Below are positions 1 through 64,000 of a DNA stretch of 64,000 nucleotides, piece by piece. Position 1 is the first letter of the stretch, and the number at the start of each line of letters is the position of its first letter. The stretch comes from Candidatus Ozemibacter sibiricus (lineage in GTDB: Bacteria; Muiribacteriota; Ozemobacteria; Ozemobacterales; Ozemobacteraceae), in assembly GCA_003327425.1 (NCBI GenBank), contig QOQW01000024.1:1-64000 (forward strand). The letters run 5' to 3'. The notes beneath the pieces are model-generated. The model saw only the letters and a program-made list of their open reading frames with translations. It was not told the origin of the DNA and did not search any database. A program made the position numbers and the translations under genes.

Positions 1-106
1 TAAACGTGTTGCCCTCGACCTCCTGAGGGAAGCCCATCTGGCCACGAGATTCGAGATACTTCGGAGCCTGAGTCGGCAGCGACTCATGTTTCTTGGTAAA
101 GGCCAT
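1..106 (-). CDS. 5' end of an unrecognised protein (truncated by window edge)
   Basis: An open frame on the minus strand reads MAFTKKHESLPTQAPKYL and continues about 35 codons to the left edge without a stop. Its composition looks like a genuine protein N-terminus. I do not recognise the family. The ATG at 106 has no clear ribosome binding site. An in-frame GTG at 145 lies 12 nt from a strong AAGGAGG (158-164), so the protein may start there instead. The best-spaced start for that Shine-Dalgarno, the ATG at 149, opens a different frame that stops after 21 codons (see the small ORF at 84-149). The gene is preceded by a long hairpin-rich leader. Confidence 0.45.
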   Translation of the reverse strand, partial: MAFTKKHESLPTQAPKYLESRGQMGFPQEVEGNTF

Positions 107-149
107 CTGTACCCATGCTAGAGTGTCGCAACATCGTACTTTCACACAT
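84..149 (-). CDS. Possible 21-codon leader peptide overlapping the truncated gene
   Basis: ATG at 149-147 sits 8 nt downstream of a perfect AAGGAGG and opens a 21-codon frame (begins MCESTMLRHSS) that stops at 84. It overlaps the start of the truncated gene in another frame. It could be a regulatory leader peptide, or the same signal could serve the in-frame GTG at 145, or a frameshift could be present. Only the ribosome-binding context supports it. Confidence 0.25.
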   Translation of the reverse strand: MCESTMLRHSSMGTDGLYQET

Positions 150-448
150 GACTCGTTCCTCCTTTCGTAGGAACCTGTCCACTAAGCAGGTTTCGTGCCA
201 TGTTGCAGAAGATACCTGCAACAATGCTGGAGACGCCAGGTGAGATGGGGAAAATGCTGATCTGAAGGCCGTCGGCCGGTGTAGGATCTCGTCTTTGCAC
301 CTTGGCAGCAGCCTATTGCGGGTGGCCGGTGAGAACCAGGGCTGCTCAAAAAATGAGCAGAATGGGGCACCATAGGGAAATTGACCCATGAGATCTTCTC
401 AAGGTACCCTGCTAGCGTACATTCGCCACTCAATGAAGGAGAACCACC
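150..448. other. Intergenic region with structured leader for the leftward gene
   Basis: This stretch has lower GC than its surroundings and lies between two divergent genes. It contains three perfect-arm hairpins: CTGCTC/GAGCAG (342-360, loop of 7), TTGCAG/CTGCAA (203-221) and AACCTG/CAGGTT (172-192), the last just upstream of the minus-strand Shine-Dalgarno. This would give the leftward gene a leader of about 200-250 nt. I compared it by eye with cobalamin, c-di-GMP, lysine, SAM, glycine and TPP riboswitch cores and found no convincing match. Confidence 0.4.
381..410 (+). promoter_or_regulatory. Predicted sigma70 promoter of the nucleoside phosphorylase
   Basis: TTGACC (381-386), an 18-nt spacer and TACCCT (405-410) lie about 39 nt upstream of the ATG at 449. 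An AAGGAG Shine-Dalgarno lies just before that ATG. Confidence 0.4.
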
Positions 449-1177
449 ATGCAACCTCATGTCAAGCTGGCCCCTGGTCAGATTCCGCCTTATGTGCTGG
501 TCTGCGGCGATCCGGCCCGCGCTGAGCAGATCGCCCGCCTGATGCAGGACCCCAAAGAGCTGGCCTACAACCGTGAGTATCGCACGTTCGTCGGGACCTA
601 TGAAGGGGAACGGCTGGCGGTCACGTCACACGGGGTCGGCTCGGCCGGAGCTGCCATCTGTTTCGAGGAATTGATCAAGGTGGGGGCTCGGGTGTTGATC
701 CGGGTCGGCACTTGCGGCAGCCTGACCGACAAGCTCGGCCAGGGCGATCACATCGTGGCCAGTGCGGCAGTGCGCGAGGATGGGGTGAGCAGCCTGCTGA
801 TTCCTCTCGGGTATCCGGCCGTCGCCGACCTGCAGGTCATTCAGGCCCTCGAAAAGGCGTGCCAGGATGTGAAGGCCCCCTACCAGCGCGGCATCATTCT
901 CGCCTCCGATGTGTTCTACCCCGGCCTGCTGCCGACCTCGCTCGAGCTCTACAGCAAGGCCAATGTGCCCGGGGTCGAGATGGAGTGCGCGACCCTGTTC
1001 GTGATCGCCTCGCTGCGCGGGGTCAAAGCCGGTGCCATCGCCACCGTCGACGGCAATCCGCTCAAATGGCAGGAGGGTGATTACGACCCGCATGGCGAGA
1101 AGGTCGCCCAGGGGAAGGCCCGCATGCTGAAGATCGGCCTGGCGGCCATGGCCGCGCTCAGTCGGGCCAAGGTCTGA
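449..1177 (+). CDS. Nucleoside phosphorylase, PNP/UDP family 1 (uridine or purine)
   Basis: 242 aa. It catalyses reversible phosphorolysis of a ribonucleoside to free base and ribose-1-phosphate in the cytoplasm (family knowledge). The N-terminal VLVCGDPARAEQIA carries the phosphate-binding GDPxR of the hexameric PNP/UdP family. GVGSAGAAICFEEL and RVGTCGSL near residues 62-92 are the usual core glycine motifs. GVEMECAT near 175-182 supplies the E-M-E ribose-binding signature. Length is normal for the family. ATG 449 is preceded by AAGGAG at good spacing. Whether the base is uracil or a purine cannot be decided by eye. The next gene starts 17 nt downstream on the same strand, so the two may be co-transcribed. 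Confidence 0.85.
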   Translation: MQPHVKLAPGQIPPYVLVCGDPARAEQIARLMQDPKELAYNREYRTFVGTYEGERLAVTSHGVGSAGAAICFEELIKVGARVLIRVGTCGSLTDKLGQGDHIVASAAVREDGVSSLLIPLGYPAVADLQVIQALEKACQDVKAPYQRGIILASDVFYPGLLPTSLELYSKANVPGVEMECATLFVIASLRGVKAGAIATVDGNPLKWQEGDYDPHGEKVAQGKARMLKIGLAAMAALSRAKV

Positions 1178-1193
1178 CCCGGGGGCGCGGAAG

Positions 1194-2372
1194 ATGGCCG
1201 CGAGCGGTTCGGGTGGCACCCCCGCGCTGGCGGGACGGCCGTTCCTCTTCCTGTTGCCGTATCCCAGCCTTTCCGGGCTCGAGCTGTTCGGTCTGCGCTT
1301 CGCCCGCGATCTGCTCGATCGGGGCCTGCCGGCCGCCATCGCGTCGCCGCCCGGCGGGCTGATCGCCGAGCAGGCGGCGCGCCGGCAGATTCCCTGGGTG
1401 GCGCTGCCCGAGCTGTGGCGCTGGGATCCGTGGGCCGTGGCCCGGCTGGCTGGCTTCCTGCGCGAAGGGAAGCCCCGCGCCGTCGTGGCCTTCCGGACCC
1501 AGGCGATCTATCCGCTCCACCTGGCGCGCCTGCTGACCCGCTCGCCCACGCCGTTCCTGCTCTTCTATCGCCTCGGCGCCGGCAACCAGCCTCGGCGCGA
1601 TCCGCTCCACCGCGTGCTGTTCCGCCACCTGGCCGCGGTCGTACCCAACGCCGACCATGTCCGCCAGAAGATCCTGGCCAAATGGGCGATCGACCCGGCC
1701 AAGGTGGTCTGCATCAAGAGCGGCATCGATATCCACCGGTATCGACCTGACCCGGCCCGCCGCGCCGCCTTCCGGCAGGCGGCCGGCCTGCCAGCCGCGG
1801 CCTTCGTCGTGGGCAACGCCGGTCGCATCCACCCCGAGAAGGGATCGGGCATCCTCCTCGAAGCCCTGTTCGGGCCAGGGGGGCCCGGTCGTGCCCGGCC
1901 CGACGTGCACCTCGTCTATGTGGGCCGCGAGTATCGCCCGGGCTATGGCGACGAGCTGCGGGCCCGGGCGGCCGCTCTGGGCGTGGCTGAGCGGTTCCAC
2001 CTTCTCCCCTTCCGTGACGATGTCGAGGCGGTCTACCCCGGGTTCGACCTGTTCGCGCTCGCCGTCACCGCGGTGGAGACCTACGCGTATGTGACGCTCG
2101 AAGCGATGGCGTGCGGGGTGGTGCCGGTGGTGCCCTCGACCGGCGGCATGAAGGAGATGTTCACCCACGGCCGGGAAGGCTTCTTCTTCCGCCACCGCGA
2201 AGCCGAGGATCTGCGCCGGGTGCTGGCCGAGGCCATCGCCCTGCCGACCGCGGCGCGCGAAGCCATGGCCGCCGCCGCCCGAGCCCGCATCGAGGCGACG
2301 GCGGCCTGGCCGACCATGATGGAGGCCTACCTCGCGCTCTTTCGGCGGCTCGGCATCCCGTTGATGGCCTGA
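1194..2372 (+). CDS. GT-B glycosyltransferase, family 4-like
   Basis: 392 aa. A predicted cytoplasmic or membrane-associated retaining glycosyltransferase. Seen: an N-terminal segment FLFLLPYPSLSGLELFGLRF (glycine-loop acceptor domain), VVGNAGRIHPEKGSGILLEA starting the C-terminal donor-binding Rossmann domain near 207-226, and ETYAYVTLEAMACGVVPVV near 294-312, matching the EX7E region of GT4 enzymes, followed by STGGMKEM. Length is typical. No lipopolysaccharide or capsule genes are adjacent, so donor and acceptor are unknown. It may share a transcript with the phosphorylase upstream. It converges on the C39-like peptidase gene. Confidence 0.8.
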   Translation: MAASGSGGTPALAGRPFLFLLPYPSLSGLELFGLRFARDLLDRGLPAAIASPPGGLIAEQAARRQIPWVALPELWRWDPWAVARLAGFLREGKPRAVVAFRTQAIYPLHLARLLTRSPTPFLLFYRLGAGNQPRRDPLHRVLFRHLAAVVPNADHVRQKILAKWAIDPAKVVCIKSGIDIHRYRPDPARRAAFRQAAGLPAAAFVVGNAGRIHPEKGSGILLEALFGPGGPGRARPDVHLVYVGREYRPGYGDELRARAAALGVAERFHLLPFRDDVEAVYPGFDLFALAVTAVETYAYVTLEAMACGVVPVVPSTGGMKEMFTHGREGFFFRHREAEDLRRVLAEAIALPTAAREAMAAAARARIEATAAWPTMMEAYLALFRRLGIPLMA

Positions 2373-2502
2373 TCAGCGGCGGGCGCGTCTTCGGTGCCGC
2401 GCGCCCCCGCTGCGCCGGGTTCTGGCGACCTGTCCGCCCGGGGCCGGCCTGACCTCCCTCTCCAGTCGACGAGTTCAGGACAGGCATTCCAAAGAACGAA
2501 GG

Positions 2503-2524
2503 GCCCCCGGCTGGCACCGGGGGC
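2503..2524. terminator. Hairpin between convergent genes
   Basis: GCCCCCGG (2503-2510), loop CTGGCA, CCGGGGGC (2517-2524): a perfect 8-bp stem between the glycosyltransferase and peptidase stops. The T-tract is weak on both strands. Confidence 0.5.
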
Positions 2525-2576
2525 GCGTTCCTTGGTCAGAGGGAAGGTTGGCGGGGCCGCTCTCGCGACCAGGGGC

Positions 2577-3830
2577 TCACCAGAATTTGACCTTGTGGTA
2601 GACCCACGACAGGCCGTCGCCTGCTTTCTTGAGGCCGTTGCCGGCGACGTTGCCGACGGTGGAGACGGCGTTGCCGGTCGCGTTGACCCCGGTGCCGGCG
2701 ATCCAGAGGGTGCCGCCGGTCACCCATTCACCCGCCCCCAGGGTGCGGTTGATGATGCCGCCGCGGTTGAACCGCTCGGCGCCGTCGTCGAGCAGGTTGC
2801 TGCCACTATCCCGCACCGTGCGGCCGCCGGCCGACAGCACCGTGCCAGGGATCGCCGCGGTCAGCTTGACACCGCCGCTCAGAACCTCGGTGGGGCTGAT
2901 GTTTCCGACGCCGGTCACGACATCGTTGATGCCGCCGGCGATCGCGTTCTCGGTGGCGGTCTGGAAGTTGCCCGACCAGACCGGCGTGGTGCGGGCCGGC
3001 CCCACGGTGGTCGAGCGGATCTCGACCATCAGGTTCGAGTAATCGCTGAGCCCGCCCATCAGGCCTGTCCCCAGGGGGGTCGACCAGATGCGGGTGAATT
3101 CCTCGTTCGACATGATGTGGACGCCGTTGGGGGCCGACACCCCCCAGACCGAGTCGCGGAGCTCCCAGCCGGTGATGTTGCCCTGGGCGTCTTTCTGATA
3201 GCCGCTGATGGCGACCCAATGCGGGGTGCCGTCGCAGGTGACCAGCACGATGGCGGGGCGGCCGGCATCGAGGGCCCGGCGCAGGTCGTCGATGGTGGCC
3301 CCGTTCTTCAACGAACTGTCCACCCCGTACCGGTGCAGGGTCTCGACGATGGTCGTCGGGGCCGAGAAGATGCCGAACGGGTTGGAATCGCGGTAGAGTT
3401 CGGGGAAGGTGACGTTGGCGCCCAGCGCGTTGAGCACACTGGTCATGGCATACTGACCGCAGTAGTTGTTCCCCTGGAGATTGTCGGGAACTTTGAACCC
3501 GGGCAGGGAAACGCCCGGCACCGGCGGCGCGGCCGGGGTGGCCGGGGTGGCTGGAGCAGCAGAAGCGGCCGGAGTGGCGGGAGACGCTGGCGGGGCGGCG
3601 ACGGGGGCCGCGGGAGCAGAAGGGGAGGCGCCACCACGGGCCGGGCCGGCCACGGGTTCGCGATCTTCGCCGTCGTCGCCGCGCGCCGGGCCCTGACTGG
3701 GAGGGGCGGGGGGGGCGATCTCCTGATCGCTGGGCAGCACCTGCCCGATCACCGCGGGGGGGATGGAGAGCAGACTCACCACGAGCAGGGTCAGGCCGAG
3801 CAGTCGTTGGGTGTGTTTCAGGTGGTTCAT
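2577..3830 (-). CDS. Secreted C39-like cysteine peptidase
   Basis: 417 aa from ATG 3830, which has GGAGGAG upstream. Residues 1-30 form a signal peptide (LLGLTLLVVSLLSIPPAV). Residues 35-105 are Pro/Ala/Gly-rich low complexity, a likely extracytoplasmic linker. The papain-like domain at about 118-232 has the expected order: NNYCGQYAMTSVLNAL (Cys124 after an oxyanion-side Asn/Gln region), GTPHWVAISGY (His204) and ELRDSVWG (Asp226). This matches the C39-like/BtrH-type peptidase fold, not the papain family proper. Residues 280-417 have no recognisable domain. No bacteriocin or ABC exporter is nearby, so a leader-peptidase role is unsupported; a cell-surface protease or amidase is more likely. 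Confidence 0.7.
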   Translation of the reverse strand: MNHLKHTQRLLGLTLLVVSLLSIPPAVIGQVLPSDQEIAPPAPPSQGPARGDDGEDREPVAGPARGGASPSAPAAPVAAPPASPATPAASAAPATPATPAAPPVPGVSLPGFKVPDNLQGNNYCGQYAMTSVLNALGANVTFPELYRDSNPFGIFSAPTTIVETLHRYGVDSSLKNGATIDDLRRALDAGRPAIVLVTCDGTPHWVAISGYQKDAQGNITGWELRDSVWGVSAPNGVHIMSNEEFTRIWSTPLGTGLMGGLSDYSNLMVEIRSTTVGPARTTPVWSGNFQTATENAIAGGINDVVTGVGNISPTEVLSGGVKLTAAIPGTVLSAGGRTVRDSGSNLLDDGAERFNRGGIINRTLGAGEWVTGGTLWIAGTGVNATGNAVSTVGNVAGNGLKKAGDGLSWVYHKVKFW

Positions 3831-4256
3831 GGCAGTCTCCTCCGTGGTATCAGGTTCGTGACCGTTCACCCAGGTTACGCTGCTTCCTCTCGATGTGTTA
3901 CCGGCATCGCCTTTTCCTGGTGGAACGATGCGCTCATGGGCCTTGCGGCGGAGCGAGCGCGGTAGGTGGTGGATCCGCCGGTGGAGCGGTGCGCCCGTGG
4001 GCCTTGCTGATCGGCTTCCCACAGGGCAGCTTCCCATCTGCCGACCTTCGTGACCAGCCAAGACGTATCGGCTTGTGACCGCGTCGTGGTCGGCCCGCCT
4101 GCCGAATGGGCCGCAGCCATCGGGCTGCGCGATAAAAGGCCCGCGGTTGGTCGTCCTTCGCGGTGTTCGCCGGGGTGGAAGGCGTTCAACTCACTCGCAC
4201 GGTCGCTCGGCTCTCGGCGTTTGTCAGAGAGCGGGGCGATCTGGTAAAACGGTGCC
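3831..4256. other. Intergenic region with no supported gene
   Basis: 426 bp between the divergent peptidase and transporter genes. Short frames here have no ribosome binding site and no family resemblance. The only structure I see is a 28-nt imperfect direct repeat (listed separately). Promoters for both flanking genes are expected here, but none stands out. Confidence 0.5.
3919..4007. repeat. Pair of 28-nt imperfect direct repeats
   Basis: Copy 1 at 3919-3946 and copy 2 at 3980-4007 agree at 24 of 28 positions. All four differences are transitions. Both copies share GTGGGCCTTGC or ATGGGCCTTGC at the 3' end. Role unknown. Confidence 0.5.
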
Positions 4257-6491
4257 ATGCGCATCCATCGCTGGGCCGTGGGAGGGCTGGTCGCCCTCTG
4301 CGCCTGGTGGGCATGGCTCCCTCTGGCGGCGGCTGGGGCCGAACCCCTCGAACTCCTCTTCTGGAATTTCTGGGATCCTGCCCTGGTGCGGCCGGTCATC
4401 GAACGATTCGAGGCCGAGCATCCCGGTGTTCGCATCCGAAGCGAGCAGTTGCCCTGGAACACCGGGCTCGACAAGGTCGTCACGGCGGTGGCGGCGGGTC
4501 GCGCTCCCGATATCTGCGAACTCGGCTCCACCTGGATGGGACGATTCATGGCGCAGGGCGTGCTGCTCGACCTGTCGAGCGCCACTGCCGAGCTGCTGGC
4601 GCACTACCGTCTCGCCGAAGCCGTGACCTGGGAAGGTCGCACCTATGGCCTCCCCTGGATGGTCAGCACCCGCGTGCTGTTCTTCAATCAGGCCTTGTTC
4701 CGGGCGGCGGGGCTCGATCCCTCCCGTCCGCCCGCCACCTGGGACGAGCTGCTGGCCGCCGCTCGCGCCATCCATCGGCCCGCCGAACGGATCTACGGCT
4801 TCGGGATGAATGCCGGCGAGGCCCACGTGCTGTACAAGAAATTCCTGCCGTTCGTGTGGGGAGCAGGCGGCGACGTGCTCGATCCGGATGGGCGGTTGGT
4901 GTTCGACGGGCCGGCCACCCGCGACGCTCTGGCCTTCTGGGGGCGACTGCGTGAGTACAGTTACCTCGAGAAGCAGGATCTGCTCGACGAGGCGTTCATG
5001 AAGGGAAGCCTCGGGCTCGAGATCTCCGGTTCCTGGAATCTGGCTCGCTTCCCGCGCGAGGCGCCCGGGCTCGAGTTCGGAGTGGCCCGGCTGCCGCGGC
5101 CGGCGGCCGATCGGGGCGCTTCGACCTCGTTCACCGGAGGCCAGGTGGTGGCGCTGTTCAAGAACTGTCGCCACCCCGGTCTCGGGCTCGATTTCATCAA
5201 ATTCCTGACCCGTCCTGAGCATACCCTTCCCATCACCCGGGCCACCATGGTCAGCTTTCCCGCTCACCGTGGGGCCTACGGCGATCCGTTGTTCACTGAA
5301 GACCCACGGATGCAGGTCTTCGTGCAGCAGCTCGAGACCGCCTGCCATCCGCCGATCCATCCTCAGTGGGTAGAACTGGAGGCGATCGTCAATCAAGCCA
5401 TCGAGCGGGTGGTGGTGGCGGGCGAGCCTGCTGCGTCGGCGCTGGCTCGCGCCGCCCAGGCCTGGCAGGAGGTGCTGGCCCGGGCGCGGGCGCGGCGCCT
5501 CGAACCCGCTTCGGGGCCAGGCCCGGTCGGGCGCCCGGCCCCCTGGTCGACCGCCCTGCTCCTGCTCGGCGTGACCGGCCTGCTGCTCGGCGCGATCCTC
5601 CTCGCCGGGTGGCGGGGCCCCCGGGGTCCCTGGTCGGTTCCCCCCGCCAGGCTGGTGTTCCTGTTGCCCTGGCTGACCACCTTCGTCCTGTTCTGGATCT
5701 ACCCCTTGCTGTTCTCGCTGGCGGTCAGCTTCACCGATTTCGATATCCTTCACCCCGAGGCGATCCGATTGGTCGGGGCTGGCAATTTCGTGCGACTCTG
5801 GCACGATGCCGAGTTCCGGCGGGCCTTCGTCAACACGGTGCGGTTCGTCCTCGGAACGGTGCCGACGACGACGCTGCTGGGGCTGGCCCTGGCGCTGCTG
5901 GTACAGCAGGTTCGCATCGGGCAGCGGATCCTGCGGTCGGCGTTCTTCCTGCCCTCCATCCTGTCCATGGTGGTGGTGGCCACCATCTTCAAGTCGTTCT
6001 ACGCCCCCGACGGCGCGGTCAATGCGGTTCTCGGCCTGGTGGGCCTGCCCGGGCGGGCCTGGCTGGTCGAGCCCGCCTGGGCCTTGCCGGCGATCATGGC
6101 GCTCGAGGTCTGGGCCACCGCCGGGTTCGCCATGATCCTGTTCCTGGCCGCGTTGCAGGCCATCCCGCCCCAGCTCTACGAAGCGGCCGAGGTCGACGGC
6201 GCCTCGGCCTGGCAGCGCTTCCGCTTCGTGACCCTGCCGATGATCCGGCCGATGACGCTTTTCGTCGTGGTGGTCACCACCATCCGGACCTGGCAGGTCT
6301 TCCCCGAGGTCTTCACCTTGACGCGAGGTGGTCCGCTCGGCGCCACCGATACGCTGGTCCACCGGCTCTACGAAACGGCTTTTCGCTTCCACGAGATGGG
6401 ATATGCCTCGGCCATGGCCTGGATCCTGTTGCTCATCGTGCTCGGGCTGTCCCTCCTGCAGATGCGCTTGCTGGGAGAGCGATCGCCATGA
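4257..6491 (+). CDS. Sugar ABC transporter: solute-binding protein fused to MalF-type permease
   Basis: 744 aa. Residues 1-27 are a signal or anchor helix. Residues 28 to about 420 form a family 1 extracellular solute-binding protein (FWNFWDPALVRPVIERFEA, the GLDFIKFLTRPEH region). A new hydrophobic segment begins near 431, followed by a full MalF-like CUT1 permease with about six further helices. Its EAA loop is near residue 640 (YEAAEVDGASAWQRF), which contacts the ATPase. The two functions are usually separate genes, and the frame is continuous with no sign of a sequencing join. The second permease follows with an ATGA overlap. No ATPase gene is nearby, so a shared MsmX/UgpC-like ATPase elsewhere is expected. 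Substrate unknown, probably an oligosaccharide. Confidence 0.85.
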   Translation: MRIHRWAVGGLVALCAWWAWLPLAAAGAEPLELLFWNFWDPALVRPVIERFEAEHPGVRIRSEQLPWNTGLDKVVTAVAAGRAPDICELGSTWMGRFMAQGVLLDLSSATAELLAHYRLAEAVTWEGRTYGLPWMVSTRVLFFNQALFRAAGLDPSRPPATWDELLAAARAIHRPAERIYGFGMNAGEAHVLYKKFLPFVWGAGGDVLDPDGRLVFDGPATRDALAFWGRLREYSYLEKQDLLDEAFMKGSLGLEISGSWNLARFPREAPGLEFGVARLPRPAADRGASTSFTGGQVVALFKNCRHPGLGLDFIKFLTRPEHTLPITRATMVSFPAHRGAYGDPLFTEDPRMQVFVQQLETACHPPIHPQWVELEAIVNQAIERVVVAGEPAASALARAAQAWQEVLARARARRLEPASGPGPVGRPAPWSTALLLLGVTGLLLGAILLAGWRGPRGPWSVPPARLVFLLPWLTTFVLFWIYPLLFSLAVSFTDFDILHPEAIRLVGAGNFVRLWHDAEFRRAFVNTVRFVLGTVPTTTLLGLALALLVQQVRIGQRILRSAFFLPSILSMVVVATIFKSFYAPDGAVNAVLGLVGLPGRAWLVEPAWALPAIMALEVWATAGFAMILFLAALQAIPPQLYEAAEVDGASAWQRFRFVTLPMIRPMTLFVVVVTTIRTWQVFPEVFTLTRGGPLGATDTLVHRLYETAFRFHEMGYASAMAWILLLIVLGLSLLQMRLLGERSP

Positions 6492-7303
6492 CGGCCGCTC
6501 GCCACCGTCCTGGGTGGGCCTGGCAGGCCGGGGCCTGGCTCCTCCTGGCCCTCTATCTCGCCCCGTGCTGGTACATGGTGGGCCGATCGTTCCTGCGGAT
6601 CGGCCCCGCGACCGGTGGGGGCTGGGCGCTGACCCTCGACCACTACCGGGCCGTGCTGGGCGGGGCGGGGTTCCTGGGCTTCGTCTGGAACAGCCTGCTC
6701 GTGCTGATCGGCGTGGTCGGGGCGAACGTGGTCTTCGCCTTGCTGTCGGGTTATGCCTTCGCCCGCTACCGGTTCCCCGGGCGGAGCCTGCTGTTCACCG
6801 GCCTGCTGACCACACTGATGGTGCCCAAGCAGATCTTGATGATCCCCATCCTCGATCTGATGGTGCGATGCGGGCTGCAGGACACGCTGTGGGCGCTGAT
6901 CCTGCCCTTTGCCGTCGATGGCTTCAACGTGTTCCTGCTGCGCCAGTTCATCGTGGCGCTTCCGCCCGACCTGGAAGAGGCGGCGCGCGCCGATGGCGCC
7001 TCCGAACTGCAGGTGCTGGCCCGGGTCGTATTCCCGCTCTGTCGCCCCGCGCTGGTCGTCGTGGTGGTCAACACCGCCGTCGTCACCTGGAACGCCTTCC
7101 TCTTTCCCCTCATCCTGACCGACTCCGAGGCGGCGCGCACCCTGCCGATCGGCCTGGCGCTGCTGACCCAGGGCCCGTTCGCCACCGACTGGGGCGCCTT
7201 GATGGCCGGGTCCACCATCAGTTCGCTGCCGCTTCTGCTGGCGTTCTGGTTCTTCCAGGACGAGATCATCCAAGGTCTGACGGCCGGCGCCTTCCGCGAG
7301 TAG
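6488..7303 (+). CDS. Sugar ABC transporter permease, MalG type
   Basis: 271 aa, second inner-membrane subunit of the CUT1 importer. ATG 6488 overlaps the TGA of the upstream fusion gene (ATGA), implying coupled translation. Hydrophobic helices run through the length (WLLLALYLAPCWYMVG at the N-terminus), and the EAA motif EEAARADGASELQVLARVVF lies near 163-182. Length is normal for MalG homologues. It pairs with the permease half of the upstream fusion. The operon lacks an ATPase and any glycosidase. Confidence 0.88.
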   Translation: MTAARHRPGWAWQAGAWLLLALYLAPCWYMVGRSFLRIGPATGGGWALTLDHYRAVLGGAGFLGFVWNSLLVLIGVVGANVVFALLSGYAFARYRFPGRSLLFTGLLTTLMVPKQILMIPILDLMVRCGLQDTLWALILPFAVDGFNVFLLRQFIVALPPDLEEAARADGASELQVLARVVFPLCRPALVVVVVNTAVVTWNAFLFPLILTDSEAARTLPIGLALLTQGPFATDWGALMAGSTISSLPLLLAFWFFQDEIIQGLTAGAFRE

Positions 7304-7558
7304 GGAAGTCCCCCGCTAGCCGCCGGACCATGGCCGCGGGCAGGCATGCGACAAGGGGCAAGACTGCCTTCAGACAGGGGCGACTTCTGTCGATAAGGAA
7401 AGGGGCTGGCCGGCCCCATTCCGATGATGCAGAGGTTTCTCTTGTCCGATCTGGTACCCCAGAGCCTTGCAGCCCTTGCCTCAGGCGTCATGCCTGTTCT
7501 GCCGTGGGCGCGCCCTGGTCGGGAAACGGTCTGGCGCTGTTCAGGAGGTTCGTGAACC

Positions 7559-8614
7559 GTGGACGACACTGGGCTGCAGGCCGGCCTGATGTTCCACCCC
7601 ACCATGCTCGAGCACGATCCCCTGACGCGAGGGGCGGGCGGTACCCGCTTGCAATCGATCGTCGACGAACTGGTGCTCGAAGGGCTGTGGGGGGAAGGAG
7701 TGCACGAGGCGGGCATCGCTCCGATGAAGCGGTTGCGCGATGTCCATGACCCGGATTTCCTGAACGATCTGCATCGGCGCTGCCTGTCGGGGCTCGAGCA
7801 GCTCGATCCGGCCACCCCGATCAACGAGAAATCGTTCGAGGCCGCCCGGTTCGGGGCGGGGGGGGTGCTCGACGCCATCGACCTGATCATGGCGGGCGAT
7901 CTGCCGCGCGCGATCTGCTTGACACCCATGCCGGGCCATCACGCCGGCATCGCCCGCTTCGGCCATGGCAGCCTGATCAATCCGGCCGCGGTCGGGGCGC
8001 ACTTCCTCACCAAGAAATACCAGCTCGAACGGGTGGCGATCATCGATCTCGATGCCACCCACGGCTCCGGGACCCAGGAGATCTTCTGGAAGCGCCGAGA
8101 TGTGCTCACCATTTCCCTGCATGAATACCCAGGCATGACCGGGACTGGCCACTATACCGAATTGGGGGAACGGGCGTCCCTGGGGTTCAACCTCAATTTC
8201 CCTCTTCCCTCCGGCTATGGGGACCGCGAGGTTCTGACCTGTCTGAAGGAGCTGGTCGTCCCGATCCTGGCGCAATTCCGGCCCCAGTTCCTCATTCTGG
8301 CCTGGGGAACGAACGTGCTGGCGGAAGACCCCTCGTCCCATCTAATCATGAGCGAACATGGACTGCTCGAAGTGACCCGTCTGCTGCTCGCGCAGGCTCG
8401 TACCCACTGCGAAGGGCGGCTGATCTCGGTCCTGGAGGGCGGGACGCCGGGCAAAGCCATGGCTCGGGCGGTCGCCCAGCAGTTCATGTTGTTCCTCAAC
8501 GATCGCGAAGTTCTTGTCGATAAGGGGAAGAAGGGTGAACTCATCTCCTATTCGGATTGGTATGCCTACGCGAAACATCTCAAGGCCCAACTCAAGAAAT
8601 ACTGGCGAATTTGA
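7559..8614 (+). CDS. Histone-deacetylase-fold protein with degenerate zinc site
   Basis: 351 aa from GTG 7559, with AGGAGG 10 nt upstream. Family match is clear: MPGHHAG (His127-His128, the catalytic His pair), IDLDATHGSGTQ (163-173), ISLHEYPGMTGTG, and LEGG near 292. However, the zinc ligands are damaged. The motif normally reads DxDxHHG, and here the first His is Thr167. The Asp of the AGFDAHxxDP motif is Asn252 (LAWGTNVLAEDP). The transition-state Tyr of GGY is Thr296. Asp165 remains. Known acetoin-utilisation and polyamine deacetylases keep all of these, so this is likely a non-catalytic or repurposed member. It lies 31 nt upstream of the LysM-barrel gene and probably shares its transcript. 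Confidence 0.75.
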   Translation: MDDTGLQAGLMFHPTMLEHDPLTRGAGGTRLQSIVDELVLEGLWGEGVHEAGIAPMKRLRDVHDPDFLNDLHRRCLSGLEQLDPATPINEKSFEAARFGAGGVLDAIDLIMAGDLPRAICLTPMPGHHAGIARFGHGSLINPAAVGAHFLTKKYQLERVAIIDLDATHGSGTQEIFWKRRDVLTISLHEYPGMTGTGHYTELGERASLGFNLNFPLPSGYGDREVLTCLKELVVPILAQFRPQFLILAWGTNVLAEDPSSHLIMSEHGLLEVTRLLLAQARTHCEGRLISVLEGGTPGKAMARAVAQQFMLFLNDREVLVDKGKKGELISYSDWYAYAKHLKAQLKKYWRI

Positions 8615-8645
8615 ACCTTCCGCAAGGAATCACCTGGAGGTCAAA

Positions 8646-10850
8646 ATGGTATTCACTCATTCGTTTCGGGAGAGGCCGCTCCTATTCACTGCCTTGGTGG
8701 CAGTGGGGGTGCTGATTCTCTCCCTGGCTGCCCAGGCCCAGGAGTATCCGGACGAGGAGTGGGGCAACGAAGGCGCCGCCCAGGTGGCGGGCGCCCAGGC
8801 GCTGCACCGGGCTCCTCCGAAGGTTGTCGCGTCCACGATGGGGGTGGCGGATTATCGCCCTCCGGTGGATCCTCCCGGTGGATTCCCTGCAGGGCAGGCG
8901 CCCGCGCCAGCGACGATCCCCGTGCAGAAAGCGGCGGCCGCGCCGGCGGCAGTCGCGGCGGGCCATTCTGGCGTGGCCAACGAGACCTACTATGTCGTGC
9001 AGCCAGGCGACAATGCGCCCCGGATCGCGCAGAAGGTGCTCGGCAATGCCAACCGGTGGCAGGAATTGATGGCCTACAACAAGATCCCCGACCCCAACCT
9101 CCTGCAGGTCGGGTTGCGCCTGCGCATCCCAGCGGCGGCGGGTGGCCAACCCGCGGCGATGGCGCAGGCCAATGCGGCCTCGGGGCAAGTCTCTCGACCG
9201 GCCACGACCGGCCAGATGGCGGTGGCCCCGAAGGGGCAGGCGCCTGACGCCGTCCGGGTGGCCGCGGCGGGGAATCGCCCGATGGCGCCGCCGACCTCGA
9301 CCCAGATCCGGCCGCCGGTGACGTCGCCGGTCCCGGCGACCAAGGCCAAGACCGCCAACCAGGAATACGAGGCGGTCGAGCCCGAAGAGACCTCAGGGAA
9401 TGACAAGCACGTCGAAGCTGACGCCAGTTACTACGGCCAGACCGGTGGAACATACGTCATCCAGCGGGGGGACACCCTGGGCAAGATCGCCAAGAAGCTT
9501 CTGGGCTCGACCCAGCGCTGGCGCGAGATCGCCCGCGCCAACCCCCAGATGAACCCGAACAAGCTGATCGTGGGCATGACGATCAACGTGCCGGGCGCCA
9601 GTGTCGAGCCGCAGATGGGCCAACCGCCCAACAACATGGTGGCGGCCGGCAACCCTGGAGCGATGGCACCGGGCATGATGGGAGGCGCCTCCTTCGATGC
9701 CAGCGGCATGGCCGCTCCGTCCTACGAGCCGCCTCCTCTGGTGGCGCCGCCCCCGGCCTACAATCCGTCGGCAGGGGCTCCTCACGCCTACAATGCCCCC
9801 CAACGGGCCAATCCGCCGCAGGGCCAGGCCTATGGCGCTCCTCCGGCGTTCGCTGCTCCCATCACCCCGCCGCCGCCACCGCCCGTCACGGTGCCGCAGG
9901 CGATCGAACCGCCGCCACCGCCCTACATGAGCGCTCCGACGGTTCCTGCGCCTCTGGGGGCCGTTCCGGCGCCGGTGACGACCTCGCTCTATCGGGAAGA
10001 GCGCTACCGCATTCCGGATGAGCTGAAGCCGACCGACTATTCCCCCTACTTCGGCAACTTCAATGGGGTTCACGGTCTGTTCGAGACCGAAAGCGCCCTG
10101 ATCCCCTACATGAAGACCTGGCATTTCGGGTTGCACTTCCGCTACGACAAGTACAAATATCTGAATGGCGACGAGAAGAAGGTCGACGGGCGCCAGTGGA
10201 TCGCTCCGGTCAACCTGCTCTACACCGGCAAGAAGATGTTCGCCAGCGTCGTGGTTCCCTTCCAATCCTGGGAAGTGACCTCCGCGGTGACGTCCGCCCC
10301 TACGGTCACCTTGTCGGGGGCCCACGATCCCGAAGTGAAGGCCGGTTACCAGATCTGGAAGAACTATGAGGGGAATCACGCCGTCACGCTGCACGTTGGC
10401 GGCCGGTTCCCGGGGGATAACTATCATCAGCCTCTGGCCGACCTCTCGGGCAAGACCCGCACTGGCATTCGCATCGGCCCGGCCAACGCTACGCGCGGCG
10501 GGTGGGTCGAGTTCGGGGGCGCCTATTCCGGCCGCCTCAGCGACCGGTGGACCAGCCACCTGAACCTGGCCCTGGCCAACGATTCCGAGGATTCGATCGC
10601 CCGCTATATGTATCGCGGCATGCTCGATTACCGGGTCAACCAGCACTATTCCCTGGTCATGGAGCTGAACGGCAACACCTGGGAAATGGACAATGGGCCT
10701 GATGGGGCCAACATCGACCTGACCCTGGGCATGGCCCTGTTCAATGAAGGGTGGCAGGGGGTGCTGGGCTTCCCCGTGTCATTGCAGAGCAAGTTCGGCT
10801 ACGGTCATGACTATGGCGTGACCTTCGGCCTCAACACTCGCTGGGATTGA
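8646..10850 (+). CDS. LysM repeat protein with C-terminal outer-membrane beta-barrel
   Basis: 734 aa from ATG 8646 (GGAGG upstream). Signal peptide 1-32 ends LSLAAQAQ. LysM 1 is near 113-162 (YYVVQPGDNAPRIAQKVLG), and LysM 2 near 268-316 (TYVIQRGDTLGKIAKKLLG). Pro/Ala-rich linkers flank both. From about 448 to the end, alternating aromatic/polar strands (WHFGLHFRYDKYKY, VEFGGAYSGRLSDRW, YGVTFGLNTRWD) look like a transmembrane beta-barrel of about 10-12 strands. Predicted role: outer-membrane protein tethered to peptidoglycan by its LysM domains. This is inference from architecture. Pore function and substrate are unknown. Confidence 0.72.
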   Translation: MVFTHSFRERPLLFTALVAVGVLILSLAAQAQEYPDEEWGNEGAAQVAGAQALHRAPPKVVASTMGVADYRPPVDPPGGFPAGQAPAPATIPVQKAAAAPAAVAAGHSGVANETYYVVQPGDNAPRIAQKVLGNANRWQELMAYNKIPDPNLLQVGLRLRIPAAAGGQPAAMAQANAASGQVSRPATTGQMAVAPKGQAPDAVRVAAAGNRPMAPPTSTQIRPPVTSPVPATKAKTANQEYEAVEPEETSGNDKHVEADASYYGQTGGTYVIQRGDTLGKIAKKLLGSTQRWREIARANPQMNPNKLIVGMTINVPGASVEPQMGQPPNNMVAAGNPGAMAPGMMGGASFDASGMAAPSYEPPPLVAPPPAYNPSAGAPHAYNAPQRANPPQGQAYGAPPAFAAPITPPPPPPVTVPQAIEPPPPPYMSAPTVPAPLGAVPAPVTTSLYREERYRIPDELKPTDYSPYFGNFNGVHGLFETESALIPYMKTWHFGLHFRYDKYKYLNGDEKKVDGRQWIAPVNLLYTGKKMFASVVVPFQSWEVTSAVTSAPTVTLSGAHDPEVKAGYQIWKNYEGNHAVTLHVGGRFPGDNYHQPLADLSGKTRTGIRIGPANATRGGWVEFGGAYSGRLSDRWTSHLNLALANDSEDSIARYMYRGMLDYRVNQHYSLVMELNGNTWEMDNGPDGANIDLTLGMALFNEGWQGVLGFPVSLQSKFGYGHDYGVTFGLNTRWD

Positions 10851-10869
10851 TCTGACCAGTGGCCTGAAT

Positions 10870-10907
10870 CGAACGCCCCGTCCGGGACCTGCCGGGCGGG
10901 GCGTTCG
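10870..10907. terminator. Strong hairpin between convergent genes
   Basis: CGAACGCCCCG (10870-10880) pairs perfectly with CGGGGCGTTCG (10897-10907) around a 16-nt loop that has an inner CCGG/CCGG pair. It lies 19 nt after the LysM-barrel stop and 30 nt from the ankyrin gene stop, so it may serve both strands. Confidence 0.7.
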
Positions 10908-10937
10908 GTTCAGGAGGGGATCAGGGCAGAGGGCGGC

Positions 10938-11849
10938 TCAGGGCCGATCGGGATCGATGCCGCGCTGGCGCAGGATGGCCTGGATGATGGTCACCTGGGT
11001 CTCGGCGTCGAGGCGGGGATTGGACAGCACCCGCCGGATGCGGTCGCGATCGCTGCCGAACAAGCGGAAATCATCCTGCCATCGCTGCCACAGACGTTCG
11101 GGGCGGGGATCGGGGACGGGCGTCACGCCGTGCCGGCTGCGCAGGAGGATGGCGGCAGGGCGGAGCGGCTCGGCGGTCGGTTGGCGTGCCCCGAGCCGGA
11201 CCAAGGCGCGGACGGCCAGGTGGCAATCGTTTTCGATGGCCAGCCGGAGGGGCGTCTTGCCGGCGGCGTTGGCGGCATCGAGGGGGGCGCCTTTCATGGC
11301 CAGCAGCACCAGAGGGCCGACCCGGTCGAAGCGGGCCGCGGTATGCAGGGGGGTGTTGCCGAGATCGTCGCGGACGTCAGGACGCAACCCTCGCGCCAGC
11401 AGGGCCAGGACGAGGCTGGCATCGCCATGGTAGGCGGCGAGGTGCAGCAAGGTCCAGCCCTGGGGAAAGCGGCGCTGGAGGTCGGCCGCCCCGGTCGAGG
11501 TGGAAGCGAGAAGAGCCAGGGCCTCGGCCGTCCGGCCGAGGACGATGGCGTCATGCAAGGGGTTGCCCGAAGGCAGCACCGCCACCGGAGCGACCTGAGG
11601 GGACCGTGATCCTGGGATTGGGGACGAGGGTGTCGTCGTGCTGGGCAGCGGCGTTTGGGGAACGGCCAGGGCGAGCGGGGTTGAGGCGAGACAGAGGATC
11701 AGGGCACAAGCGACGCCCAGGCCCAGGCTCAGGCTCGGGCCGCAGTTCGAGAGCCTCGCGGGGGGCAGGGAAGGAAAATGCATGCGTGGCATCGAGCCAT
11801 CCCGGCCTCCTGCCCCGCGTCTGGGGGAGCAAGCCGGGGCCTCCGTCAT
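10938..11849 (-). CDS. Exported ankyrin-repeat protein
   Basis: 303 aa if ATG 11849 is used, which directly follows the TGA of the upstream HEAT gene. Internal starts at MPRMHF or MHFPSL would give a cleaner signal peptide (LSLGLGVACALILCLASTPLALA). Three to four ankyrin repeats occupy the middle: GWTLLHLAAYHGDASLVLALLARG, then GNTPLHTAARF, then GKTPLRLAIENDCHLAVRALVRLG. The C-terminal 90 residues are unassigned. It is the last gene of the five-gene signalling operon, so it may scaffold the extracytoplasmic side of the cyclase receptors (inference). No catalytic domain is visible. Confidence 0.75.
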   Translation of the reverse strand: MTEAPACSPRRGAGGRDGSMPRMHFPSLPPARLSNCGPSLSLGLGVACALILCLASTPLALAVPQTPLPSTTTPSSPIPGSRSPQVAPVAVLPSGNPLHDAIVLGRTAEALALLASTSTGAADLQRRFPQGWTLLHLAAYHGDASLVLALLARGLRPDVRDDLGNTPLHTAARFDRVGPLVLLAMKGAPLDAANAAGKTPLRLAIENDCHLAVRALVRLGARQPTAEPLRPAAILLRSRHGVTPVPDPRPERLWQRWQDDFRLFGSDRDRIRRVLSNPRLDAETQVTIIQAILRQRGIDPDRP

Positions 11850-13469
11850 TCAGAGTTCGGGTGGTGGGGGAAGGACCCAGTCGACGATGGGCAGAGCGAC
11901 GTAGAAGAAGAAGATCAGCGCCCCGATGACCAGGCAGACGAACAGCCAGAGCGGGATCGGTTGGTCCAGGCCGACTTCGACCGGGAACAGGAGGAGTCGA
12001 TCGAGGGGAGACAGGCGTTTCAGCCAATCGGGGGCCGCCGGGCCAGCCGCCGGATCGTCGGTCTGAGCGGCCGGTTTCGCGGCGGCACGAGTCGCTTGGC
12101 GAACCTGGGGAACGGTCTTCTCGAGCTTTTCCAGAAGCTCTTTGCCTTCGGGCAGCGGACAGGCCTGCAACGCATACCGGGCCGCGTCGCGTTCCCAGAC
12201 CTGGCTGGAGACGGCCATCTTCTTGACCACCTGGAGCACGGTGGCGGGATGAGTCGCCCACAGGCAGGAGGCCGCCGTGGATTTGATGCGGGCGGCGGGG
12301 TGGTCGAGAAAATGGGTCACTCGCTCCAGATCGCTGCGTCCTCCGGCCAGGCTGAGGCATTCGAGCGTATTGGAGATGATCCGTTCGTCTTCGTGGTCCA
12401 GGAACGGTTCAACTGCGCTCAGGACGCCGGGACCGTGGTGATGACCGAGCACTTTGATCAGCTTCGACAGCACGAAGGGATCGGTTTCGATGACGAGCAG
12501 CTCTTTCAGCGGGCCCACCCAGGCCTTGCGTCGGGGGCGGGCTTCCATCTTGCCGAGGACGTCCAGGCGTTCCTTGGCTTCGAGGGTCGGGAACCAGCGG
12601 ACGAACGGTTCAGGTTGACGGCGTTCGAGCGCGGCCTCCCAGGGTTCGAGGGGGGCGTCGGGCAGTGCGGGCTCGGGTGCAGGGGCACCCTCCGGGGCAG
12701 GCGCTGGGGCGGCGGCAGGGGTGGAGGTGGGGGCGGGCGCGGGTTTCGGTGGCGGCGCGGCGGCGGGTTCCGCCATCGGGGAAACCGGCCCTGGAGGTGG
12801 AGCGGCGGCGGGAGCAGCGGGCGCTGGAGGGACAGGGGAGGCGGGCGCGGGGCGCGCGGCGGGCGTCGCGGGGGCGGGGGCCGTGACAGGCGCGGCAGGC
12901 TTGGCTGGAGCAGGTGTGGGAGGAGCCTTGGCAACGGGGGGAGGGGAAGCGGGAGCAGCCGCCGGTGGCCCCTTGAGCGCGCCAGGGGCGGGCGCGGCGG
13001 CGCCCGACCCGGTCTGGTCGGGGCTGCCAGGTTTGGGAATGCCCGACCGGGGCAGGAGAGAGACGGGGAGGCCGGCGGGCGCGGCTTCCGCTGGGCCAGG
13101 CCGGGCCGGGCTCTTGGCCGGCGAAGCCTTGGCGGGCGGGGCGGCTGGGGTGGGCGTGGCCTTCGCCGCCGCCCCCGGGGCAGCTGGAGGCGTCGCGGGT
13201 GTCGGTGCTCCGAGACCGGTGGTGCTGAACACGAGGCGAGGCGTAGCAGGGACCAACGCCGGATCGGGCCGGATGCCCAACAGGGCCAGGCGGTCGAGAC
13301 TCTTGCGGGCCAGGGTGCGGACGCGGGGATCGGGGTCGGCCAGGGCCCTGGCCAGAAGATCGGCCCCTTCCTGCGTTTCCACCTTGGCCAGCAGGTAACA
13401 GGCTTCCTGCCGCTCGTTCGGATCGTTGCTCCGCAGTTTTTCCGCGAGGTCTTCCAGTTCCAGGAACAT
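11850..13469 (-). CDS. Tail-anchored HEAT-repeat protein with Pro/Ala-rich linker
   Basis: 539 aa from ATG 13469 (MFLELEDLAEKL). A short HEAT pair at about 5-65 (NERQEACYLLAKV, DPDPRVRTLARKSL) is followed by a very Pro/Ala-rich linker from about 85 to 265. A second block of HEAT-like helices spans about 270-480 (DPFVLSKLIKVLGHH, DERIISNTLECLSLAGG, AARIKSTAASCLWA). A single C-terminal membrane helix (LWLFVCLVIGALIFFFYVALP) ends near 530. No signal peptide, so the bulk is cytoplasmic and tail-anchored. It resembles the HEAT part of the first cyclase in the operon without its catalytic domain. Probable scaffold or regulator of the cyclases (inference). Confidence 0.75.
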   Translation of the reverse strand: MFLELEDLAEKLRSNDPNERQEACYLLAKVETQEGADLLARALADPDPRVRTLARKSLDRLALLGIRPDPALVPATPRLVFSTTGLGAPTPATPPAAPGAAAKATPTPAAPPAKASPAKSPARPGPAEAAPAGLPVSLLPRSGIPKPGSPDQTGSGAAAPAPGALKGPPAAAPASPPPVAKAPPTPAPAKPAAPVTAPAPATPAARPAPASPVPPAPAAPAAAPPPGPVSPMAEPAAAPPPKPAPAPTSTPAAAPAPAPEGAPAPEPALPDAPLEPWEAALERRQPEPFVRWFPTLEAKERLDVLGKMEARPRRKAWVGPLKELLVIETDPFVLSKLIKVLGHHHGPGVLSAVEPFLDHEDERIISNTLECLSLAGGRSDLERVTHFLDHPAARIKSTAASCLWATHPATVLQVVKKMAVSSQVWERDAARYALQACPLPEGKELLEKLEKTVPQVRQATRAAAKPAAQTDDPAAGPAAPDWLKRLSPLDRLLLFPVEVGLDQPIPLWLFVCLVIGALIFFFYVALPIVDWVLPPPPEL

Positions 13470-13539
13470 GAACCACCATCCCCTTGGCGATGCGCGGTTC
13501 CAAGATACCAGAATTCCGAAGGCCAAGGGAAGGGAGAAC

Positions 13540-16452
13540 TCAGCGAAGGACCAGTTCCCAGCCGCCGAGAGCGGGTTGTTCGATGAAGGGGACCTCGGCG
13601 CCGGCAACCTCGACGGTGGCGAGATCGACCAGGATGCCCGAGCCGCCCGTCAGTTTGGTCGCGCTTTCCAGGGTGGTGGCTCGGTCGACGGTCTCGCCCA
13701 GGATGGTCTGGGCCAACCGGCCGGTCTGGGAGCCGATCACCCCCGACCAGGTGGGGCCGGTGGCGATGCCGATCCCGGTGGCGATCTGGAACAGTCCGCG
13801 GGCCTGGCGATCCTGGTTGAGGGTGGCCAGGGCCCCTCGCATGGCGCGGGCGGCGGCGAGGGCCCGGGCCGCGGTGGTGGCGGGACCCGGGCGCTCGGGT
13901 TGGGCGGGGAAGTGGGCCAGGATGGCATCGCCGATGAAGGAGACGATGACGCCCTGCTGATCGGTGATGCAGGTCTCCATCACCGTGAAGTAGTCGTTGA
14001 GGAGGTCGACGATGGCTTCGGGAGGATGAGCCTCGGTCAGTGAGGTGAAGCCGCGGATGTCGGAGACCAGCACGGTGGTCTGGATCTGGGTGCCGCCCCG
14101 GCGCACCGCGGCCTCTTCCTCGCCGGCGATGGCCGACAGGGTATCTTCCGAGACGAATCGGCTGAGGCGCTGTCGCTCGGTCAGCCGTTCGGCCATCAGG
14201 TTGAAGACGCCGGCCAGGGTTGTGAATTCATCGCGCAACGGCAGCGTCAACCGCCAGGCGAAATCGCCGCCGGCGGCGCGGCGGGTGGCCGCCAGGAAGG
14301 CGCCCAGCGGCCGGATGAGGAAGAAGCTGGTGGCGGCGACCAGGCCCGCCAGGAGCAGGCCGAGGGTGCCGGTGACCATGCCCAGCAGTCGCCACCGCTC
14401 CAAGGGACGATCGATCGTGTCCTGGGCGATGCCCACCGCGATGTACCGGTCGGCCTGGCACGGGCGTGACACCGCCAGGCGGATGCGTTCATGGTTGAGG
14501 GAGGTGCGCAGCACCTTGCCCACCAGATCGGAGCGGGTGGCCTCGGCCAGCGGTTTGAATTCATACCAGAGGAAGCGGTCCTCGGGGTGGCAATGGGGAA
14601 TCGGCTGAATTCCCGAAATCATCAGGTCGCGATACCGATACAACGCGATGTCGGTATGAAAGCCCGCCGGCGTGCGCCGAACCATCAGCGTGCGTTGGCG
14701 GAGCGGGTCTTCCAGCCGTCGTTCGACGAAGCTGACCCCGCCCAGGGTCACCCCCAGGGCGATGGGTGGGGCCGGGTCGGGGTGTCGGCGCAGGAAGAAC
14801 ACGAGCATGGCTTGTTCGGCATTGCCGAAGGGGCTGCGTTGGAGGCGGCCTTCATTGGCCATGACCCGTCCCAGGGTACTGAGGTCCAGGAGCTGTTCGG
14901 CCAGGGAGCGCCAGAGCAGGTCGGCGGGCGAGCCGGCGGTCTCGGTCGGGCTGCCGTTTTCCTGGGCTTCCCGCAGCGTGTGGAAGGCGAATCCTTTGAA
15001 GAAGTTGAGCAGGTCGTTCTGCTGCTGCGGCTGGCCTTCGAGCAGGGTGTGAACGATGCGGTGCCGATCGAAGAGAAAGGCGAAATCGATGGTCGTGGAG
15101 GCTGCCACCTGCGTCAGCTGCTGGCGGGCTTCCTGATCGGCCGGATCCAGGAGGCGCCGGAAGATCTGGCGCAGGCCTGACAGGCGGCGATCTTCGAGGT
15201 CGCGCGCGTAGGCGATCCGCTGATCGACCAGCTCGAGCTGCTGGTCGAGGAACTCGACGGTTTCGCCGACCAGGCCCTGGGCGCGGATGTCGAGCCAGAC
15301 CTGGGCCATCAGCACGACCCCGACCAGCCAGGGCGTCGCGCAAAGTGCCAATCCCCCGGCCAGATTGGCCCGCAGCCCTCCGGGGCAGGGGCCGCCCAGC
15401 CAGATGCCGCGGAACAGGAGCAGGGTGATCAGACCCGCAGCCAAGGCGAAACCGGTCTGCAGGTGGGGCTGCCAGGCCCGCCGCGGCGAGCGCCACCACG
15501 AGGGCGAGGCTTCCGTGACCAGGACCGGCCGGAAGCCGGCCGCGAAGCGGGCGGCCTGATCCCGCTCCAGCAGACGGCGGAAATCGGTCTCGGCCAACGG
15601 TTCGGCATAGGCCAGGCGGTCGGGGCCCTCCTCGAAGCGGGGGAGCGTCGACGGCGGCATCCAGACCAGGCGGCGGCGGAAGCCGGGCGCGGCTCGCGCC
15701 ATGGCGTCCTGCGCCATGCGCGCTGCGTTGAGATCACGATGGTGGAAGACCACCACAAAGGCTCCCTGCCGCGGTTGATCGGCGTCGGGGCGCACCGGGC
15801 GGCCATGGCGGTAGGCCCAATAGGCGATCCCGTGCTCGTGATGCTGCGAAATGAAGTCGCCGGTCTGGTGCGCCATTCCATCGATCAAGGCATCCGGCCC
15901 GAACAAGGCCATGCTTTCCCGTCGCAAGCGGTGTTTCAGGTCCCAGTCGGGCGTGCCGCGCTTGCGGATCGGCTGGAAATCGCGGAAAAAGGCGGTCAGC
16001 AGACGCTCGAAACGTCGCCGGCCGCGGTCGGGTTCGGGTACTAGCGTCTCGGTGGGCGCGAGCCAGACATGGCAGGGCCGGCCGGCCGGGCCGACCAGCC
16101 CTACGGCGGCGGGCAGGGCCCCGGTTTCCTGGCGCAACGCGGCGACCAGCCGGCGCAGGCAGGCCCGGGTGAAGCTGGCCGGTTCCCGACCGAGAAGGAC
16201 AGGGGTGGCGAAGTCCGTGAAGCCGAACCGTTCGGCCACCCGGTCGATGCCGTGTTGCAGGAAGTCGTTGCCGCGCAGATCGGTGCGAAAATGGTCGGAC
16301 TCCGTCTGCAGCAGGTTGCGCACCCCGCGCCGCAAGGCGGCTTCTTCGCGTTGCAGGGTGGCCTCCCACCCGATGGTGAACAGCAGCCAGGGCACCGGGA
16401 CGAACAAGACCCAGAGCAGCGCGCCTTCCCAGGTTTGGAGGAAACGCTTCAT
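13540..16452 (-). CDS. Membrane receptor class III cyclase, C1-like (metal half only)
   Basis: 970 aa from ATG 16452, overlapping the TGA of the next cyclase upstream (ATGA). Layout: TM near 9-29, extracytoplasmic domain to about 335, two TMs (about 340-400), second extracytoplasmic domain to about 685, TM 689-713, HAMP about 714-766, cyclase domain about 790-960. Both metal-binding aspartates are present: Asp798 in SDIRGFTSL and Asp842 in FIGDAILAHF. The residues that select the base and stabilise the transition state are gone: the Lys position is Ser838, the Asp/Thr position is Ala914, Asn is Asp923 and Arg is Thr927 (GETVDRATTLE). Alone it should not make cyclic nucleotide. It complements the neighbouring cyclase exactly. 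Confidence 0.85.
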   Translation of the reverse strand: MKRFLQTWEGALLWVLFVPVPWLLFTIGWEATLQREEAALRRGVRNLLQTESDHFRTDLRGNDFLQHGIDRVAERFGFTDFATPVLLGREPASFTRACLRRLVAALRQETGALPAAVGLVGPAGRPCHVWLAPTETLVPEPDRGRRRFERLLTAFFRDFQPIRKRGTPDWDLKHRLRRESMALFGPDALIDGMAHQTGDFISQHHEHGIAYWAYRHGRPVRPDADQPRQGAFVVVFHHRDLNAARMAQDAMARAAPGFRRRLVWMPPSTLPRFEEGPDRLAYAEPLAETDFRRLLERDQAARFAAGFRPVLVTEASPSWWRSPRRAWQPHLQTGFALAAGLITLLLFRGIWLGGPCPGGLRANLAGGLALCATPWLVGVVLMAQVWLDIRAQGLVGETVEFLDQQLELVDQRIAYARDLEDRRLSGLRQIFRRLLDPADQEARQQLTQVAASTTIDFAFLFDRHRIVHTLLEGQPQQQNDLLNFFKGFAFHTLREAQENGSPTETAGSPADLLWRSLAEQLLDLSTLGRVMANEGRLQRSPFGNAEQAMLVFFLRRHPDPAPPIALGVTLGGVSFVERRLEDPLRQRTLMVRRTPAGFHTDIALYRYRDLMISGIQPIPHCHPEDRFLWYEFKPLAEATRSDLVGKVLRTSLNHERIRLAVSRPCQADRYIAVGIAQDTIDRPLERWRLLGMVTGTLGLLLAGLVAATSFFLIRPLGAFLAATRRAAGGDFAWRLTLPLRDEFTTLAGVFNLMAERLTERQRLSRFVSEDTLSAIAGEEEAAVRRGGTQIQTTVLVSDIRGFTSLTEAHPPEAIVDLLNDYFTVMETCITDQQGVIVSFIGDAILAHFPAQPERPGPATTAARALAAARAMRGALATLNQDRQARGLFQIATGIGIATGPTWSGVIGSQTGRLAQTILGETVDRATTLESATKLTGGSGILVDLATVEVAGAEVPFIEQPALGGWELVLR

Positions 16453-19400
16453 GGCGGGCTCCCCGTCATCGTTGCCTCGGGGTCCCACTCGTCGGGGGAA
16501 AGGGCGAACACCTCCACCGGAGCGGCCTTCCCTTTGATGGCCAGGGTGCCCAGCGGTCGTCCCCGCGCCGTCGGCGCGAAGCTCTCGAGGGTGGCGCGAT
16601 CGACGATGATCGCCTCGGCCTCGGCCCGCTCCCGCAGCGCTTCGAGGCGGGCGGCCAGATTGACCGCGTCCCCGATCACCGTGAAGTCGAGTCGCCGGTG
16701 ACGCGACCCGATGCGGCCCGAGACGACGATGCCGGCGGTCAGGCCGATGCCCGTGCGCCAGGGAGGATGGCCCAGCGCCTTCCGGCGAAGATTCAGGTTG
16801 CGCAGGGCGCGACGCATGCCGCAGGCGGCCCGCCAGGCCCGCCGGGCCGGCGGCGCGGTCGAAGCCTCGGTGCCGGCCCCAGCTTCGTCATGGAACACCG
16901 CCATGATGGCATCCCCGATGTATTTGTCGATGTGCCCGCCCTGGGCGCGAATGGGGGCTTCCATGGCCGAAAGATACTGGCTCAGCCAGGTGAAGACCTG
17001 GCGGCCCTCGAGGGCACGGGCCGCTTCGGTGAAGCCATGAATGTGCGAAAACAGGATGGCCACCCGTCGGCGCTCGCCCCCCGGTTCGAAGGCCGTGCCG
17101 CCGGTGGCGCGGGCGTTGCGCACCGCCTCCGACGAAACGAACCGGGTGAGCAACCGGCCTTCGCGCAAGCCCTTGCACATCTGCCGGAATTCCCCCCCGA
17201 TCTGGGCGAATTCCGCCACCTCCGGCAGGTCGAGGGCCGGGGCATACTCCCCCGTGGCCACCGCCTGGCTGGCCTGGACCAGGCTTTCCATGGGCACTAA
17301 AAAGACCCGCTCGAGGAACCGGCTGACCAGCCCGATCAGCAAGACCAGCAGGGCGATGCCACCTGCCACCAGAAGCCCCGCCGCCCGTTCCAGCAGGGTG
17401 ACGGGCGGCGTCGCCAGGGCGACCGCCATGAAGGGGAAGGCATGGAAGACCCGGGCGGCCGCCACCGCGCCGTCGGCCTGCCGTGGCAGCGGCGACCACG
17501 GATTGGCGGCGGCCTGGCGGGCGATTCTGATCAGATCGGGAGCGTTGCGCGCGTCGGGCGGCCAGCATGGCGTCAGCCGAAGGCGGAATCGGCCTTCCTG
17601 CCCTTCCCGTTCGCACGGAAAGATGGCCAGCCGGTGGCGGCCGTCCGGCCCTGGCAGGCGGTTCGCCACCCCGGCGGTCAGGCGCGTGAGAAAGTAGCGC
17701 TGGCCCAGGGCCGATAACGGAATGGAGGCGAACAGCACGCCGCCCAGCCGTTCCCCCACTGGGGCGTTTGGCTTCCAGAGCAGAAAGGCCATGACCAGGC
17801 CCTGGGAGAAGCCGGTCGCTCGCGCATCGAGAAAGATCGGGTCGCGGCCCAGGTAGGCACCGAGCTCTTCCTCGGTCCACATCGCCCGGCCGATCGACAG
17901 CTGGTCCTGCTCCCACAGCCGGCCTCGCCTCTCGTCGGGGCGGCGGCTCCTGGCGGCGTCGCGGTCCCGCTCCCAGGAGCGGGGATTGTAGGCCATGAAC
18001 AGGCGGGCCGCCAGCAATCGGGCGAACGAGGACATCTTGTCGAGGGTTTCGACGAGCTGGGGCGAAGAACCGGAAGCCGGGCCCTGCGTGAACCATTCCC
18101 GGCCATCATGTCGGAACAGGTGCAGATTCTGGGCCAGGCCGGCTTCGAGCATTCGCCGCAGGTGGTGGTCGACGACGGCCTCGTCCGCTTGCGGCAGCAC
18201 CCGGGCGAGGGCTTCCTTGGCCAGCCACAGTTGCTGGCGCAGCTCGATGCCATGTCCGGTCAGGCCGCTCTCCAACAGTTGCAGTTCCTGTCGGAGGCCT
18301 TCCCGGGTGTCCCGTTCGCCATCGAGGGCCCAGAGCGTCAGCACCGCTCTGGCCACCAATCCGCACGCCAGGGCGGGGGGCACCACGGCGACCGCCATGG
18401 CCAGCGCCAGTTGCCCGCGGATGGAGAGCGGCAGCGCCAGATGCCCGCGCGCCATGGCCATCAGCCACAGGCTGCCCACCACCGCCCACAGGGCCAGGAG
18501 CGCTTCGCCGCGGGCCAGGCTGGTCCGGTGGGGGGAGGCGGCGGCTTCGCGCCATCGCCATACGCCAAGCAGGCGGACCGGGCTGTCGTGGGCGTAGGCG
18601 TGCGCTCCTGGCCGCAGCGGGGGTTGCCAGGAAGGGGGCATGGGGGCCACCGCCCACACTCGCCGGCTCGTATGAACCAGGCGGGGTACGCCATTGCGTC
18701 TGGCCGTGAAGATCACGGCATGCCGGGCTCGCCGGATCCCTTTCAGCAGGAATGTACGGGGCAGATCGGCCTGGCGGTAGAAGGCGACGAATCCGCCCAG
18801 AAACGGGGCATCGTTGCCTGCTCCGCCATACCGTCCGCGGGCGATCAGCCAGATCCGACCCAGGCCGAAGCGGGCGCTGAAAAACCCCGTGGCCATGTTT
18901 TGATCGATGTCCAGGGGAAGATATTCTCCGAACAAATGAGAGCCCATCTTGCGGCCTTGCTCGCGAAACGCCTGCCAGCCGGCGGGTGTCGCCACGCGTC
19001 GGCGCAGGTCTCTGGCGCGGTCGTGGTCGCTCCAGATTCGCCGTTCGAACACCTTGAACCACAGAGCGGCGAGCTGGCGAACCGCGGTCGCGGGGAACGG
19101 CGAAGGCCCCCGGAAGAACCGGGGATTCCCCCAGCTCGCTGAAGTCAGAGCATCGCCGCCGACCACCCAGACCGCCAGGGGGGTGGCTGGAATCTCCCGC
19201 GCCAGAGCCCCTCGAACCCGGGCCAGAACAGCGGGCAGATGGCTGAACTCGGGTGAATCCTGGGGGGGGATCAGCGGTCGTCCCCGGAACCGGGCCCCCC
19301 ATCCCAAGCGGCGAACGGTCCGGTCGGCGGCCTGCTCCAGGGCGCGTTCCGGCGACAAGCCGACCAGATGGCGGCGCAGATCGGCCAGCAGCGTCTGTTC

Positions 19401-19556
19401 CAGCGCGGCGGTGCGTCGGATCTCCTCTTCCTCGACCAGGCGCCTGCCCAGGCCGACCAGCGCCAGCGGGGGCAGCACGAACACCACCAGGCCGACCAGG
19501 ATGATCCAGGTCCAGGAGGGGCGGGCCAGGTCGATGGTCGGAGGCGCGGTTGCCAT
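16449..19556 (-). CDS. Membrane receptor class III cyclase, C2-like (first metal Asp lost)
   Basis: 1035 aa from ATG 19556 (GAGGGG upstream). Same architecture as the downstream gene: TM near 15-37, extracytoplasmic domain, two TMs in the middle, second extracytoplasmic domain, TM about 725-745, HAMP about 750-805, cyclase domain about 830-1025. The substrate half is intact: Lys878 and Asp882 in DKYIGDAIMAVF, Asp957 in LDFTVIGDAVN, Asn966 and Arg970 (VNLAARLE). The first metal Asp is replaced by His838 (FSHIHGFTE, codon at 17043-17045). A B:B homodimer should be impaired. With the overlapping gene's two aspartates, one complete site forms. The paralogy suggests duplication followed by division of labour. 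Confidence 0.85.
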   Translation of the reverse strand: MATAPPTIDLARPSWTWIILVGLVVFVLPPLALVGLGRRLVEEEEIRRTAALEQTLLADLRRHLVGLSPERALEQAADRTVRRLGWGARFRGRPLIPPQDSPEFSHLPAVLARVRGALAREIPATPLAVWVVGGDALTSASWGNPRFFRGPSPFPATAVRQLAALWFKVFERRIWSDHDRARDLRRRVATPAGWQAFREQGRKMGSHLFGEYLPLDIDQNMATGFFSARFGLGRIWLIARGRYGGAGNDAPFLGGFVAFYRQADLPRTFLLKGIRRARHAVIFTARRNGVPRLVHTSRRVWAVAPMPPSWQPPLRPGAHAYAHDSPVRLLGVWRWREAAASPHRTSLARGEALLALWAVVGSLWLMAMARGHLALPLSIRGQLALAMAVAVVPPALACGLVARAVLTLWALDGERDTREGLRQELQLLESGLTGHGIELRQQLWLAKEALARVLPQADEAVVDHHLRRMLEAGLAQNLHLFRHDGREWFTQGPASGSSPQLVETLDKMSSFARLLAARLFMAYNPRSWERDRDAARSRRPDERRGRLWEQDQLSIGRAMWTEEELGAYLGRDPIFLDARATGFSQGLVMAFLLWKPNAPVGERLGGVLFASIPLSALGQRYFLTRLTAGVANRLPGPDGRHRLAIFPCEREGQEGRFRLRLTPCWPPDARNAPDLIRIARQAAANPWSPLPRQADGAVAAARVFHAFPFMAVALATPPVTLLERAAGLLVAGGIALLVLLIGLVSRFLERVFLVPMESLVQASQAVATGEYAPALDLPEVAEFAQIGGEFRQMCKGLREGRLLTRFVSSEAVRNARATGGTAFEPGGERRRVAILFSHIHGFTEAARALEGRQVFTWLSQYLSAMEAPIRAQGGHIDKYIGDAIMAVFHDEAGAGTEASTAPPARRAWRAACGMRRALRNLNLRRKALGHPPWRTGIGLTAGIVVSGRIGSRHRRLDFTVIGDAVNLAARLEALRERAEAEAIIVDRATLESFAPTARGRPLGTLAIKGKAAPVEVFALSPDEWDPEATMTGSPP

Positions 19557-19591
19557 GGATCCCCTCGTGGGTGGCCAGGGGCCGGGCCGCT

Positions 19592-22500
19592 CTACCAGTT
19601 GACCTTGTAGGCCCGGATCGGCTTGTCGATGCCCTTCAGCGTGTGCTCACCGAAGGGAATCAGCTCGAACACGCTGGGGTCGATCTGATTGGCGGTCTGT
19701 TCCGAGATGACGATCTCGTTGGCATCGGCGATGCCTTCCAGCCGGCTGGCGATGTTGACCGTATCGCCGAAGACGTCGCCTTCGCGCCGGATGACCGGAC
19801 CGGTGTTGAGGGCGATGCGGAGACCCAGTCGCCGATCCTCGTCGACGGTCAGGTTGTACTCCTTCAGCCGGCGCTGGATCTCCATGGCGGCCAGAACCCC
19901 CTTGGTGGCTTGTTCGAAAGCCACCAGGAAGGCGTCGCCGATCTTCTTGACCGTCTTGCCTTCATGCTTCTCGATGATGGGCACCAGGATCTCGTCATGC
20001 TGTTTGAGCATCGCCATGACTTCCGACAGGGAGGCCTTGGAGCTGAAGGCGGTATAGCCCTTCACGTCGGTGAACATGATCGTCAGCTCTTGCGTGTGGG
20101 TCTGTTGGATGATCTTGTCGTACTTCTGCAGTTCTTCCATGGCACGCTTGCGTTTCTCGAGCACCTGATCGAGGTGATCGTCGGACAGGAGCGGTCGGGC
20201 TTCGCCTTTCTTGCGGATCAGGGTCGGATCGACCTGCCCGCCCACGCTCTCGACCAGATCGACGATGCCTTTCCGATCGATCTCGTTCTCGATCTCGCCC
20301 GCCATCTCAAGCAGCGGGTCGGTGATGATGGGCCCCAGGGCGAGCAGGTAATCGGTGACCGCTCCTTTCAGCCGGAAGTCTTCCGAGAAGAAATACGGGG
20401 CGAGGATCTTGACGGCCCGTTTGATGATCAGGGGATCATCATGGGGGTTCAGGTTGTCCATGAGGGCGAAGGCCACCCGCTTGTCCTTGATCTGCTCGAT
20501 GGCGACGATGCAGCACAGGCGGAACGCCATGGTCGGCGACTGCAGGCCCTGCAAGATCCCTTCGGGGCGACTGCGGTAGATGAGCCCGAGGATCTTGCCG
20601 ACCCGCTCGGTGTCCTCGATGCGGATGACCTCGGACCGGGTCTTCAGCAGCTCGGCCAGGACGGGGCCGAACAGCGGGCGGTCGCTCTGGGCCAGCTCCA
20701 GCATCATGTCGAGCATCAGGTCGGGATCGCAGCTCTTGAGGAACTCCTTGGTGGCATTGACGCTGGCCGGCGTGGAGAAGCGGGCCAGAATCCGGGCGAT
20801 GGCGCAGAGATTGCGCGGATTGCGCTCGACCTCGAGCTGGCGGACGACGGCTTTCAGATCGGCCTCGGGCAGGTCATCCCAGGCCTGGATGGCCTCGGCG
20901 ACGAACAGTCGACATTGATCCTTGGTGTGATTGAGCCCGAGCAGCACGAGGCGGCGCAACGGCGGCTTGCGTACCTTGCCCAGCAACGAGGCCAGCCAGC
21001 GGGCGGCCCGCTCGTCGGGGTGGGAGATCAGATTGAGAATGGTCTCGACCACTTCGCGGGAGCTGATCTCCTTGATGCCCTGGAAGATGCTCTGGATCCG
21101 GTTGTCGTCGTTCGCCTGCAGGAATTTCAGGACGGCCGGGACGGCGTCGGCGTGGTCCATGGCCAGGAGGGCGGCGATGATGTGCGGAATCAGGGCGCCG
21201 TCGGTGCCCAGGTCGAGGATCTCGGTGAGGGCGGCCACCGCGGCCGGTCCCATCCCCAGCAGGACCCGCCGGGACCAGAACTGGACGTCCTCGTTCGGGC
21301 TGTTGAGAACGGTCACGACCGCCGAGACGGCGGCGGCCCCGTACGATTTCAGGCAGTTGGCGGCGGCGTTGCGGATCGGCCAGCTGGGATCTCCCAGCAG
21401 CTGGATCAGCACGCCGATCAACTTCTCGGTGGGGGTGATCTTCTGGAGGACTCCCAGAAGGAAGAGGCGTTCCTGTTTGTTGCCCTCTTCCAGGATGCGG
21501 ATGATCGGGTTGAGCGCGATGCCGCCGATGCTGCCGATGGTACGGATGACCAGGAACCGCAGGTTCTCGTCGGTGGTCTCCAGGTGCTCCAGCAGGAGGT
21601 CGAGGTTGAGGTTCGTCTTTCTGGCCAGGCATTCCGAGGCGAAGTCCGAGACGATGCGGAACGGATCGGTCAGGCATTTGATCAGCAGCCGGCAGGGCTC
21701 GTCGCCCGGCAGGCGGCTCAGGCTCTCTACAGCCAGGATGCGGTATTCCTGGTCTTCGCTGGCGAGGAGCCGGCGCAGGAGGGGAATGGTCCGTTCGCCC
21801 AGCAGCGTGACGATGATGCTGACGATCTGGTGCTTCATCACCGAATCGCCGCGCGGGAACCAGGCCGACAGCCGGTCGAAGATCTTGGGACCGAGGCTGG
21901 TAAGCAGTTCGGCGGCCCGCTTGCGGATGACCCAGGACGGATCGGACAGGCCATTGATCAGGAAATCGACGGCCATCGGGGAATCGGATTCGCCCAGCGC
22001 GGTGATGATCGAATAGCGCATGGCGAAGCTGCCGTTCTGGTACAACTCGCCGAGATCCTTGGCGATCTCGTTGCCGCCGATCTTGACGTAGAGCGCGATG
22101 ATCGAGTGGTTGGGCTCGGTCTCGGCCCTGACTTTGGCGGTCAGTTGTGGCAGGATGGTCTTGCCGAAGGAGAGCAGCCGTTCGAAGACCAGGCGTCGTA
22201 CCGCCCAGTTGGAATCGTTCAGCATCGGCAGCAGAATCTGGGCGTGCGCCGGCGTGGCCGAGATCGACATGGCCCGAACGGCATAGCTGCGGATCTCGGG
22301 GTCAGGGTTGGCCAGGAGTTCGCGAATCTTCTCCTGACCGACCGGGTCATCGAAATGGCCCAGGACATGGGTCAGCCAGTAGCACTCGTCGAGATTCTGG
22401 ATGCTCAGACGCTCGACGACGGCCGGAATGACTTCGGGGCCCCATTCGATCAGGGTTTTGGCCGCTGCTTCCCGTTTGCGCCAGGCCTTGTCCGAGAGGA

Positions 22501-22615
22501 GGCGCAGCAGGGCATCCAAGGCGGGTTGGGTATGTTCGACGAGAAGGGCGGACAGGCCCTGGCGCCAGAGGTTTTCGTCGAAGCTTTGAACCAGTTCGTA
22601 GGGTGATTTTTCCAT
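19592..22615 (-). CDS. HEAT-repeat class III adenylate/guanylate cyclase, soluble
   Basis: 1007 aa from ATG 22615. Residues 1 to about 800 are near-continuous HEAT repeats (KAWRKREAAAKTLIEWG, NWAVRRLVFERLLSFG, PSWPIRNAAANCLKSYG and many more). The cyclase domain is about 840-1000 with all catalytic positions: Asp850 (TDVKGYT), Lys890 and Asp894 (VKKIGDAF), Asn954 and Arg958 (GDTVNIASRLE). Glu stands where many adenylate cyclases have the base-selecting Asp. No membrane segment or signal peptide is seen. It should act as a homodimer producing cAMP or cGMP under control of whatever binds the HEAT solenoid. First gene of the operon; the next cyclase starts 35 nt downstream. Confidence 0.88.
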   Translation of the reverse strand: MEKSPYELVQSFDENLWRQGLSALLVEHTQPALDALLRLLSDKAWRKREAAAKTLIEWGPEVIPAVVERLSIQNLDECYWLTHVLGHFDDPVGQEKIRELLANPDPEIRSYAVRAMSISATPAHAQILLPMLNDSNWAVRRLVFERLLSFGKTILPQLTAKVRAETEPNHSIIALYVKIGGNEIAKDLGELYQNGSFAMRYSIITALGESDSPMAVDFLINGLSDPSWVIRKRAAELLTSLGPKIFDRLSAWFPRGDSVMKHQIVSIIVTLLGERTIPLLRRLLASEDQEYRILAVESLSRLPGDEPCRLLIKCLTDPFRIVSDFASECLARKTNLNLDLLLEHLETTDENLRFLVIRTIGSIGGIALNPIIRILEEGNKQERLFLLGVLQKITPTEKLIGVLIQLLGDPSWPIRNAAANCLKSYGAAAVSAVVTVLNSPNEDVQFWSRRVLLGMGPAAVAALTEILDLGTDGALIPHIIAALLAMDHADAVPAVLKFLQANDDNRIQSIFQGIKEISSREVVETILNLISHPDERAARWLASLLGKVRKPPLRRLVLLGLNHTKDQCRLFVAEAIQAWDDLPEADLKAVVRQLEVERNPRNLCAIARILARFSTPASVNATKEFLKSCDPDLMLDMMLELAQSDRPLFGPVLAELLKTRSEVIRIEDTERVGKILGLIYRSRPEGILQGLQSPTMAFRLCCIVAIEQIKDKRVAFALMDNLNPHDDPLIIKRAVKILAPYFFSEDFRLKGAVTDYLLALGPIITDPLLEMAGEIENEIDRKGIVDLVESVGGQVDPTLIRKKGEARPLLSDDHLDQVLEKRKRAMEELQKYDKIIQQTHTQELTIMFTDVKGYTAFSSKASLSEVMAMLKQHDEILVPIIEKHEGKTVKKIGDAFLVAFEQATKGVLAAMEIQRRLKEYNLTVDEDRRLGLRIALNTGPVIRREGDVFGDTVNIASRLEGIADANEIVISEQTANQIDPSVFELIPFGEHTLKGIDKPIRAYKVNW

Positions 22616-22647
22616 AATCCCGGTGACGAGAGTGGGATCGGGTGCCC

Positions 22648-22677
22648 TTGATCTTACACCAGCCCCTCTCCTATAAT
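22648..22677 (+). promoter_or_regulatory. Predicted sigma70 promoter of the FmdB-like gene
   Basis: TTGATC (22648-22653), an 18-nt spacer and a perfect TATAAT (22672-22677) lie 31 nt before the ATG at 22709. The region also divides this gene from the divergent cyclase operon. Confidence 0.55.
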
Positions 22678-22708
22678 CCAGTGGAAATCTCTGTGAGCTG
22701 GAGGACGT

Positions 22709-23137
22709 ATGCCGATCTACGAATATCGCTGCCAGGGCTGCCAGGCCCGCTTCAGCGTCTTCTGCAAAATCTCCGAGCTGCAAGAGCACCCGCCCTGCGA
22801 AAAATGCCGCTCCACCAAGACTCAGCGTCTGGTTTCCCGCTTCAAGACCGTGCGGTCGGAGGATCAGATTCTCGAATCGATGGCCGATCCCAGCCAGTTG
22901 TCAGGCCTCGATGAGAATGATCCGCGGTCGATCGCTCGCTGGGCCAAGAAAATGGCCAAGGAAATGGGCGAAGATATCGGCGATGAGATCGAAGCCATGG
23001 CCGAGGAGGAGATCGCCAAAGGCGGCTTGGGCGGATCCCCCCGTGGGGAAGGCCCAGCCGACGCCTCGTCCCCCGAAGACGGGGCTGGCTGTTCGGCCGG
23101 AGCGTCGACGTGTCCTCTCCCTTCCAGCGACGAATGA
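22709..23137 (+). CDS. FmdB-family zinc-ribbon protein
   Basis: 142 aa. The N-terminal MPIYEYRCQGCQ with Cys8, Cys11, Cys30 and Cys33 is the FmdB/CxxC zinc-ribbon signature, named after a putative regulator of formamide metabolism. The rest is acidic and helical (WAKKMAKEMGEDIGDEIEAMAEEEIAKGG is the core), with a Ser/Pro/Cys tail. FmdB proteins are widespread and poorly defined functionally. ATG 22709 has GGAGG upstream. It converges on trmL across 178 bp in which I see no clear feature. Confidence 0.8.
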   Translation: MPIYEYRCQGCQARFSVFCKISELQEHPPCEKCRSTKTQRLVSRFKTVRSEDQILESMADPSQLSGLDENDPRSIARWAKKMAKEMGEDIGDEIEAMAEEEIAKGGLGGSPRGEGPADASSPEDGAGCSAGASTCPLPSSDE

Positions 23138-23315
23138 TCGCTCGTTGATCCCTGACCTGGGCAGGACACTCCTGACTTGGTCGCCGTCGGCCAGCGCCTT
23201 GGCTGTGGTGCTTGCCCGGCTCGGGCGGGTTCGGCGGGCCCTGGGTGGCCAGGTCGAGGCGGTTCGCTCGCGCAGGTTGATACCGTACCTTGGATGAGCC
23301 ACGGCCGGCGCTGTC

Positions 23316-23825
23316 TCAAGTCCACCCCTGCAGCTGGCGAACCGCTTCGTAGACGACCGCGGCGGCGCTGGCTGCGACGTTCAGGCAGCGCACTCCGTGC
23401 ACCATGGGCAGGCGCAGGGCGCGGCCTTCCTGAGCTGCTTTCTGCAGAAGGCGGGCCGGCAACCCCTCGGTTTCCGAGCCGAGACACAGGACATCCCCCG
23501 GCGCATACTTCGGTTGAGTGTAGATCGTGCGGGCATGGGCCGACAACGCGAACACCCGCCGGGAGCCTGACCATTCGAGGAAATCCTCCAGATCATCGAA
23601 GATCAGCGGATCGATCCGTTCCCAGTAATCCATGCCGGCTCGCTTGAGGTGCGGGTCGGTCAGGCGGAATCCCAGAGGGCGGACCAGCACGAGGCGACAC
23701 CCCGTGGCCAGGCAGAGGCGAGCGATGTTGCCGGTGTTCTGCGGGATGTCGGGGTGGATGAGAGCGACGGTCAGCCACTCCCCGAACGGTACGATCTCTG
23801 GTGTGGTAGTGCCGTTTTCTGACAT
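23316..23825 (-). CDS. trmL: tRNA (cytidine/uridine-34 2'-O-)methyltransferase, TrmL type
   Basis: 169 aa SPOUT-class methyltransferase. It methylates the wobble nucleotide of tRNA-Leu isoacceptors with SAM (family knowledge). Motifs: HPDIPQNTGNIARLC (motif 1), DVLCLGSETEGLPARLL (motif 2) and RCLNVAASAAAVVYEA (motif 3, forming the trefoil knot). Length is normal. Start ATG 23825 (MSENGTTTPEI) gives the usual family N-terminus; its Shine-Dalgarno is weak. It diverges from the secreted zinc-ribbon gene. Confidence 0.9.
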   Translation of the reverse strand: MSENGTTTPEIVPFGEWLTVALIHPDIPQNTGNIARLCLATGCRLVLVRPLGFRLTDPHLKRAGMDYWERIDPLIFDDLEDFLEWSGSRRVFALSAHARTIYTQPKYAPGDVLCLGSETEGLPARLLQKAAQEGRALRLPMVHGVRCLNVAASAAAVVYEAVRQLQGWT

Positions 23826-23849
23826 GGGTGTCCGGGCCCGATTCTTTGC

Positions 23850-23880
23850 TTGACAGGGACCTGTCAATCTCAAGTATAAT
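23850..23880 (+). promoter_or_regulatory. Promoter with consensus boxes and an overlapping perfect palindrome
   Basis: TTGACA (23850-23855) and TATAAT (23875-23880) are both consensus, separated by 19 nt, slightly long. The -35 lies within a perfect dyad, TTGACAGG-GA-CCTGTCAA (23850-23867), placed like a repressor operator. It drives the small exported protein starting at 23918. Confidence 0.7.
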
Positions 23881-23917
23881 GGGCCATGGGTCGCATTTCA
23901 ATTTGGAGGTTTCGTCC

Positions 23918-24358
23918 ATGAGACGGTTTGCCTTTCTGTTGCTGGCCCTTCTGCTGATCATCGGTACCCCGACGATGCGTCACACCGTCTGGGCCCAGGA
24001 TGACGAGGGCTCCACCGCGAGTTCTGAGGCTGGTTCGAGCGGGTCCGGCGATGCCAAAGAGGACGGCGGGTCCGGCGAATCTGGTGACACCGGCGATGGC
24101 GAGCAAAAAGACGCCGACTCCGGCGACAAAGAATCCGGCGATGAAGAAAAGGCCGAAGAGGGCAAAACCTATGTCTGCCCCCAATGCGGCTATTCCAGCG
24201 ATGAAGCGGGCAACTGCCCCGGCTGCAATATCCCCCTGGTCGAAGAAAAAGAAGGTGGATCCGAAACCGAGAGTGCCGCCAGCTCCGAATCCGAATCCGG
24301 TAAAGAGAAAGAATCCGGCACCGAAAGCGGCTCCGAAGGAGAGAGCAAAGACTATTGA
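23918..24358 (+). CDS. Small exported acidic protein with a zinc ribbon
   Basis: 146 aa from ATG 23918 (GGAGG upstream). Signal peptide FAFLLLALLLIIGTPTMR ends near residue 27. A Ser/Gly/Asp/Glu/Lys-rich stretch follows. A rubredoxin-like zinc ribbon comes next: YVCPQCGYSSDEAGNCPGCNIPL, written here as two CxxC pairs about 15 residues apart. A second Ser/Glu-rich tail follows. No family assigned. Export of a zinc ribbon suggests metal binding outside the cytoplasm (inference). Its consensus promoter with palindrome suggests regulated expression, and a strong terminator follows 37 nt after the stop. Confidence 0.7.
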   Translation: MRRFAFLLLALLLIIGTPTMRHTVWAQDDEGSTASSEAGSSGSGDAKEDGGSGESGDTGDGEQKDADSGDKESGDEEKAEEGKTYVCPQCGYSSDEAGNCPGCNIPLVEEKEGGSETESAASSESESGKEKESGTESGSEGESKDY

Positions 24359-24394
24359 CCGTTCGGCCGCTGGTCGCGGACCAGGAAAAACCCG

Positions 24395-24428
24395 AAAAAC
24401 CCCGAAGGCGCGGGCCTTCGGGGTTTTT
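24395..24428. terminator. Strong bidirectional intrinsic terminator
   Basis: AAAAACCCCGAAGG (24395-24408), loop CGCGGG, CCTTCGGGGTTTTT (24415-24428). Both strands give a GC stem with a T-run. It separates the convergent zinc-ribbon gene and the polyphosphate phosphotransferase. Confidence 0.9.
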
Positions 24429-24448
24429 CAATGGTCGGCAACCGTTGC

Positions 24449-25927
24449 TCAGAGCTTGGCTTCGATGGCCTCGATCACCGTCTTGAGCGCTTTGATGCGG
24501 GCGTAATACTTGTCATTCGCCTCGATGATCGTCCAGGGGGCGTAACTGGTACTGCACTTCGCCAGCATGTCATTGATGGCCACTTCATACTGCGGCCATT
24601 TCTCGCGGTTGCGCCAGTCCTCGTCGGTGATCTTCCATTGTTTCCAGGGGGTTTCCTGACGGTCCTTGAACCGCTTCAACTGCTCGTCCTGGTCGATGTG
24701 CAGCCAGAATTTGACGATGACGGTACCGAAGTTGGCGAGGTGAGCCTCGAACTCGTTGATCTCCCGATAGGCGCGCTGCCAGGCTTCGGTTGAGCAGAAC
24801 CCCTCGATGCGTTCGACCAGCACGCGACCATACCAGGTGCGGTCGAAGATGGTCATGTGCCCGGCCTTGGGCAGGGCGCGGGCGAACCGCCACAGGTAGT
24901 GGTGGTCGAGTTCCTCCTTGGTGGGCGCGGCGATGGGGATGACCTCGTAGCCGCGCGGGTCGAGACGCTCGGTCAGGCGCTTGATGTTTCCGCCTTTGCC
25001 GGCCGCATCGCACCCTTCATAGCAGATGACCACCGGGATGCGTCGCACGTAGATTTCGTGCTCGAGGTCGCGCAAGCGCTCCTGCAACTGATCGATCTGC
25101 TGGTCATACTCTTCTTTGGGCAGCTTCTTCGACAGGTCGAGACCCGACAGGACGGTCACGTTGCGTCCAGGCAGATGGGTGAAGCTGGCTTTCTCCTGGC
25201 TGCCCGCAGCGGCCTTCTTGCGTTCGATCGCGGTCGACCATGTCTCGACCAGGGTCTCGAAGATCTTGGTCAGCGCATACTGCCGATTGTGCCCCTCGAC
25301 CACGACCCAGGGCGCGGTCGGCGTGTTCGTCCGTTCCAGCATTTCCTCGGCCGCCCGGATGTACTTGCCGTACTGCCGGTGCTGCTTCCACTCTTCCTTG
25401 CCGATCTTCCAAGCCAGGGCCGGATTCTTCTCGATGGCCCGGAAGCGCTTGCGCTGCTCCTTGCGGCTGATGTGGATCCAGAATTTGACGATGACGGCGC
25501 CATCATCGGCCTGCTGGCGCTCGAAGGCGAGGATCTCCTCGAACGCACGTTCCCAGGCTTTGCGGGGGATCTTCTTGGCGACCCGCTCCTCGAGCACGCG
25601 ATCATACCAGCTGTGATCGAAGATGGCGACGCGGCCCCGCGCCGGCAGTTTGTTCCAGAAACGGACCAGAAAGGGGCGCAGGGCTTCTTCCGGCGTGGGC
25701 GGCTGGATCGGATGGACTTTGAACCCGCGCGGATCGAGCGGGAGCATCAACTGATTGATGGCGGTCCCTTTGCCGGCGGCTTCCAGACCCTCGAACACCA
25801 GGATGGTAGGAATGCCCAGATCCTTCATCTGCCGTTGCAGTTCGTTCAGCCGGCGCTCCAGCTCGGGCATCTGCTTCTTGAATTCAGCTTTCGACAGTTT
25901 CTTGCTGAGATCGACCATTTCGAGCAT
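24449..25927 (-). CDS. pap: Polyphosphate:AMP phosphotransferase, two-domain PPK2
   Basis: 492 aa from ATG 25927 (AAGGAGG upstream). Two tandem PPK2 domains, as in class II PAP. Domain 1 has Walker A GLEAAGKGT at 47-55 and FDHSWYDR near 103-110. Domain 2 has Walker A EGCDAAGKGGN at 304-314 and FDRTWYGR. It transfers phosphate from polyphosphate to AMP, making ADP in the cytoplasm (family knowledge). Domain 2 fits the canonical DRxWY lid better, so it is the likely catalytic half. It fits with the CHAD/Ppx-HD pair at 33 kb as a second polyphosphate function. Confidence 0.9.
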   Translation of the reverse strand: MLEMVDLSKKLSKAEFKKQMPELERRLNELQRQMKDLGIPTILVFEGLEAAGKGTAINQLMLPLDPRGFKVHPIQPPTPEEALRPFLVRFWNKLPARGRVAIFDHSWYDRVLEERVAKKIPRKAWERAFEEILAFERQQADDGAVIVKFWIHISRKEQRKRFRAIEKNPALAWKIGKEEWKQHRQYGKYIRAAEEMLERTNTPTAPWVVVEGHNRQYALTKIFETLVETWSTAIERKKAAAGSQEKASFTHLPGRNVTVLSGLDLSKKLPKEEYDQQIDQLQERLRDLEHEIYVRRIPVVICYEGCDAAGKGGNIKRLTERLDPRGYEVIPIAAPTKEELDHHYLWRFARALPKAGHMTIFDRTWYGRVLVERIEGFCSTEAWQRAYREINEFEAHLANFGTVIVKFWLHIDQDEQLKRFKDRQETPWKQWKITDEDWRNREKWPQYEVAINDMLAKCSTSYAPWTIIEANDKYYARIKALKTVIEAIEAKL

Positions 25928-26070
25928 GGGATATCCTCCTTGGGGGTGACGATGGACGTGCGATCCTCTGCGCTCATTGTAAGACGGATCCGACCCGCGT
26001 GCCACTGTTTTGTGCAGGGCATGGGGCGAAGGTGCCAGATCGGAATGGCGGGGCCACCGCAGCGGGGGCG

Positions 26071-27138
26071 TCAGATCTGATCGCCGGGGGCGAAGACGCC
26101 CGAAATGCGGGCGCAGGCTTCCTGATAGTCGGCCGGCTGTCCGATATCCAGCCAGAATTCGGAAAGCGGATAGCAGGCGACCCCCCCATGGCCTCGGGCC
26201 ACCTGTCTGATCAAATCAGGCATGTCGAGCCGGGTGGCGGGCGGGATCAGCTCGAGCAGGCGCGGTTCGAGGACGTAGATGCCGGCATTGATGAGGATCT
26301 TCTGTTCGGGCTTCTCCTCGATGTCGATCAGCTCGGCGCCCTGGCGAACGATCACGCCATACGGGATCTGGAAGGTGAACTCGCGGGTGCACAGCGTCAG
26401 GGCCCGCCCGGCCGCGGCATGGTAGTCGAGAAGATTGGAGATGTTGACCGGACACAGGATGTCGCCGTTCATGACGATCAGGCTGGTGGCCGGCTTTTCG
26501 GGCAACAGGGACAGCGAACCGGCGGTGCCGAGGAACTCCTTCTCCTCGAGGAAGGCGATCTCGGCGTCGAGGTCGCGCAGGTTCTGGAAGTGGGCCTTGA
26601 TCTGGTCGGCATGGTAGTTGACCGACAGGAAGATCTTGACGATGCCGTGTCGCCGCAACTGGCGGACGATGGTTTCCAGGATCGGGCGGCCGCCGACCGG
26701 CAGCAATGGCTTGGGGGTGTCGCGGGTGAGGGCGCCCAGCCGTCGCCCCAGGCCGCCCGCCATGATGACCGCCTGGTGCGGGCGGGGGGCGCGCGCCACC
26801 AGATCCTGCAGTCGGCGCAGGTGGATGACCCGCCCCTGGCCGTCGACGATCGGCACGTGCTTGATCGACCGGCGCGACATCAAGAAGAGCAGTTCGTCAT
26901 CGGGCGTGTCGGGGCGGGCGGTCAGAGGCCGCGGGTTCATCAACTGGTCGATCCGGCTGTCGAGGGTGACCCCGCGCAGGATGCCGCGCCGGATGTCGCC
27001 ATCGGTGACGGTGCCGAGCAGGTGGCGGTCGGCATCGACAATCAGGGCGATTTCGAGCGCGGCGGCGTCGATGGCCCGCAAGGTGTCGAGGATCGTGGTT
27101 TCCGGTGGCAGCAGGACCTGTTCGAGGCGGCGGTTCAT
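26071..27138 (-). CDS. CBS-domain sugar-phosphate nucleotidyltransferase
   Basis: 355 aa. Two CBS motifs occupy 1-115 (IVDADRHLLGTVTDGDIRRG, then VPIVDGQGRVIHLRR). They are followed by a nucleotidyltransferase: MAGGLGRRLGALTRDTPKPLLPVGG is the G-x-G-xR-x-K/P signature, and MNGDIL carries the metal-binding Asp. This architecture matches PtmE/NeuD-region GDP- or CMP-sugar enzymes from nonulosonate pathways. No such pathway is adjacent here, so the substrate is unknown. The CBS pair suggests adenylate control. It lies 58 nt after the phosphoesterase and may be the distal end of the pyr operon transcript. Confidence 0.82.
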   Translation of the reverse strand: MNRRLEQVLLPPETTILDTLRAIDAAALEIALIVDADRHLLGTVTDGDIRRGILRGVTLDSRIDQLMNPRPLTARPDTPDDELLFLMSRRSIKHVPIVDGQGRVIHLRRLQDLVARAPRPHQAVIMAGGLGRRLGALTRDTPKPLLPVGGRPILETIVRQLRRHGIVKIFLSVNYHADQIKAHFQNLRDLDAEIAFLEEKEFLGTAGSLSLLPEKPATSLIVMNGDILCPVNISNLLDYHAAAGRALTLCTREFTFQIPYGVIVRQGAELIDIEEKPEQKILINAGIYVLEPRLLELIPPATRLDMPDLIRQVARGHGGVACYPLSEFWLDIGQPADYQEACARISGVFAPGDQI

Positions 27139-27196
27139 GGTTTCACCCCCATGGCATGGACTGCGGACATCTTACCAGAAGTCGCCGACCGGCGAT

Positions 27197-28060
27197 TCAG
27201 CGCTGGGTCGCCAGGCGGCGGGGCCCGCCGGGGCCGTGCCAGGTGGCTTCCAGCGTGTCCAGATCGAGCAGGAGCCACTGCAGGGGGTCGCCCTGGCCGG
27301 GCTGGAGGCAGAGGGTCGAGCCGAGCCATCCCTGCCAGCGGCCGGTGATGGCCGGCGATTCGTGGATGTGGCCGTGCAGGGCGACGCGGGGCTGGAGCTG
27401 TTCGAGAAACCGCCGGATGACGGGCGAACCGATGTCGGCCCCGGAATGGATGGTGGCCAGGCCCAGGCCGGCCGGCGGATGATGGATGATGTAGACGGCG
27501 CGGCGCGGGTCGCGCGGCCGCGGCAGGGCCGCCAGCTCTTGTTCGATGGTAGGCAGAGACGCCAGCCGGGCGGGCCAGTCAGGCACGACCCGCCACCCCT
27601 CGGGGGTGGCTTCGACCGGCTGGCCCCTGCCAGGCGGCGGTCGGAAGCGGGCATCCTCGGCGCGACAGCGCGATTTCGGCGGGAAGGGGTAATCGACCAC
27701 CAGATCGAAGCCGATGAACTCGTACCCGCCCAGCTCGATCCGCCGGCGTGAGCAGTGGTGCGCGTGGGTATGAGCCGCGCAGAGGGCGTCGAACGCCTCG
27801 TCGATGGCTGGCAGATCATGCGACGACAGGATGCCCAGCCAATGGATGCCGGCGTCGTCGTATTCGCGGAAATGCGGGTCGAGGAAATCGCGCAGGAACG
27901 CCTGCTGGCAGGCGGCGGTCGCTGCGAGATCGTCGAGGCACCATTCGAGGGCATCGCCGCCCGTCACGACGGCGTCGACGCGATGCCAGCGGGCGTGGTC
28001 GAGCACCTCCCGGTAGCGGTCGGGCCGAGCATGCAGGTCGGTCGCATACAGGATCTTCAT
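27197..28060 (-). CDS. Calcineurin-like metallophosphoesterase
   Basis: 287 aa from ATG 28060, overlapping the pyrK stop (ATGA). Metal motifs: ATDLHARP (DxH), TGGDALEW (GD), YIIHHPP (His) and LHGHIHES (GHxH). The GNHD block reads LSSHDLP, so the metal-bridging Asn is Ser while the catalytic His is kept. Predicted cytoplasmic phosphohydrolase of unknown substrate. Its position at the end of the pyrimidine operon suggests a nucleotide or orotate-side phosphate as substrate (inference). Confidence 0.78.
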   Translation of the reverse strand: MKILYATDLHARPDRYREVLDHARWHRVDAVVTGGDALEWCLDDLAATAACQQAFLRDFLDPHFREYDDAGIHWLGILSSHDLPAIDEAFDALCAAHTHAHHCSRRRIELGGYEFIGFDLVVDYPFPPKSRCRAEDARFRPPPGRGQPVEATPEGWRVVPDWPARLASLPTIEQELAALPRPRDPRRAVYIIHHPPAGLGLATIHSGADIGSPVIRRFLEQLQPRVALHGHIHESPAITGRWQGWLGSTLCLQPGQGDPLQWLLLDLDTLEATWHGPGGPRRLATQR

Positions 28061-28869
28061 GGCCGGCTCGCGGGGGGCGTGGCGGCGGGCCGGCGTCCGG
28101 ACGGCCCGCGATGGGGCAGGCCCCATTCGGTGACGCTCTGCATCTGCTCTTCGGTCAGGATGGGCCCTTCCACGCACAGGCGCAGGCCCGACCCGTCGAG
28201 GCAGCATTGCCCGCACAGCCCGATGCCGCATTTCATATACCGTTCGAAGGATAACTCGACCGGCAGGCGGTGCAGCCGGGCGGCTTCGCGCACGGCCAGC
28301 AGCATGGGCTCGGGGCCGGCCCCGCAGACGAGCCGAGGCGGGGTGGGCGAGGCGGTCAGCGCGTCCGTCCAGCCGGCCATGACCGAGCCGGGGCGTCCGA
28401 CCGAGCCGTCGTCGGTGAACAGGCGCACGGCGGGGTGGCGCTGCAGATCGCTCAGGAAGGGGAGGTCGGCGGCTCGTCGGGCCCCGACCAGCCAGGTGTA
28501 CCGCAAGCCCCGCTCGGTCAAGCGCTGGGCCAGCAGCCGCAGCGGAGCGTTGCCGATGCCACCGCCGATCAGCAGGCTGTCAGGCATCAGGGTGAACCCG
28601 CGGCCGAAGGGGCCGCGCAGGCCGATTCGCTCGCCCGGCCGGCATTCCAGCAATCGACGGGTGAACGGGCCGACCGCCTTCACCGTGATCTGGATCGTCT
28701 CGAGATCGTCGCCCGAGACGGCGAAGGGCTTCTCATCGACGCCTGGCACCCAGATCGTCACGAACTGGCCGGGGGCGGCATCGAGGATCCGGGGCAGGAC
28801 GAGCGTCTTCAGCCCGGCCTGGTGCGCGATGACCTCGAGGATCGGCACGGTCTGCATGACATCAGCCAT
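28057..28869 (-). CDS. pyrK: Dihydroorotate dehydrogenase electron-transfer subunit
   Basis: 270 aa. A ferredoxin-NADP reductase-like fold: FAD region QITVKAVGPFTRRLL, NAD region LLIGGGIGNAPLRLL, and a C-terminal [2Fe-2S] cluster with Cys in MKCGIGLCGQCC and RLC. It passes electrons from dihydroorotate via PyrD to NAD+. Starts eight nucleotides inside pyrD's end, so translation is coupled. The presence of PyrK marks the NAD-linked class 1B enzyme, suited to anaerobic growth. Confidence 0.92.
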   Translation of the reverse strand: MADVMQTVPILEVIAHQAGLKTLVLPRILDAAPGQFVTIWVPGVDEKPFAVSGDDLETIQITVKAVGPFTRRLLECRPGERIGLRGPFGRGFTLMPDSLLIGGGIGNAPLRLLAQRLTERGLRYTWLVGARRAADLPFLSDLQRHPAVRLFTDDGSVGRPGSVMAGWTDALTASPTPPRLVCGAGPEPMLLAVREAARLHRLPVELSFERYMKCGIGLCGQCCLDGSGLRLCVEGPILTEEQMQSVTEWGLPHRGPSGRRPAATPPASRP

Positions 28870-29812
28870 GGCGAGCCTCCGCTGGGGGGGGATGGTGGGC
28901 GGCGCCGCGCAGGGCGTCGAGCGAACGCAGCCCTTCGCGCGCCAGCCAGTCGGTCAGGAACGCGTTGATGCGGCCGAACACCTCCAGGCCGCAGGTGTAG
29001 ATGCCGGTGCCGATGCCCACCGCAGTGGCCCCAGCCAGGATGAGCTGCAGGGCATCCTCGGGGCGGGTCACGCCGCCGGTGCCGATGATCGGCAGCGGCA
29101 CGGCCCGGGCGATCTCCCAGACCGCCCGCACCGCCAGGGGCAGAATGGCGCCGCCCGACAGCCCGCCCACTTGATTGGCCAGAATCGGCCGTCGCACGTG
29201 GGGGTCGATCAGCATGCCCGGTCCCACCGAGTTGATGGCGGTGATGGCATCGGCGCCCGCCGCGGCGCAGGCCTTGGCTGTCTGCGCGATCGACGGGCAC
29301 ATCAGCGACAGCTTGACCGCCACCGGCACCCCGTCGGCTCGCGCTTTGACCAGGCTGGTGATGCGGGCGCAGGCCGCCGCATCGGCGGCGAAGGGCTGGC
29401 CGAATTCCGAGCTGACATTGGGGCAGGAGACATTGATCTCGAGCAGGGCAGGCCGCACCAGGGCCAGCAGGCGCGCGGCCGCTTCCCCGAATTCGGCCTC
29501 GGTCCTGCCGAAGATCGAGGCGATCACCGGAATCGGCGAGCGCGCCTGGAACTCGGCGATCTCGCGGGCCATCTCCTCGACGCCGGGATTGGCCAGGCCG
29601 ACGGCGTTGAGCAGCCCGTGCTCGAACGGCAGGATCGAGGGACAGGGATGGCCCTTGCGCTCTTCGAGCCCGCACGACTTGGTCGTCACCGCGCCGGCCC
29701 CGGCGTCGGCCACCCGCTTCAGACTCGACGCCGACAGTCCCATCACCCCCGAGGCGAGCACCAGCGGCGAGGGGAAGGCGACCCCCGCCACCGTCACCGC
29801 GAGCGGGTTCAC
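28862..29812 (-). CDS. pyrD: Dihydroorotate dehydrogenase, catalytic subunit (class 1B)
   Basis: 316 aa from GTG 29812, overlapping the pyrF stop as GTGA. FMN-binding TIM barrel: PLVLASGVMG at the N-terminus, INVSCPNV (catalytic Cys of class 1), KLSLMCPSI, INSVGPGM and IIGTGGVTRPEDALQ. Oxidises dihydroorotate to orotate. The C-terminal tail past 300 is Pro/His rich and overlaps pyrK's start. Confidence 0.92.
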   Translation of the reverse strand: MNPLAVTVAGVAFPSPLVLASGVMGLSASSLKRVADAGAGAVTTKSCGLEERKGHPCPSILPFEHGLLNAVGLANPGVEEMAREIAEFQARSPIPVIASIFGRTEAEFGEAAARLLALVRPALLEINVSCPNVSSEFGQPFAADAAACARITSLVKARADGVPVAVKLSLMCPSIAQTAKACAAAGADAITAINSVGPGMLIDPHVRRPILANQVGGLSGGAILPLAVRAVWEIARAVPLPIIGTGGVTRPEDALQLILAGATAVGIGTGIYTCGLEVFGRINAFLTDWLAREGLRSLDALRGAAHHPPPAEARHG

Positions 29813-30507
29813 GACCGACCCGCCAGCTCGTGGTGAGCCTGGTCGAGCCACGCGGCCGGATCAGGCGCGCGCAGCAGGCTGCGCCCCACGATCAGGTAAT
29901 GCCGTCGCACGAAGGGGAAGGCGCGGGCGTCGCCCCCCTGGGCCCCGAAGCCCGGCGAGTAGAACTCGGCGGTCGGGGCGATCGGGTGGTCGGCCAGCAG
30001 CCGCTCGACCAGGGCGGGCTTGGTCAGCGGCACGACGAACGCCTCGACCCCCTGGGCGCGGGCGAGCCGGAACACCTGCTCGGGGAAGGCATCCGACAGA
30101 TAGCCGCCTTCCCCTTGCAGGAAGCAGGGGTGAGTCATCAACGTGCCGACGATGACTTTGATCGACGCCTGGCGCAAGGCCTTGATCCAGGCTTCGAGCG
30201 TCGCCGGCCCGGCCTGGGGAAAGAGGATGGCTTCATCGATGCCGGCCTGTCTCAAGGTGCGGGAGAAGGCTTCCCCCATCTCGGGGATGTCGGTGGCCGC
30301 CTTCTGGTGGTCATAGATCACGGGTCGCTCGGAATGACGTCGAATCATCTCGACGACCCGCGGCAGGCCATGGGTGAGGCCGAGCGTGAAGCCGACCTTG
30401 AACCCGTAGAGGAACGGGTGGCCGGCGACGGCGGCGACGACCCGGCGGGCCTCTTCGAGGTCGAAGCAGTCGAGGGCAGGGATCCAGCGGAATTCCTTGT
30501 CGGGCAT
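29809..30507 (-). CDS. pyrF: Orotidine 5'-phosphate decarboxylase with variant active-site spacing
   Basis: 232 aa. Decarboxylates OMP to UMP. Lys in YGFKVGF and the charged tetrad segment YDHQKAATDIPEM are visible. In most enzymes this block reads DxKxxDIP; here the Asp, Lys and Asp are spaced D-x2-K-x3-D, followed by DIP. The phosphate-binding end YLIVGRSLLRAPDP is normal. Start ATG 30507 has AGGAGG upstream. Neighbouring pyrE and pyrD confirm the role. Confidence 0.87.
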   Translation of the reverse strand: MPDKEFRWIPALDCFDLEEARRVVAAVAGHPFLYGFKVGFTLGLTHGLPRVVEMIRRHSERPVIYDHQKAATDIPEMGEAFSRTLRQAGIDEAILFPQAGPATLEAWIKALRQASIKVIVGTLMTHPCFLQGEGGYLSDAFPEQVFRLARAQGVEAFVVPLTKPALVERLLADHPIAPTAEFYSPGFGAQGGDARAFPFVRRHYLIVGRSLLRAPDPAAWLDQAHHELAGRS

Positions 30508-30558
30508 CAGTCTTCCTCCTGAGTAGGGTAGGGGAAGGCGGCGCGGCGGCGGCTTCGC

Positions 30559-31170
30559 TCAGGCCGTTTCCCAGAAGTGATGGATGACCTGCCAGCGGGG
30601 GTCGCCCTCGCGCTTCAGATGCTCGGCCAGGGCCGGCACGGTGGTGAGGGCGGCCACCGGCAGGGGCGGCGGGTGGTGGCGGGTGGTGCGGTCGACGACG
30701 ACGAGAATATCGGCGGTGGTCACGCCGAACGTGGTGCGCAGGGCGGTCAGCGCATCGAGCTTGGTGCGACCGGAACTCATCACGTCGTCGATGATGACGA
30801 CGCGATCGGCCGAGGTCGGCCGCCGACCGATGAACGAGCCGGTCTCGCCGTGGGTCTTGGCCTCCTTGCGGTCGAAGAGCACGCCGAGATCGGCGCCGGA
30901 GCGGTGCCAGGCGGCGGCGGCGGTGGCCGTGGCCAGGGCGATGCCTTTGTAGGCAGGCCCGAACAGCAGGGTGGTACCGGGAAAGCGAGTGGCGACCGCT
31001 TCGGCGAAATGCGCGCCGAGGATGGCCAGGTCGCGGCCCTGTTTCACTTCTCCCAGATCGATGAAGAACGGGGAAGGAGCGCCCGATTTGAGGGTGAACT
31101 CGCCGAACTTGAGGGCGCCGGTCCGGAGCAGGAAGGGGATGATCGGCTCGAGGGCGGGGTGCTCGTTCAT
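30559..31170 (-). CDS. pyrE: Orotate phosphoribosyltransferase
   Basis: 203 aa. Adds PRPP to orotate, giving OMP. PRPP loop RVVIIDDVMSSGRTK near 118-132, substrate segment LLFGPAYKGIALA, and FTLKSGAPSPFFIDLGE at the N-terminus. ATG 31170 overlaps the pyrC stop (ATGA) and has AAGGA upstream; the in-frame ATG two codons earlier is less well placed. 51 nt separate it from pyrF. Confidence 0.93.
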   Translation of the reverse strand: MNEHPALEPIIPFLLRTGALKFGEFTLKSGAPSPFFIDLGEVKQGRDLAILGAHFAEAVATRFPGTTLLFGPAYKGIALATATAAAAWHRSGADLGVLFDRKEAKTHGETGSFIGRRPTSADRVVIIDDVMSSGRTKLDALTALRTTFGVTTADILVVVDRTTRHHPPPLPVAALTTVPALAEHLKREGDPRWQVIHHFWETA

Positions 31171-32537
31171 GCGCATCCTTGCTGGAAGGGGTGGAGTGTG
31201 GGTGGAGCGGGACGGTCGGGGGCCGGGCGGGAAAACACGGGGCGCCCGGCGCGAAACACCATTTCGACCTGCCAAGGCCGGGCCAGATCGCCGTACGGGT
31301 CGTAGCCGGCTCCAGTGATGGGCGTGGGAAGCGGCTCAGCGGGGTCAGTTCGACGGATGAGAAGGAGATCGGCTGGCTCGCCGTCGGCCAGGCGCCCGGC
31401 GCGCGGCCGGCCATAGGCGGCCGCGGCGTTGGTGACGCCGACCCGGATGGCCTGGGCCCAGGTCAGCAACCCTTCTTCGACCAGGCGGGCGAGCAGCGGC
31501 AGGAACCATTCGACTCCCGGCATGCCCGAGGGGGCGCCCTGCGGTCGGGCCTTCTCGGCGGGAGGATGCGGCGCGTGGTCGGAAGCCAGGAAATCGATGA
31601 CCCCGCGCCGCACCGCGTCGCGGAGGGCCTGGCGATCAGCCTCGTCTCGCAAGGGCGGATTGACCCGGTAGCGCGGGCCGCGTTCCCGTTCGGTGGTCGC
31701 GGTGAAGAACAGGTAATGGAAACAGGTCTCGGCGCGGATGTCCCAGCCGGCGTCCTTCATGCGCTCGACCCAGGCCACTTCTTCCCGGGTCGAGAGATGC
31801 AGCAGCACCAGCCGCGGCGGTGGGTGGCCGGCGGCGCGAACCTGGTGCAAGGCGGCGTCGATCTTGCGCAGAGCTTCCAGAATGGCGAGGCGGGGCCGGG
31901 CTTCGTCGTGAGCCAGCCCGGAGGCGGCTGGCGGAAAGGCCGTTTCATCTTCGGCATGGATGGCCAGCAACGGGAAGCGGGCGAACAGGCGGGCCAGCTG
32001 GTCGACCGCGGTCACGGCCGGGCAGGCCCCCGAACGGGCCATGAAAACCTTGGTCGCGACGAAAGCAGCCAGTTCAGGGGTTGTTGGCGCATGCCCAGGC
32101 CAACCGCGGCCAGGCACGGCGGTTCCTGAGGGCTCTTCCGGCCAGCGGCCGTTGGCCAGGCCGAACAGGCCCCAGGCGGTGGCGGCATGCCGCCGGAACC
32201 ATTCGGCTTTGGCGCGCAGGCGGGCCGGCGTCGAGGTGGGAGGCCGGGTGTTGGGCATCTCGAGCAGGTCGGTCACCCCGCCGGCCAAGGCGGCCTGGCT
32301 GCCGCGCGCGATGCCCTCGACGGCGGCCCGGCCCGGTTGGCGAAAATGGACATGGGGGTCGAACAATCCCGGCAGGATCAGCCGGTCTCGGCCGTCGACG
32401 ATGGGGCCGTCGCCGGGAAGCGTCGGCCGGCCTGGTCGACAGGTCAGGCGCCCCCGATCGAGGAGGATGGCCCCTTCCCGCCATTCCCCGTCGGGACCGA
32501 GCCAGCGTGCCGCGTGGATCCGGATTGCCGGTGCCAT
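31167..32537 (-). CDS. pyrC: Dihydroorotase
   Basis: 456 aa, multifunctional-type (class I) dihydroorotase length. DPHVHFRQPG gives the metal His pair. TKVFM carries the lysine likely carbamylated. AIHAEDE and LLHLST give the remaining His ligands, and ASDHAPH the catalytic Asp. ATG 32537 has GGGAGG upstream. First gene of the pyr operon; pyrA and pyrB are absent from the window. Confidence 0.92.
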   Translation of the reverse strand: MAPAIRIHAARWLGPDGEWREGAILLDRGRLTCRPGRPTLPGDGPIVDGRDRLILPGLFDPHVHFRQPGRAAVEGIARGSQAALAGGVTDLLEMPNTRPPTSTPARLRAKAEWFRRHAATAWGLFGLANGRWPEEPSGTAVPGRGWPGHAPTTPELAAFVATKVFMARSGACPAVTAVDQLARLFARFPLLAIHAEDETAFPPAASGLAHDEARPRLAILEALRKIDAALHQVRAAGHPPPRLVLLHLSTREEVAWVERMKDAGWDIRAETCFHYLFFTATTERERGPRYRVNPPLRDEADRQALRDAVRRGVIDFLASDHAPHPPAEKARPQGAPSGMPGVEWFLPLLARLVEEGLLTWAQAIRVGVTNAAAAYGRPRAGRLADGEPADLLLIRRTDPAEPLPTPITGAGYDPYGDLARPWQVEMVFRAGRPVFSRPAPDRPAPPTLHPFQQGCA

Positions 32538-32563
32538 GCCACCTCCCGGGCCAATTGGCGCGG

Positions 32564-32592
32564 ATGGTAGCATGCCGCCACGGGCGGGTCAA
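32564..32592 (-). promoter_or_regulatory. Predicted sigma70 promoter of the pyr operon
   Basis: On the minus strand TTGACC (32592-32587), 17 nt, TACCAT (32569-32564). The -10 lies 26 nt before the pyrC ATG, leaving a leader of only about 20 nt. That is too short for a PyrR-type attenuator. The rest of 32593-32815 shows only a small CACAC-CTTC-GTGTG hairpin (32622-32635). Confidence 0.55.
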
Positions 32593-32815
32593 GACGGGCG
32601 AATTCGCCTGGGAAGACGCGGCACACCTTCGTGTGGGCGATCGGCGAGAACCGCCTGTTCTGGGGTCTAGAGGGCCGGCGCCAGGTGGTCTGTCGTTCGT
32701 GGCTAGATGCCAGGGAGCAGTCGCAAGAGACGGTCGAGGGAAGGAACAGGTATGGCCGGCCGAGGCGGCCGCGGGAGGCAGGGTCGGGCGACTGCGGGGA
32801 ACGATCGAAAGAGCA

Positions 32816-33478
32816 TCAGCCGTAGGTGCCCGTCGCCAGCTCAGGGCACCCGACGTCGAAAGGGACGAGGATGACCGGGCGCCCGGTCAGGGCCTGCAGG
32901 CCATCCGCCTTCTTCGTGGCGGCGGCGGTCTCAGCGGTGCCGTCGAGCAGGAACTGGACGGCCACCTGGACGTGGCGTGGCGACAGGCGCACGGCGAGAT
33001 CGCGGGTGATGGCGCGGTGCGTGCGGTCGAGGCCATCGGCCAGCCGCAGGCAGGCCAGCCCGGTGAAGACCACCTTCTTCTGCGCCGGATCGAGGGCCTG
33101 ATACTCGGCATGGCTGTCCTTGGGCAAGGCCTTGCGATGATACCGGGCCATCAACGCCACCCGCTTCCGCACGGCGGGGTCGACGATCCAGAATTTCTCC
33201 ATGATCAGGTGATAGCTCCATTTGTGGTGCTGCTCTTCGCGGATGCTGACCCCGATGTCGTGCAGCAACGCGGCGCAGGCCAGCTCGCTGCGGGCAGCCA
33301 TGCCCAGGCCATGCCAGCTGGCCAACCCGTCGAACAGCGCCAGCGAGAGGCGTGCCACCTGCAAGGCGTGCAGTTCAGACAGGGGCCCGACCGCCGAGAG
33401 CAGCTGGCGGGCGCCATGGATGGCCAGGGTGTCGGGCAGGACGGGCAGATGGTCGATGGCAGGCGGGAGGTTACGCAT
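32816..33478 (-). CDS. Stand-alone Ppx/GppA-type HD domain protein
   Basis: 220 aa. HD-superfamily motifs: ALLHDIG (HD), EEQHHKWSYHLI, MARYHRK and RLADGLDRTH. This run matches the C-terminal HD domain of exopolyphosphatase/GppA, without the N-terminal ASKHA phosphatase domain. Starts eight nucleotides inside the CHAD gene's end. Predicted cytoplasmic; probably binds or degrades polyphosphate or ppGpp-like molecules (inference). Confidence 0.75.
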   Translation of the reverse strand: MRNLPPAIDHLPVLPDTLAIHGARQLLSAVGPLSELHALQVARLSLALFDGLASWHGLGMAARSELACAALLHDIGVSIREEQHHKWSYHLIMEKFWIVDPAVRKRVALMARYHRKALPKDSHAEYQALDPAQKKVVFTGLACLRLADGLDRTHRAITRDLAVRLSPRHVQVAVQFLLDGTAETAAATKKADGLQALTGRPVILVPFDVGCPELATGTYG

Positions 33479-34523
33479 GGCGAGCGAACTCCTTTTTCCA
33501 GATGGCCGGGCAGGTGCCGCGGGCGAACCAGGTGGCCAGGGAATCGGCCCACTGGAGGGCTTCGAGGTGGGCGAGCAGCTGGCGGGCGGTCTGGTAGTGG
33601 CGGTCGCGCTGGCGCGACAGGTGGTGCAGGAGGTAGAGGAAGGCCTTGCGGTGATCGCGAGGTGCCGGATGAAATCGTGGTTCCGGGTCGAACTCGGGCG
33701 GGAACGGCCAGGGCAGGTCGCGTACCAGACGGCGGGCCAGCCGCTCCCGCTCGCGGATCTGCTGGCGCCACAGGCGGGTCAGCGCGGCGGCGAGCGCGTC
33801 GAGATCGTGGATCCAGCCGAGCAGATCCTGCACGTGCTTGCAGACCCTCAGCAGGCCGGGCGCCTCCTGGCCGAGGAACGGGGCGAAGAGTTCGACGGCG
33901 TAGCGCAGGCGCTTGAACTGGATGCGCAGGTCATGCAGCGGTTCGACCGTCGTTTCGGGCAGATCCCAGGCGATGGCCCGGGCCCGGGCGACGGCCTCCT
34001 GCAGCTCGGCGGCCAGCACGGTGCGAACCCCCTCGGCCAGCGTCGGCAGGGGTTCGGGGCGGGGAGCTGGCAGGGGCAGGGTGCCCACCCGGCCATGGGT
34101 GCGGACGAATTCCTTGAGTTCTTCGTCCAGGCGCTGTTTGCGGGCCCGGAAGAGGTTGACCAGGCCGGCGACCGCGCGTCGCACCGTGGGCCGTTCGGCG
34201 GGCGGCAGCTCGGTCAGCAGCTCGAGCTGCACATCGAGATCGCGCAGGTCGTTGAACGCCCGCATGAACTCCTTGAGGGCGGTGGCCAGCGTCCGGCCGG
34301 CCGCCTCGTCGAGGAAGGGCAGGAAGGCCCGTAACGCGCTGCGGTAGCGCCGACAGGCGACCCGCAGGTCATGGATGCTGTCCGCGGTCCACTCGTGGGC
34401 GACGCGGCCCAGTTCCTTTTGAAAGCCAGCTCGCCGCGTCTCGAGCATCTCGCCGATGGCCTGGGCGAGCGTCGGCGGGCGGGCGCGTGAGCGAGGCGTG
34501 GAGATGGTGTTCCGTGCTGGCAT
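33471..34523 (-). CDS. CHAD domain protein (polyphosphate binding)
   Basis: 350 aa. Two alpha-helical halves with the conserved basic/His motifs of CHAD: SIHDLRVACRRYRSAL near 49-64 and LHDLRIQFKRLRYAVE near 200-215, plus WIHDLDAL. CHAD domains bind polyphosphate and locate to its granules (family knowledge). Overlaps the HD gene, implying joint function. Start ATG 34523 is the longest; upstream lies a terminator. Confidence 0.85.
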   Translation of the reverse strand: MPARNTISTPRSRARPPTLAQAIGEMLETRRAGFQKELGRVAHEWTADSIHDLRVACRRYRSALRAFLPFLDEAAGRTLATALKEFMRAFNDLRDLDVQLELLTELPPAERPTVRRAVAGLVNLFRARKQRLDEELKEFVRTHGRVGTLPLPAPRPEPLPTLAEGVRTVLAAELQEAVARARAIAWDLPETTVEPLHDLRIQFKRLRYAVELFAPFLGQEAPGLLRVCKHVQDLLGWIHDLDALAAALTRLWRQQIRERERLARRLVRDLPWPFPPEFDPEPRFHPAPRDHRKAFLYLLHHLSRQRDRHYQTARQLLAHLEALQWADSLATWFARGTCPAIWKKEFARHA

Positions 34524-34636
34524 GTCTTCCTCCCATTATCGGCAGATCGACCGCCCTTGCCCAGAACTCGGCGCGTTCGGCCCCCGTTGTCCTCGTCTTG
34601 GCCCCCCGAGGCCGGAGACCTGGCCGCCGACAACAA

Positions 34637-34664
34637 ACCCCGGGTCGCGTGAGCGGCCCGGGGT
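34637..34664 (-). terminator. Terminator after the large lipoprotein gene
   Basis: ACCCCGGGTCGC (34637-34648), loop GTGA, GCGGCCCGGGGT (34653-34664), with one G-T pair. It lies 26 nt beyond the lipoprotein stop on the minus strand. Confidence 0.65.
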
Positions 34665-34690
34665 CGAGGAAATCTCAGGCGGAGAACTGG

Positions 34691-36997
34691 TTACTTGATT
34701 TCCCAGAGCTGGATGGTCTTGCGTTCTCCTTCGGTGAACAAAATGCCGGAAATGGTCACTGTCTGGTTGACCCACTTGGCCAGGGAGAGCTGCGTCACGG
34801 TGTCGAGCCCGGTATACGGGGGCACCAGGATGGCGCCGTCATATTTTTCGAGAGAGCAGGAGAATACATACATCCCGGGCACGGGTTTTGCCCCGGCGTA
34901 GGCCTGCAGAACCTTTCCGGTAATTCCCTGGAACTCGGAAGGGGGTGGCGGCGGCGGCGGCAGGACCCGGGCGACCGTGACCACCAGGTAGATGGGGCCG
35001 ACCTCGTAATCGGGAATGAGGCCAGGATCGCCGGGTTCGCTGCTTCCGGAACCGGAGGAGGAGACCCCCGACGAGCCCTGGCTGTGGCTGTTGTTCAGCC
35101 CGATCAGGAGAATGGGATCGGAGGGTTCGACCGGCATGGGCATGGGCATGGGCTGATAAGGCGATTTAACCACCATGCCTTCGATTTCGAGGAACTCGTA
35201 GCCGGTCAGGTCGGCCAGATCGACCAGGCTTTTGCTCGTCTGCCCGTCGGCCGCCATCTTGACCAGGGTGATCTTCTCGGCCCCCTGGGCCAGATAGGCC
35301 AGAACGGTGGGAGGGACGGGGCCAGGCGCGAAGCCGGGTTCCGTTCCTCCGCTCGAGGACATGGTCGAGGGGCCGGCCAGGATGGTGCAAAAATCGGTTC
35401 CGACCAGTTGGTGGGTGAATTTGAAGGTCTTGGCGCTGTTGCCAGAACCGACGGTTTCGGTCACCGGCGAGGCCAGGGCCTCGACCTTGCCCGCCAGCGT
35501 GATCGGATACGGATCGGGCTCGCCAGGCACCGGGGGCGGGGGGAAGTTGAGGTTCTCTTCGCTCTGCGCCCAGATGATGTAGGCCACGGCCTTGGCTTGC
35601 TCGGGGGTCAGCGCCAGGGCGGCTTCGCGGGCCACCCGCTGCACTTCCTCGATCAGCCGCGCGAGGAATTCTTCCTGCAGCTTGAGGAAGCCGAGGGCGC
35701 GGCCGGCGGGGTCGCCCTGGGGGGCCATCACCGTCTGCATCTGGTCGCGCGAGGGGACGGCGGTTCCCGCCCCTGCTTCCTTGCGATAGGCGGGGCCCGC
35801 CATCTCGGCGATGCCGAACCCGTAGGCCGGCACCGGGATGGCGAACACCCGACGCACCAGGTCGGGGGTGAATTTCACTTCGAGCAGGGCGGAACTGAGG
35901 TATTTGCCGAACGTCAGGAACATCTGGCCGTTGTCGGTGAAGAACCGGTGGATGTCGGCCGGCGTGCGGGCGGCCTGCAGAGCCGCCGAGATCTTGTCGA
36001 CCAGCGCGAAGAATTCCGTATACGAGGTCTGGGCCTTGGCCCCGGCCAGGATCTTAACCGATTCGGCCACCAGTCCCAGGAAGCGGAGCTTGCGTTCCTT
36101 GAGCCGGTCGGCGGCGATGGTTTCGTAGTCATCGAGATCGGCGAAGTCGGGACGGAAGGGCTCGAAGACGAAAGTCTGATCGAGATCATCGAGGGTCTGC
36201 AGATCGGCGGCCGAAAACCCGAGCTTCTCGGCGCGGGCGGCCAGTTCGCGGGTGAACAGCTTCCAACCCTCGGCCGCGCTCAGTTCGCCTTTCTCGATCG
36301 CCTCGTTGATGCGTTGCTGCAGATCGAACGCCAGCTGGCGCAACTGGGGCAGCCGGGCGCCGAACTTCTGCTGCTTCGCCTGTTCGCGCGCCACCAGATT
36401 GCGCACCAGCTCGGCGATCTTCGTTTCGAGTTCTTTGAGGGCGGTGGGGGGCAGGATCGCCAGCAGTTCGCCCAGGTTGAGGTCGTGGTGCTTGCCGACC
36501 TTGGCCGCTTCGAGCACGATCTTGACGGGAAGCTCGGAATCGGGATCCATGGTCGGCGCTCGCACCATCCGGCCGTTCTCGACCTTGGGCAGCAGGGCCG
36601 CGAACGAGGTCCCGTTCGCGGTGGCGCGCACGATCAGATTGCGCAGAATGGCCAGGTTCGAGGTGAAGGTGAGCTGGTAGTAGCCCTGATCATCGGTCGA
36701 GGTCGAGCCCAGCAGGACCTCGGCCCCGGTGTCGGGGGCGAGGGCGAACAGCTGGACCTGCGCACCGCGGGCCGGCGCGGTGATCGCTGCGGCGAGATTG
36801 GCGCGGCCGGCGGGGTTCAGCCGGGCGGTGCTGACGTAGCCCTCGACGGTGCCGGTGGTCGTGGGGGTCGGGCCGGTCGGAGAGATGAACCCGCTGCCAC
36901 CGCCGCCTCCGCCGCCACAACCGGTCAGGAAGACGGAGCAGATGAACGCCAACAGAACAGCCAGGGGGCGGGGACCTTTCGGTGATGACGAATTCAC
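34691..36997 (-). CDS. Large lipoprotein with N-terminal Ig-like/carboxypeptidase-regulatory-like region
   Basis: 768 aa from GTG 36997 (GGAGG nine nt upstream). Lipobox VFLTGC ends at the Cys followed by seven Gly. Residues about 45-110 resemble a carboxypeptidase-regulatory beta-sandwich (GTVEGYVST, DDQGYYQLTF). A long helical part follows (140-420: KELETKIAELVRNLVAREQAKQQ). The C-terminal half has two beta-rich segments ending in VPGMYVFSCSLEKYDGA. No catalytic motif seen. Probably anchored in a membrane facing the periplasm. Function unknown. Confidence 0.65.
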   Translation of the reverse strand: MNSSSPKGPRPLAVLLAFICSVFLTGCGGGGGGGSGFISPTGPTPTTTGTVEGYVSTARLNPAGRANLAAAITAPARGAQVQLFALAPDTGAEVLLGSTSTDDQGYYQLTFTSNLAILRNLIVRATANGTSFAALLPKVENGRMVRAPTMDPDSELPVKIVLEAAKVGKHHDLNLGELLAILPPTALKELETKIAELVRNLVAREQAKQQKFGARLPQLRQLAFDLQQRINEAIEKGELSAAEGWKLFTRELAARAEKLGFSAADLQTLDDLDQTFVFEPFRPDFADLDDYETIAADRLKERKLRFLGLVAESVKILAGAKAQTSYTEFFALVDKISAALQAARTPADIHRFFTDNGQMFLTFGKYLSSALLEVKFTPDLVRRVFAIPVPAYGFGIAEMAGPAYRKEAGAGTAVPSRDQMQTVMAPQGDPAGRALGFLKLQEEFLARLIEEVQRVAREAALALTPEQAKAVAYIIWAQSEENLNFPPPPVPGEPDPYPITLAGKVEALASPVTETVGSGNSAKTFKFTHQLVGTDFCTILAGPSTMSSSGGTEPGFAPGPVPPTVLAYLAQGAEKITLVKMAADGQTSKSLVDLADLTGYEFLEIEGMVVKSPYQPMPMPMPVEPSDPILLIGLNNSHSQGSSGVSSSGSGSSEPGDPGLIPDYEVGPIYLVVTVARVLPPPPPPPSEFQGITGKVLQAYAGAKPVPGMYVFSCSLEKYDGAILVPPYTGLDTVTQLSLAKWVNQTVTISGILFTEGERKTIQLWEIK

Positions 36998-37202
36998 TGG
37001 GTTTGCCTCCGTACACCTATATTTCAGGGAATAGGACATTATACCGCCCTCTTCCCCCTGCCTACAATATCGACCCCCTTCGCGGAAACCTGGAGAGGGC
37101 AGGGGAGGGCAGGCCTGGGAAGGGGGATCCCGGGGGGATTGCGAGCGATCATGCTTCCTAAATATAATGTCCAGCCGGGGCATTCCCCGGAAAGGAATCA
37201 CC

Positions 37203-38483
37203 ATGGCCGAATCCACCGCGACCGTTGCCATTCTGCGCACCAGTCCCGAGCGGGTGCTCGCGGATTACCACGAACTGATGAACCTGGCCGGCTATCGGGA
37301 AGAGATCGACCCCGAAGCCGAAACCGCCCTCAAGATCAACATTTCCTGGCATTTCTTCTATCCTGCCGCCTCGACCACGCCCTGGCAATTGGAGGGCGTC
37401 ATCCGGGCCATGAAACGGGACGGCTATTCCCCGGCCCGCATCCATGGCTGTCACAACCGCACCGTGGTCATCGACGCCCACCTCGGCGAGCGCGAGAACA
37501 AGCACCTCGACGTGCTCCAGGCCCACGGACTCGCCAACGTGCATCTCTACGAGTCCGATGACTGGATCGACATCCGCGAGGCGGTCGGCGACCTGACCAA
37601 GAAGTTCCTGTGCTTGAACGAGGTCTACCCTTCCGGATTCTCGATTCCCCGTCGGTTCATCGGCGAGAACATCATCCATCTGCCGACCGTCAAGACGCAC
37701 ATCTTCACCACCACGACCGGCGCCATGAAGAACGCCTTCGGCGGACTGCTCAACGAGCATCGCCACTGGACGCACCCGGTCATCCACGAGACGCTGGTCG
37801 ACCTGCTGATGATCCAGAAGAAGATCCATCGCGGGATTTTCGCCGTCATGGACGGCACCTTCGCCGGGGACGGCCCCGGGCCGCGGTGCATGGTGCCGCA
37901 CGTCAAGAACGTCATCCTGGCCTCGCGCGATCAGGTGGCGATCGATGCCGTGGCGGCGCGATTGATGGGGTTCGACCCCTTGAAAGATCTGAAGTTCGTG
38001 CGGCTGGCCCACGATCTCGGCCTGGGCTGCGGCGACCCGGCGCGGATCAAGATCGTCGGCGATCGCGACGCCGCTGAGCAGAACTGGCAGTTCGACGGGC
38101 CGTTCAAGGAGATGACCTTCGCGGCCCGCAATCAGCACCGCATCTACTGGGGCCCCCTCAAGAAGCCCCTCGAATGGTCGCTGAAGACCTGGCTGGCGCC
38201 GTGGTCGTACATGGCCTCGGTCATCTACCACGACCTGCTGTGGTATCCCCTCTATGCCCGCAGCAAAGCGCAGCGCGTGATGAAGAGCCCCTGGGGGCGC
38301 CTGTTCAGCAACTGGGCCAACGCCCGGCCCGACCCCGAAGGGCGCGGCTATCCTCCCGATCAGTGGGGTCCCCCGGCCCGGCTGGCCATCGATCCGAGCC
38401 ACTTCCTCGAAGGCCTGCGGATTCTCGGCATGGCCCTCCTCGAATCGCCCGAGTGGCGCCGACCCGGCGGGGCCCGGCGATAA
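37203..38483 (+). CDS. DUF362 family protein
   Basis: 426 aa from ATG 37203 (AAGGA upstream). DUF362 hallmarks: KINISWHFF, HLPTVKTHIFTTTTGAMKN and NAFGGLLNEHRHW, with VAIDAVAARLMGFDP near the middle. No signal peptide, and no ferredoxin cysteines in the body. The C-terminal 100 residues contain an amphipathic, Trp/Tyr-rich stretch that may touch the membrane. DUF362 proteins are often tied to Fe-S or redox maturation, but no reaction is established. Converges on serC. Confidence 0.75.
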   Translation: MAESTATVAILRTSPERVLADYHELMNLAGYREEIDPEAETALKINISWHFFYPAASTTPWQLEGVIRAMKRDGYSPARIHGCHNRTVVIDAHLGERENKHLDVLQAHGLANVHLYESDDWIDIREAVGDLTKKFLCLNEVYPSGFSIPRRFIGENIIHLPTVKTHIFTTTTGAMKNAFGGLLNEHRHWTHPVIHETLVDLLMIQKKIHRGIFAVMDGTFAGDGPGPRCMVPHVKNVILASRDQVAIDAVAARLMGFDPLKDLKFVRLAHDLGLGCGDPARIKIVGDRDAAEQNWQFDGPFKEMTFAARNQHRIYWGPLKKPLEWSLKTWLAPWSYMASVIYHDLLWYPLYARSKAQRVMKSPWGRLFSNWANARPDPEGRGYPPDQWGPPARLAIDPSHFLEGLRILGMALLESPEWRRPGGARR

Positions 38484-38603
38484 GGAGACGAAGGCGCGGC
38501 AAGGCGCTACAAGGCGCGGCAAGAGGCGGGAAGAAGCCGTGACAGGCCGCTCCGTGGCGGCTTCCTGGCCCCCCGACTTGGTCAGGTCGGGTGACGAAGA
38601 CTA

Positions 38604-38629
38604 GACCGCCCCTCGGTCGAGGGGCGGTC
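38604..38629. terminator. Hairpin between convergent DUF362 and serC genes
   Basis: GACCGCCCCTCG (38604-38615) pairs with CGAGGGGCGGTC (38618-38629), a near-continuous inverted repeat. T-tracts are poor on both sides. Confidence 0.6.
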
Positions 38630-38655
38630 ACGGAAGCAGGGCGGGGAAAACCGGC

Positions 38656-39741
38656 TCAGCCGTTGGTCTTGGCGAACTCGTCCATCAGCTGGGCGAGGGC
38701 GCGGGCGCCGTCGACCGGCATAGCGTTGTAGATCGAGGCGCGGCAGCCGCCGACGCTGCGGTGGCCCTTGAGGCCGTCGAGCTTGCGTTTCTTGGCTTCC
38801 TCGAGGAATTTCGCTTCCAGCTCTTCGGTCTTGAGCCGGAACACGACGTTCATCTTCGACCGGCAGCTCGGCGGCACCGGGCAGTTGTAGAAGCCCTTGG
38901 AGCGCTCGATGGCGTCGTAGATGATCTGCGAGCGCTCGGCGGCCAGCTTCTCGGCGGCGGGCAGCCCGCCGATGCTCTTCAGCCACTCCATGGTCAGTTT
39001 GATCGCCCACACGGCGAAGACCGGCGGGGTGTTGTACATCGAGTTCTCTTTGACATGGAGCCGGTAGTCGAGATAGTTGATGATGCTCTCCGGGCACTTC
39101 TTGAGCATGTCTTCGCGCAGAATGACGATGCAGGCGCCGGCGGGGCCGGCGTTCTTCTGGGCGCCGGCATAGATCAGGGCGAACTTCTCGACCGGCACGC
39201 GGCGGCTCATGAAGTCGGAGGACATGTCGCAGACCAGCGGCACGTCGCCGACGTCGGGCCAATCCTGCCATTGCACGCCGCCGATGGTCTCGTTCGATGT
39301 CATGTGGAAGTAGGCAGCGCCCGGGCTGGCCTTCAGGCTCTTCGGGTCGGGCAGGCTCAGGTAGTTGCTGTCTTTGCCGTCCCAGACGATGTTGACCTTG
39401 CCCACCTTCTTGGCGTCTTCGATGGCTTTCTTGGCCCAGGCGCCGGTATTGGTATAATCGGCGGTCTTGCCGCCCCACAGGAAATTCATGGGGATCATGC
39501 CGAACTGCAGGGTGGCCCCGCCGCCCAGGATCAGGATCTTGTGGGTGTCGGGAACGCCGAGCAGCTCTTTGATGAGGGCGAGACACTGATTGTGCATCTC
39601 GTCGACCACCTTGCCGCGGTGGCTCATCTCGATGATCGACATGCCCTTGCCCTGGTAATCGACGATCTCGTCGCGGATTTTCTCCAGGACGGAGAGCGGC
39701 AGAATGGACGGACCGGCGCTGAAATTGAAGATGCGACCCAT
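38656..39741 (-). CDS. serC: Phosphoserine aminotransferase
   Basis: 361 aa, full length. Converts 3-phosphohydroxypyruvate to phosphoserine with PLP. FSAGPSILP at the N-terminus, GGGATLQFGMIPMNFL (PLP phosphate region), YAGAQKNAGPAG with the Schiff-base Lys, and GHRSVGGCRASIYNAMP at the C-terminus are diagnostic. Placed 110 nt after serA on the same strand, so the two first serine-pathway steps after 3-phosphoglycerate are together. serB is not in the window. Confidence 0.95.
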   Translation of the reverse strand: MGRIFNFSAGPSILPLSVLEKIRDEIVDYQGKGMSIIEMSHRGKVVDEMHNQCLALIKELLGVPDTHKILILGGGATLQFGMIPMNFLWGGKTADYTNTGAWAKKAIEDAKKVGKVNIVWDGKDSNYLSLPDPKSLKASPGAAYFHMTSNETIGGVQWQDWPDVGDVPLVCDMSSDFMSRRVPVEKFALIYAGAQKNAGPAGACIVILREDMLKKCPESIINYLDYRLHVKENSMYNTPPVFAVWAIKLTMEWLKSIGGLPAAEKLAAERSQIIYDAIERSKGFYNCPVPPSCRSKMNVVFRLKTEELEAKFLEEAKKRKLDGLKGHRSVGGCRASIYNAMPVDGARALAQLMDEFAKTNG

Positions 39742-39851
39742 GGCTGTTCTCCTTTTTTCCTATCTTCCTACTGGTGCTGAAGTTCGATCGATGGCCCGAG
39801 CCGCGCCGCGCGAGCGGCTGGCCCGGAAGCGGATCCTGGATCGAGGCGGGC

Positions 39852-40772
39852 TCAGGCGGCGAATTGGGCGATCACCAATTCGGCCACTTCCTTGCCGGCG
39901 CGGGCTTGTCCCTCGTCGGTCGAGGCACCCAGGTGCGGCAGGGCGATGACGTTCTGGTGCTTCACCAGCTCGAGATTCTTGGTGGGCTCTTGCTCCCAGA
40001 CATCGATGCCGGCGCCGGCCACGGTGCCGTCGTTGAGAGCGGCCAGCAGGGCCTTCTCATCGACCGTGCCGCCGCGCGCGCAGTTGACCAGGAAGACGCC
40101 CTTCTTCATCTTCTTGAACTCGGCCTCTTTGAGGGTGGCCCCCACGTTCTTGTCGTAGGGAATGTGCAGGCTGATGAAGTCGCTCTGCCCGAGCAGGTCG
40201 TCGAGGCTCACCATGCGCACATAGGGCAGGGGGCTCTGCTTGATGACCGCGTCATACGCGATCACCTTCATGCCGAAGGCCTGGGCCCGGCTGGCCACCG
40301 CCTGGCCGATCCGGCCGATGCCGATCAGACCGAGGGTCTTCTCATACAGCTCGCATCCCTGGAAGGACTTCTTGTCCCATTCCCCGTTCTTCATCGAGAT
40401 GTTGGCGCGCCCCACCTTGCGGGCGAGGGCCAGCATCAGGCCGAAGGCCAGCTCGGCCACCGAGATGGTGGTACAGGCCGGGGTGTTGACCACCTTGATG
40501 TTGTGCGCCTTGGCCGCTTCCTGATCGACATTGTCGAGGCCGACGCCGGCGCGCGCGATCAGGCGCAGATCTTTGCCGGCCTCGATGACGGCGCGGGTCA
40601 CCTTGGTGGCCGATCGCACCACGATGGCGTGATAGCCGGGAATCTCCTTGAGCAGCTCTTCGGGGGTGAGCTTGTTCTTGTAGGCCACGTCGAGCGCAGG
40701 GTGGTTCTTCATCATCTCGACAGCCTTCGCATCAAGGGAGTCGGCGATCAAAACCTTGAACTTGGCGGGCAT
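39852..40772 (-). CDS. serA: D-3-phosphoglycerate dehydrogenase, short form
   Basis: 306 aa from ATG 40772 (AAAGGAG upstream). NAD loop GLIGIGRIGQAVA, catalytic Arg in NCARGGTVD, Glu in DVWEQEP and His in LPHLGAST. It ends there, with no ACT or ASB regulatory domain, so serine feedback through ACT is not expected. Operon partner of serC. Confidence 0.92.
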   Translation of the reverse strand: MPAKFKVLIADSLDAKAVEMMKNHPALDVAYKNKLTPEELLKEIPGYHAIVVRSATKVTRAVIEAGKDLRLIARAGVGLDNVDQEAAKAHNIKVVNTPACTTISVAELAFGLMLALARKVGRANISMKNGEWDKKSFQGCELYEKTLGLIGIGRIGQAVASRAQAFGMKVIAYDAVIKQSPLPYVRMVSLDDLLGQSDFISLHIPYDKNVGATLKEAEFKKMKKGVFLVNCARGGTVDEKALLAALNDGTVAGAGIDVWEQEPTKNLELVKHQNVIALPHLGASTDEGQARAGKEVAELVIAQFAA

Positions 40773-40833
40773 GGGTAGAACTCCTTTCCTGAGGTTGGGC
40801 GTGTCTTGTGACCAGTTTCCCAAACGATTGCCT

Positions 40834-40862
40834 ACCCTAGCACCAGAGGGGGGGAGTGTCAA
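40834..40862 (-). promoter_or_regulatory. Predicted sigma70 promoter of serA-serC
   Basis: On the minus strand TTGACA (40862-40857), 17 nt, TAGGGT (40839-40834), 62 nt before the serA ATG. Confidence 0.6.
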
Positions 40863-40933
40863 CCCTGAGGCGGTGACGAGGGCCTCATTGGCCTGCTGAC
40901 GCGCCACGCCCCGGGGTGGCGGCCGGCTGTTTC

Positions 40934-40962
40934 TTGAGTGATGGGCAGGCCCGTGGTATGCT
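40934..40962 (+). promoter_or_regulatory. Predicted sigma70 promoter of the TPR/coiled-coil gene
   Basis: TTGAGT (40934-40939), 17 nt, TATGCT (40957-40962), 28 nt before the ATG at 40991. Confidence 0.5.
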
Positions 40963-40990
40963 GAATGCCAGAATCTTGGAGGATACGCTC

Positions 40991-42184
40991 ATGAACATCC
41001 GTCCCCGCCTGGTCCTTCTGTTCCTGGCTTGTTGCCTCCTGGGTCTCGGGGTTCCTTCCCCCTCCCATGCGGTGAGCGAGGATGAATCCCTGCAGGATGC
41101 TCGGTTGCTGTTCCAATCGGCCCTCGACCTGAAGAAGAAAGGGAAGCTCGAAGAGGCCGCCAAGACGTATGAACAGGCCATCCGAAAGAATCGGGCCATT
41201 CTAGGGGAAGACGACCAGGGGCTGGTGCTCGAGTTGAAGAAATTCTACGAAGCCGGGCTGGCCAAGGACCCCAATGATCTCAAATGCCTCGAGGGCATGG
41301 GATTCCTGCATGCGGTCTGCTTTTCCGATTTCGCCAGCGCCCTCAAATACTACGAGAAAGTCATCGAACTGGCGCCCGACGAAAAGATCAAGGAACGCAC
41401 CCGCTTCCTGGTCGACCGGCTGCGCGTGATGGGTGAATCGGCCGCCAAGGTTCAGGAAGACATGGCCACTTCCATGCGAGATGAGCGCTTGAAGGAATGG
41501 GCCGAGATGGAGAAGCAGGAGGCCCTGGCCCAGCAGACGGCCAAGCAGCAGCTGGAAGCGGCCACCATGGCCAACCTGACGCGCACCAAGGAGGAACTGG
41601 AAACCCGGATTCCCCAATTGGAGGACGAACTCAAGGCTCTCGAGGAAGAACTCAAGAAGGCCAACCGTCTGTGGTACACCCTCAAGGATGACCGCTACGA
41701 CCGCAAGCGCGACCGCCTCGAAAAAGACATCGAAAGCAAGAAGCGAGAGATCGACGACGCCAAGGAAAAGCTGGCTGATGCGACCAAGCAGCTTGACGCC
41801 TATGATGCGGCTCAGGATGCCAAAAACAGCGGCAAGGGCACCGGGAAGGCTTCTGGCACGCCCGATGACGATCAGGGGGCGCCCCCCCCCGATGGGCAGA
41901 CCGGAGATGGCTCGCCTCCCGCGCCTCCTGATGCGCCACCAGGCGGTCCCGATGTCCCCCCCGGTAGTCCCGATGCGCCGCCCGGTAGTCCCGATGTGCC
42001 GCCCGGTGGTCTGACGATTCCCGCCGATCCAGGGGCCGGCAGGCCCCCTGATGCCAATCCCCCCACGGCAGGCCCTGATGATCCCGGGGCGCCGCCCCCC
42101 GATCAACCGGGCGATCCCGATCCCGATCCGGTGCTGCCGCCCTTGGGTGGTGGCAGCGGGGGTGCCTCCGACAACCAGGAGTGA
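40991..42184 (+). CDS. Exported TPR/coiled-coil protein with Pro-rich tandem-repeat tail
   Basis: 397 aa from ATG 40991 (GGAGG upstream). Signal peptide LVLLFLACCLLGLGVPSPSHA. TPR-like helices at about 35-120 (LEEAAKTYEQAIRKN, ALKYYEKVIELAPDE). A long coiled coil runs from about 150 to 275 (LETRIPQLEDELKALEEELKK). The tail is Pro/Gly/Asp-rich with a 7-residue repeat (DAPPGSP/DVPPGSP). No family named. Its TGA lies inside the GTG start of the DNA methyltransferase (GTGA). Confidence 0.7.
   Translation: MNIRPRLVLLFLACCLLGLGVPSPSHAVSEDESLQDARLLFQSALDLKKKGKLEEAAKTYEQAIRKNRAILGEDDQGLVLELKKFYEAGLAKDPNDLKCLEGMGFLHAVCFSDFASALKYYEKVIELAPDEKIKERTRFLVDRLRVMGESAAKVQEDMATSMRDERLKEWAEMEKQEALAQQTAKQQLEAATMANLTRTKEELETRIPQLEDELKALEEELKKANRLWYTLKDDRYDRKRDRLEKDIESKKREIDDAKEKLADATKQLDAYDAAQDAKNSGKGTGKASGTPDDDQGAPPPDGQTGDGSPPAPPDAPPGGPDVPPGSPDAPPGSPDVPPGGLTIPADPGAGRPPDANPPTAGPDDPGAPPPDQPGDPDPDPVLPPLGGGSGGASDNQE
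41930..42013 (+). repeat. Four tandem 21-nt repeats coding D[AV]PPG[GS]P
   Basis: Units at 41930-41950, 41951-41971, 41972-41992 and 41993-42013. They alternate GATGCGCC and GATGTSCC starts and remain in frame, so copy number could vary without disrupting the gene. Confidence 0.85.
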
Positions 42185-43104
42185 GCGACGTTCTTCCGCT
42201 CTTGCCCAGAGCTTCCCCCTGTCCTGGAGGTCGCCCTTTCTTGGAGGTCTGCCGGGCGGATCACATCGATGATGCCCCGAATCGTCTGATTCTGGGGGAT
42301 AACCTCGCCGTCATGCGAGGGCTGCCCGATGCCTGTCTCGACCTGATCTATGCCGACCCGCCGTTCGGTTCCGGGCGGACCTATCGCGGCCGGGCCCGCC
42401 CGGGAGGGCCCACACCCGCTTTCGCCGATGCGTGGGGGCCTGAGCTTGATGAGTACCTCGGGTGGTTGATGGTCCGGTGCCGGGAGATGTGGCGACTGCT
42501 GACTCCCACCGGCAGCTTGTTCGTTCACTGCGATCACCACGCCGGACATTACATCAAAGTCGAGCTGGACCGCCTGTGCGGCCGGCAAGCTTTCATCAAC
42601 GAGATCGTCTGGTGCTACAAATCAGGGGGCGCCAATCCTCGCCGACATTTCAGCCGCAAGCACGATGTGATTTTGATGTACGCGCGTGGCCCTGACTACT
42701 ACTTCTTTCCCCAGAAGGAAAAATCCTACAATCGTGGCGGGAGGCCCTATCGCTTCAAGGGCGTGGAAGAATTCCAGGACGAGCGGGGGTGGTATACGCT
42801 CGTCGCCATGAAAGACTATTGGGAGATCGACATGGTAGGGCGTACCAGTTCCGAGCGGACAGGCTATCCGACCCAGAAGCCCGAGCGTCTGCTCGAGCGC
42901 ATCATCGTGGGGTGCTGCCCGCCAGACGGGGTGGTCGGTGATTTCTTCTGCGGGAGCGGCACCACCCCCGCCGTGGCTGGACGCCTGGGGCGACGGTGGA
43001 TCGCCTGCGACGCCTCGCGGGCTGCGATCGACATCGCCCGGGAGCGCTTGTTGCGAATTTCAACGAGCGTGCCGGGTTTCACGGTGGAGCAGGTTTCCGG
43101 GTGA
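42181..43104 (+). CDS. Orphan beta-class DNA methyltransferase (N4-C or N6-A)
   Basis: 307 aa from GTG 42181, which overlaps the upstream stop. Motif order is beta class: IYADPPFGSG (catalytic DPPF at 59-62) precedes the SAM motif DFFCGSGTTPAVAG near 254-267, with GYPTQKPERLLERI between them near 229-242. FVHCDHHAGHYIKVELD is typical too. No endonuclease, specificity subunit or Vsr gene is nearby, so this is likely a solitary methylase. DPPF appears in both N4-cytosine and N6-adenine enzymes, so the modified base is unresolved. Confidence 0.85.
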   Translation: MSDVLPLLPRASPCPGGRPFLEVCRADHIDDAPNRLILGDNLAVMRGLPDACLDLIYADPPFGSGRTYRGRARPGGPTPAFADAWGPELDEYLGWLMVRCREMWRLLTPTGSLFVHCDHHAGHYIKVELDRLCGRQAFINEIVWCYKSGGANPRRHFSRKHDVILMYARGPDYYFFPQKEKSYNRGGRPYRFKGVEEFQDERGWYTLVAMKDYWEIDMVGRTSSERTGYPTQKPERLLERIIVGCCPPDGVVGDFFCGSGTTPAVAGRLGRRWIACDASRAAIDIARERLLRISTSVPGFTVEQVSG

Positions 43105-43214
43105 AGCGAAATGGATTGAGCAGCGATGGTGGCAGCCGACGGCGTGGCAGTGGTCGTTTGCCAGGTGACGAGCGATCGATGGCTTCGCGGGGGCAGGGGG
43201 GCAGGGAAAAAACT

Positions 43215-43244
43215 CACCCGCCCGCGGCGAGGCCGGGGCGGGTG
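43215..43244 (-). terminator. Terminator of the ferredoxin gene
   Basis: CACCCGCCC (43215-43223) pairs with GGGCGGGTG (43236-43244). On the minus strand a run of six T follows. It may also stop the convergent methyltransferase transcript. Confidence 0.7.
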
Positions 43245-43278
43245 GAGGCTGGTGTCCGGAAGCCGGACGCCTGGTTGA

Positions 43279-43449
43279 TTAGAGGCTGAGCGCCTCCACA
43301 GGGCAGGCGCTGACGCAGGCGCCGCAGTCGATGCAGCCGTCGCCCTTGTAGGCCGCTTTGCCGTTCTTCATTTCCAGGACTTCGACCGGGCAGGTCCCGA
43401 TGCAGGCGCCACAGCCGGTGCACTTGTTCTGGTCGACCTTGATGGACAT
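43279..43449 (-). CDS. 2[4Fe-4S] ferredoxin
   Basis: 56 aa from ATG 43449 (AAGGAG upstream). Two CxxCxxCxxxCP motifs: NKCTGCGACIGTCPVE and DGCIDCGACVSACPVE. Clostridial-type low-potential electron carrier of the cytoplasm. Monocistronic, with its own terminator. It is consistent with anaerobic fermentation of amino acids. Confidence 0.95.
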   Translation of the reverse strand: MSIKVDQNKCTGCGACIGTCPVEVLEMKNGKAAYKGDGCIDCGACVSACPVEALSL

Positions 43450-43785
43450 GTTCTGGCTCCTTCCAAAGCGGTTTTCGAAACGTGTCTCGGTACGCAGAGA
43501 CGCCTCATTGTAGGGCAAGCCCGCCGAAAAGGCAAGTCGGCCGCAACCCCGCTTCACAAGGCACTTTTGAGGGGGGCTGGCGCTCTTCGCCGGGAGACTC
43601 GACAGGGCCGAACGCTTCCCCGCGGCGCGAACGCAAAGACGGACCGTTCGGGCCGGCGTTCGGCAGACGTGGTCCTGTCCCGATGAAGGGAAGCGATTGG
43701 CGGCGGCAAGAGGCTATGGTAGAATGAGCACCCACCGGGGATGGTTCCAAGGCCCCGAAAATCCTTCATGGGAGTGCCCGCAGGC
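43450..43785. other. Intergenic region between ferredoxin and GH13-like gene
   Basis: 336 bp holding the ferredoxin upstream region and the promoter at 43697-43725. Nothing else is recognised. Short frames here have no supporting start signals. Confidence 0.5.
43697..43725 (+). promoter_or_regulatory. Predicted sigma70 promoter of the GH13-like gene
   Basis: TTGGCG (43697-43702), 17 nt, TAGAAT (43720-43725). Confidence 0.45.
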
Positions 43786-45861
43786 ATGGCCACGCATCAG
43801 ATCAGTCCGCTCGCCCGCGTCCGACAGCAATTGCAGGAGAAAGCCCGCGCGCCGTTTGCCGGATTGTACCGGGTTCCCGCCCTCTGGGCCCCGGTCGGGG
43901 AAGAACCGCACGACGGCGATGCCCCCCATGAGGTGCATCCGGCCCGCTTCTACCTTTCCCATCTCGAGGCCATCGAACGGCTGGCCGATCGCGCCATCGA
44001 TCCGCTGCGATCATTGAATGGCCAGAAGCCGGGCGGTCGATGCGGCGGCTGGGTCGCCGAGGGAAGCATCTACAATGTCTTCGTCCGTCTGACCACGGCG
44101 TTCGATCACGACGCCGACGGCAAGCTTGGCAACCAGCCGACCGATCCGACCATCAACGCGCACGGCATGCGCGAAACCGGCACCTTCCTCAAGACCATCG
44201 CGCTGCTTGGCCATCTGCGGCGGCTGGGCTGCACCACCCTCCATCTCCTGCCGGTGACCGCCATCGGTCGTGATGGCAACAAAGGCCTGCTGGGCTCGCC
44301 CTACGCCATCAAAGACCCCTATCGGCTCGAGCCGACCCAGGCCGACCCGTTGCTCGACCTGTCGGTTGACGATCAGTTCCGCGCCCTGGTCGAGGCTTGC
44401 CATCTCCTGGGCATCCGGGTCATCGTCGAGTTCGTCTTCCGTACGGCCAGCAAGGATTCCGACTGGATCATCCAGCACCCCGACTGGTTCTATTGGATCG
44501 ACGCGCGCGTACCTGACCGGGCCATCGGGGAAACCGACTTCGAGAAGGCCCGGCAATCCTACGGCAATCCGATCTTCACTCCCGAAGAGTTGAAAGTCAT
44601 CAACGACAAGGTCTCCCGGCAGGATTTCCACGATCTGCCGGCCCCGCCCGAGACCTACCGCCGGTTCTTCCTGCCGCCCCCGGCGCCAGGCAAGGTGGAA
44701 ATCGACGCCCAGGGCCGGATTCGGGGCCGCTCGGTCGATCCCGCCACCGGCCAGGAGGTCACGGTGCGCATTCCTGGCGCCTTCGCCGACTGGCCGCCCG
44801 ATGACAACCAGCCGCCCTGGGGCGATGTGACCTACCTGCGCATGTACCGCGACGATCCGGCCACGCCCGGGCGGTTCAACTACATCGCCTACAACACCAT
44901 CCGGATGTACGACGCCGCGCTGGCCCGGCCTGAGCTGGCCAATCGCCCCTTGTGGGATAAAATTCGCGACCTGGCTCCCTACTACCAGGATGCCTTCGGC
45001 GTCGATGGCGTGATGGTCGACATGGGCCATGCCGTGCCGGTGCCTCTGATGCAGGAGATCATTCAAGCGGCGCGCGCCAAGGACCCCGACTTCTGCTTCC
45101 TGTCGGAGAATTTCGAAATCGGCCAGAGCAGCGTAGAGGCCGGCTACAACGCCGTCGTCGGCTATGCCTGGTGGGTCGAGTACAAGCGCGAGGGCATGCT
45201 GGGACTGCTCGATCATGTCGGCGTGAAAGGCGTGCCCTTGCCGTTCTTCGGCGCGGTCGAGAATCATAACACCCCGCGTGCGGCGGGGCGACCCGGCGGG
45301 GAACGCTATGCCACCTACGCCTTCCTGGTCAACACCTTCCTGCCGCGGTCCATTCCCTTCATCCATGCGGGATTCGAGCTGGGCGAGACGATGCCGGTCA
45401 ACACCGGCCTCGACTTTTCCAACGCCGATCTCGAGAAGTACCGCGGGAAGCCTTTGCCCTTGTTCGATCCCAGCGCCTTGCGCTGGGAAGGCCGCCACCC
45501 CATGCTCGGCATCACCCGACGCATTCTCGAGTTGCGGGCCCGGTTTCGCGATACTGCCGACCGGCATGGCCCGGGCACCTTCGTGCTATTGCCCACCGGG
45601 AATCCCGACGTGATGGCCTTCCTGCGGAAGGGAGGCAGCCATACCCTGATGGTTTTGTTCAACCGTCACCTCGAACTCGAGCTGGGCGCCCGCATCGACC
45701 TGCAGGGGCACATCAATCCCGCCATCACCAGCCTGCCTAACCTCCTCTTCAAAGATGGCGCCATCGGGGAACTCCCCCTCCGAGAGGCGGTTCTTTCTTG
45801 CGCGGTGCGTCCGGGCGATGCCCTCTTCTTCGCCTGGAACGACACCGCCGCGGCTCGCTGA
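43786..45861 (+). CDS. GH13-like (alpha-amylase family) protein with altered catalytic regions
   Basis: 691 aa from ATG 43786 (GGGAG upstream; in-frame ATGs at 43741 and 43768 are alternatives). A (beta/alpha)8 amylase-family barrel is recognisable: LHLLPVTAIGRDGNKG, VIVEFVFRTASKDSDW (region I), FGVDGVMVDMGHAVP (region II, Asp412), FLSENFEIG (region III, Glu441) and AVENHNTPR (region IV, Asn495). Compared with typical enzymes, region I lacks the NH pair, the region II Arg is Met, and the region IV Asp is Asn. A C-terminal all-beta domain follows. No signal peptide. Either a divergent transglycosidase or an inactive family member. Confidence 0.7.
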   Translation: MATHQISPLARVRQQLQEKARAPFAGLYRVPALWAPVGEEPHDGDAPHEVHPARFYLSHLEAIERLADRAIDPLRSLNGQKPGGRCGGWVAEGSIYNVFVRLTTAFDHDADGKLGNQPTDPTINAHGMRETGTFLKTIALLGHLRRLGCTTLHLLPVTAIGRDGNKGLLGSPYAIKDPYRLEPTQADPLLDLSVDDQFRALVEACHLLGIRVIVEFVFRTASKDSDWIIQHPDWFYWIDARVPDRAIGETDFEKARQSYGNPIFTPEELKVINDKVSRQDFHDLPAPPETYRRFFLPPPAPGKVEIDAQGRIRGRSVDPATGQEVTVRIPGAFADWPPDDNQPPWGDVTYLRMYRDDPATPGRFNYIAYNTIRMYDAALARPELANRPLWDKIRDLAPYYQDAFGVDGVMVDMGHAVPVPLMQEIIQAARAKDPDFCFLSENFEIGQSSVEAGYNAVVGYAWWVEYKREGMLGLLDHVGVKGVPLPFFGAVENHNTPRAAGRPGGERYATYAFLVNTFLPRSIPFIHAGFELGETMPVNTGLDFSNADLEKYRGKPLPLFDPSALRWEGRHPMLGITRRILELRARFRDTADRHGPGTFVLLPTGNPDVMAFLRKGGSHTLMVLFNRHLELELGARIDLQGHINPAITSLPNLLFKDGAIGELPLREAVLSCAVRPGDALFFAWNDTAAAR

Positions 45862-45885
45862 CCAACGGCTCCGTTCGCTCCTCGG

Positions 45886-45915
45886 CCCCACTTTCCCTTC
45901 CAAGGGAGGGTGGGG
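45886..45915 (+). terminator. Hairpin after the GH13-like gene
   Basis: CCCCACTTTCCCTT (45886-45899) pairs with AAGGGAGGGTGGGG (45902-45915) using G-T wobbles, then CTTGTTGATCTTG. Confidence 0.5.
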
Positions 45916-45959
45916 CTTGTTGATCTTGCCCTGATTGTCCTGGCTTTTGCGCTGGGCCC

Positions 45960-46148
45960 TGTTTTGTAGACTTGAAAAGTCGCATCGAAATGTAAAAGGC
46001 CAAAATTTGGTTCTCAATTTTTAATTTTTCCGAAATTGTGAATTGAAAATTTCATTTTTTGTGTTATTGTTGGCCGTCCGTTTTGACGATTAATGTTCGC
46101 GGGTGCTCCGCACGGGGGCATGGATCACAATCGATAAGGAGGGCCCAG
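45960..46148 (+). promoter_or_regulatory. AT-rich control region of glnN
   Basis: Runs of A/T from about 45965 to 46070 contrast sharply with the GC-rich genome. A candidate promoter is TTGAAA (46043-46048), 16 nt, TATTGT (46065-46070). It overlaps an inverted repeat GAAATT (46032-46037) / AATTTC (46048-46053). The 5' leader would be about 70 nt. No clear -24/-12 sigma54 element is seen. Confidence 0.45.
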
Positions 46149-48254
46149 ATGCCCAAAGTCATGGAATACTTCGGTGAACTGACCTTCTCCAAGGCGGTCA
46201 TGCGCGAGAAGCTGAGTCGGGAAGTGTATGAAAAGCTGCTCGATACCATCCAGTCGGGCAATGCCCTCGACGAGAGCATCGCCGGGGATGTCGCCCACGC
46301 CATGAAGGAATGGGCGATCAGCAAAGGAGCCACCCACTTCACGCACTGGTTCCAGCCCCAGCGCGGGGGCACCGCCGAGAAGCACGATGCGTTCCTCACC
46401 TACTCCGATCAAGGCGATCTGATCGAGCGGTTCTCGGCCAAGCAATTGATCCAATCCGAGCCCGATGCCAGCTCCTTCCCTTCTGGAGGAATCCGGTCGA
46501 CCTTCGAAGCTCGCGGCTACACCGCCTGGGATCCCACCTCCCCGGCCTTCCTGCATGAAACCGGCGAAACCCGCACCCTGGTCATTCCCACGGTGTTCCT
46601 GAGCTGGACGGGCGAGGTGCTCGACCAGAAAACGCCGTTCCTGCGGTCGATGCGGGCCCTGAACGATGCCGGCATCAAGCTGCAGCGCCTGCTCGGCAAT
46701 CGCCTGGCCCGCAAGATCGTCGTCAATGCCGGCCCCGAGCAGGAATACTTCGTCGTGGCTCGCCGCCTGGCCGAGACCCGGCCCGATCTGCGCATCTGCG
46801 GCCGAACGTTGTTCGGAGCCGCGCCCGCCAAAGGCCAGCAGATGGAAGACCACTACTTCGGGTCCATCCATCCCAAGATGATGCGGTTCATGGAAGACCT
46901 CGACCGGGAACTCTACCGTCGGGGCATCCCCGCCAAGACCCGACATAACGAGGTTTCCCCCAACCAGTTCGAGATCGCGCCTCTCTATGAAGAGGCCAAC
47001 CTGGCGATCGACCACAACCTTCTGATGATGGACATCATGAAGAAAGTGGGCTATCGCCATGATCTCGAAGTGCTGCTGCATGAGAAGCCCTTCGCCGGGG
47101 TGAACGGCTCGGGGAAGCACGTCAACTGGTCGATCGGCGACAACACCGGCGCCAATTACCTTGAACCATCGGCTTCTCCGCTGAAGAACGTCAATTTCCT
47201 GCTGACGCTCGGCGCCCTGCTGCTGGGCCTCGACAAGTTCGGCGGCCTGCTGCGCGCCGTCGTGGCCGATGCCGGCAATGATCATCGCCTGGGTGCCAAC
47301 GAAGCCCCGCCGGCTATCATGTCGGTCTATCTGGGCGAGTACCTGACGAAGTTGATCGACGAGATCGCCGGTATGGGCAAGGTCACCGAACAGGCGGTCA
47401 ATCACATCAGCATGGGCGTGCGCAACCTGCCACGCGTGGCCAAGGATTATTCCGACCGCAATCGCACCTCGCCCATCGCCTTCACCGGCAACAAGTTCGA
47501 ATTCCGGGCCGTGGGGTCGTCTCAAAACCCCTCGGAAGCCATGACCGTCTTGAACCTGCTCGTGGCTTACGGCTACTACATCATCGAGACCCGCATGTCG
47601 GAACTGTCCTCGATCGAAGAGGTGAAGGAACGTGCCATTACGGTCTTGAAGGGCGTCTTCGAAGAGACGCGGCGGGTTCGCTTCGAAGGCAACGGGTATT
47701 CGGAAGAGTGGCACCGCGAGGCTGCCGCCCGCGGTCTGCCCAATGCGCGCAACACCCCGGCCGCTCTCGATGCCTATCTCGAGAAAGAGGTCATCGAGCT
47801 GATGGCCAGATCCCGGACCCTGAGCGAGCGAGAACTGCGCGCCAAGGTCGAGATCAAGCTGGAAACCTACAACAAGACCAAGGAGATCGAGTTCAAGACC
47901 GCCACCAATATGGCTCGCACCTTGTACCTCCCTGCCCTGACCAAACAGATCGCCGCCTCCGCCAGTGCGGCCGGGGCCATGAAGCAGGCCGGGCTCGACA
48001 GCTCGGTGCTGCTGGAAGAAGCGAAACGGTTCGAAAGCCTGTTCGCGGAAATTCGGGCCCGGGCGGCCGACCTTGAGGCGATCCTGCAGGAGGCCGCGGC
48101 CGAGAAGAACCACCATCAACGGGCCTTTTTCCTGGCCGAACGCGGCGAAGCTGCCCTGGGCCGCCTGCGGGCTGCGGTCGATACCGCCGAGGAGCTGGTG
48201 GCCGCCGAATTCTGGCCGGTGGCCAAATACCAGGAGCTGCTGACCGTGCTCTGA
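46149..48254 (+). CDS. glnN: Type III glutamine synthetase
   Basis: 701 aa from ATG 46149 (AGGAGG upstream). GSIII length and motifs: NAGPEQEYFVVARR (metal Glu), KTRHNEVSPNQFEIAPLYEEAN, GVNGSGKHVNWSIGDN (ATP/metal), and NRTSPIAFTGNKFEFRAVGSSQNPSE near 440-465. Makes glutamine from glutamate, ammonia and ATP in the cytoplasm as a double-ring dodecamer (family knowledge). Monocistronic with a strong terminator. The C-terminal 130 residues are helical, as usual for GSIII. Confidence 0.95.
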   Translation: MPKVMEYFGELTFSKAVMREKLSREVYEKLLDTIQSGNALDESIAGDVAHAMKEWAISKGATHFTHWFQPQRGGTAEKHDAFLTYSDQGDLIERFSAKQLIQSEPDASSFPSGGIRSTFEARGYTAWDPTSPAFLHETGETRTLVIPTVFLSWTGEVLDQKTPFLRSMRALNDAGIKLQRLLGNRLARKIVVNAGPEQEYFVVARRLAETRPDLRICGRTLFGAAPAKGQQMEDHYFGSIHPKMMRFMEDLDRELYRRGIPAKTRHNEVSPNQFEIAPLYEEANLAIDHNLLMMDIMKKVGYRHDLEVLLHEKPFAGVNGSGKHVNWSIGDNTGANYLEPSASPLKNVNFLLTLGALLLGLDKFGGLLRAVVADAGNDHRLGANEAPPAIMSVYLGEYLTKLIDEIAGMGKVTEQAVNHISMGVRNLPRVAKDYSDRNRTSPIAFTGNKFEFRAVGSSQNPSEAMTVLNLLVAYGYYIIETRMSELSSIEEVKERAITVLKGVFEETRRVRFEGNGYSEEWHREAAARGLPNARNTPAALDAYLEKEVIELMARSRTLSERELRAKVEIKLETYNKTKEIEFKTATNMARTLYLPALTKQIAASASAAGAMKQAGLDSSVLLEEAKRFESLFAEIRARAADLEAILQEAAAEKNHHQRAFFLAERGEAALGRLRAAVDTAEELVAAEFWPVAKYQELLTVL

Positions 48255-48286
48255 GCTGGTCGAATCTCCAGTTCCTCAATCTGTCA

Positions 48287-48317
48287 GGGCCCGCGGCCGG
48301 TTGTCGGCCGCGGGCCC
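48287..48317 (+). terminator. Terminator of glnN
   Basis: GGGCCCGCGGCCG (48287-48299), loop GTTGT, CGGCCGCGGGCCC (48305-48317): a perfect 13-bp GC stem followed by TTCC. Confidence 0.75.
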
Positions 48318-48539
48318 TTCCAATGGCTCGACGGCAGCGACGGCGCATTGGCTTGGCAACCGGCGAAGCGGTCGGCTTGTCCATCACCGAGCTGCCGAGC
48401 GCGGCGCGTTGGGCAGGCGACGATCAGAGGTTCAAGGGGCCGGTGACCCCAGACAGGGTTTCTCCGAAAAGTGCGGCGCCAAGGCGTAATGAGCGACTGT
48501 CTAGGGGCCTGTCTTGGCCTTGATTCAAAAGGGCACCGA

Positions 48540-48567
48540 TTGCATTCAGTGGGAGAATTGGTATACT
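48540..48567 (+). promoter_or_regulatory. Predicted sigma70 promoter of the lipoprotein gene
   Basis: TTGCAT (48540-48545), 16 nt, TATACT (48562-48567), 45 nt before GTG 48613. Confidence 0.55.
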
Positions 48568-48612
48568 GGGGGCGCCCCATTGTTTTGTCCCAGGTTCGTG
48601 GCGAGGTGTTCC

Positions 48613-49221
48613 GTGCGTTCGTTCCTTCTGGTCAGTGTGCTGCTGGTCGTGGTTTGCTTTACCGTCGCCTGCGAAAAGAGCGGTGAACTGACCTACCCCG
48701 CCGGACCGGGCACCGCGGTCGGGCCGACCATTTCCCGATTGATCGCCGCCAATACCGTTCTTTCCCGAGCCAACGGCGGGATCCTGCGCCTGAGCTGCGC
48801 CTGGACCACCCCCTGGCCCATCTCGACCGCCACTGCCTATGTGGCCTTCGTCCGGTCATTGCTTGATGGGCAAGCCTCGCCGACCGGCGTCGTCGGTTCG
48901 GGCACCGCCTCCGATGTCGCCAGTATCACCACCGGAGCGCCCGCCCCCACCGATGGGCAGACCCAGACGGCAACGACCACTGCCACCGCCTCGGACACTG
49001 TCGCCGACCCGGCCGCCTTTTTCCTGCGCTTCCAGAGCCCGCTGGTCATTCCCCTCGGCATTGGCACCGACCAGCTCACCGGATTCTTCCAGCTCGACAT
49101 CCCCTTCCCCAAGGCCGATATCAGCGATGCCCCGCTGGGCAAGCAGCAGATGCTGCTGTGGATGATGATCAACGGCCGACAGACGAATTCCCTGGCGTTC
49201 GAAGTCGAATTCGTCCCCTGA
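48613..49221 (+). CDS. Lipoprotein of unknown function
   Basis: 202 aa from GTG 48613. An earlier in-frame ATG at 48514 lies upstream of the promoter and adds a non-signal-like N-terminus. Signal and lipobox: FLLVSVLLVVVCFTVAC. The mature part begins EKSGELTYPAGPG and has a Thr/Ala-rich linker (TATTTATASDT). It ends in a beta-rich segment (GFFQLDIPFPKADIS, SLAFEVEFVP). No family recognised. Likely surface or periplasmic. Confidence 0.65.
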   Translation: MRSFLLVSVLLVVVCFTVACEKSGELTYPAGPGTAVGPTISRLIAANTVLSRANGGILRLSCAWTTPWPISTATAYVAFVRSLLDGQASPTGVVGSGTASDVASITTGAPAPTDGQTQTATTTATASDTVADPAAFFLRFQSPLVIPLGIGTDQLTGFFQLDIPFPKADISDAPLGKQQMLLWMMINGRQTNSLAFEVEFVP

Positions 49222-49350
49222 ACGGAAAGCCGGGCTCCGTGTGTTCCCACCGGGAAGGTGAGCGCCAATCGGCTAGATCGGCGGTGGGCTTGCATTGCAT
49301 AGACGTTCCCTGCTCCCTGGTCATGGGCGGGCTGCGACCCGTGCCCGCGT

Positions 49351-49379
49351 TTGCCGGGCAAGATCGCTTTGCATATAAT
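49351..49379 (+). promoter_or_regulatory. Predicted sigma70 promoter of the DUF362/polyferredoxin operon
   Basis: TTGCCG (49351-49356), 17 nt, perfect TATAAT (49374-49379), 36 nt before ATG 49415. Confidence 0.6.
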
Positions 49380-49414
49380 GGGGAGGTCTCCTCAGTTGCG
49401 CGAAAGGATGTTTC

Positions 49415-50338
49415 ATGAAACGACGTGATTTCTTGAAGACCGCAGGGCTCACCCTGGCCGCCGCGGCCCTGGGCGATCGAATCGTCCTCGGGGAGCCGGC
49501 CCCTTCCCAACCGCCGCCCGCGCCGGTGGCGTGGCCTGACGTCGTCCGGATCGAGAACGGCGAGCCGGCCGCCCTTCTGCGAGCTGCGCTGCAGAAAATG
49601 GGAGGGATGGGGCGATTCATTTCCCGGGGCGATGTGGTGGTCATCAAGCCCAACATCGGCTGGGACCGGCCCCCGGAACTGGCTGCCAACACCAATCCCG
49701 AGCTGGTGGCCGAGCTGGTCAAAGAATGCCTGCAAGCGGGAGCCAAACGGGTGAAGATCTTCGATCGCACCTGCAACAATCCCTTGCGCTGCTACGCCAA
49801 CAGCGGCATCGAGGCGGCCGCCGCCGCGGTCGGCGCCGAGGTCAGCCACATCGATGAGTCCCGCTTCAAAGAGATCTCGCTCAAATCGGGCGAGGTGCTG
49901 AAGACCTGGCCCATCTACCAGGACTACCTCGAAGCCGACAAGATCATCAATGTGCCCATCGCCAAGCACCACGGGCTGTCCCGGTTGACGCTCGGGTTGA
50001 AGAACCTGATGGGGGTCATGGGCGGCTCCCGCGGCCAGCTCCACAACAACTTTCAGAAGAAGCTGATCGATGTCGTGTCCGAGATCCTGCCGACCCTGAC
50101 CGTCATCGATGCGTATCGCATCCTGACCGACAACGGTCCCTCGGGCGGCTACCCCGCCGACGTCAAGCTGACCCGCACCCTGGTGATGAGCCCCTGCCCC
50201 GTGGCGGCCGACATGGCGGTGCTCGACCTGTTCGAGGTGCAGGCCGAGTCCTTGCCGTATCTGCAAGAAGCCATCGCGCGGAAGCTGAACCGCGTCGACC
50301 TCGCCGCACTGAAGGTTGACAAGACCGTCTTGAACTGA
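49415..50338 (+). CDS. Tat-exported DUF362 family protein
   Basis: 307 aa. MKRRDFLKTAGLTLAAAALG is a twin-arginine signal (RRDFLK), so the protein is exported folded, probably with a cofactor. DUF362 core: VVVIKPNIGWDRPP, KIFDRTCNNPLRCY, INVPIAKHHGLSRLTLGLKNLMG. Two body cysteines are in the RTCNNPLRC segment. It is followed after 8 nt by a membrane polyferredoxin, so the two probably form one electron-transfer unit across the membrane. Reaction unknown. Confidence 0.82.
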   Translation: MKRRDFLKTAGLTLAAAALGDRIVLGEPAPSQPPPAPVAWPDVVRIENGEPAALLRAALQKMGGMGRFISRGDVVVIKPNIGWDRPPELAANTNPELVAELVKECLQAGAKRVKIFDRTCNNPLRCYANSGIEAAAAAVGAEVSHIDESRFKEISLKSGEVLKTWPIYQDYLEADKIINVPIAKHHGLSRLTLGLKNLMGVMGGSRGQLHNNFQKKLIDVVSEILPTLTVIDAYRILTDNGPSGGYPADVKLTRTLVMSPCPVAADMAVLDLFEVQAESLPYLQEAIARKLNRVDLAALKVDKTVLN

Positions 50339-50346
50339 CGGCGGCG

Positions 50347-51879
50347 ATGATCTGGCTGCGGCGGACGGTGCAGGGGACGTGCCTGCTCGGGTTCGTCCTG
50401 CTGTTCCTGCGAGCGCGGTTCCCCTTCCATCCTGATCCTGCACCAGATCTGCTCTTGCGGGCGAGCCCGCTGGCTCCCCTGTTCGTGGGGTGGGTCGAAC
50501 GGGCCATTCCCTGGAACCTCTGGCCGGGGCTGCTGGTGCTGGCCATGACACCCTGGCTGGGGCGGTTCTTCTGCGGATGGTTCTGCCCGCTGGGCAGTCT
50601 CCTCGATCTGGTCGGGCGCTGGCTGGCTCCCAGCTCCCCCGAGCGCACGGGAAGCCAGACCCCCGCCTGGCCCCGCGCCAAATACCTGCTGTTATGGGCA
50701 ATGGTGGTGGCCGCCACCGGGGGCCTGGCGCTCTGGACCTGGTTCGATCCGTTGGGCCTCCTCAATCGGGGCATGGCCGTCGTTCTCTATCCCATCGGGA
50801 CCTGGCTGGTGCTGGGCCTCCTCGGCCTGCTCGCGTTGGTTCCTGGGGCCGAAGGCCTGGCCGCCGCCGGGCGAGCCTGGATCAAACGCTGGATCATGCC
50901 TGAACCGCAGGCCCTTCCGGCCTTCCTCTGGCCCACGCTGATCTTCTTCCTGGGCGTGCTGACCACGGAATGGGTCGCTCGCCGCTGGTGGTGCCGGTCG
51001 CTGTGCCCGGTGGGGGCCCTGCTGGGCCTCTGCGCACGGTTCCGGGTGTGGCCGCGGCAGGTCGACCAAACCTGTGTCCAGTGCCGCCAATGCGCCCGGC
51101 GTTGCCCCATGGGAGCCATTCCCCCCGACGATGTCACCGCCACCTCGCCCCTCGAATGCACCGTCTGTCTGGAATGCCTTGATCATTGTCCGGTGGGCAT
51201 CCGGGCCATCTCGTTCGGGCCGGCCCGGCCCACCGGCCATCCGCTGCCGGTGGCGGCGGGGCGTCGCTCCTTCTTGCAGGCGGCCGGCCTCGGTCTGCTG
51301 GCGGCCGCCGGCCATCGCCTGGCCCACCCCGACCCCGAAGGGCGGGCCCGCCTGCTGCGGCCGCCGGGCGCCCGCCCCGAACCGGCCTTCCTCGATCGCT
51401 GCATCCGATGCCTGGCCTGCGTGCGGGTCTGCGCCTCCAACGGGGCCTGCCTGCACCCGACCGGACTCGAGTTCGGCCCGGCCGCTCTCTGGACGCCCCG
51501 GGCCATCATGAAGACCGGCTATTGCGAATACAACTGCAACCTCTGCGGGGAAGTCTGCCCCACCGGCGCGATCCGCCGGCTGCCCCTGCCCGAGAAGCAG
51601 AAACGGCCGATGGGCCTGGCGTATTTCAACAAGAACCTGTGCATCCCCTATGCGCGGTTCACCGACTGCCTCGTTTGCGAGGAACACTGCCCCTTGCCTG
51701 CCAAGGCCATCCAGATCCATGAACGCGAGGTCGAGCTGCCCGGGGGCGGCCAAACAATCGTGAAATTCCCCTACGTGGTCCGTGAACGCTGCATCGGATG
51801 CGGCATCTGCGAGCACAAATGCCCGCTGCCCGGCTCGCCCGGCGTCTACGTCGTCGCCGAAAACGAGCAGCGGGCCTGA
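50347..51879 (+). CDS. Membrane polyferredoxin, NapH-like with extra 4Fe-4S domains
   Basis: 510 aa. About five membrane helices with the two quinol-side cysteine motifs of NapH/CcoG-type proteins: [10 protein letters not shown] and [11 protein letters not shown] cytoplasmic 4Fe-4S pair follows ([24 protein letters not shown]). Then an internal twin-arginine-like hydrophobic segment ([17 protein letters not shown] near 303) precedes further cluster motifs ([45 protein letters not shown]). This topology would put the last clusters on the far side of the membrane from the first pair. Likely passes electrons to the adjacent exported DUF362 protein. Confidence 0.83.
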
Positions 51880-51907
51880 AAAATTCCACTTCACCAGGAG
51901 AAGAACC

Positions 51908-52105
51908 ATGCCTGACTGCCGTGCCAAGAACGCCAAGCGGTGCACCTGCACCTATGAGCCCTGCTCGCGCAAGGGCAACTGCTGCGACTGTCTGCACTAC
52001 CACCGCATGAATGGCGAGATTCCCGGCTGCTTCTTCACGCCGCAGGGCGAGCGCACCTACGACCGCAGCATCGCCGCCTTCATCGCCGACCAGAAGCGCC
52101 GCTGA
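51908..52105 (+). CDS. Small cysteine-rich protein, DUF6485-like
   Basis: 65 aa from ATG 51908 (AGGAG upstream). Eight cysteines, mostly paired: [22 protein letters not shown] and GCFF. It resembles the DUF6485 family of small anaerobe proteins; function unknown, probably metal or cluster binding. 28 nt after the polyferredoxin gene, and the last gene before the terminator. Confidence 0.75.
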
Positions 52106-52139
52106 TCGCCCTCGCCGCGCGCACCGGTTCGGAAAGCAC

Positions 52140-52176
52140 AACCCCCGCCGGCAACCGATGAGCCGTAGCGGGGGTT
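52140..52176. terminator. Terminator between convergent operons
   Basis: AACCCCCGC (52140-52148) pairs with GCGGGGGTT (52168-52176), with an inner CGGC/GCCG pair, followed by GATTG. Confidence 0.65.
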
Positions 52177-52214
52177 GATTGACGCCCGAGGGGAAGGGGC
52201 GACCGAGGCCCGGG

Positions 52215-53771
52215 TCAGATCTTCTGCAACAGGGCCTCGAGCACCTGCCGTCGTTTGGCTTCGTCTTGCTCGCGGCGCATGAATTCGGCGAGGCGGATGG
52301 AGAATTCGGCGTAGAGATTGAACGAGTCGCGGGCCGGCGCCACGGCGGGCACGGGAACGGCCGGGGCCTGCACGGCGTTGGCCAGCAGATCGAAACTCTC
52401 GCCCATGGCCGGAATCACGGTGGCGAACCCCTTCCGCTCGCGGATCAGACGGGCCAGTTCGTTGCGGGCTTCCTCCTCGCCATGGACGACGAAGACGGTG
52501 CCGCGCACCGTCTGGATGGCGTCGAGCCATGCGAGCAGCTCGCGCTGGTCGGCATGCCCGGAATACCCGGAGAGCTCTTCGATAGCGGCTTCCACCCGCA
52601 CCTCCTCGCCATGGATGCGGACGGTCTTGGCGCCGTCGAGGAGCAGGCGGCCGAGGGTGCCTTCCGCCTGGTAGCCGACGAACAACACCGTCGAGTCGCG
52701 GCGCCAGAGGTTGTGCTTGAGGTGGTGCTTGATCCGGCCGGCGTCGCACATGCCGCTGGCCGACAGGATGATCAGGCCTTTCTTGCCATTCAGGGCCATC
52801 GAGTCTTGCGCCGACACCGTGTAGCGGATGCAGGGATGCTCGAAGATGCTGCCTTGCTTCTGCAACAAAGCCGTGGCGTCGTCGTCATAGAGATCGGGAT
52901 ATTTGGCGAACACCTTGGCGGCATTGATCGCCAGCGGGGAATCGATGATCACCTCGGTGCGCGGGATCGAGCCGCGGTCCATCAGGATGATCAGATCGTG
53001 CATCAAATCCTGGGTGCGTTCGACGGCGAAGGCGGGAATGATCAGGTTGCCGCCGCGCCGGAGCGAGGAACAGACGATCTCGGTCAGGCGTTGCAGCCGC
53101 TTGGCCTTGTTCTCGGGCGGGCGGGCCCGATGGCCATAGGTCGATTCCACCAGCAGGTAATCGGTTTCCGTCACGAGCTCGGGGTCTTCGACGATGGGGC
53201 GGTCCTTGGCACCCAGGTCGCCAGAGAAGACCACCTTTCGAGTGTGGCCGCCCTCACGCAACATCACCTCGAGGAAGGCCGAACCCAGCACATGGCCGGC
53301 GTTGCGGAAATGGACCTCGACGTGGTCGCTGAGCAGAAGGCGCTCGTCGACCGCCTCGATGAGGGGCAGGGTGGCCTCGACGTCTGCGATCGTGTAGATC
53401 GGCTCGAGGATTTCCCGTCCCTGACGGGCATTCCGCTTGTTCTTCAATTCGACTTCGCTCTCCTGGATGCGAGCCGAATCGGGCAGCATGAACCCCATCA
53501 GGTCGACGGTCGGCGGGGTCGCGTAGATCTTGCCGCGGAAGCCCTTCTTGACCAGCTTCGGCAGCAGGCCGGTATGGTCGATGTGGGCGTGGGTGACCAA
53601 CACGAAGTCGATGGCGGCCGGGTCGAAGGCGAATTCGCCGTAGTTCAGGGCTTTCAGGGTCTTGTTGCCCTGGAACATGCCGCAATCGACGAGGAACTGC
53701 GTCGAGCCGACCTCGACCCGGTAGCAGGAGCCGGTCACCATGCCGGCGGCCCCGTGAAAATGGATCTTCAT
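52215..53771 (-). CDS. Beta-CASP metallo-beta-lactamase RNase
   Basis: 518 aa. THAHIDHTGLLPKL is MBL motif 2 (HxHxDH), NAGHVLGSAF motif 3 and FSGDLGAKDRP motif 4. Beta-CASP motifs follow: ESTYGHR, IIPAFAVERTQDL, ILSASGMCDAGRI and SGYSGHADQRELLAW. These define the CPSF73/RNase J-like fold in its bacterial short form. The C-terminal 60 residues are a linker plus a helix. Predicted cytoplasmic RNA endo- or exonuclease. Last gene of a four-gene cluster with TldD/TldE. Confidence 0.88.
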   Translation of the reverse strand: MKIHFHGAAGMVTGSCYRVEVGSTQFLVDCGMFQGNKTLKALNYGEFAFDPAAIDFVLVTHAHIDHTGLLPKLVKKGFRGKIYATPPTVDLMGFMLPDSARIQESEVELKNKRNARQGREILEPIYTIADVEATLPLIEAVDERLLLSDHVEVHFRNAGHVLGSAFLEVMLREGGHTRKVVFSGDLGAKDRPIVEDPELVTETDYLLVESTYGHRARPPENKAKRLQRLTEIVCSSLRRGGNLIIPAFAVERTQDLMHDLIILMDRGSIPRTEVIIDSPLAINAAKVFAKYPDLYDDDATALLQKQGSIFEHPCIRYTVSAQDSMALNGKKGLIILSASGMCDAGRIKHHLKHNLWRRDSTVLFVGYQAEGTLGRLLLDGAKTVRIHGEEVRVEAAIEELSGYSGHADQRELLAWLDAIQTVRGTVFVVHGEEEARNELARLIRERKGFATVIPAMGESFDLLANAVQAPAVPVPAVAPARDSFNLYAEFSIRLAEFMRREQDEAKRRQVLEALLQKI

Positions 53772-53809
53772 CTCCGACCTCTCTTCCGCCCCGCGCGGCC
53801 GACGGTTCG

Positions 53810-54247
53810 CTACTTGCTGGAACGGACGGCCGAGCGCAGAGGCAGTTTCTTTTTCTTGGCGTACTGCAGCAATTTTTCGCGACGCAGCGGATGTTCGACG
53901 TGGTAGACGGTCTCGGGAGCGGTATCGAGCGTATAGGACAGGTCGATGATGCTGCCGAATTCATTGTAGGTGACGCTGACGGCGGCGACGTTGCCGTCCC
54001 GCGGCGTTTCGAAGGTCTTGGGCAGATAGCCAATCAGACCATAGCGGCCCTTGTCGAGGCAGTAGGCCGCCTTTTTCAGCTCGGGGGGCAGCTTCTCGTA
54101 TTCGCCCGCCAGCAAGGGAATGTAGGTGAACACGGTGCCGAGGTCTCCCGAATCGAGCAGCACGGCATAGGGTCGGGAGAAGCTCGGCAGTTTCAGAGCC
54201 TGCCGGATGTCTTCGAGAAGCTGCGGCGTGACGGTGATGATGGCCAT
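53810..54247 (-). CDS. Conserved-looking small protein of unknown family
   Basis: 145 aa from ATG 54247 (AGGAA upstream). Starts MAIITVTPQLLEDIRQAL and shows alternating helix/strand character with a basic C-terminus (YAKKKKLPLRSAVRSSK). No transmembrane helix, signal or metal motif. Codon use matches its neighbours. Located 48 nt after tldE and 38 nt before the beta-CASP gene, so it is likely co-transcribed. I cannot assign a function. Confidence 0.6.
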   Translation of the reverse strand: MAIITVTPQLLEDIRQALKLPSFSRPYAVLLDSGDLGTVFTYIPLLAGEYEKLPPELKKAAYCLDKGRYGLIGYLPKTFETPRDGNVAAVSVTYNEFGSIIDLSYTLDTAPETVYHVEHPLRREKLLQYAKKKKLPLRSAVRSSK

Positions 54248-54295
54248 GGGCGTTCCTGGTGCTTGCTGGTGGATTGGGGCGGCGCCATCGCGTCG

Positions 54296-55639
54296 TCAGA
54301 ACGTGGTGGCGCCCGAGAAGGAGAAGGAGCCGATGCGCAGGGCAGGGACCACCGTGCTGCCATAGGTGTTGATGAACTGTCGGGTGGTGGCCCCGATGGC
54401 TTCGACCCGTTGCAGGGCTTCGAGAATGGAGGCGGTGAACCGGAGGTTCTTGATGCCGCGCGTAATCTGGCCGTCTTCGATGAGGAAGGTGCCGTCGCGG
54501 GTCATGCCGGTCAAAATGGTCTGACGCGGCTGGACCGGGTTGACATAGTGGAAGCGAGTGACCCAGATGCCCCTGGTGATGCCCTTGGCCAGCTCGGTCT
54601 TGGGCGTGGCCCCCGGGGCCATGAACAGATGGAGCGGGATCGGGCCATAGGAATTGGGCGCCGGCAGGGCGTGCCCGGTATTATCGACCTTGGCTAGGCT
54701 GGCAGTCTGGTGGTCGTACACGGGGTCGCCGGCGATGCCGCTCTTCACCAGATCGACCCGGCGTTTGGCCACGCCCTCGAAATCGAAGGGCTGGGCCAGG
54801 CCGCGCGGATCGAGGCCGTCGTCCCAGATCGAGATGCCCGGCGCCGCGATCGGCTGGCCCCGTTTCTCATTGAGGAAGGTCCGGCCTTCGCGGTAGGCCA
54901 TGCCGTTGAACCCGAGGTAGGCCAGGAAGCCGATGAGATTGGCCACCGCGTATTCTTCGAGCACCACCGGATACTCCCCGGCGGGCAGATCGATCGGGTG
55001 GCGGCTGCGCTCGGCCTTGTCGATGGCTTCACGGGCGAGGGCATCGACGTCGAGGTCATGCACATCGATGGCGCTGGCGTTGGCGAAACCCGAGCTGTCA
55101 TCGGACATCACGACCGTGTTGAAATCGGCGACGGTCGCCGGTTGGTAGCGGAACACGCCCTTGGAATTGGCGATGGCGATCTCGCGCAGGCCGGTCTCGA
55201 AGGCGCCCGCCGCCCGCAGGCCTTTCGCCTGGCACGCTTCGATCAGGCGGGCGACCGCTTCGGCCCGCCGCCGCGGCGTGAACCGCTCGGTCGAGGGGCG
55301 GAAGACGTCGATCGTCGGCACCGGCCGGTTGTCGGCGGGCAGCCCCGCGAAGTCGGGGTTGTCCTCCGACAGGCTGGCGGTCTGCAACGCACGCTCGACC
55401 ATCTCGCGCAGGCCGTCGCCATCGACTCGGTTGGTGCTGCCGAAACCCAGCTTCTTGCCGAGCACCACGCGCACGTGGGCCTGGGCGTTGCGCTCGACCA
55501 CGTTCTGATGGATGTAGTTCTCGGCGAAGCGGGTCAGGCCGCTCTCGTTGGTGAACACCACGACCTCGGCCTCGTCGGCGGCTTTGGCCAAGTCCAACAC
55601 TTCTCGCAGAATGCGTTCGGTCTGTTGCTGTCCGAGCAT
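54296..55639 (-). CDS. TldE/PmbA-type subunit of the TldD/E protease
   Basis: 447 aa from ATG 55639, overlapping the tldD stop by one nucleotide (TGATG). TldE fold: FTNESGLTRFAENYIHQNV, IANSKGVFRY, AGEYPVVLEEYAVANL, DDGLDPRGLAQPFDFEGV. It lacks the HExxxH zinc motif, as expected for the non-catalytic partner. The complex degrades unfolded peptides and trims some RiPP precursors (family knowledge); no RiPP genes are nearby. Confidence 0.9.
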   Translation of the reverse strand: MLGQQQTERILREVLDLAKAADEAEVVVFTNESGLTRFAENYIHQNVVERNAQAHVRVVLGKKLGFGSTNRVDGDGLREMVERALQTASLSEDNPDFAGLPADNRPVPTIDVFRPSTERFTPRRRAEAVARLIEACQAKGLRAAGAFETGLREIAIANSKGVFRYQPATVADFNTVVMSDDSSGFANASAIDVHDLDVDALAREAIDKAERSRHPIDLPAGEYPVVLEEYAVANLIGFLAYLGFNGMAYREGRTFLNEKRGQPIAAPGISIWDDGLDPRGLAQPFDFEGVAKRRVDLVKSGIAGDPVYDHQTASLAKVDNTGHALPAPNSYGPIPLHLFMAPGATPKTELAKGITRGIWVTRFHYVNPVQPRQTILTGMTRDGTFLIEDGQITRGIKNLRFTASILEALQRVEAIGATTRQFINTYGSTVVPALRIGSFSFSGATTF

Positions 55640-57075
55640 CACGCCACCCCCACGCGCACACGGCGGAAGCGGGCCGGGGCGCACCCGTGCCCGACGTGGG
55701 CGATCTGCGAGGGTTCGCCCTTGCCGCAGTTGGGCGTTCCCCACAGGCCCCAGTGCTTCTCGTTGCAGATCGCATCGCAATTGGCCCAGAATTCCGGGGT
55801 CAGCCCGGTGTAGGTCGCGTTCTTGATCAGGCGGCCGAGGCGGCCGTTCTTGATCTCGTAGGCGGCTTCCGTGCCGAATTGGAAGTTGACCCGCTTGTCA
55901 TCGATCGACCAGGATTTGTTGGTGATCAGGTAGAGTCCTTCGTCGGTGTCGGCGATCAGATCGTCGAACGACCAGGTGCCGGGGGCCAGGTTGACGTTGG
56001 TCATGCGCACGATCGGGATGCGGTTCCAGCTGCAGGCCCGATTGGCCCCGCTGCTCGGGTGGCCGATCTCGGCCGCCGTCTCCCGATTCGACAGGTAGCC
56101 GACGAAGATGCCGTTTTTGACGATGTCGGTGCGGCAGGCCGCCACGCCGTCATCGTCGTAGCCGAAGGTGCCCAGCCCGTTGGGGACGGTGCCATCTTGG
56201 TACAGATTGACGATGTCCGAGCCGTAGCGGAAGGTGCCGAGTTTGTCGGGGGTCAGGAAGGAGGTGCCGGCGTAGCTGGCTTCCATGCCCAGGGCCCGAT
56301 CGAGTTCGACGGCGTGGCCGCACGATTCGTGGATCTGCAGCGCCAACTGGGTCGGATCGAGGATGATCGTCGTTACCATGCTCGGACAGGTCGGCGCCGT
56401 CAGCAGGGCGCGGCACTCCTCGGCGATGCGCCGGGCGTTGCCGGGCAGATCCATGGCTCGGATGTGCTCGAACCCGCCGGTCAGTTGCTGCCGGCCGAAC
56501 GAATTGGGGTAGCTGCGCTTCTGGACATCACCGGCCCCGACGGCGGTGCATTCGATACCGCCGCCTGATTCCAGCAGATCCTGGCGGATGTACGAGCCTT
56601 CGGTGTTGGCGAAATGCTTCTCGATGCGCAAGAAGCCCAGCGAGGTGCGAGCCACCTTGATGTCTGGCACCTCGCGCATGGCGGCATCGGCTTTCAGCAT
56701 CAGATCGAGTTTCTGCTCGAGCGAAATGGCGAACGGGTCTTCCACGAAGGGCGTGCGGTAGTGGTCGATGACGGCGGGGCGCCCTGGGAAGCTGATGCCG
56801 CCTGCCTTGCGGGCCAGCCCTGAGCAGCGGGCGACCTCGACCGCCTCGCGCACGACGCGTTCCCACAAGGCGAGGGTGGGGCTCGAGCTGAAACCCCAGG
56901 CGCCGTCGACCAGGACCCGGACGCCGAAACCCTCGTCGGTGTTCTTGGACAAGCCTTCCACCCGGCCGTTTTTCACGGTCAGGATCTCATTCTCTTCGCG
57001 CAGGAATCGGACGTCGGCATACTGTGCCCCCTGCGACCGGGCCGCATCGACGATTTTGAAGAGTTGCTCTTTCAT
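55639..57075 (-). CDS. tldD: TldD-type metalloprotease subunit
   Basis: 478 aa from ATG 57075; a TTG four codons upstream is possible. Zinc motif HESCGHAVELD (HExxxH) near 247, and GMEASYAGTSF after it, identify the catalytic subunit. LSKNTDEGFGVRVLVDG lies in the N-terminal domain. Pairs with the following TldE. Confidence 0.92.
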   Translation of the reverse strand: MKEQLFKIVDAARSQGAQYADVRFLREENEILTVKNGRVEGLSKNTDEGFGVRVLVDGAWGFSSSPTLALWERVVREAVEVARCSGLARKAGGISFPGRPAVIDHYRTPFVEDPFAISLEQKLDLMLKADAAMREVPDIKVARTSLGFLRIEKHFANTEGSYIRQDLLESGGGIECTAVGAGDVQKRSYPNSFGRQQLTGGFEHIRAMDLPGNARRIAEECRALLTAPTCPSMVTTIILDPTQLALQIHESCGHAVELDRALGMEASYAGTSFLTPDKLGTFRYGSDIVNLYQDGTVPNGLGTFGYDDDGVAACRTDIVKNGIFVGYLSNRETAAEIGHPSSGANRACSWNRIPIVRMTNVNLAPGTWSFDDLIADTDEGLYLITNKSWSIDDKRVNFQFGTEAAYEIKNGRLGRLIKNATYTGLTPEFWANCDAICNEKHWGLWGTPNCGKGEPSQIAHVGHGCAPARFRRVRVGVA

Positions 57076-57101
57076 TTCCTTCCCCAAAGTGAATTGTGTG
57101 G

Positions 57102-57130
57102 ATTGTATAGCCCGCCTATCCCTGAGTCAA
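57102..57130 (-). promoter_or_regulatory. Predicted sigma70 promoter of the tldD operon
   Basis: On the minus strand TTGACT (57130-57125), 17 nt, TACAAT (57107-57102), 27 nt before the tldD ATG. Confidence 0.6.
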
Positions 57131-57256
57131 ACTCTAATTTGAGGAAAGGCTGCGGGAGAAACCATTTTAGGCTGATCCTCACGAAGACAGACAGGGCGAT
57201 GGTCGGCTGAACAGGGGGGTCCCTGGGCCGCTCCAGAAATATGGTATCCTGGAGAT

Positions 57257-58267
57257 ATGAGCCCGCACGACCATGCCTATAAGCTGCTATTCTCGCACGC
57301 GAAGATGGTTGAGGAACTGCTGCGCGGGTTTGTCCACGAGGACTGGGTGGCGCAGGTCGATTTCTCGACGCTCGAGAAATGCAACGCTTCCTACGTGACC
57401 GATGATTTGCGTGAACGGCATAGCGATGTTATCTGGCGTGTCCGACTACGCGACCAGTGGCTCTATGTCTACCTGCTGATCGAATTTCAGTCCGAGGTAG
57501 ACCGGCTGATGAGCATTCGTATCATGACCTATCTCGGCTTGCTCTACCAGGATCTGGCCCGAACCGGCGAGGTCGCGCCGGGCCAACGGTTTCCCCCCGT
57601 TCTGCCCATCGTTCTCTACAACGGTCGGCCGCGCTGGACGGCGCCGACCAGCCTCGCCGACCTGATCGCCCCCGGGCCAGGCAAATTGCGAGATTACCTC
57701 CCACAGCTCCGCTATCTCCTGATCGATGAAGGGGCTTGCTCTGCGGAATCTCTCGCGACACGCAACCTCGTCGCCAGCCTGTTTGCGCTCGAACGCTGCC
57801 AGACCCCGCAGCAGATCAAAGAAACCCTCGAACGCTTGATCGACTGGTGGCATGAGCCAGAGCAGACAGGCCTGCGCCGCTCTTTCACCATCTGGATCGG
57901 CCGCGTTCTGCTTCCCGGGAAAGTCCCGGGAAAATATTTCCCCGAGTTTCAAGCCTTGCAGGAGGTACCACCCATGCTGGAAGAAACCGTCAAAGAATGG
58001 GTCAAAGAATGGAAGGCCCAGGGCTTGGCGGAAGGCCGAGCTGAGGGCTTGGCCAAGGGCCGGGCTGAGGGGGAACGGGCGAAAAGCCTGGAAATCGCCC
58101 GCCTCCTTCTGCAGCGTGGCGATCCTCCCGAAGAGGTCGCCCGTATCACCGGCCTGTCCCTGGATGAAATTCGGAGCATGACCCATTCCCCTCCTCCGCA
58201 CGTTTCCGATGAAGTGGCGCCCTATCAGGCAAACCCGCCCAGTGAAAAGAAATCGGAGCAACCCTGA
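57257..58267 (+). CDS. Rpn-family (transposase_31-like) PD-(D/E)XK nuclease
   Basis: 336 aa. The catalytic set of Rpn nucleases is visible: ERHSDVIWRV (Asp), YVYLLIEFQSEVD (ExQ) and RIMTYLGLLYQ. The C-terminal region carries a charged Gly-rich repeat (GLAEGRAEGLAKGRAEGER), often a variable spot in this family, and then a helix EEVARITGLSLDEI. Family members promote recombination and can be toxic or act in phage defence. No IR or TSD is seen, so there is no evidence of a mobile element. Start has GGAG only three nt away. Confidence 0.85.
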   Translation: MSPHDHAYKLLFSHAKMVEELLRGFVHEDWVAQVDFSTLEKCNASYVTDDLRERHSDVIWRVRLRDQWLYVYLLIEFQSEVDRLMSIRIMTYLGLLYQDLARTGEVAPGQRFPPVLPIVLYNGRPRWTAPTSLADLIAPGPGKLRDYLPQLRYLLIDEGACSAESLATRNLVASLFALERCQTPQQIKETLERLIDWWHEPEQTGLRRSFTIWIGRVLLPGKVPGKYFPEFQALQEVPPMLEETVKEWVKEWKAQGLAEGRAEGLAKGRAEGERAKSLEIARLLLQRGDPPEEVARITGLSLDEIRSMTHSPPPHVSDEVAPYQANPPSEKKSEQP

Positions 58268-58543
58268 GGGCGCTGGGAAGTTTTTCAGCTGCGGTGAAAA
58301 ATGCTAGAGGGCGGTAAGCCCCTCGGGCTTGCAACCATCCTGGCCATCCCGGCCTTCCCATCCCTGGGCTCGCCAGGGGCGATCCGCCTGAACGCACCAT
58401 CCGCAGGGATACCCCGCTCGGCAAGGTGTGGCGCCGCCCGCGGCCCGAAGGCAAGGCATGGCGCACGCATCGACCGCGAATCTGTGCGAGGCTAGGCGGT
58501 CGCAGAACCTCGAGCTCGAGCCAAAGGCGCTTGTCGAACGCGC

Positions 58544-59674
58544 TCAGTACGGGTCGTAGACGCGGGGCACCCGGACGTTGATCTGGCAGGTCACCTCGTA
58601 GGTGATGGTGTTGAGAACGCCCGCCCATTCATAGACGGAAATGGTCTCGTCGCCCGAGGTGCCGATCAGCACGACTTCGTCGCCAACCTGCACGTTCGTT
58701 TCCGGGCCGAGATTGCACATGGTCTGGTCCATGCAGACGCGCCCGACTACCGGGTAGCTGCGGCCGCCGATCAGCACTCGCCCTCTGTTCGAGAACAGGC
58801 GGTTGAACCCGTCGGCATACCCGGCCGGGAAGGTGGCGATCCAAGTGTCTTCAGGTGCGATCCAGGTGCGGCCGTAGCCGATCGACGTGCCGGCGGTCAC
58901 TTTCTTGAGGAAGGAGACGCGGGTCAGGAACGACAGCCCAGGTCGGAGGGGGATCGTCTGCGGCGTCTCGTGCGACGGGTAGAAGCCGTAGATCATGATG
59001 CCGGGCCTGACCATCGACAGCCACGATTCGGGGTGGGCCAGCACACCGCCGGAGTTGGCGGCATGGACGAGCAGGATCTGGCGGCCGATCCGGCTTTCGA
59101 TCGTTTCCACCGTCTTGCGGAAGAGGGCGAGCTGGCGCTGGGTGAACATCTTGTTCAGCTCGTCGCTGACCGGCAAATGCGTGAAGACGCCCTCCAGGAA
59201 CAGGTGCGGGCGGTGCTTCTCGATGTCGTAGGCGAGATCGGGGGCGGCTTCCGGCGTCACGCCGATACGGCCCATGCCGGTGTCGACCTTCAAGTGGACC
59301 GGCACCCGCTTGTTCAACGCGGCGGCCACCTCGTCGAGGGCCTTGATGTTGGCCGGGTCGCACACGGTCAGCGCCAGATCATGGCGCAGCGCCGCCTCCA
59401 TCTCCTCAGGGAAGGCCGGGCTGAACTTCAAAATGGGCAGCCGGATCCCCGCTTCCCGCAACTGGATGCCCTCAGGCACGGTGGCGACGCCGAGCCAATC
59501 GACCCCGATCCGTTCGGCCATGCGCGACACCTCGACCGCACCGTGCCCGTAGGCATTGGCCTTGACCGCGATCAGAATCTTGCGACCAGGGCCGACCGCC
59601 TCCCGGATGCCTTCGATGTTGAATCGGATGTTCTGCAGATGGATGCGGGCGTGCGTCTGATACAACATGGGCAT
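58544..59674 (-). CDS. alr: Alanine racemase (fold type III), in ornithine operon
   Basis: 376 aa. AVKANAYGHG holds the PLP Lys38. SIGYGRTW near 270 has the catalytic Tyr, and RPGIMIYG and VGRVCMDQTM are family motifs. Interconverts L- and D-alanine. It starts 5 nt after the ornithine racemase stop, so translation is probably linked. A second basic-amino-acid racemase activity is possible but unsupported by sequence alone. Confidence 0.9.
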   Translation of the reverse strand: MPMLYQTHARIHLQNIRFNIEGIREAVGPGRKILIAVKANAYGHGAVEVSRMAERIGVDWLGVATVPEGIQLREAGIRLPILKFSPAFPEEMEAALRHDLALTVCDPANIKALDEVAAALNKRVPVHLKVDTGMGRIGVTPEAAPDLAYDIEKHRPHLFLEGVFTHLPVSDELNKMFTQRQLALFRKTVETIESRIGRQILLVHAANSGGVLAHPESWLSMVRPGIMIYGFYPSHETPQTIPLRPGLSFLTRVSFLKKVTAGTSIGYGRTWIAPEDTWIATFPAGYADGFNRLFSNRGRVLIGGRSYPVVGRVCMDQTMCNLGPETNVQVGDEVVLIGTSGDETISVYEWAGVLNTITYEVTCQINVRVPRVYDPY

Positions 59675-59678
59675 CGCG

Positions 59679-60764
59679 TCATTTCCCCCGGATCACGAAT
59701 TTATGGACATACGGCGAGGTCGAGAGGGCCAGCAGGGCTCCGTAGCCGGGGTAGAAGGCGATCTCGCCTCCTACTTCCAGAGGCGGATCGACATCCTCCA
59801 CATCGACCAGCAGGTGATCGCTGGAGCCGCCCAGCACGATGATGCGGGGGTCGACCGGCGTGATCCCGTCCACCACGACATCCTGGCGGCCGAGGTTGCA
59901 GATGGCCCGCCAGCGCACGCCTCGGTCGACGAAGGTGGCCACCTCGCCGAACGCATCCTGGCCCCGTTCCCCGATGGGGACCGAGGGTTTGCGCTCGAGT
60001 TCGATGATCTGGCCCACCCCGATCAGCGTATCCTGGCGGGTGCCGGGGAAGGGCGAGCGGTCGATGACGTTGCGCCCCAGAACGATGGCTTCCCCGACCC
60101 GGAAATGGTTGATCTCCTTGGGCATCTTGCCCGAGGCCAGCAGCGGCAGCCCCGAACTGTTGCCTCCCGAAATCAGGTTCAGGGGAAGCCCGGTCTCGCG
60201 ACGGCAGAGATCACGAATCTGCACCAGCCTGGTCATGTTCTCCACCGTCGGAATGACGCCGCCGTAACAGGCGAGGTTGCAGCCCAATCCGGCCACCTCG
60301 AGGTTGGGCAGGTCTTTGGCCGTCTTCACCACCTCGACCGCCCGGTCGGGCCAGACGCCTTCGCGCAGGTCGCCGACATCGACCATGATGATCACTTTGT
60401 GGATGACCCGCTGGGCCCGCGCCGCATCCGACAATGCTCGCAGCGTGGGAATCATCGAATTCAGGCTGTAGTCGGCCGATTGGACGACCTCGAACGCTTC
60501 CGAGGGCGAAGGCAGGCGTAGCAGCATCAACGGGACCCGAAAGCCCAGGCCGCGCAGGGCCCACAGATTGCTGACCCGCGAATCGGCCAGCATGTCGGCG
60601 CCCGCTTCGATCAAAGCCTCGGCGACCGAGGGATGGGCCGCGGTCACCTTGGTGACGCAAGCCAGTTGGGCGCCATGGTCGTGGCACAACTTGGCGATCG
60701 CTTGAGCATTCTCGCGGATGCGATCTTGGTAGATCTCGAGGCGGGGGGTTCGACTCAGTGTCAT
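59679..60764 (-). CDS. orr: Ornithine racemase (PLP, alanine-racemase N-terminal fold)
   Basis: 361 aa from ATG 60764 (GGAGG upstream). ACVTKVTAAHPSVAEALIEAG gives the PLP Lys. DSRVSNL, IIMVDVGDLREGVWP, and GGNSSGLPLL are typical of the alanine/ornithine racemase family. It makes D-ornithine, the substrate of the ornithine 4,5-aminomutase encoded upstream. The operon context, as in clostridial ornithine clusters, makes this assignment likely. Confidence 0.85.
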   Translation of the reverse strand: MTLSRTPRLEIYQDRIRENAQAIAKLCHDHGAQLACVTKVTAAHPSVAEALIEAGADMLADSRVSNLWALRGLGFRVPLMLLRLPSPSEAFEVVQSADYSLNSMIPTLRALSDAARAQRVIHKVIIMVDVGDLREGVWPDRAVEVVKTAKDLPNLEVAGLGCNLACYGGVIPTVENMTRLVQIRDLCRRETGLPLNLISGGNSSGLPLLASGKMPKEINHFRVGEAIVLGRNVIDRSPFPGTRQDTLIGVGQIIELERKPSVPIGERGQDAFGEVATFVDRGVRWRAICNLGRQDVVVDGITPVDPRIIVLGGSSDHLLVDVEDVDPPLEVGGEIAFYPGYGALLALSTSPYVHKFVIRGK

Positions 60765-60957
60765 GGCAACCTCCGGACCACACTGGGGAATAATGAGAAA
60801 TGAACGATGGGAAAGGGCGCCAGGAAGGACCAACGCATGCGCGGCCATTGGTCGGCGTGGCGAGGGCCGACCAGGCGATGCCCAGCACCGGGGCGAGCGC
60901 GCGAAGCTCGGTATGACGTGGTGGCGGGCAGGCGAGAGGGCGATCGGTCAGCGCCGG

Positions 60958-62319
60958 TCATGATGGACAGAAGCTTCCGGTCTGGGCCTGGCGGGCCCAG
61001 TCGGTGAAGACGGCCCGGACCGCCTCGGGGTAGGCGTCGGCGATGGTGCCCATGGCCGAGAACAGGTAGGTGCGATCGAGCAAGATCTGGGCTTCGGGTT
61101 TGGGCAGCAGGTGCTTGCCGGGCCCGGTGCAGATGCTGCGCAGGATCTCGGCGCCGCCCTCGACGCGGGTCAGCGCGCCGCCGGTGCCGATCACCCATTT
61201 CACGGCGGTCAGGTCTTTGCCGCGCACGATCTGGCGCCGCCCGGTCGGCGTATAGAGGTCGTGCAGGGTGCCGGCGTGGCGCCGCGCCCCGGCCTCGACG
61301 GCCCGCGCGCACAGCCAGCGGGTGACCTCGCGCTCGCGCTCGGTGGCGGGCATGGCGCGCACCTCGTCGGCGCGAGCCTGCCACTGGGCGTCGGCCACCA
61401 GTTCGAAGATATGTCGCGCGTTGACGAAGACGCCCAGATCGCCTTCCACGGTCCGCTTGGCGCGGGGCTCGGGATCGGTCTGCCGGGCAGCGAACTCGGG
61501 GCTGCCGTCGGTCACCGAATGAACATCGGTGGTGGCGCCGCCGACGTCGAAGACCACCACATCCCCGAGCACGTCGGCGAAGATCTCGGCCGCCTTCAGC
61601 ACGGCGCCGGGCGTCGGCAGCACGGGCCGCGCGGTCAGGCGTTGCAGGTCGTCCATGCCTGGAGCATGGATGATATGGCGGGCGAAGGCATCCTGGATCA
61701 ATGTGCGGAGCGGATCGACGTTCAGCACATCGACATCGGGGAAGACATTGGGCGCGACCAGCACCTCGCTGCCCGAGCCGGCGAACAGATCGCGCACCGC
61801 GCCGACCAGGGCGGCGTTGCCGGCGTAGATCACCGGCACCCCGAAGCGGGCGCGGGCGAGATCGGCCGCATTGTCGAGCACGGTGTCGCGGGCGCCGAAA
61901 TCGACGCCGCCCGCCAGCAGAATCAGATTGGGTTGGATCCGGCGGATCTCGTCGAGATCGGTCGGTGCCAGACGGCCGGCCGTCACCAGCTTGACGATGG
62001 CGCCGGCGCCCAGGCTGGCTTCGCGAGCCGCCCGCGCCGTCATGTTGTAGGTCAGGCCATGCACCGTCATGCGCAGGCCGCCCGCCGCCGAGCTGTTGAC
62101 GAAGACCTCGGCGCCTTCCTTCGAACGACGCGAGGTATGCTGGAGTTCGGCCAGGGCGCCGCGCACCCCGATGCCGACATCGCCCAGGGCGACCGTGGTG
62201 GGGGCGAACCCCTGCCCGACGTGGCGCAAGCCTCCGCTCGCCGGGTCGCGCAGGAAGGCGTTGGCTTTGGTGATGGTACTGCCGACCTCGATGGTCAGGA
62301 TATCGATCTCGCGTGCCAT
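60958..62319 (-). CDS. GlmL/MutL-like ASKHA ATPase, partner of the aminomutase
   Basis: 453 aa. LTIEVGSTITKANAF is the first phosphate loop and FDVGGATTDVHS the second, matching GlmL/MutL (glutamate mutase family), not the DNA repair MutL. KWVIGTGGALTRVEGG is a third ATPase motif. Such proteins accompany B12 mutases and are thought to aid their reactivation or assembly. 42 nt after oraE. Confidence 0.86.
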   Translation of the reverse strand: MAREIDILTIEVGSTITKANAFLRDPASGGLRHVGQGFAPTTVALGDVGIGVRGALAELQHTSRRSKEGAEVFVNSSAAGGLRMTVHGLTYNMTARAAREASLGAGAIVKLVTAGRLAPTDLDEIRRIQPNLILLAGGVDFGARDTVLDNAADLARARFGVPVIYAGNAALVGAVRDLFAGSGSEVLVAPNVFPDVDVLNVDPLRTLIQDAFARHIIHAPGMDDLQRLTARPVLPTPGAVLKAAEIFADVLGDVVVFDVGGATTDVHSVTDGSPEFAARQTDPEPRAKRTVEGDLGVFVNARHIFELVADAQWQARADEVRAMPATEREREVTRWLCARAVEAGARRHAGTLHDLYTPTGRRQIVRGKDLTAVKWVIGTGGALTRVEGGAEILRSICTGPGKHLLPKPEAQILLDRTYLFSAMGTIADAYPEAVRAVFTDWARQAQTGSFCPS

Positions 62320-62361
62320 GGGGAAGGCGCGGGGGGCGGCTGGCCGCCCCCCGCTCCAGGC

Positions 62362-64000
62362 TCAGAGTCCGCGTTTCCGCATGATCTTGACCAGGGCGTC
62401 GACCACATGGATGCCTTTGGTGCCGCGCCCGAAGCCGTCGTCCATGCCGTTCTCGCGGGCGATCTCCCGGGTCACCTGGGTGCCGCCGCTGATCAGCACG
62501 ACCTTGTCGCGGATGCCCTTCTCGCGGCACAGCTCGTCGAGCTTGCGCATCATCGCTTTGTGGACATCGTTGTGCGAGATGATGGTGCTGATCAGGATGG
62601 CATGGGCGCCGGTCTCGATGGCGGCGTCCACCAGCTTGCCCACGGGCACCGAGGTGCCGAGGTAGTGGTACTTGACCCCGTACTTCTCGATGCCTCCGTG
62701 CTTGATATCAAGGATCTCGCGCAAGCCGACGGAGTGTTCATCTTCCCCCACCGTCGCCGCAACCACTTTCAGGCCCCACTGCTTGACGGCGGCGCGCAGT
62801 TCTTCTTCCGGCAGCATCACTTCTTTGGGCGGGATCTTCAGCGTCTTCTTGTCGATGGCGATGTCGACCTTGCCCTTGACCTCGAGGAACGTGCCTTCGG
62901 CGGGGTGCATGACCTGGGCGTTGATGACCTCAGGATCGGACAATCCCATCTTCTTGGCGATCTCGAGGGCGGCGACCCGAGCCACGTCGATTTCTTCGGG
63001 CAAGAAGAACTGCAGCAGCATGGTACCGTCGCCGGCCCATTCGGCTTCGGGCTTGATCAGCCCGCCTTTGCGGTAGGGCCAGGTCTTCTCGAGACGCACG
63101 TGGCAGGTGTCAGAGGGATCGAGTTCGTCGATGTAGACGATCTTTTCGGGCTTGCACAGGGTGCAGCCATCGATCGGGTCGCAGGCTTTCTGGACGCCGG
63201 TCGGGAGGTGGTTGTGGCCGAAATGGCTGCAAACCGGGGCCATGTAGTCAGGATCGCGCGGCACGATGGTACCGGCTCCGACGCCACCTTTGCCGTCGCG
63301 GGCGATGCCGTCGCCATTCCGTTCGGGGTAGCGGCCGGAATCGACGAAGAAACCTTTCTCGACTGCCGCAAAATAACCGCCGGTCTCGAGCATTTCCTCG
63401 AGGAAGCAGATGGCCCGCTCTTTGAGATCGCGCACCATTTCGCCCAGGGGGCCGCTGCGGTCGATCTTGACCAGCTCCTGGATGCCGTCGAGGGCCACCA
63501 GGGTCTGCTTGGCCGTTTCGATGCCCCGGATGTTGTTGTAGTGCCAGGGAACGTTGCGCCCTTCATCGGGGGTGATGGTGCTTTGAATGTCGGCCCGGGT
63601 CAGGGCCGAGATCAGGGTGTCGATGACATGGGTGCGCGTGGCCTCTTCGATGTCGGCCTCGATGTAGCGAGTGTTCTGCTGGGCCCGCATCTTGTACTCG
63701 CTGAAGAAATCGCGCAGGGCCACCGCATAGGGCAGGTCATACCAGATCTTGGGGGCCGGCGGGGCGCAGGGCGGCACCGTCGACAGGCCGATCAGATCCT
63801 TCGGCATGCCGACCGCCACCGAGAAGGCCGAGTTGATGCCATGCTGCACCAGCAGCTCGGGCATGACCGACCAGCCTTCTTTGGCGGTGGCGTTGGCGTT
63901 GTGGGCGCCGTCGATCTGGAAGATGCGGGCGCCGGCCATCACCTTCTTGGCCTCGGCCGCGTCGACGAACGACCGGTACATGTTGACGTTGCGGTACAGT
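62362..64000 (-). CDS. oraE: D-ornithine 4,5-aminomutase large subunit, C-terminal part
   Basis: 546 codons visible; the frame is open at the right edge, so the start and about 200 residues are outside. B12-binding DxHxxG is present in EDEHSVGLREI, followed by IKHGGIEKYG (likely PLP-Lys region) and AHAILISTIISHNDVHKAMM of the Rossmann domain. The TIM-barrel part includes RNVPWHYNNIRGIETAKQ. It moves the terminal amino group of D-ornithine to C4, giving 2,4-diaminopentanoate. OraS should lie just upstream. Confidence 0.92.
   Translation of the reverse strand, partial: LYRNVNMYRSFVDAAEAKKVMAGARIFQIDGAHNANATAKEGWSVMPELLVQHGINSAFSVAVGMPKDLIGLSTVPPCAPPAPKIWYDLPYAVALRDFFSEYKMRAQQNTRYIEADIEEATRTHVIDTLISALTRADIQSTITPDEGRNVPWHYNNIRGIETAKQTLVALDGIQELVKIDRSGPLGEMVRDLKERAICFLEEMLETGGYFAAVEKGFFVDSGRYPERNGDGIARDGKGGVGAGTIVPRDPDYMAPVCSHFGHNHLPTGVQKACDPIDGCTLCKPEKIVYIDELDPSDTCHVRLEKTWPYRKGGLIKPEAEWAGDGTMLLQFFLPEEIDVARVAALEIAKKMGLSDPEVINAQVMHPAEGTFLEVKGKVDIAIDKKTLKIPPKEVMLPEEELRAAVKQWGLKVVAATVGEDEHSVGLREILDIKHGGIEKYGVKYHYLGTSVPVGKLVDAAIETGAHAILISTIISHNDVHKAMMRKLDELCREKGIRDKVVLISGGTQVTREIARENGMDDGFGRGTKGIHVVDALVKIMRKRGL

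Follow-up and report, generated by a model that had tools for sequence, protein, structure and literature searches.

Overlapping receptor cyclases with complementary half-sites in Ozemobacteraceae: predicted bacterial counterparts of C1/C2 adenylyl cyclases

Two overlapping receptor cyclase genes

The window analyzed here, a 64,000-nucleotide stretch forming positions 1 to 64,000 of contig QOQW01000024.1 of Candidatus Ozemibacter sibiricus, carries on its minus strand two adjacent genes for receptor-like class III nucleotidyl cyclases. The upstream gene (16449..19556) encodes a protein of 1035 amino acids, here called U, and the downstream gene (13540..16452) one of 970 amino acids, here called D; the start codon of the latter overlaps the stop codon of the former in an ATGA at 16449..16452. 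Membership in class III is established for both by a recognizable PF00211 catalytic domain, at 16524..17069 in U (E-value 7.8e-12) and at 13657..14079 in D (7.6e-14), each above the curated cut-off. By hydropathy, U and D share a single layout, in which a transmembrane (TM) segment, about 310 amino acids, two successive TM segments, another 310 or so amino acids and a final TM segment are followed by a HAMP-like linker and the cyclase domain, and four hydrophobic segments in this arrangement imply two extracytoplasmic segments per protein. The HAMP match is clear in D (14179..14319; E 7e-8) and weak in U (17178..17312; 0.0011), falling under the Pfam cut-off in U alone, yet in alignment A1 every one of the 10 U-type paralogues matches HAMP. 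The extracytoplasmic segments gave no Pfam family beyond weak single matches, and comparison of these parts with the PDB returned no match. Structures predicted for U and D, from alignments of two sequences each, had mean pLDDT values of 30 and 32.

A third cyclase is encoded close by. Its gene (19592-22789, minus strand) ends 35 nucleotides upstream of U and encodes a HEAT-repeat protein whose class III cyclase domain is complete; the order HEAT-cyclase, U, D is preserved at two other loci (L051 and L064), so the three neighboring cyclase genes may share one operon. The gene after D, on the same strand (11850-13607), encodes a HEAT-like protein that is rich in proline and has hydrophobic segments at its C terminus.

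Residue-by-residue numbering places H838, K878, D882, D957, T959, N966 and R970 in the active site of U, and D798, S838, D842, A914, T916, D923 and T927 in that of D. Both metal-binding aspartates are present in D, as Asp798 (codon 14059..14061, minus strand) and Asp842 (13927..13929), and its lysine, asparagine and arginine are lost (S838, D923 and T927). In U the first metal aspartate is lost, with His838 in its place (17043..17045), and the base-specifying Lys878 (16923..16925), Thr959 at the second base-specifying position (16680..16682) and the ribose/transition-state residues Asn966 to Arg970 (16647..16661) are all present. This is the division that defines C1 and C2 half-sites, with the metal Asp pair in one half and the Lys, Thr/Asp, Asn and Arg in the other. 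Because Thr stands at the base-specifying position in both U and D, the pair falls in class IIIb, where Lys is kept and Thr or Ser replaces the base-specifying Asp; the CyaC and CyaB reference rows are alike in this respect.

The locus had been described before in a sequence-only reading, and most of that description holds: the two open frames and their ATGA overlap are real, the residue identities and numbers are correct on recount, and two extracytoplasmic domains plus a HAMP in each protein are borne out by hydropathy and, for the weak HAMP of U, by its paralogues. It erred in treating Asp957 of U and Ala914 of D as the required Asp position. The substrate-specifying position of class III cyclases lies seven residues before the Asn, as T1139 does before N1146 in CyaC; in U it is T959 and in D it is T916, which rules out Asp957 as the base-specifying residue.

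Complementary pairs in related genomes

For comparison with other proteins, D-like (C1-like) partners are termed A-type and U-like (C2-like) partners B-type. A Pfam search of the 5.7 Mb window genome (G000) found 53 PF00211 domains, and the genome holds 17 adjacent complementary pairs, ten of them encoded by separate genes and seven fused in a single open frame of 2151-2424 amino acids. Sixteen pairs were read from Pfam-only matches, a search blind to the pattern, and for the 17th, on contig C2, the B half came to light only with the family profile; rows C45, C42, C55:124664 and C7:399110 were left out of the residue table. Searches with B-type (A1) and A-type (A2) profiles within the window's own phylum gave a first set of 104 pairs and a full set of 130 from about two dozen genomes, divided among the family of the window (125), a second family (f3; four) and a third (f6; one). 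Outside the window genome most pairs came from searches with profiles that were themselves made from pairs. Pairing is therefore in part selected for; this does not apply to the complementary residues or to the completeness of the lone homologues described below. The nearest named relative, a Candidatus Ozemobacteraceae metagenome-assembled genome, carries the same pair with identical substitutions at 69-72% identity.

As to the overall number of class III cyclase domains, the 53 of the window genome and the 77 of a second genome of the same genus (G001) may be set beside the 37 listed for Bradyrhizobium japonicum at the top of the adenylate cyclase table of a 2005 census (PMC1183210).

Conservation follows the half-sites closely. 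Both metal aspartates are present in all 130 A-type domains; Lys, and Thr or Ser at the base position, are present in all 130 B-type domains, and Asn and Arg in 129 of 129 (one domain ends at a contig edge). A complete metal site occurs in the B-type partner of none of the 130 pairs. Four B-type partners have lost the second Asp and all the others the first, whose substitutes (G, S, A, H, Q, T, E and others) are mostly unable to act as a metal ligand in its place. In the 104-pair set, the positions of the live site have an entropy of 0 bits and those of the dead site 1.2-3.6 bits, against about 2.4 for the median column. All six residues occur in only two A-type proteins (L096 and the second A of L107), which could homodimerize. 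The complementary half-sites noted in U and D are thus confirmed, and they are not a chance find: the same division recurs in 17 pairs within the window genome and in 130 overall.

Among lone homologues that share the four-TM layout, 13 of 13 have all six residues. Among the homologues read, we found no lone A- or B-type half: apparent ones end at contig edges, and for A-type matches that at first seemed unpaired the partners were present in the surrounding sequence, apart from two others at contig edges. In this set both halves are therefore always encoded together, adjacent, mostly overlapping, or fused, except where contigs end, and the substitutions seen in U and D, which the sequence-only reading required to be confined to paired genes, were not met without a partner. 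The only domains that recur among members are PF00211 and HAMP, with no H-NOX heme domain. Two other frames may be mentioned here: a lone 786-amino-acid protein (L046, G000:C29:88420), probably a pseudo-cyclase, whose cyclase domain lacks the first metal Asp and has altered Asn and Arg, with no partner nearby, and a short, very divergent cyclase-like frame without Lys and Arg that adjoins a complete cyclase (L048, 5787-6377, plus strand).

The partners are also tied together in gene arrangement and descent. In the first set, 53 of 76 split pairs have a 4-nucleotide overlap, and most of the remainder overlap by 8-11 nucleotides or abut, an arrangement that supports the earlier suggestion that the ATGA may couple synthesis of the two proteins. 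In 39 of the 130 pairs A and B are fused in a single open frame, invariably with A first (39/39), so that the metal half leads, as in the C1-C2 order of mammalian enzymes. Mapped on the tree, the state of fusion requires three changes, and more than one fusion event is therefore likely; an assembly artefact is ruled out by the presence of fusions in many genomes and contigs. Tandem arrays of fused A-B genes were seen in two genomes, with six genes in G015 (L163 and L164; G015:C314) and three in G032 (L165; G032:C150). The distances among partner domains mirror each other, with r of 0.79 against 0.10 for the best of 1000 permutations, and the correlation persists within the window genome alone (r 0.68, a value reached by 0 of 5000 permutations).

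To get at the lineage of the two types, we built trees of the window-genome domains without the active-site columns. The A-type domains form one clade (98/97), and the B-type domains a clade of 14 (100/98) and another of three, the domain from the window among them; one origin of all B-type domains is neither shown nor rejected (AU p 0.387). When the trees are widened, some deep members shift and support drops, so that one origin of the main family is likely, not proven. The f3 pairs fall within or near the same A and B groups. The one f6 pair (L157, G022:C238) consists of two adjacent cyclases of 720-740 amino acids with the complementary split DKDSSR and KKDTNR (in the order D1, K, D2, T, N, R), and its A and B domains are mutual sisters (100/96) among complete cyclases, apparently an independent origin of the same division. 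In profile comparisons the sensor regions of A-type, B-type and lone proteins can be aligned over their full length at 99.5-99.9% probability, a value that the composition bias of membrane proteins may inflate. The pair type probably goes back to a four-TM HAMP cyclase duplicated in tandem, whose copies lost complementary half-sites; the pairs would then have multiplied as units, and in some lineages the two genes would have fused into one C1-C2 chain.

A predicted heterodimeric receptor and its alternatives

We consider it very probable that the receptor made by U and D is an obligate heterodimer, a membrane-spanning adenylyl cyclase in which one site is live and the other dead, and that this type arose by tandem duplication and complementary loss and was later fused in some lineages. 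The C1/C2-like heterodimer put forward in the earlier reading, with one complete and one dead site, finds strong support at the level of sequence, from which we infer dimerization, activity, product and the direction of signaling. D, as the C1-like partner, would give both metal-binding Asp, and U, as the C2-like partner, the Lys and Thr for the base and the Asn and Arg for the transition state, so that a U-D dimer would have one live site and a pseudo-symmetric second site that is dead. Signals received in up to four extracytoplasmic segments would pass through the HAMP linkers and close the catalytic dimer, and the cAMP formed could then be read by cNMP-binding proteins of the same cell. The window genome encodes 14 cNMP-binding domains, and candidate readers of cAMP therefore exist.

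How many inputs such a receptor integrates is a separate matter, because catalytic halves that depend on each other need not depend on both ligands. Such a receptor might be triggered by either ligand, require both, or act through one sensor only, an AND gate being one of several options. That the heterodimer is real and one of its sensors silent, leaving a one-input receptor whose partners became mutually dependent by neutral complementary loss, is a serious possibility to which we give somewhat less than even weight: complementary loss after duplication can be fixed without any gain, and the sequences bear no sign of ligand binding by both sensors, but both sensor regions are full length in the pairs read.

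The cAMP product is predicted from the Lys/Thr motif. Synthesis of cGMP, cCMP or cUMP instead, each within reach of class III enzymes, appears unlikely given that Lys and Thr occupy both base-specifying positions, the CyaC-like motif of class IIIb adenylyl cyclases, in 104 of the 104 B-type domains of the first set, and that adenylyl cyclases are the nearest solved structures.

The incompleteness of each half on its own would also be expected if the partners were degenerate pseudo-cyclases, acting as non-catalytic receptors or regulators of complete cyclases such as the HEAT-repeat cyclase next door, which has a complete site just upstream, in a neighborhood conserved in a relative. We think this improbable, as exactly one composite site is absolutely conserved in about two dozen genomes while the same positions of the other site have decayed, and as A and B are fused in places and co-diversify. 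Equally improbable is that each half works weakly as a homodimer, with other residues standing in for the missing ones, and that the pair is no more than two co-expressed paralogous receptors, a reading for which the two A-type proteins with all six residues could be cited but which is disfavored by the lack of any conserved Lys, Asn or Arg in A-type proteins to replace those lost (an escape that the sequence-only reading had itself foreseen), by the replacement of the first Asp in B-type proteins mostly with residues unfit as metal ligands, and by the failure to find lone halves.

Relation to eukaryotic C1/C2 cyclases

The heterodimeric reading of U and D is matched by the way the two types align with cyclases of known structure. 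Among solved structures, the best matches of the A profile are the C1 domains of soluble adenylyl cyclase (sAC; 41-173), AC5, AC8 and AC9 and the alpha subunit of soluble guanylyl cyclase (sGC), and those of the B profile are the C2 domains of sAC (265-417), type II AC, AC5, AC8 and AC9 and the beta subunit of sGC. Like the mammalian transmembrane enzymes (ADCY1-9), the Ozemobacteraceae pairs have two homologous membrane halves, of which the first carries the metal Asp in its catalytic domain and the second the residues for base and transition state; they also share a single live site alongside a dead one and, in the fused proteins, the C1-C2 order. The mammalian enzymes differ in having two six-TM blocks, regulation by G proteins and Asp at the base position, whereas each half of the bacterial pairs has four hydrophobic segments, two large extracytoplasmic segments and a HAMP, with Thr at the base position and often with two genes in place of one.

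Mammalian sAC (ADCY10) and bacterial sAC-like proteins share the class IIIb Lys/Thr motif, a single-chain C1-C2 and one live site; unlike U and D, ADCY10 is soluble, with AAA and TPR regions after C1-C2 and without TM segments, sensors or HAMP. In another family of the same phylum we found a 1550-amino-acid protein of C1-C2-AAA-TPR layout (L158, G023:C52, 1990-6642, minus strand), which matches ADCY10 across both halves (E 9e-41), so that the receptors described here are not the only single-chain C1-C2 cyclases in bacteria; a second protein (L159) seems to be a more divergent relative of it. Conservation of the sAC domain structure in bacteria is reportedly the topic of a 2004 paper by Kobayashi et al. 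(cited in PMC3918592).

In sGC the arrangement is again that of two genes, with the metal Asp on alpha and the base and transition-state residues on beta, in a eukaryotic enzyme that differs in its heme NO sensor and its cGMP product and is not a membrane receptor; H-NOX, as noted, is absent from the bacterial pairs. Homodimers of sGC are inactive because key residues are divided between the subunits (PMC3591389), and in a Plasmodium enzyme the motifs are distributed across two domains of one chain (PMC3383692). The bacterial class III receptor cyclases Rv1625c, CyaC and CyaB have the same catalytic fold and residues, and the lone four-TM homologues are of this type, but they differ from the pairs in being symmetric, with two equivalent sites and each subunit complete. 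According to a review by a leading figure in the field, class III cyclases of bacteria homodimerize, with monomers contributing equally to two equal sites, and duplication, divergence and fusion into C1/C2 took place in early eukaryotes (PMC9552081). Literature searches, with subscription papers mostly outside their reach, found no published report on these Ozemobacteraceae cyclases.

As judged from their sequences, the Ozemobacteraceae set is a bacterial counterpart of the eukaryotic C1/C2 cyclases. It seems to us fairly probable that this bacterial lineage holds dozens of parallel, mutually specific split-site two-receptor cyclases, and that it has kept every stage of the route supposed for animal adenylyl cyclase, from lone homodimer through split pair to single-chain C1-C2, with at least one other family having arrived independently at the same division. 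Bacteria too have the division of labor known from animal adenylyl cyclases: it occurs both in split pairs and in fused proteins, apparently arose separately at least twice, and is found beside complete lone relatives. Since all of these occur side by side, the order and the consequences of each step are accessible to experiment, and the pairs would offer natural, tightly paired two-receptor cAMP switches.
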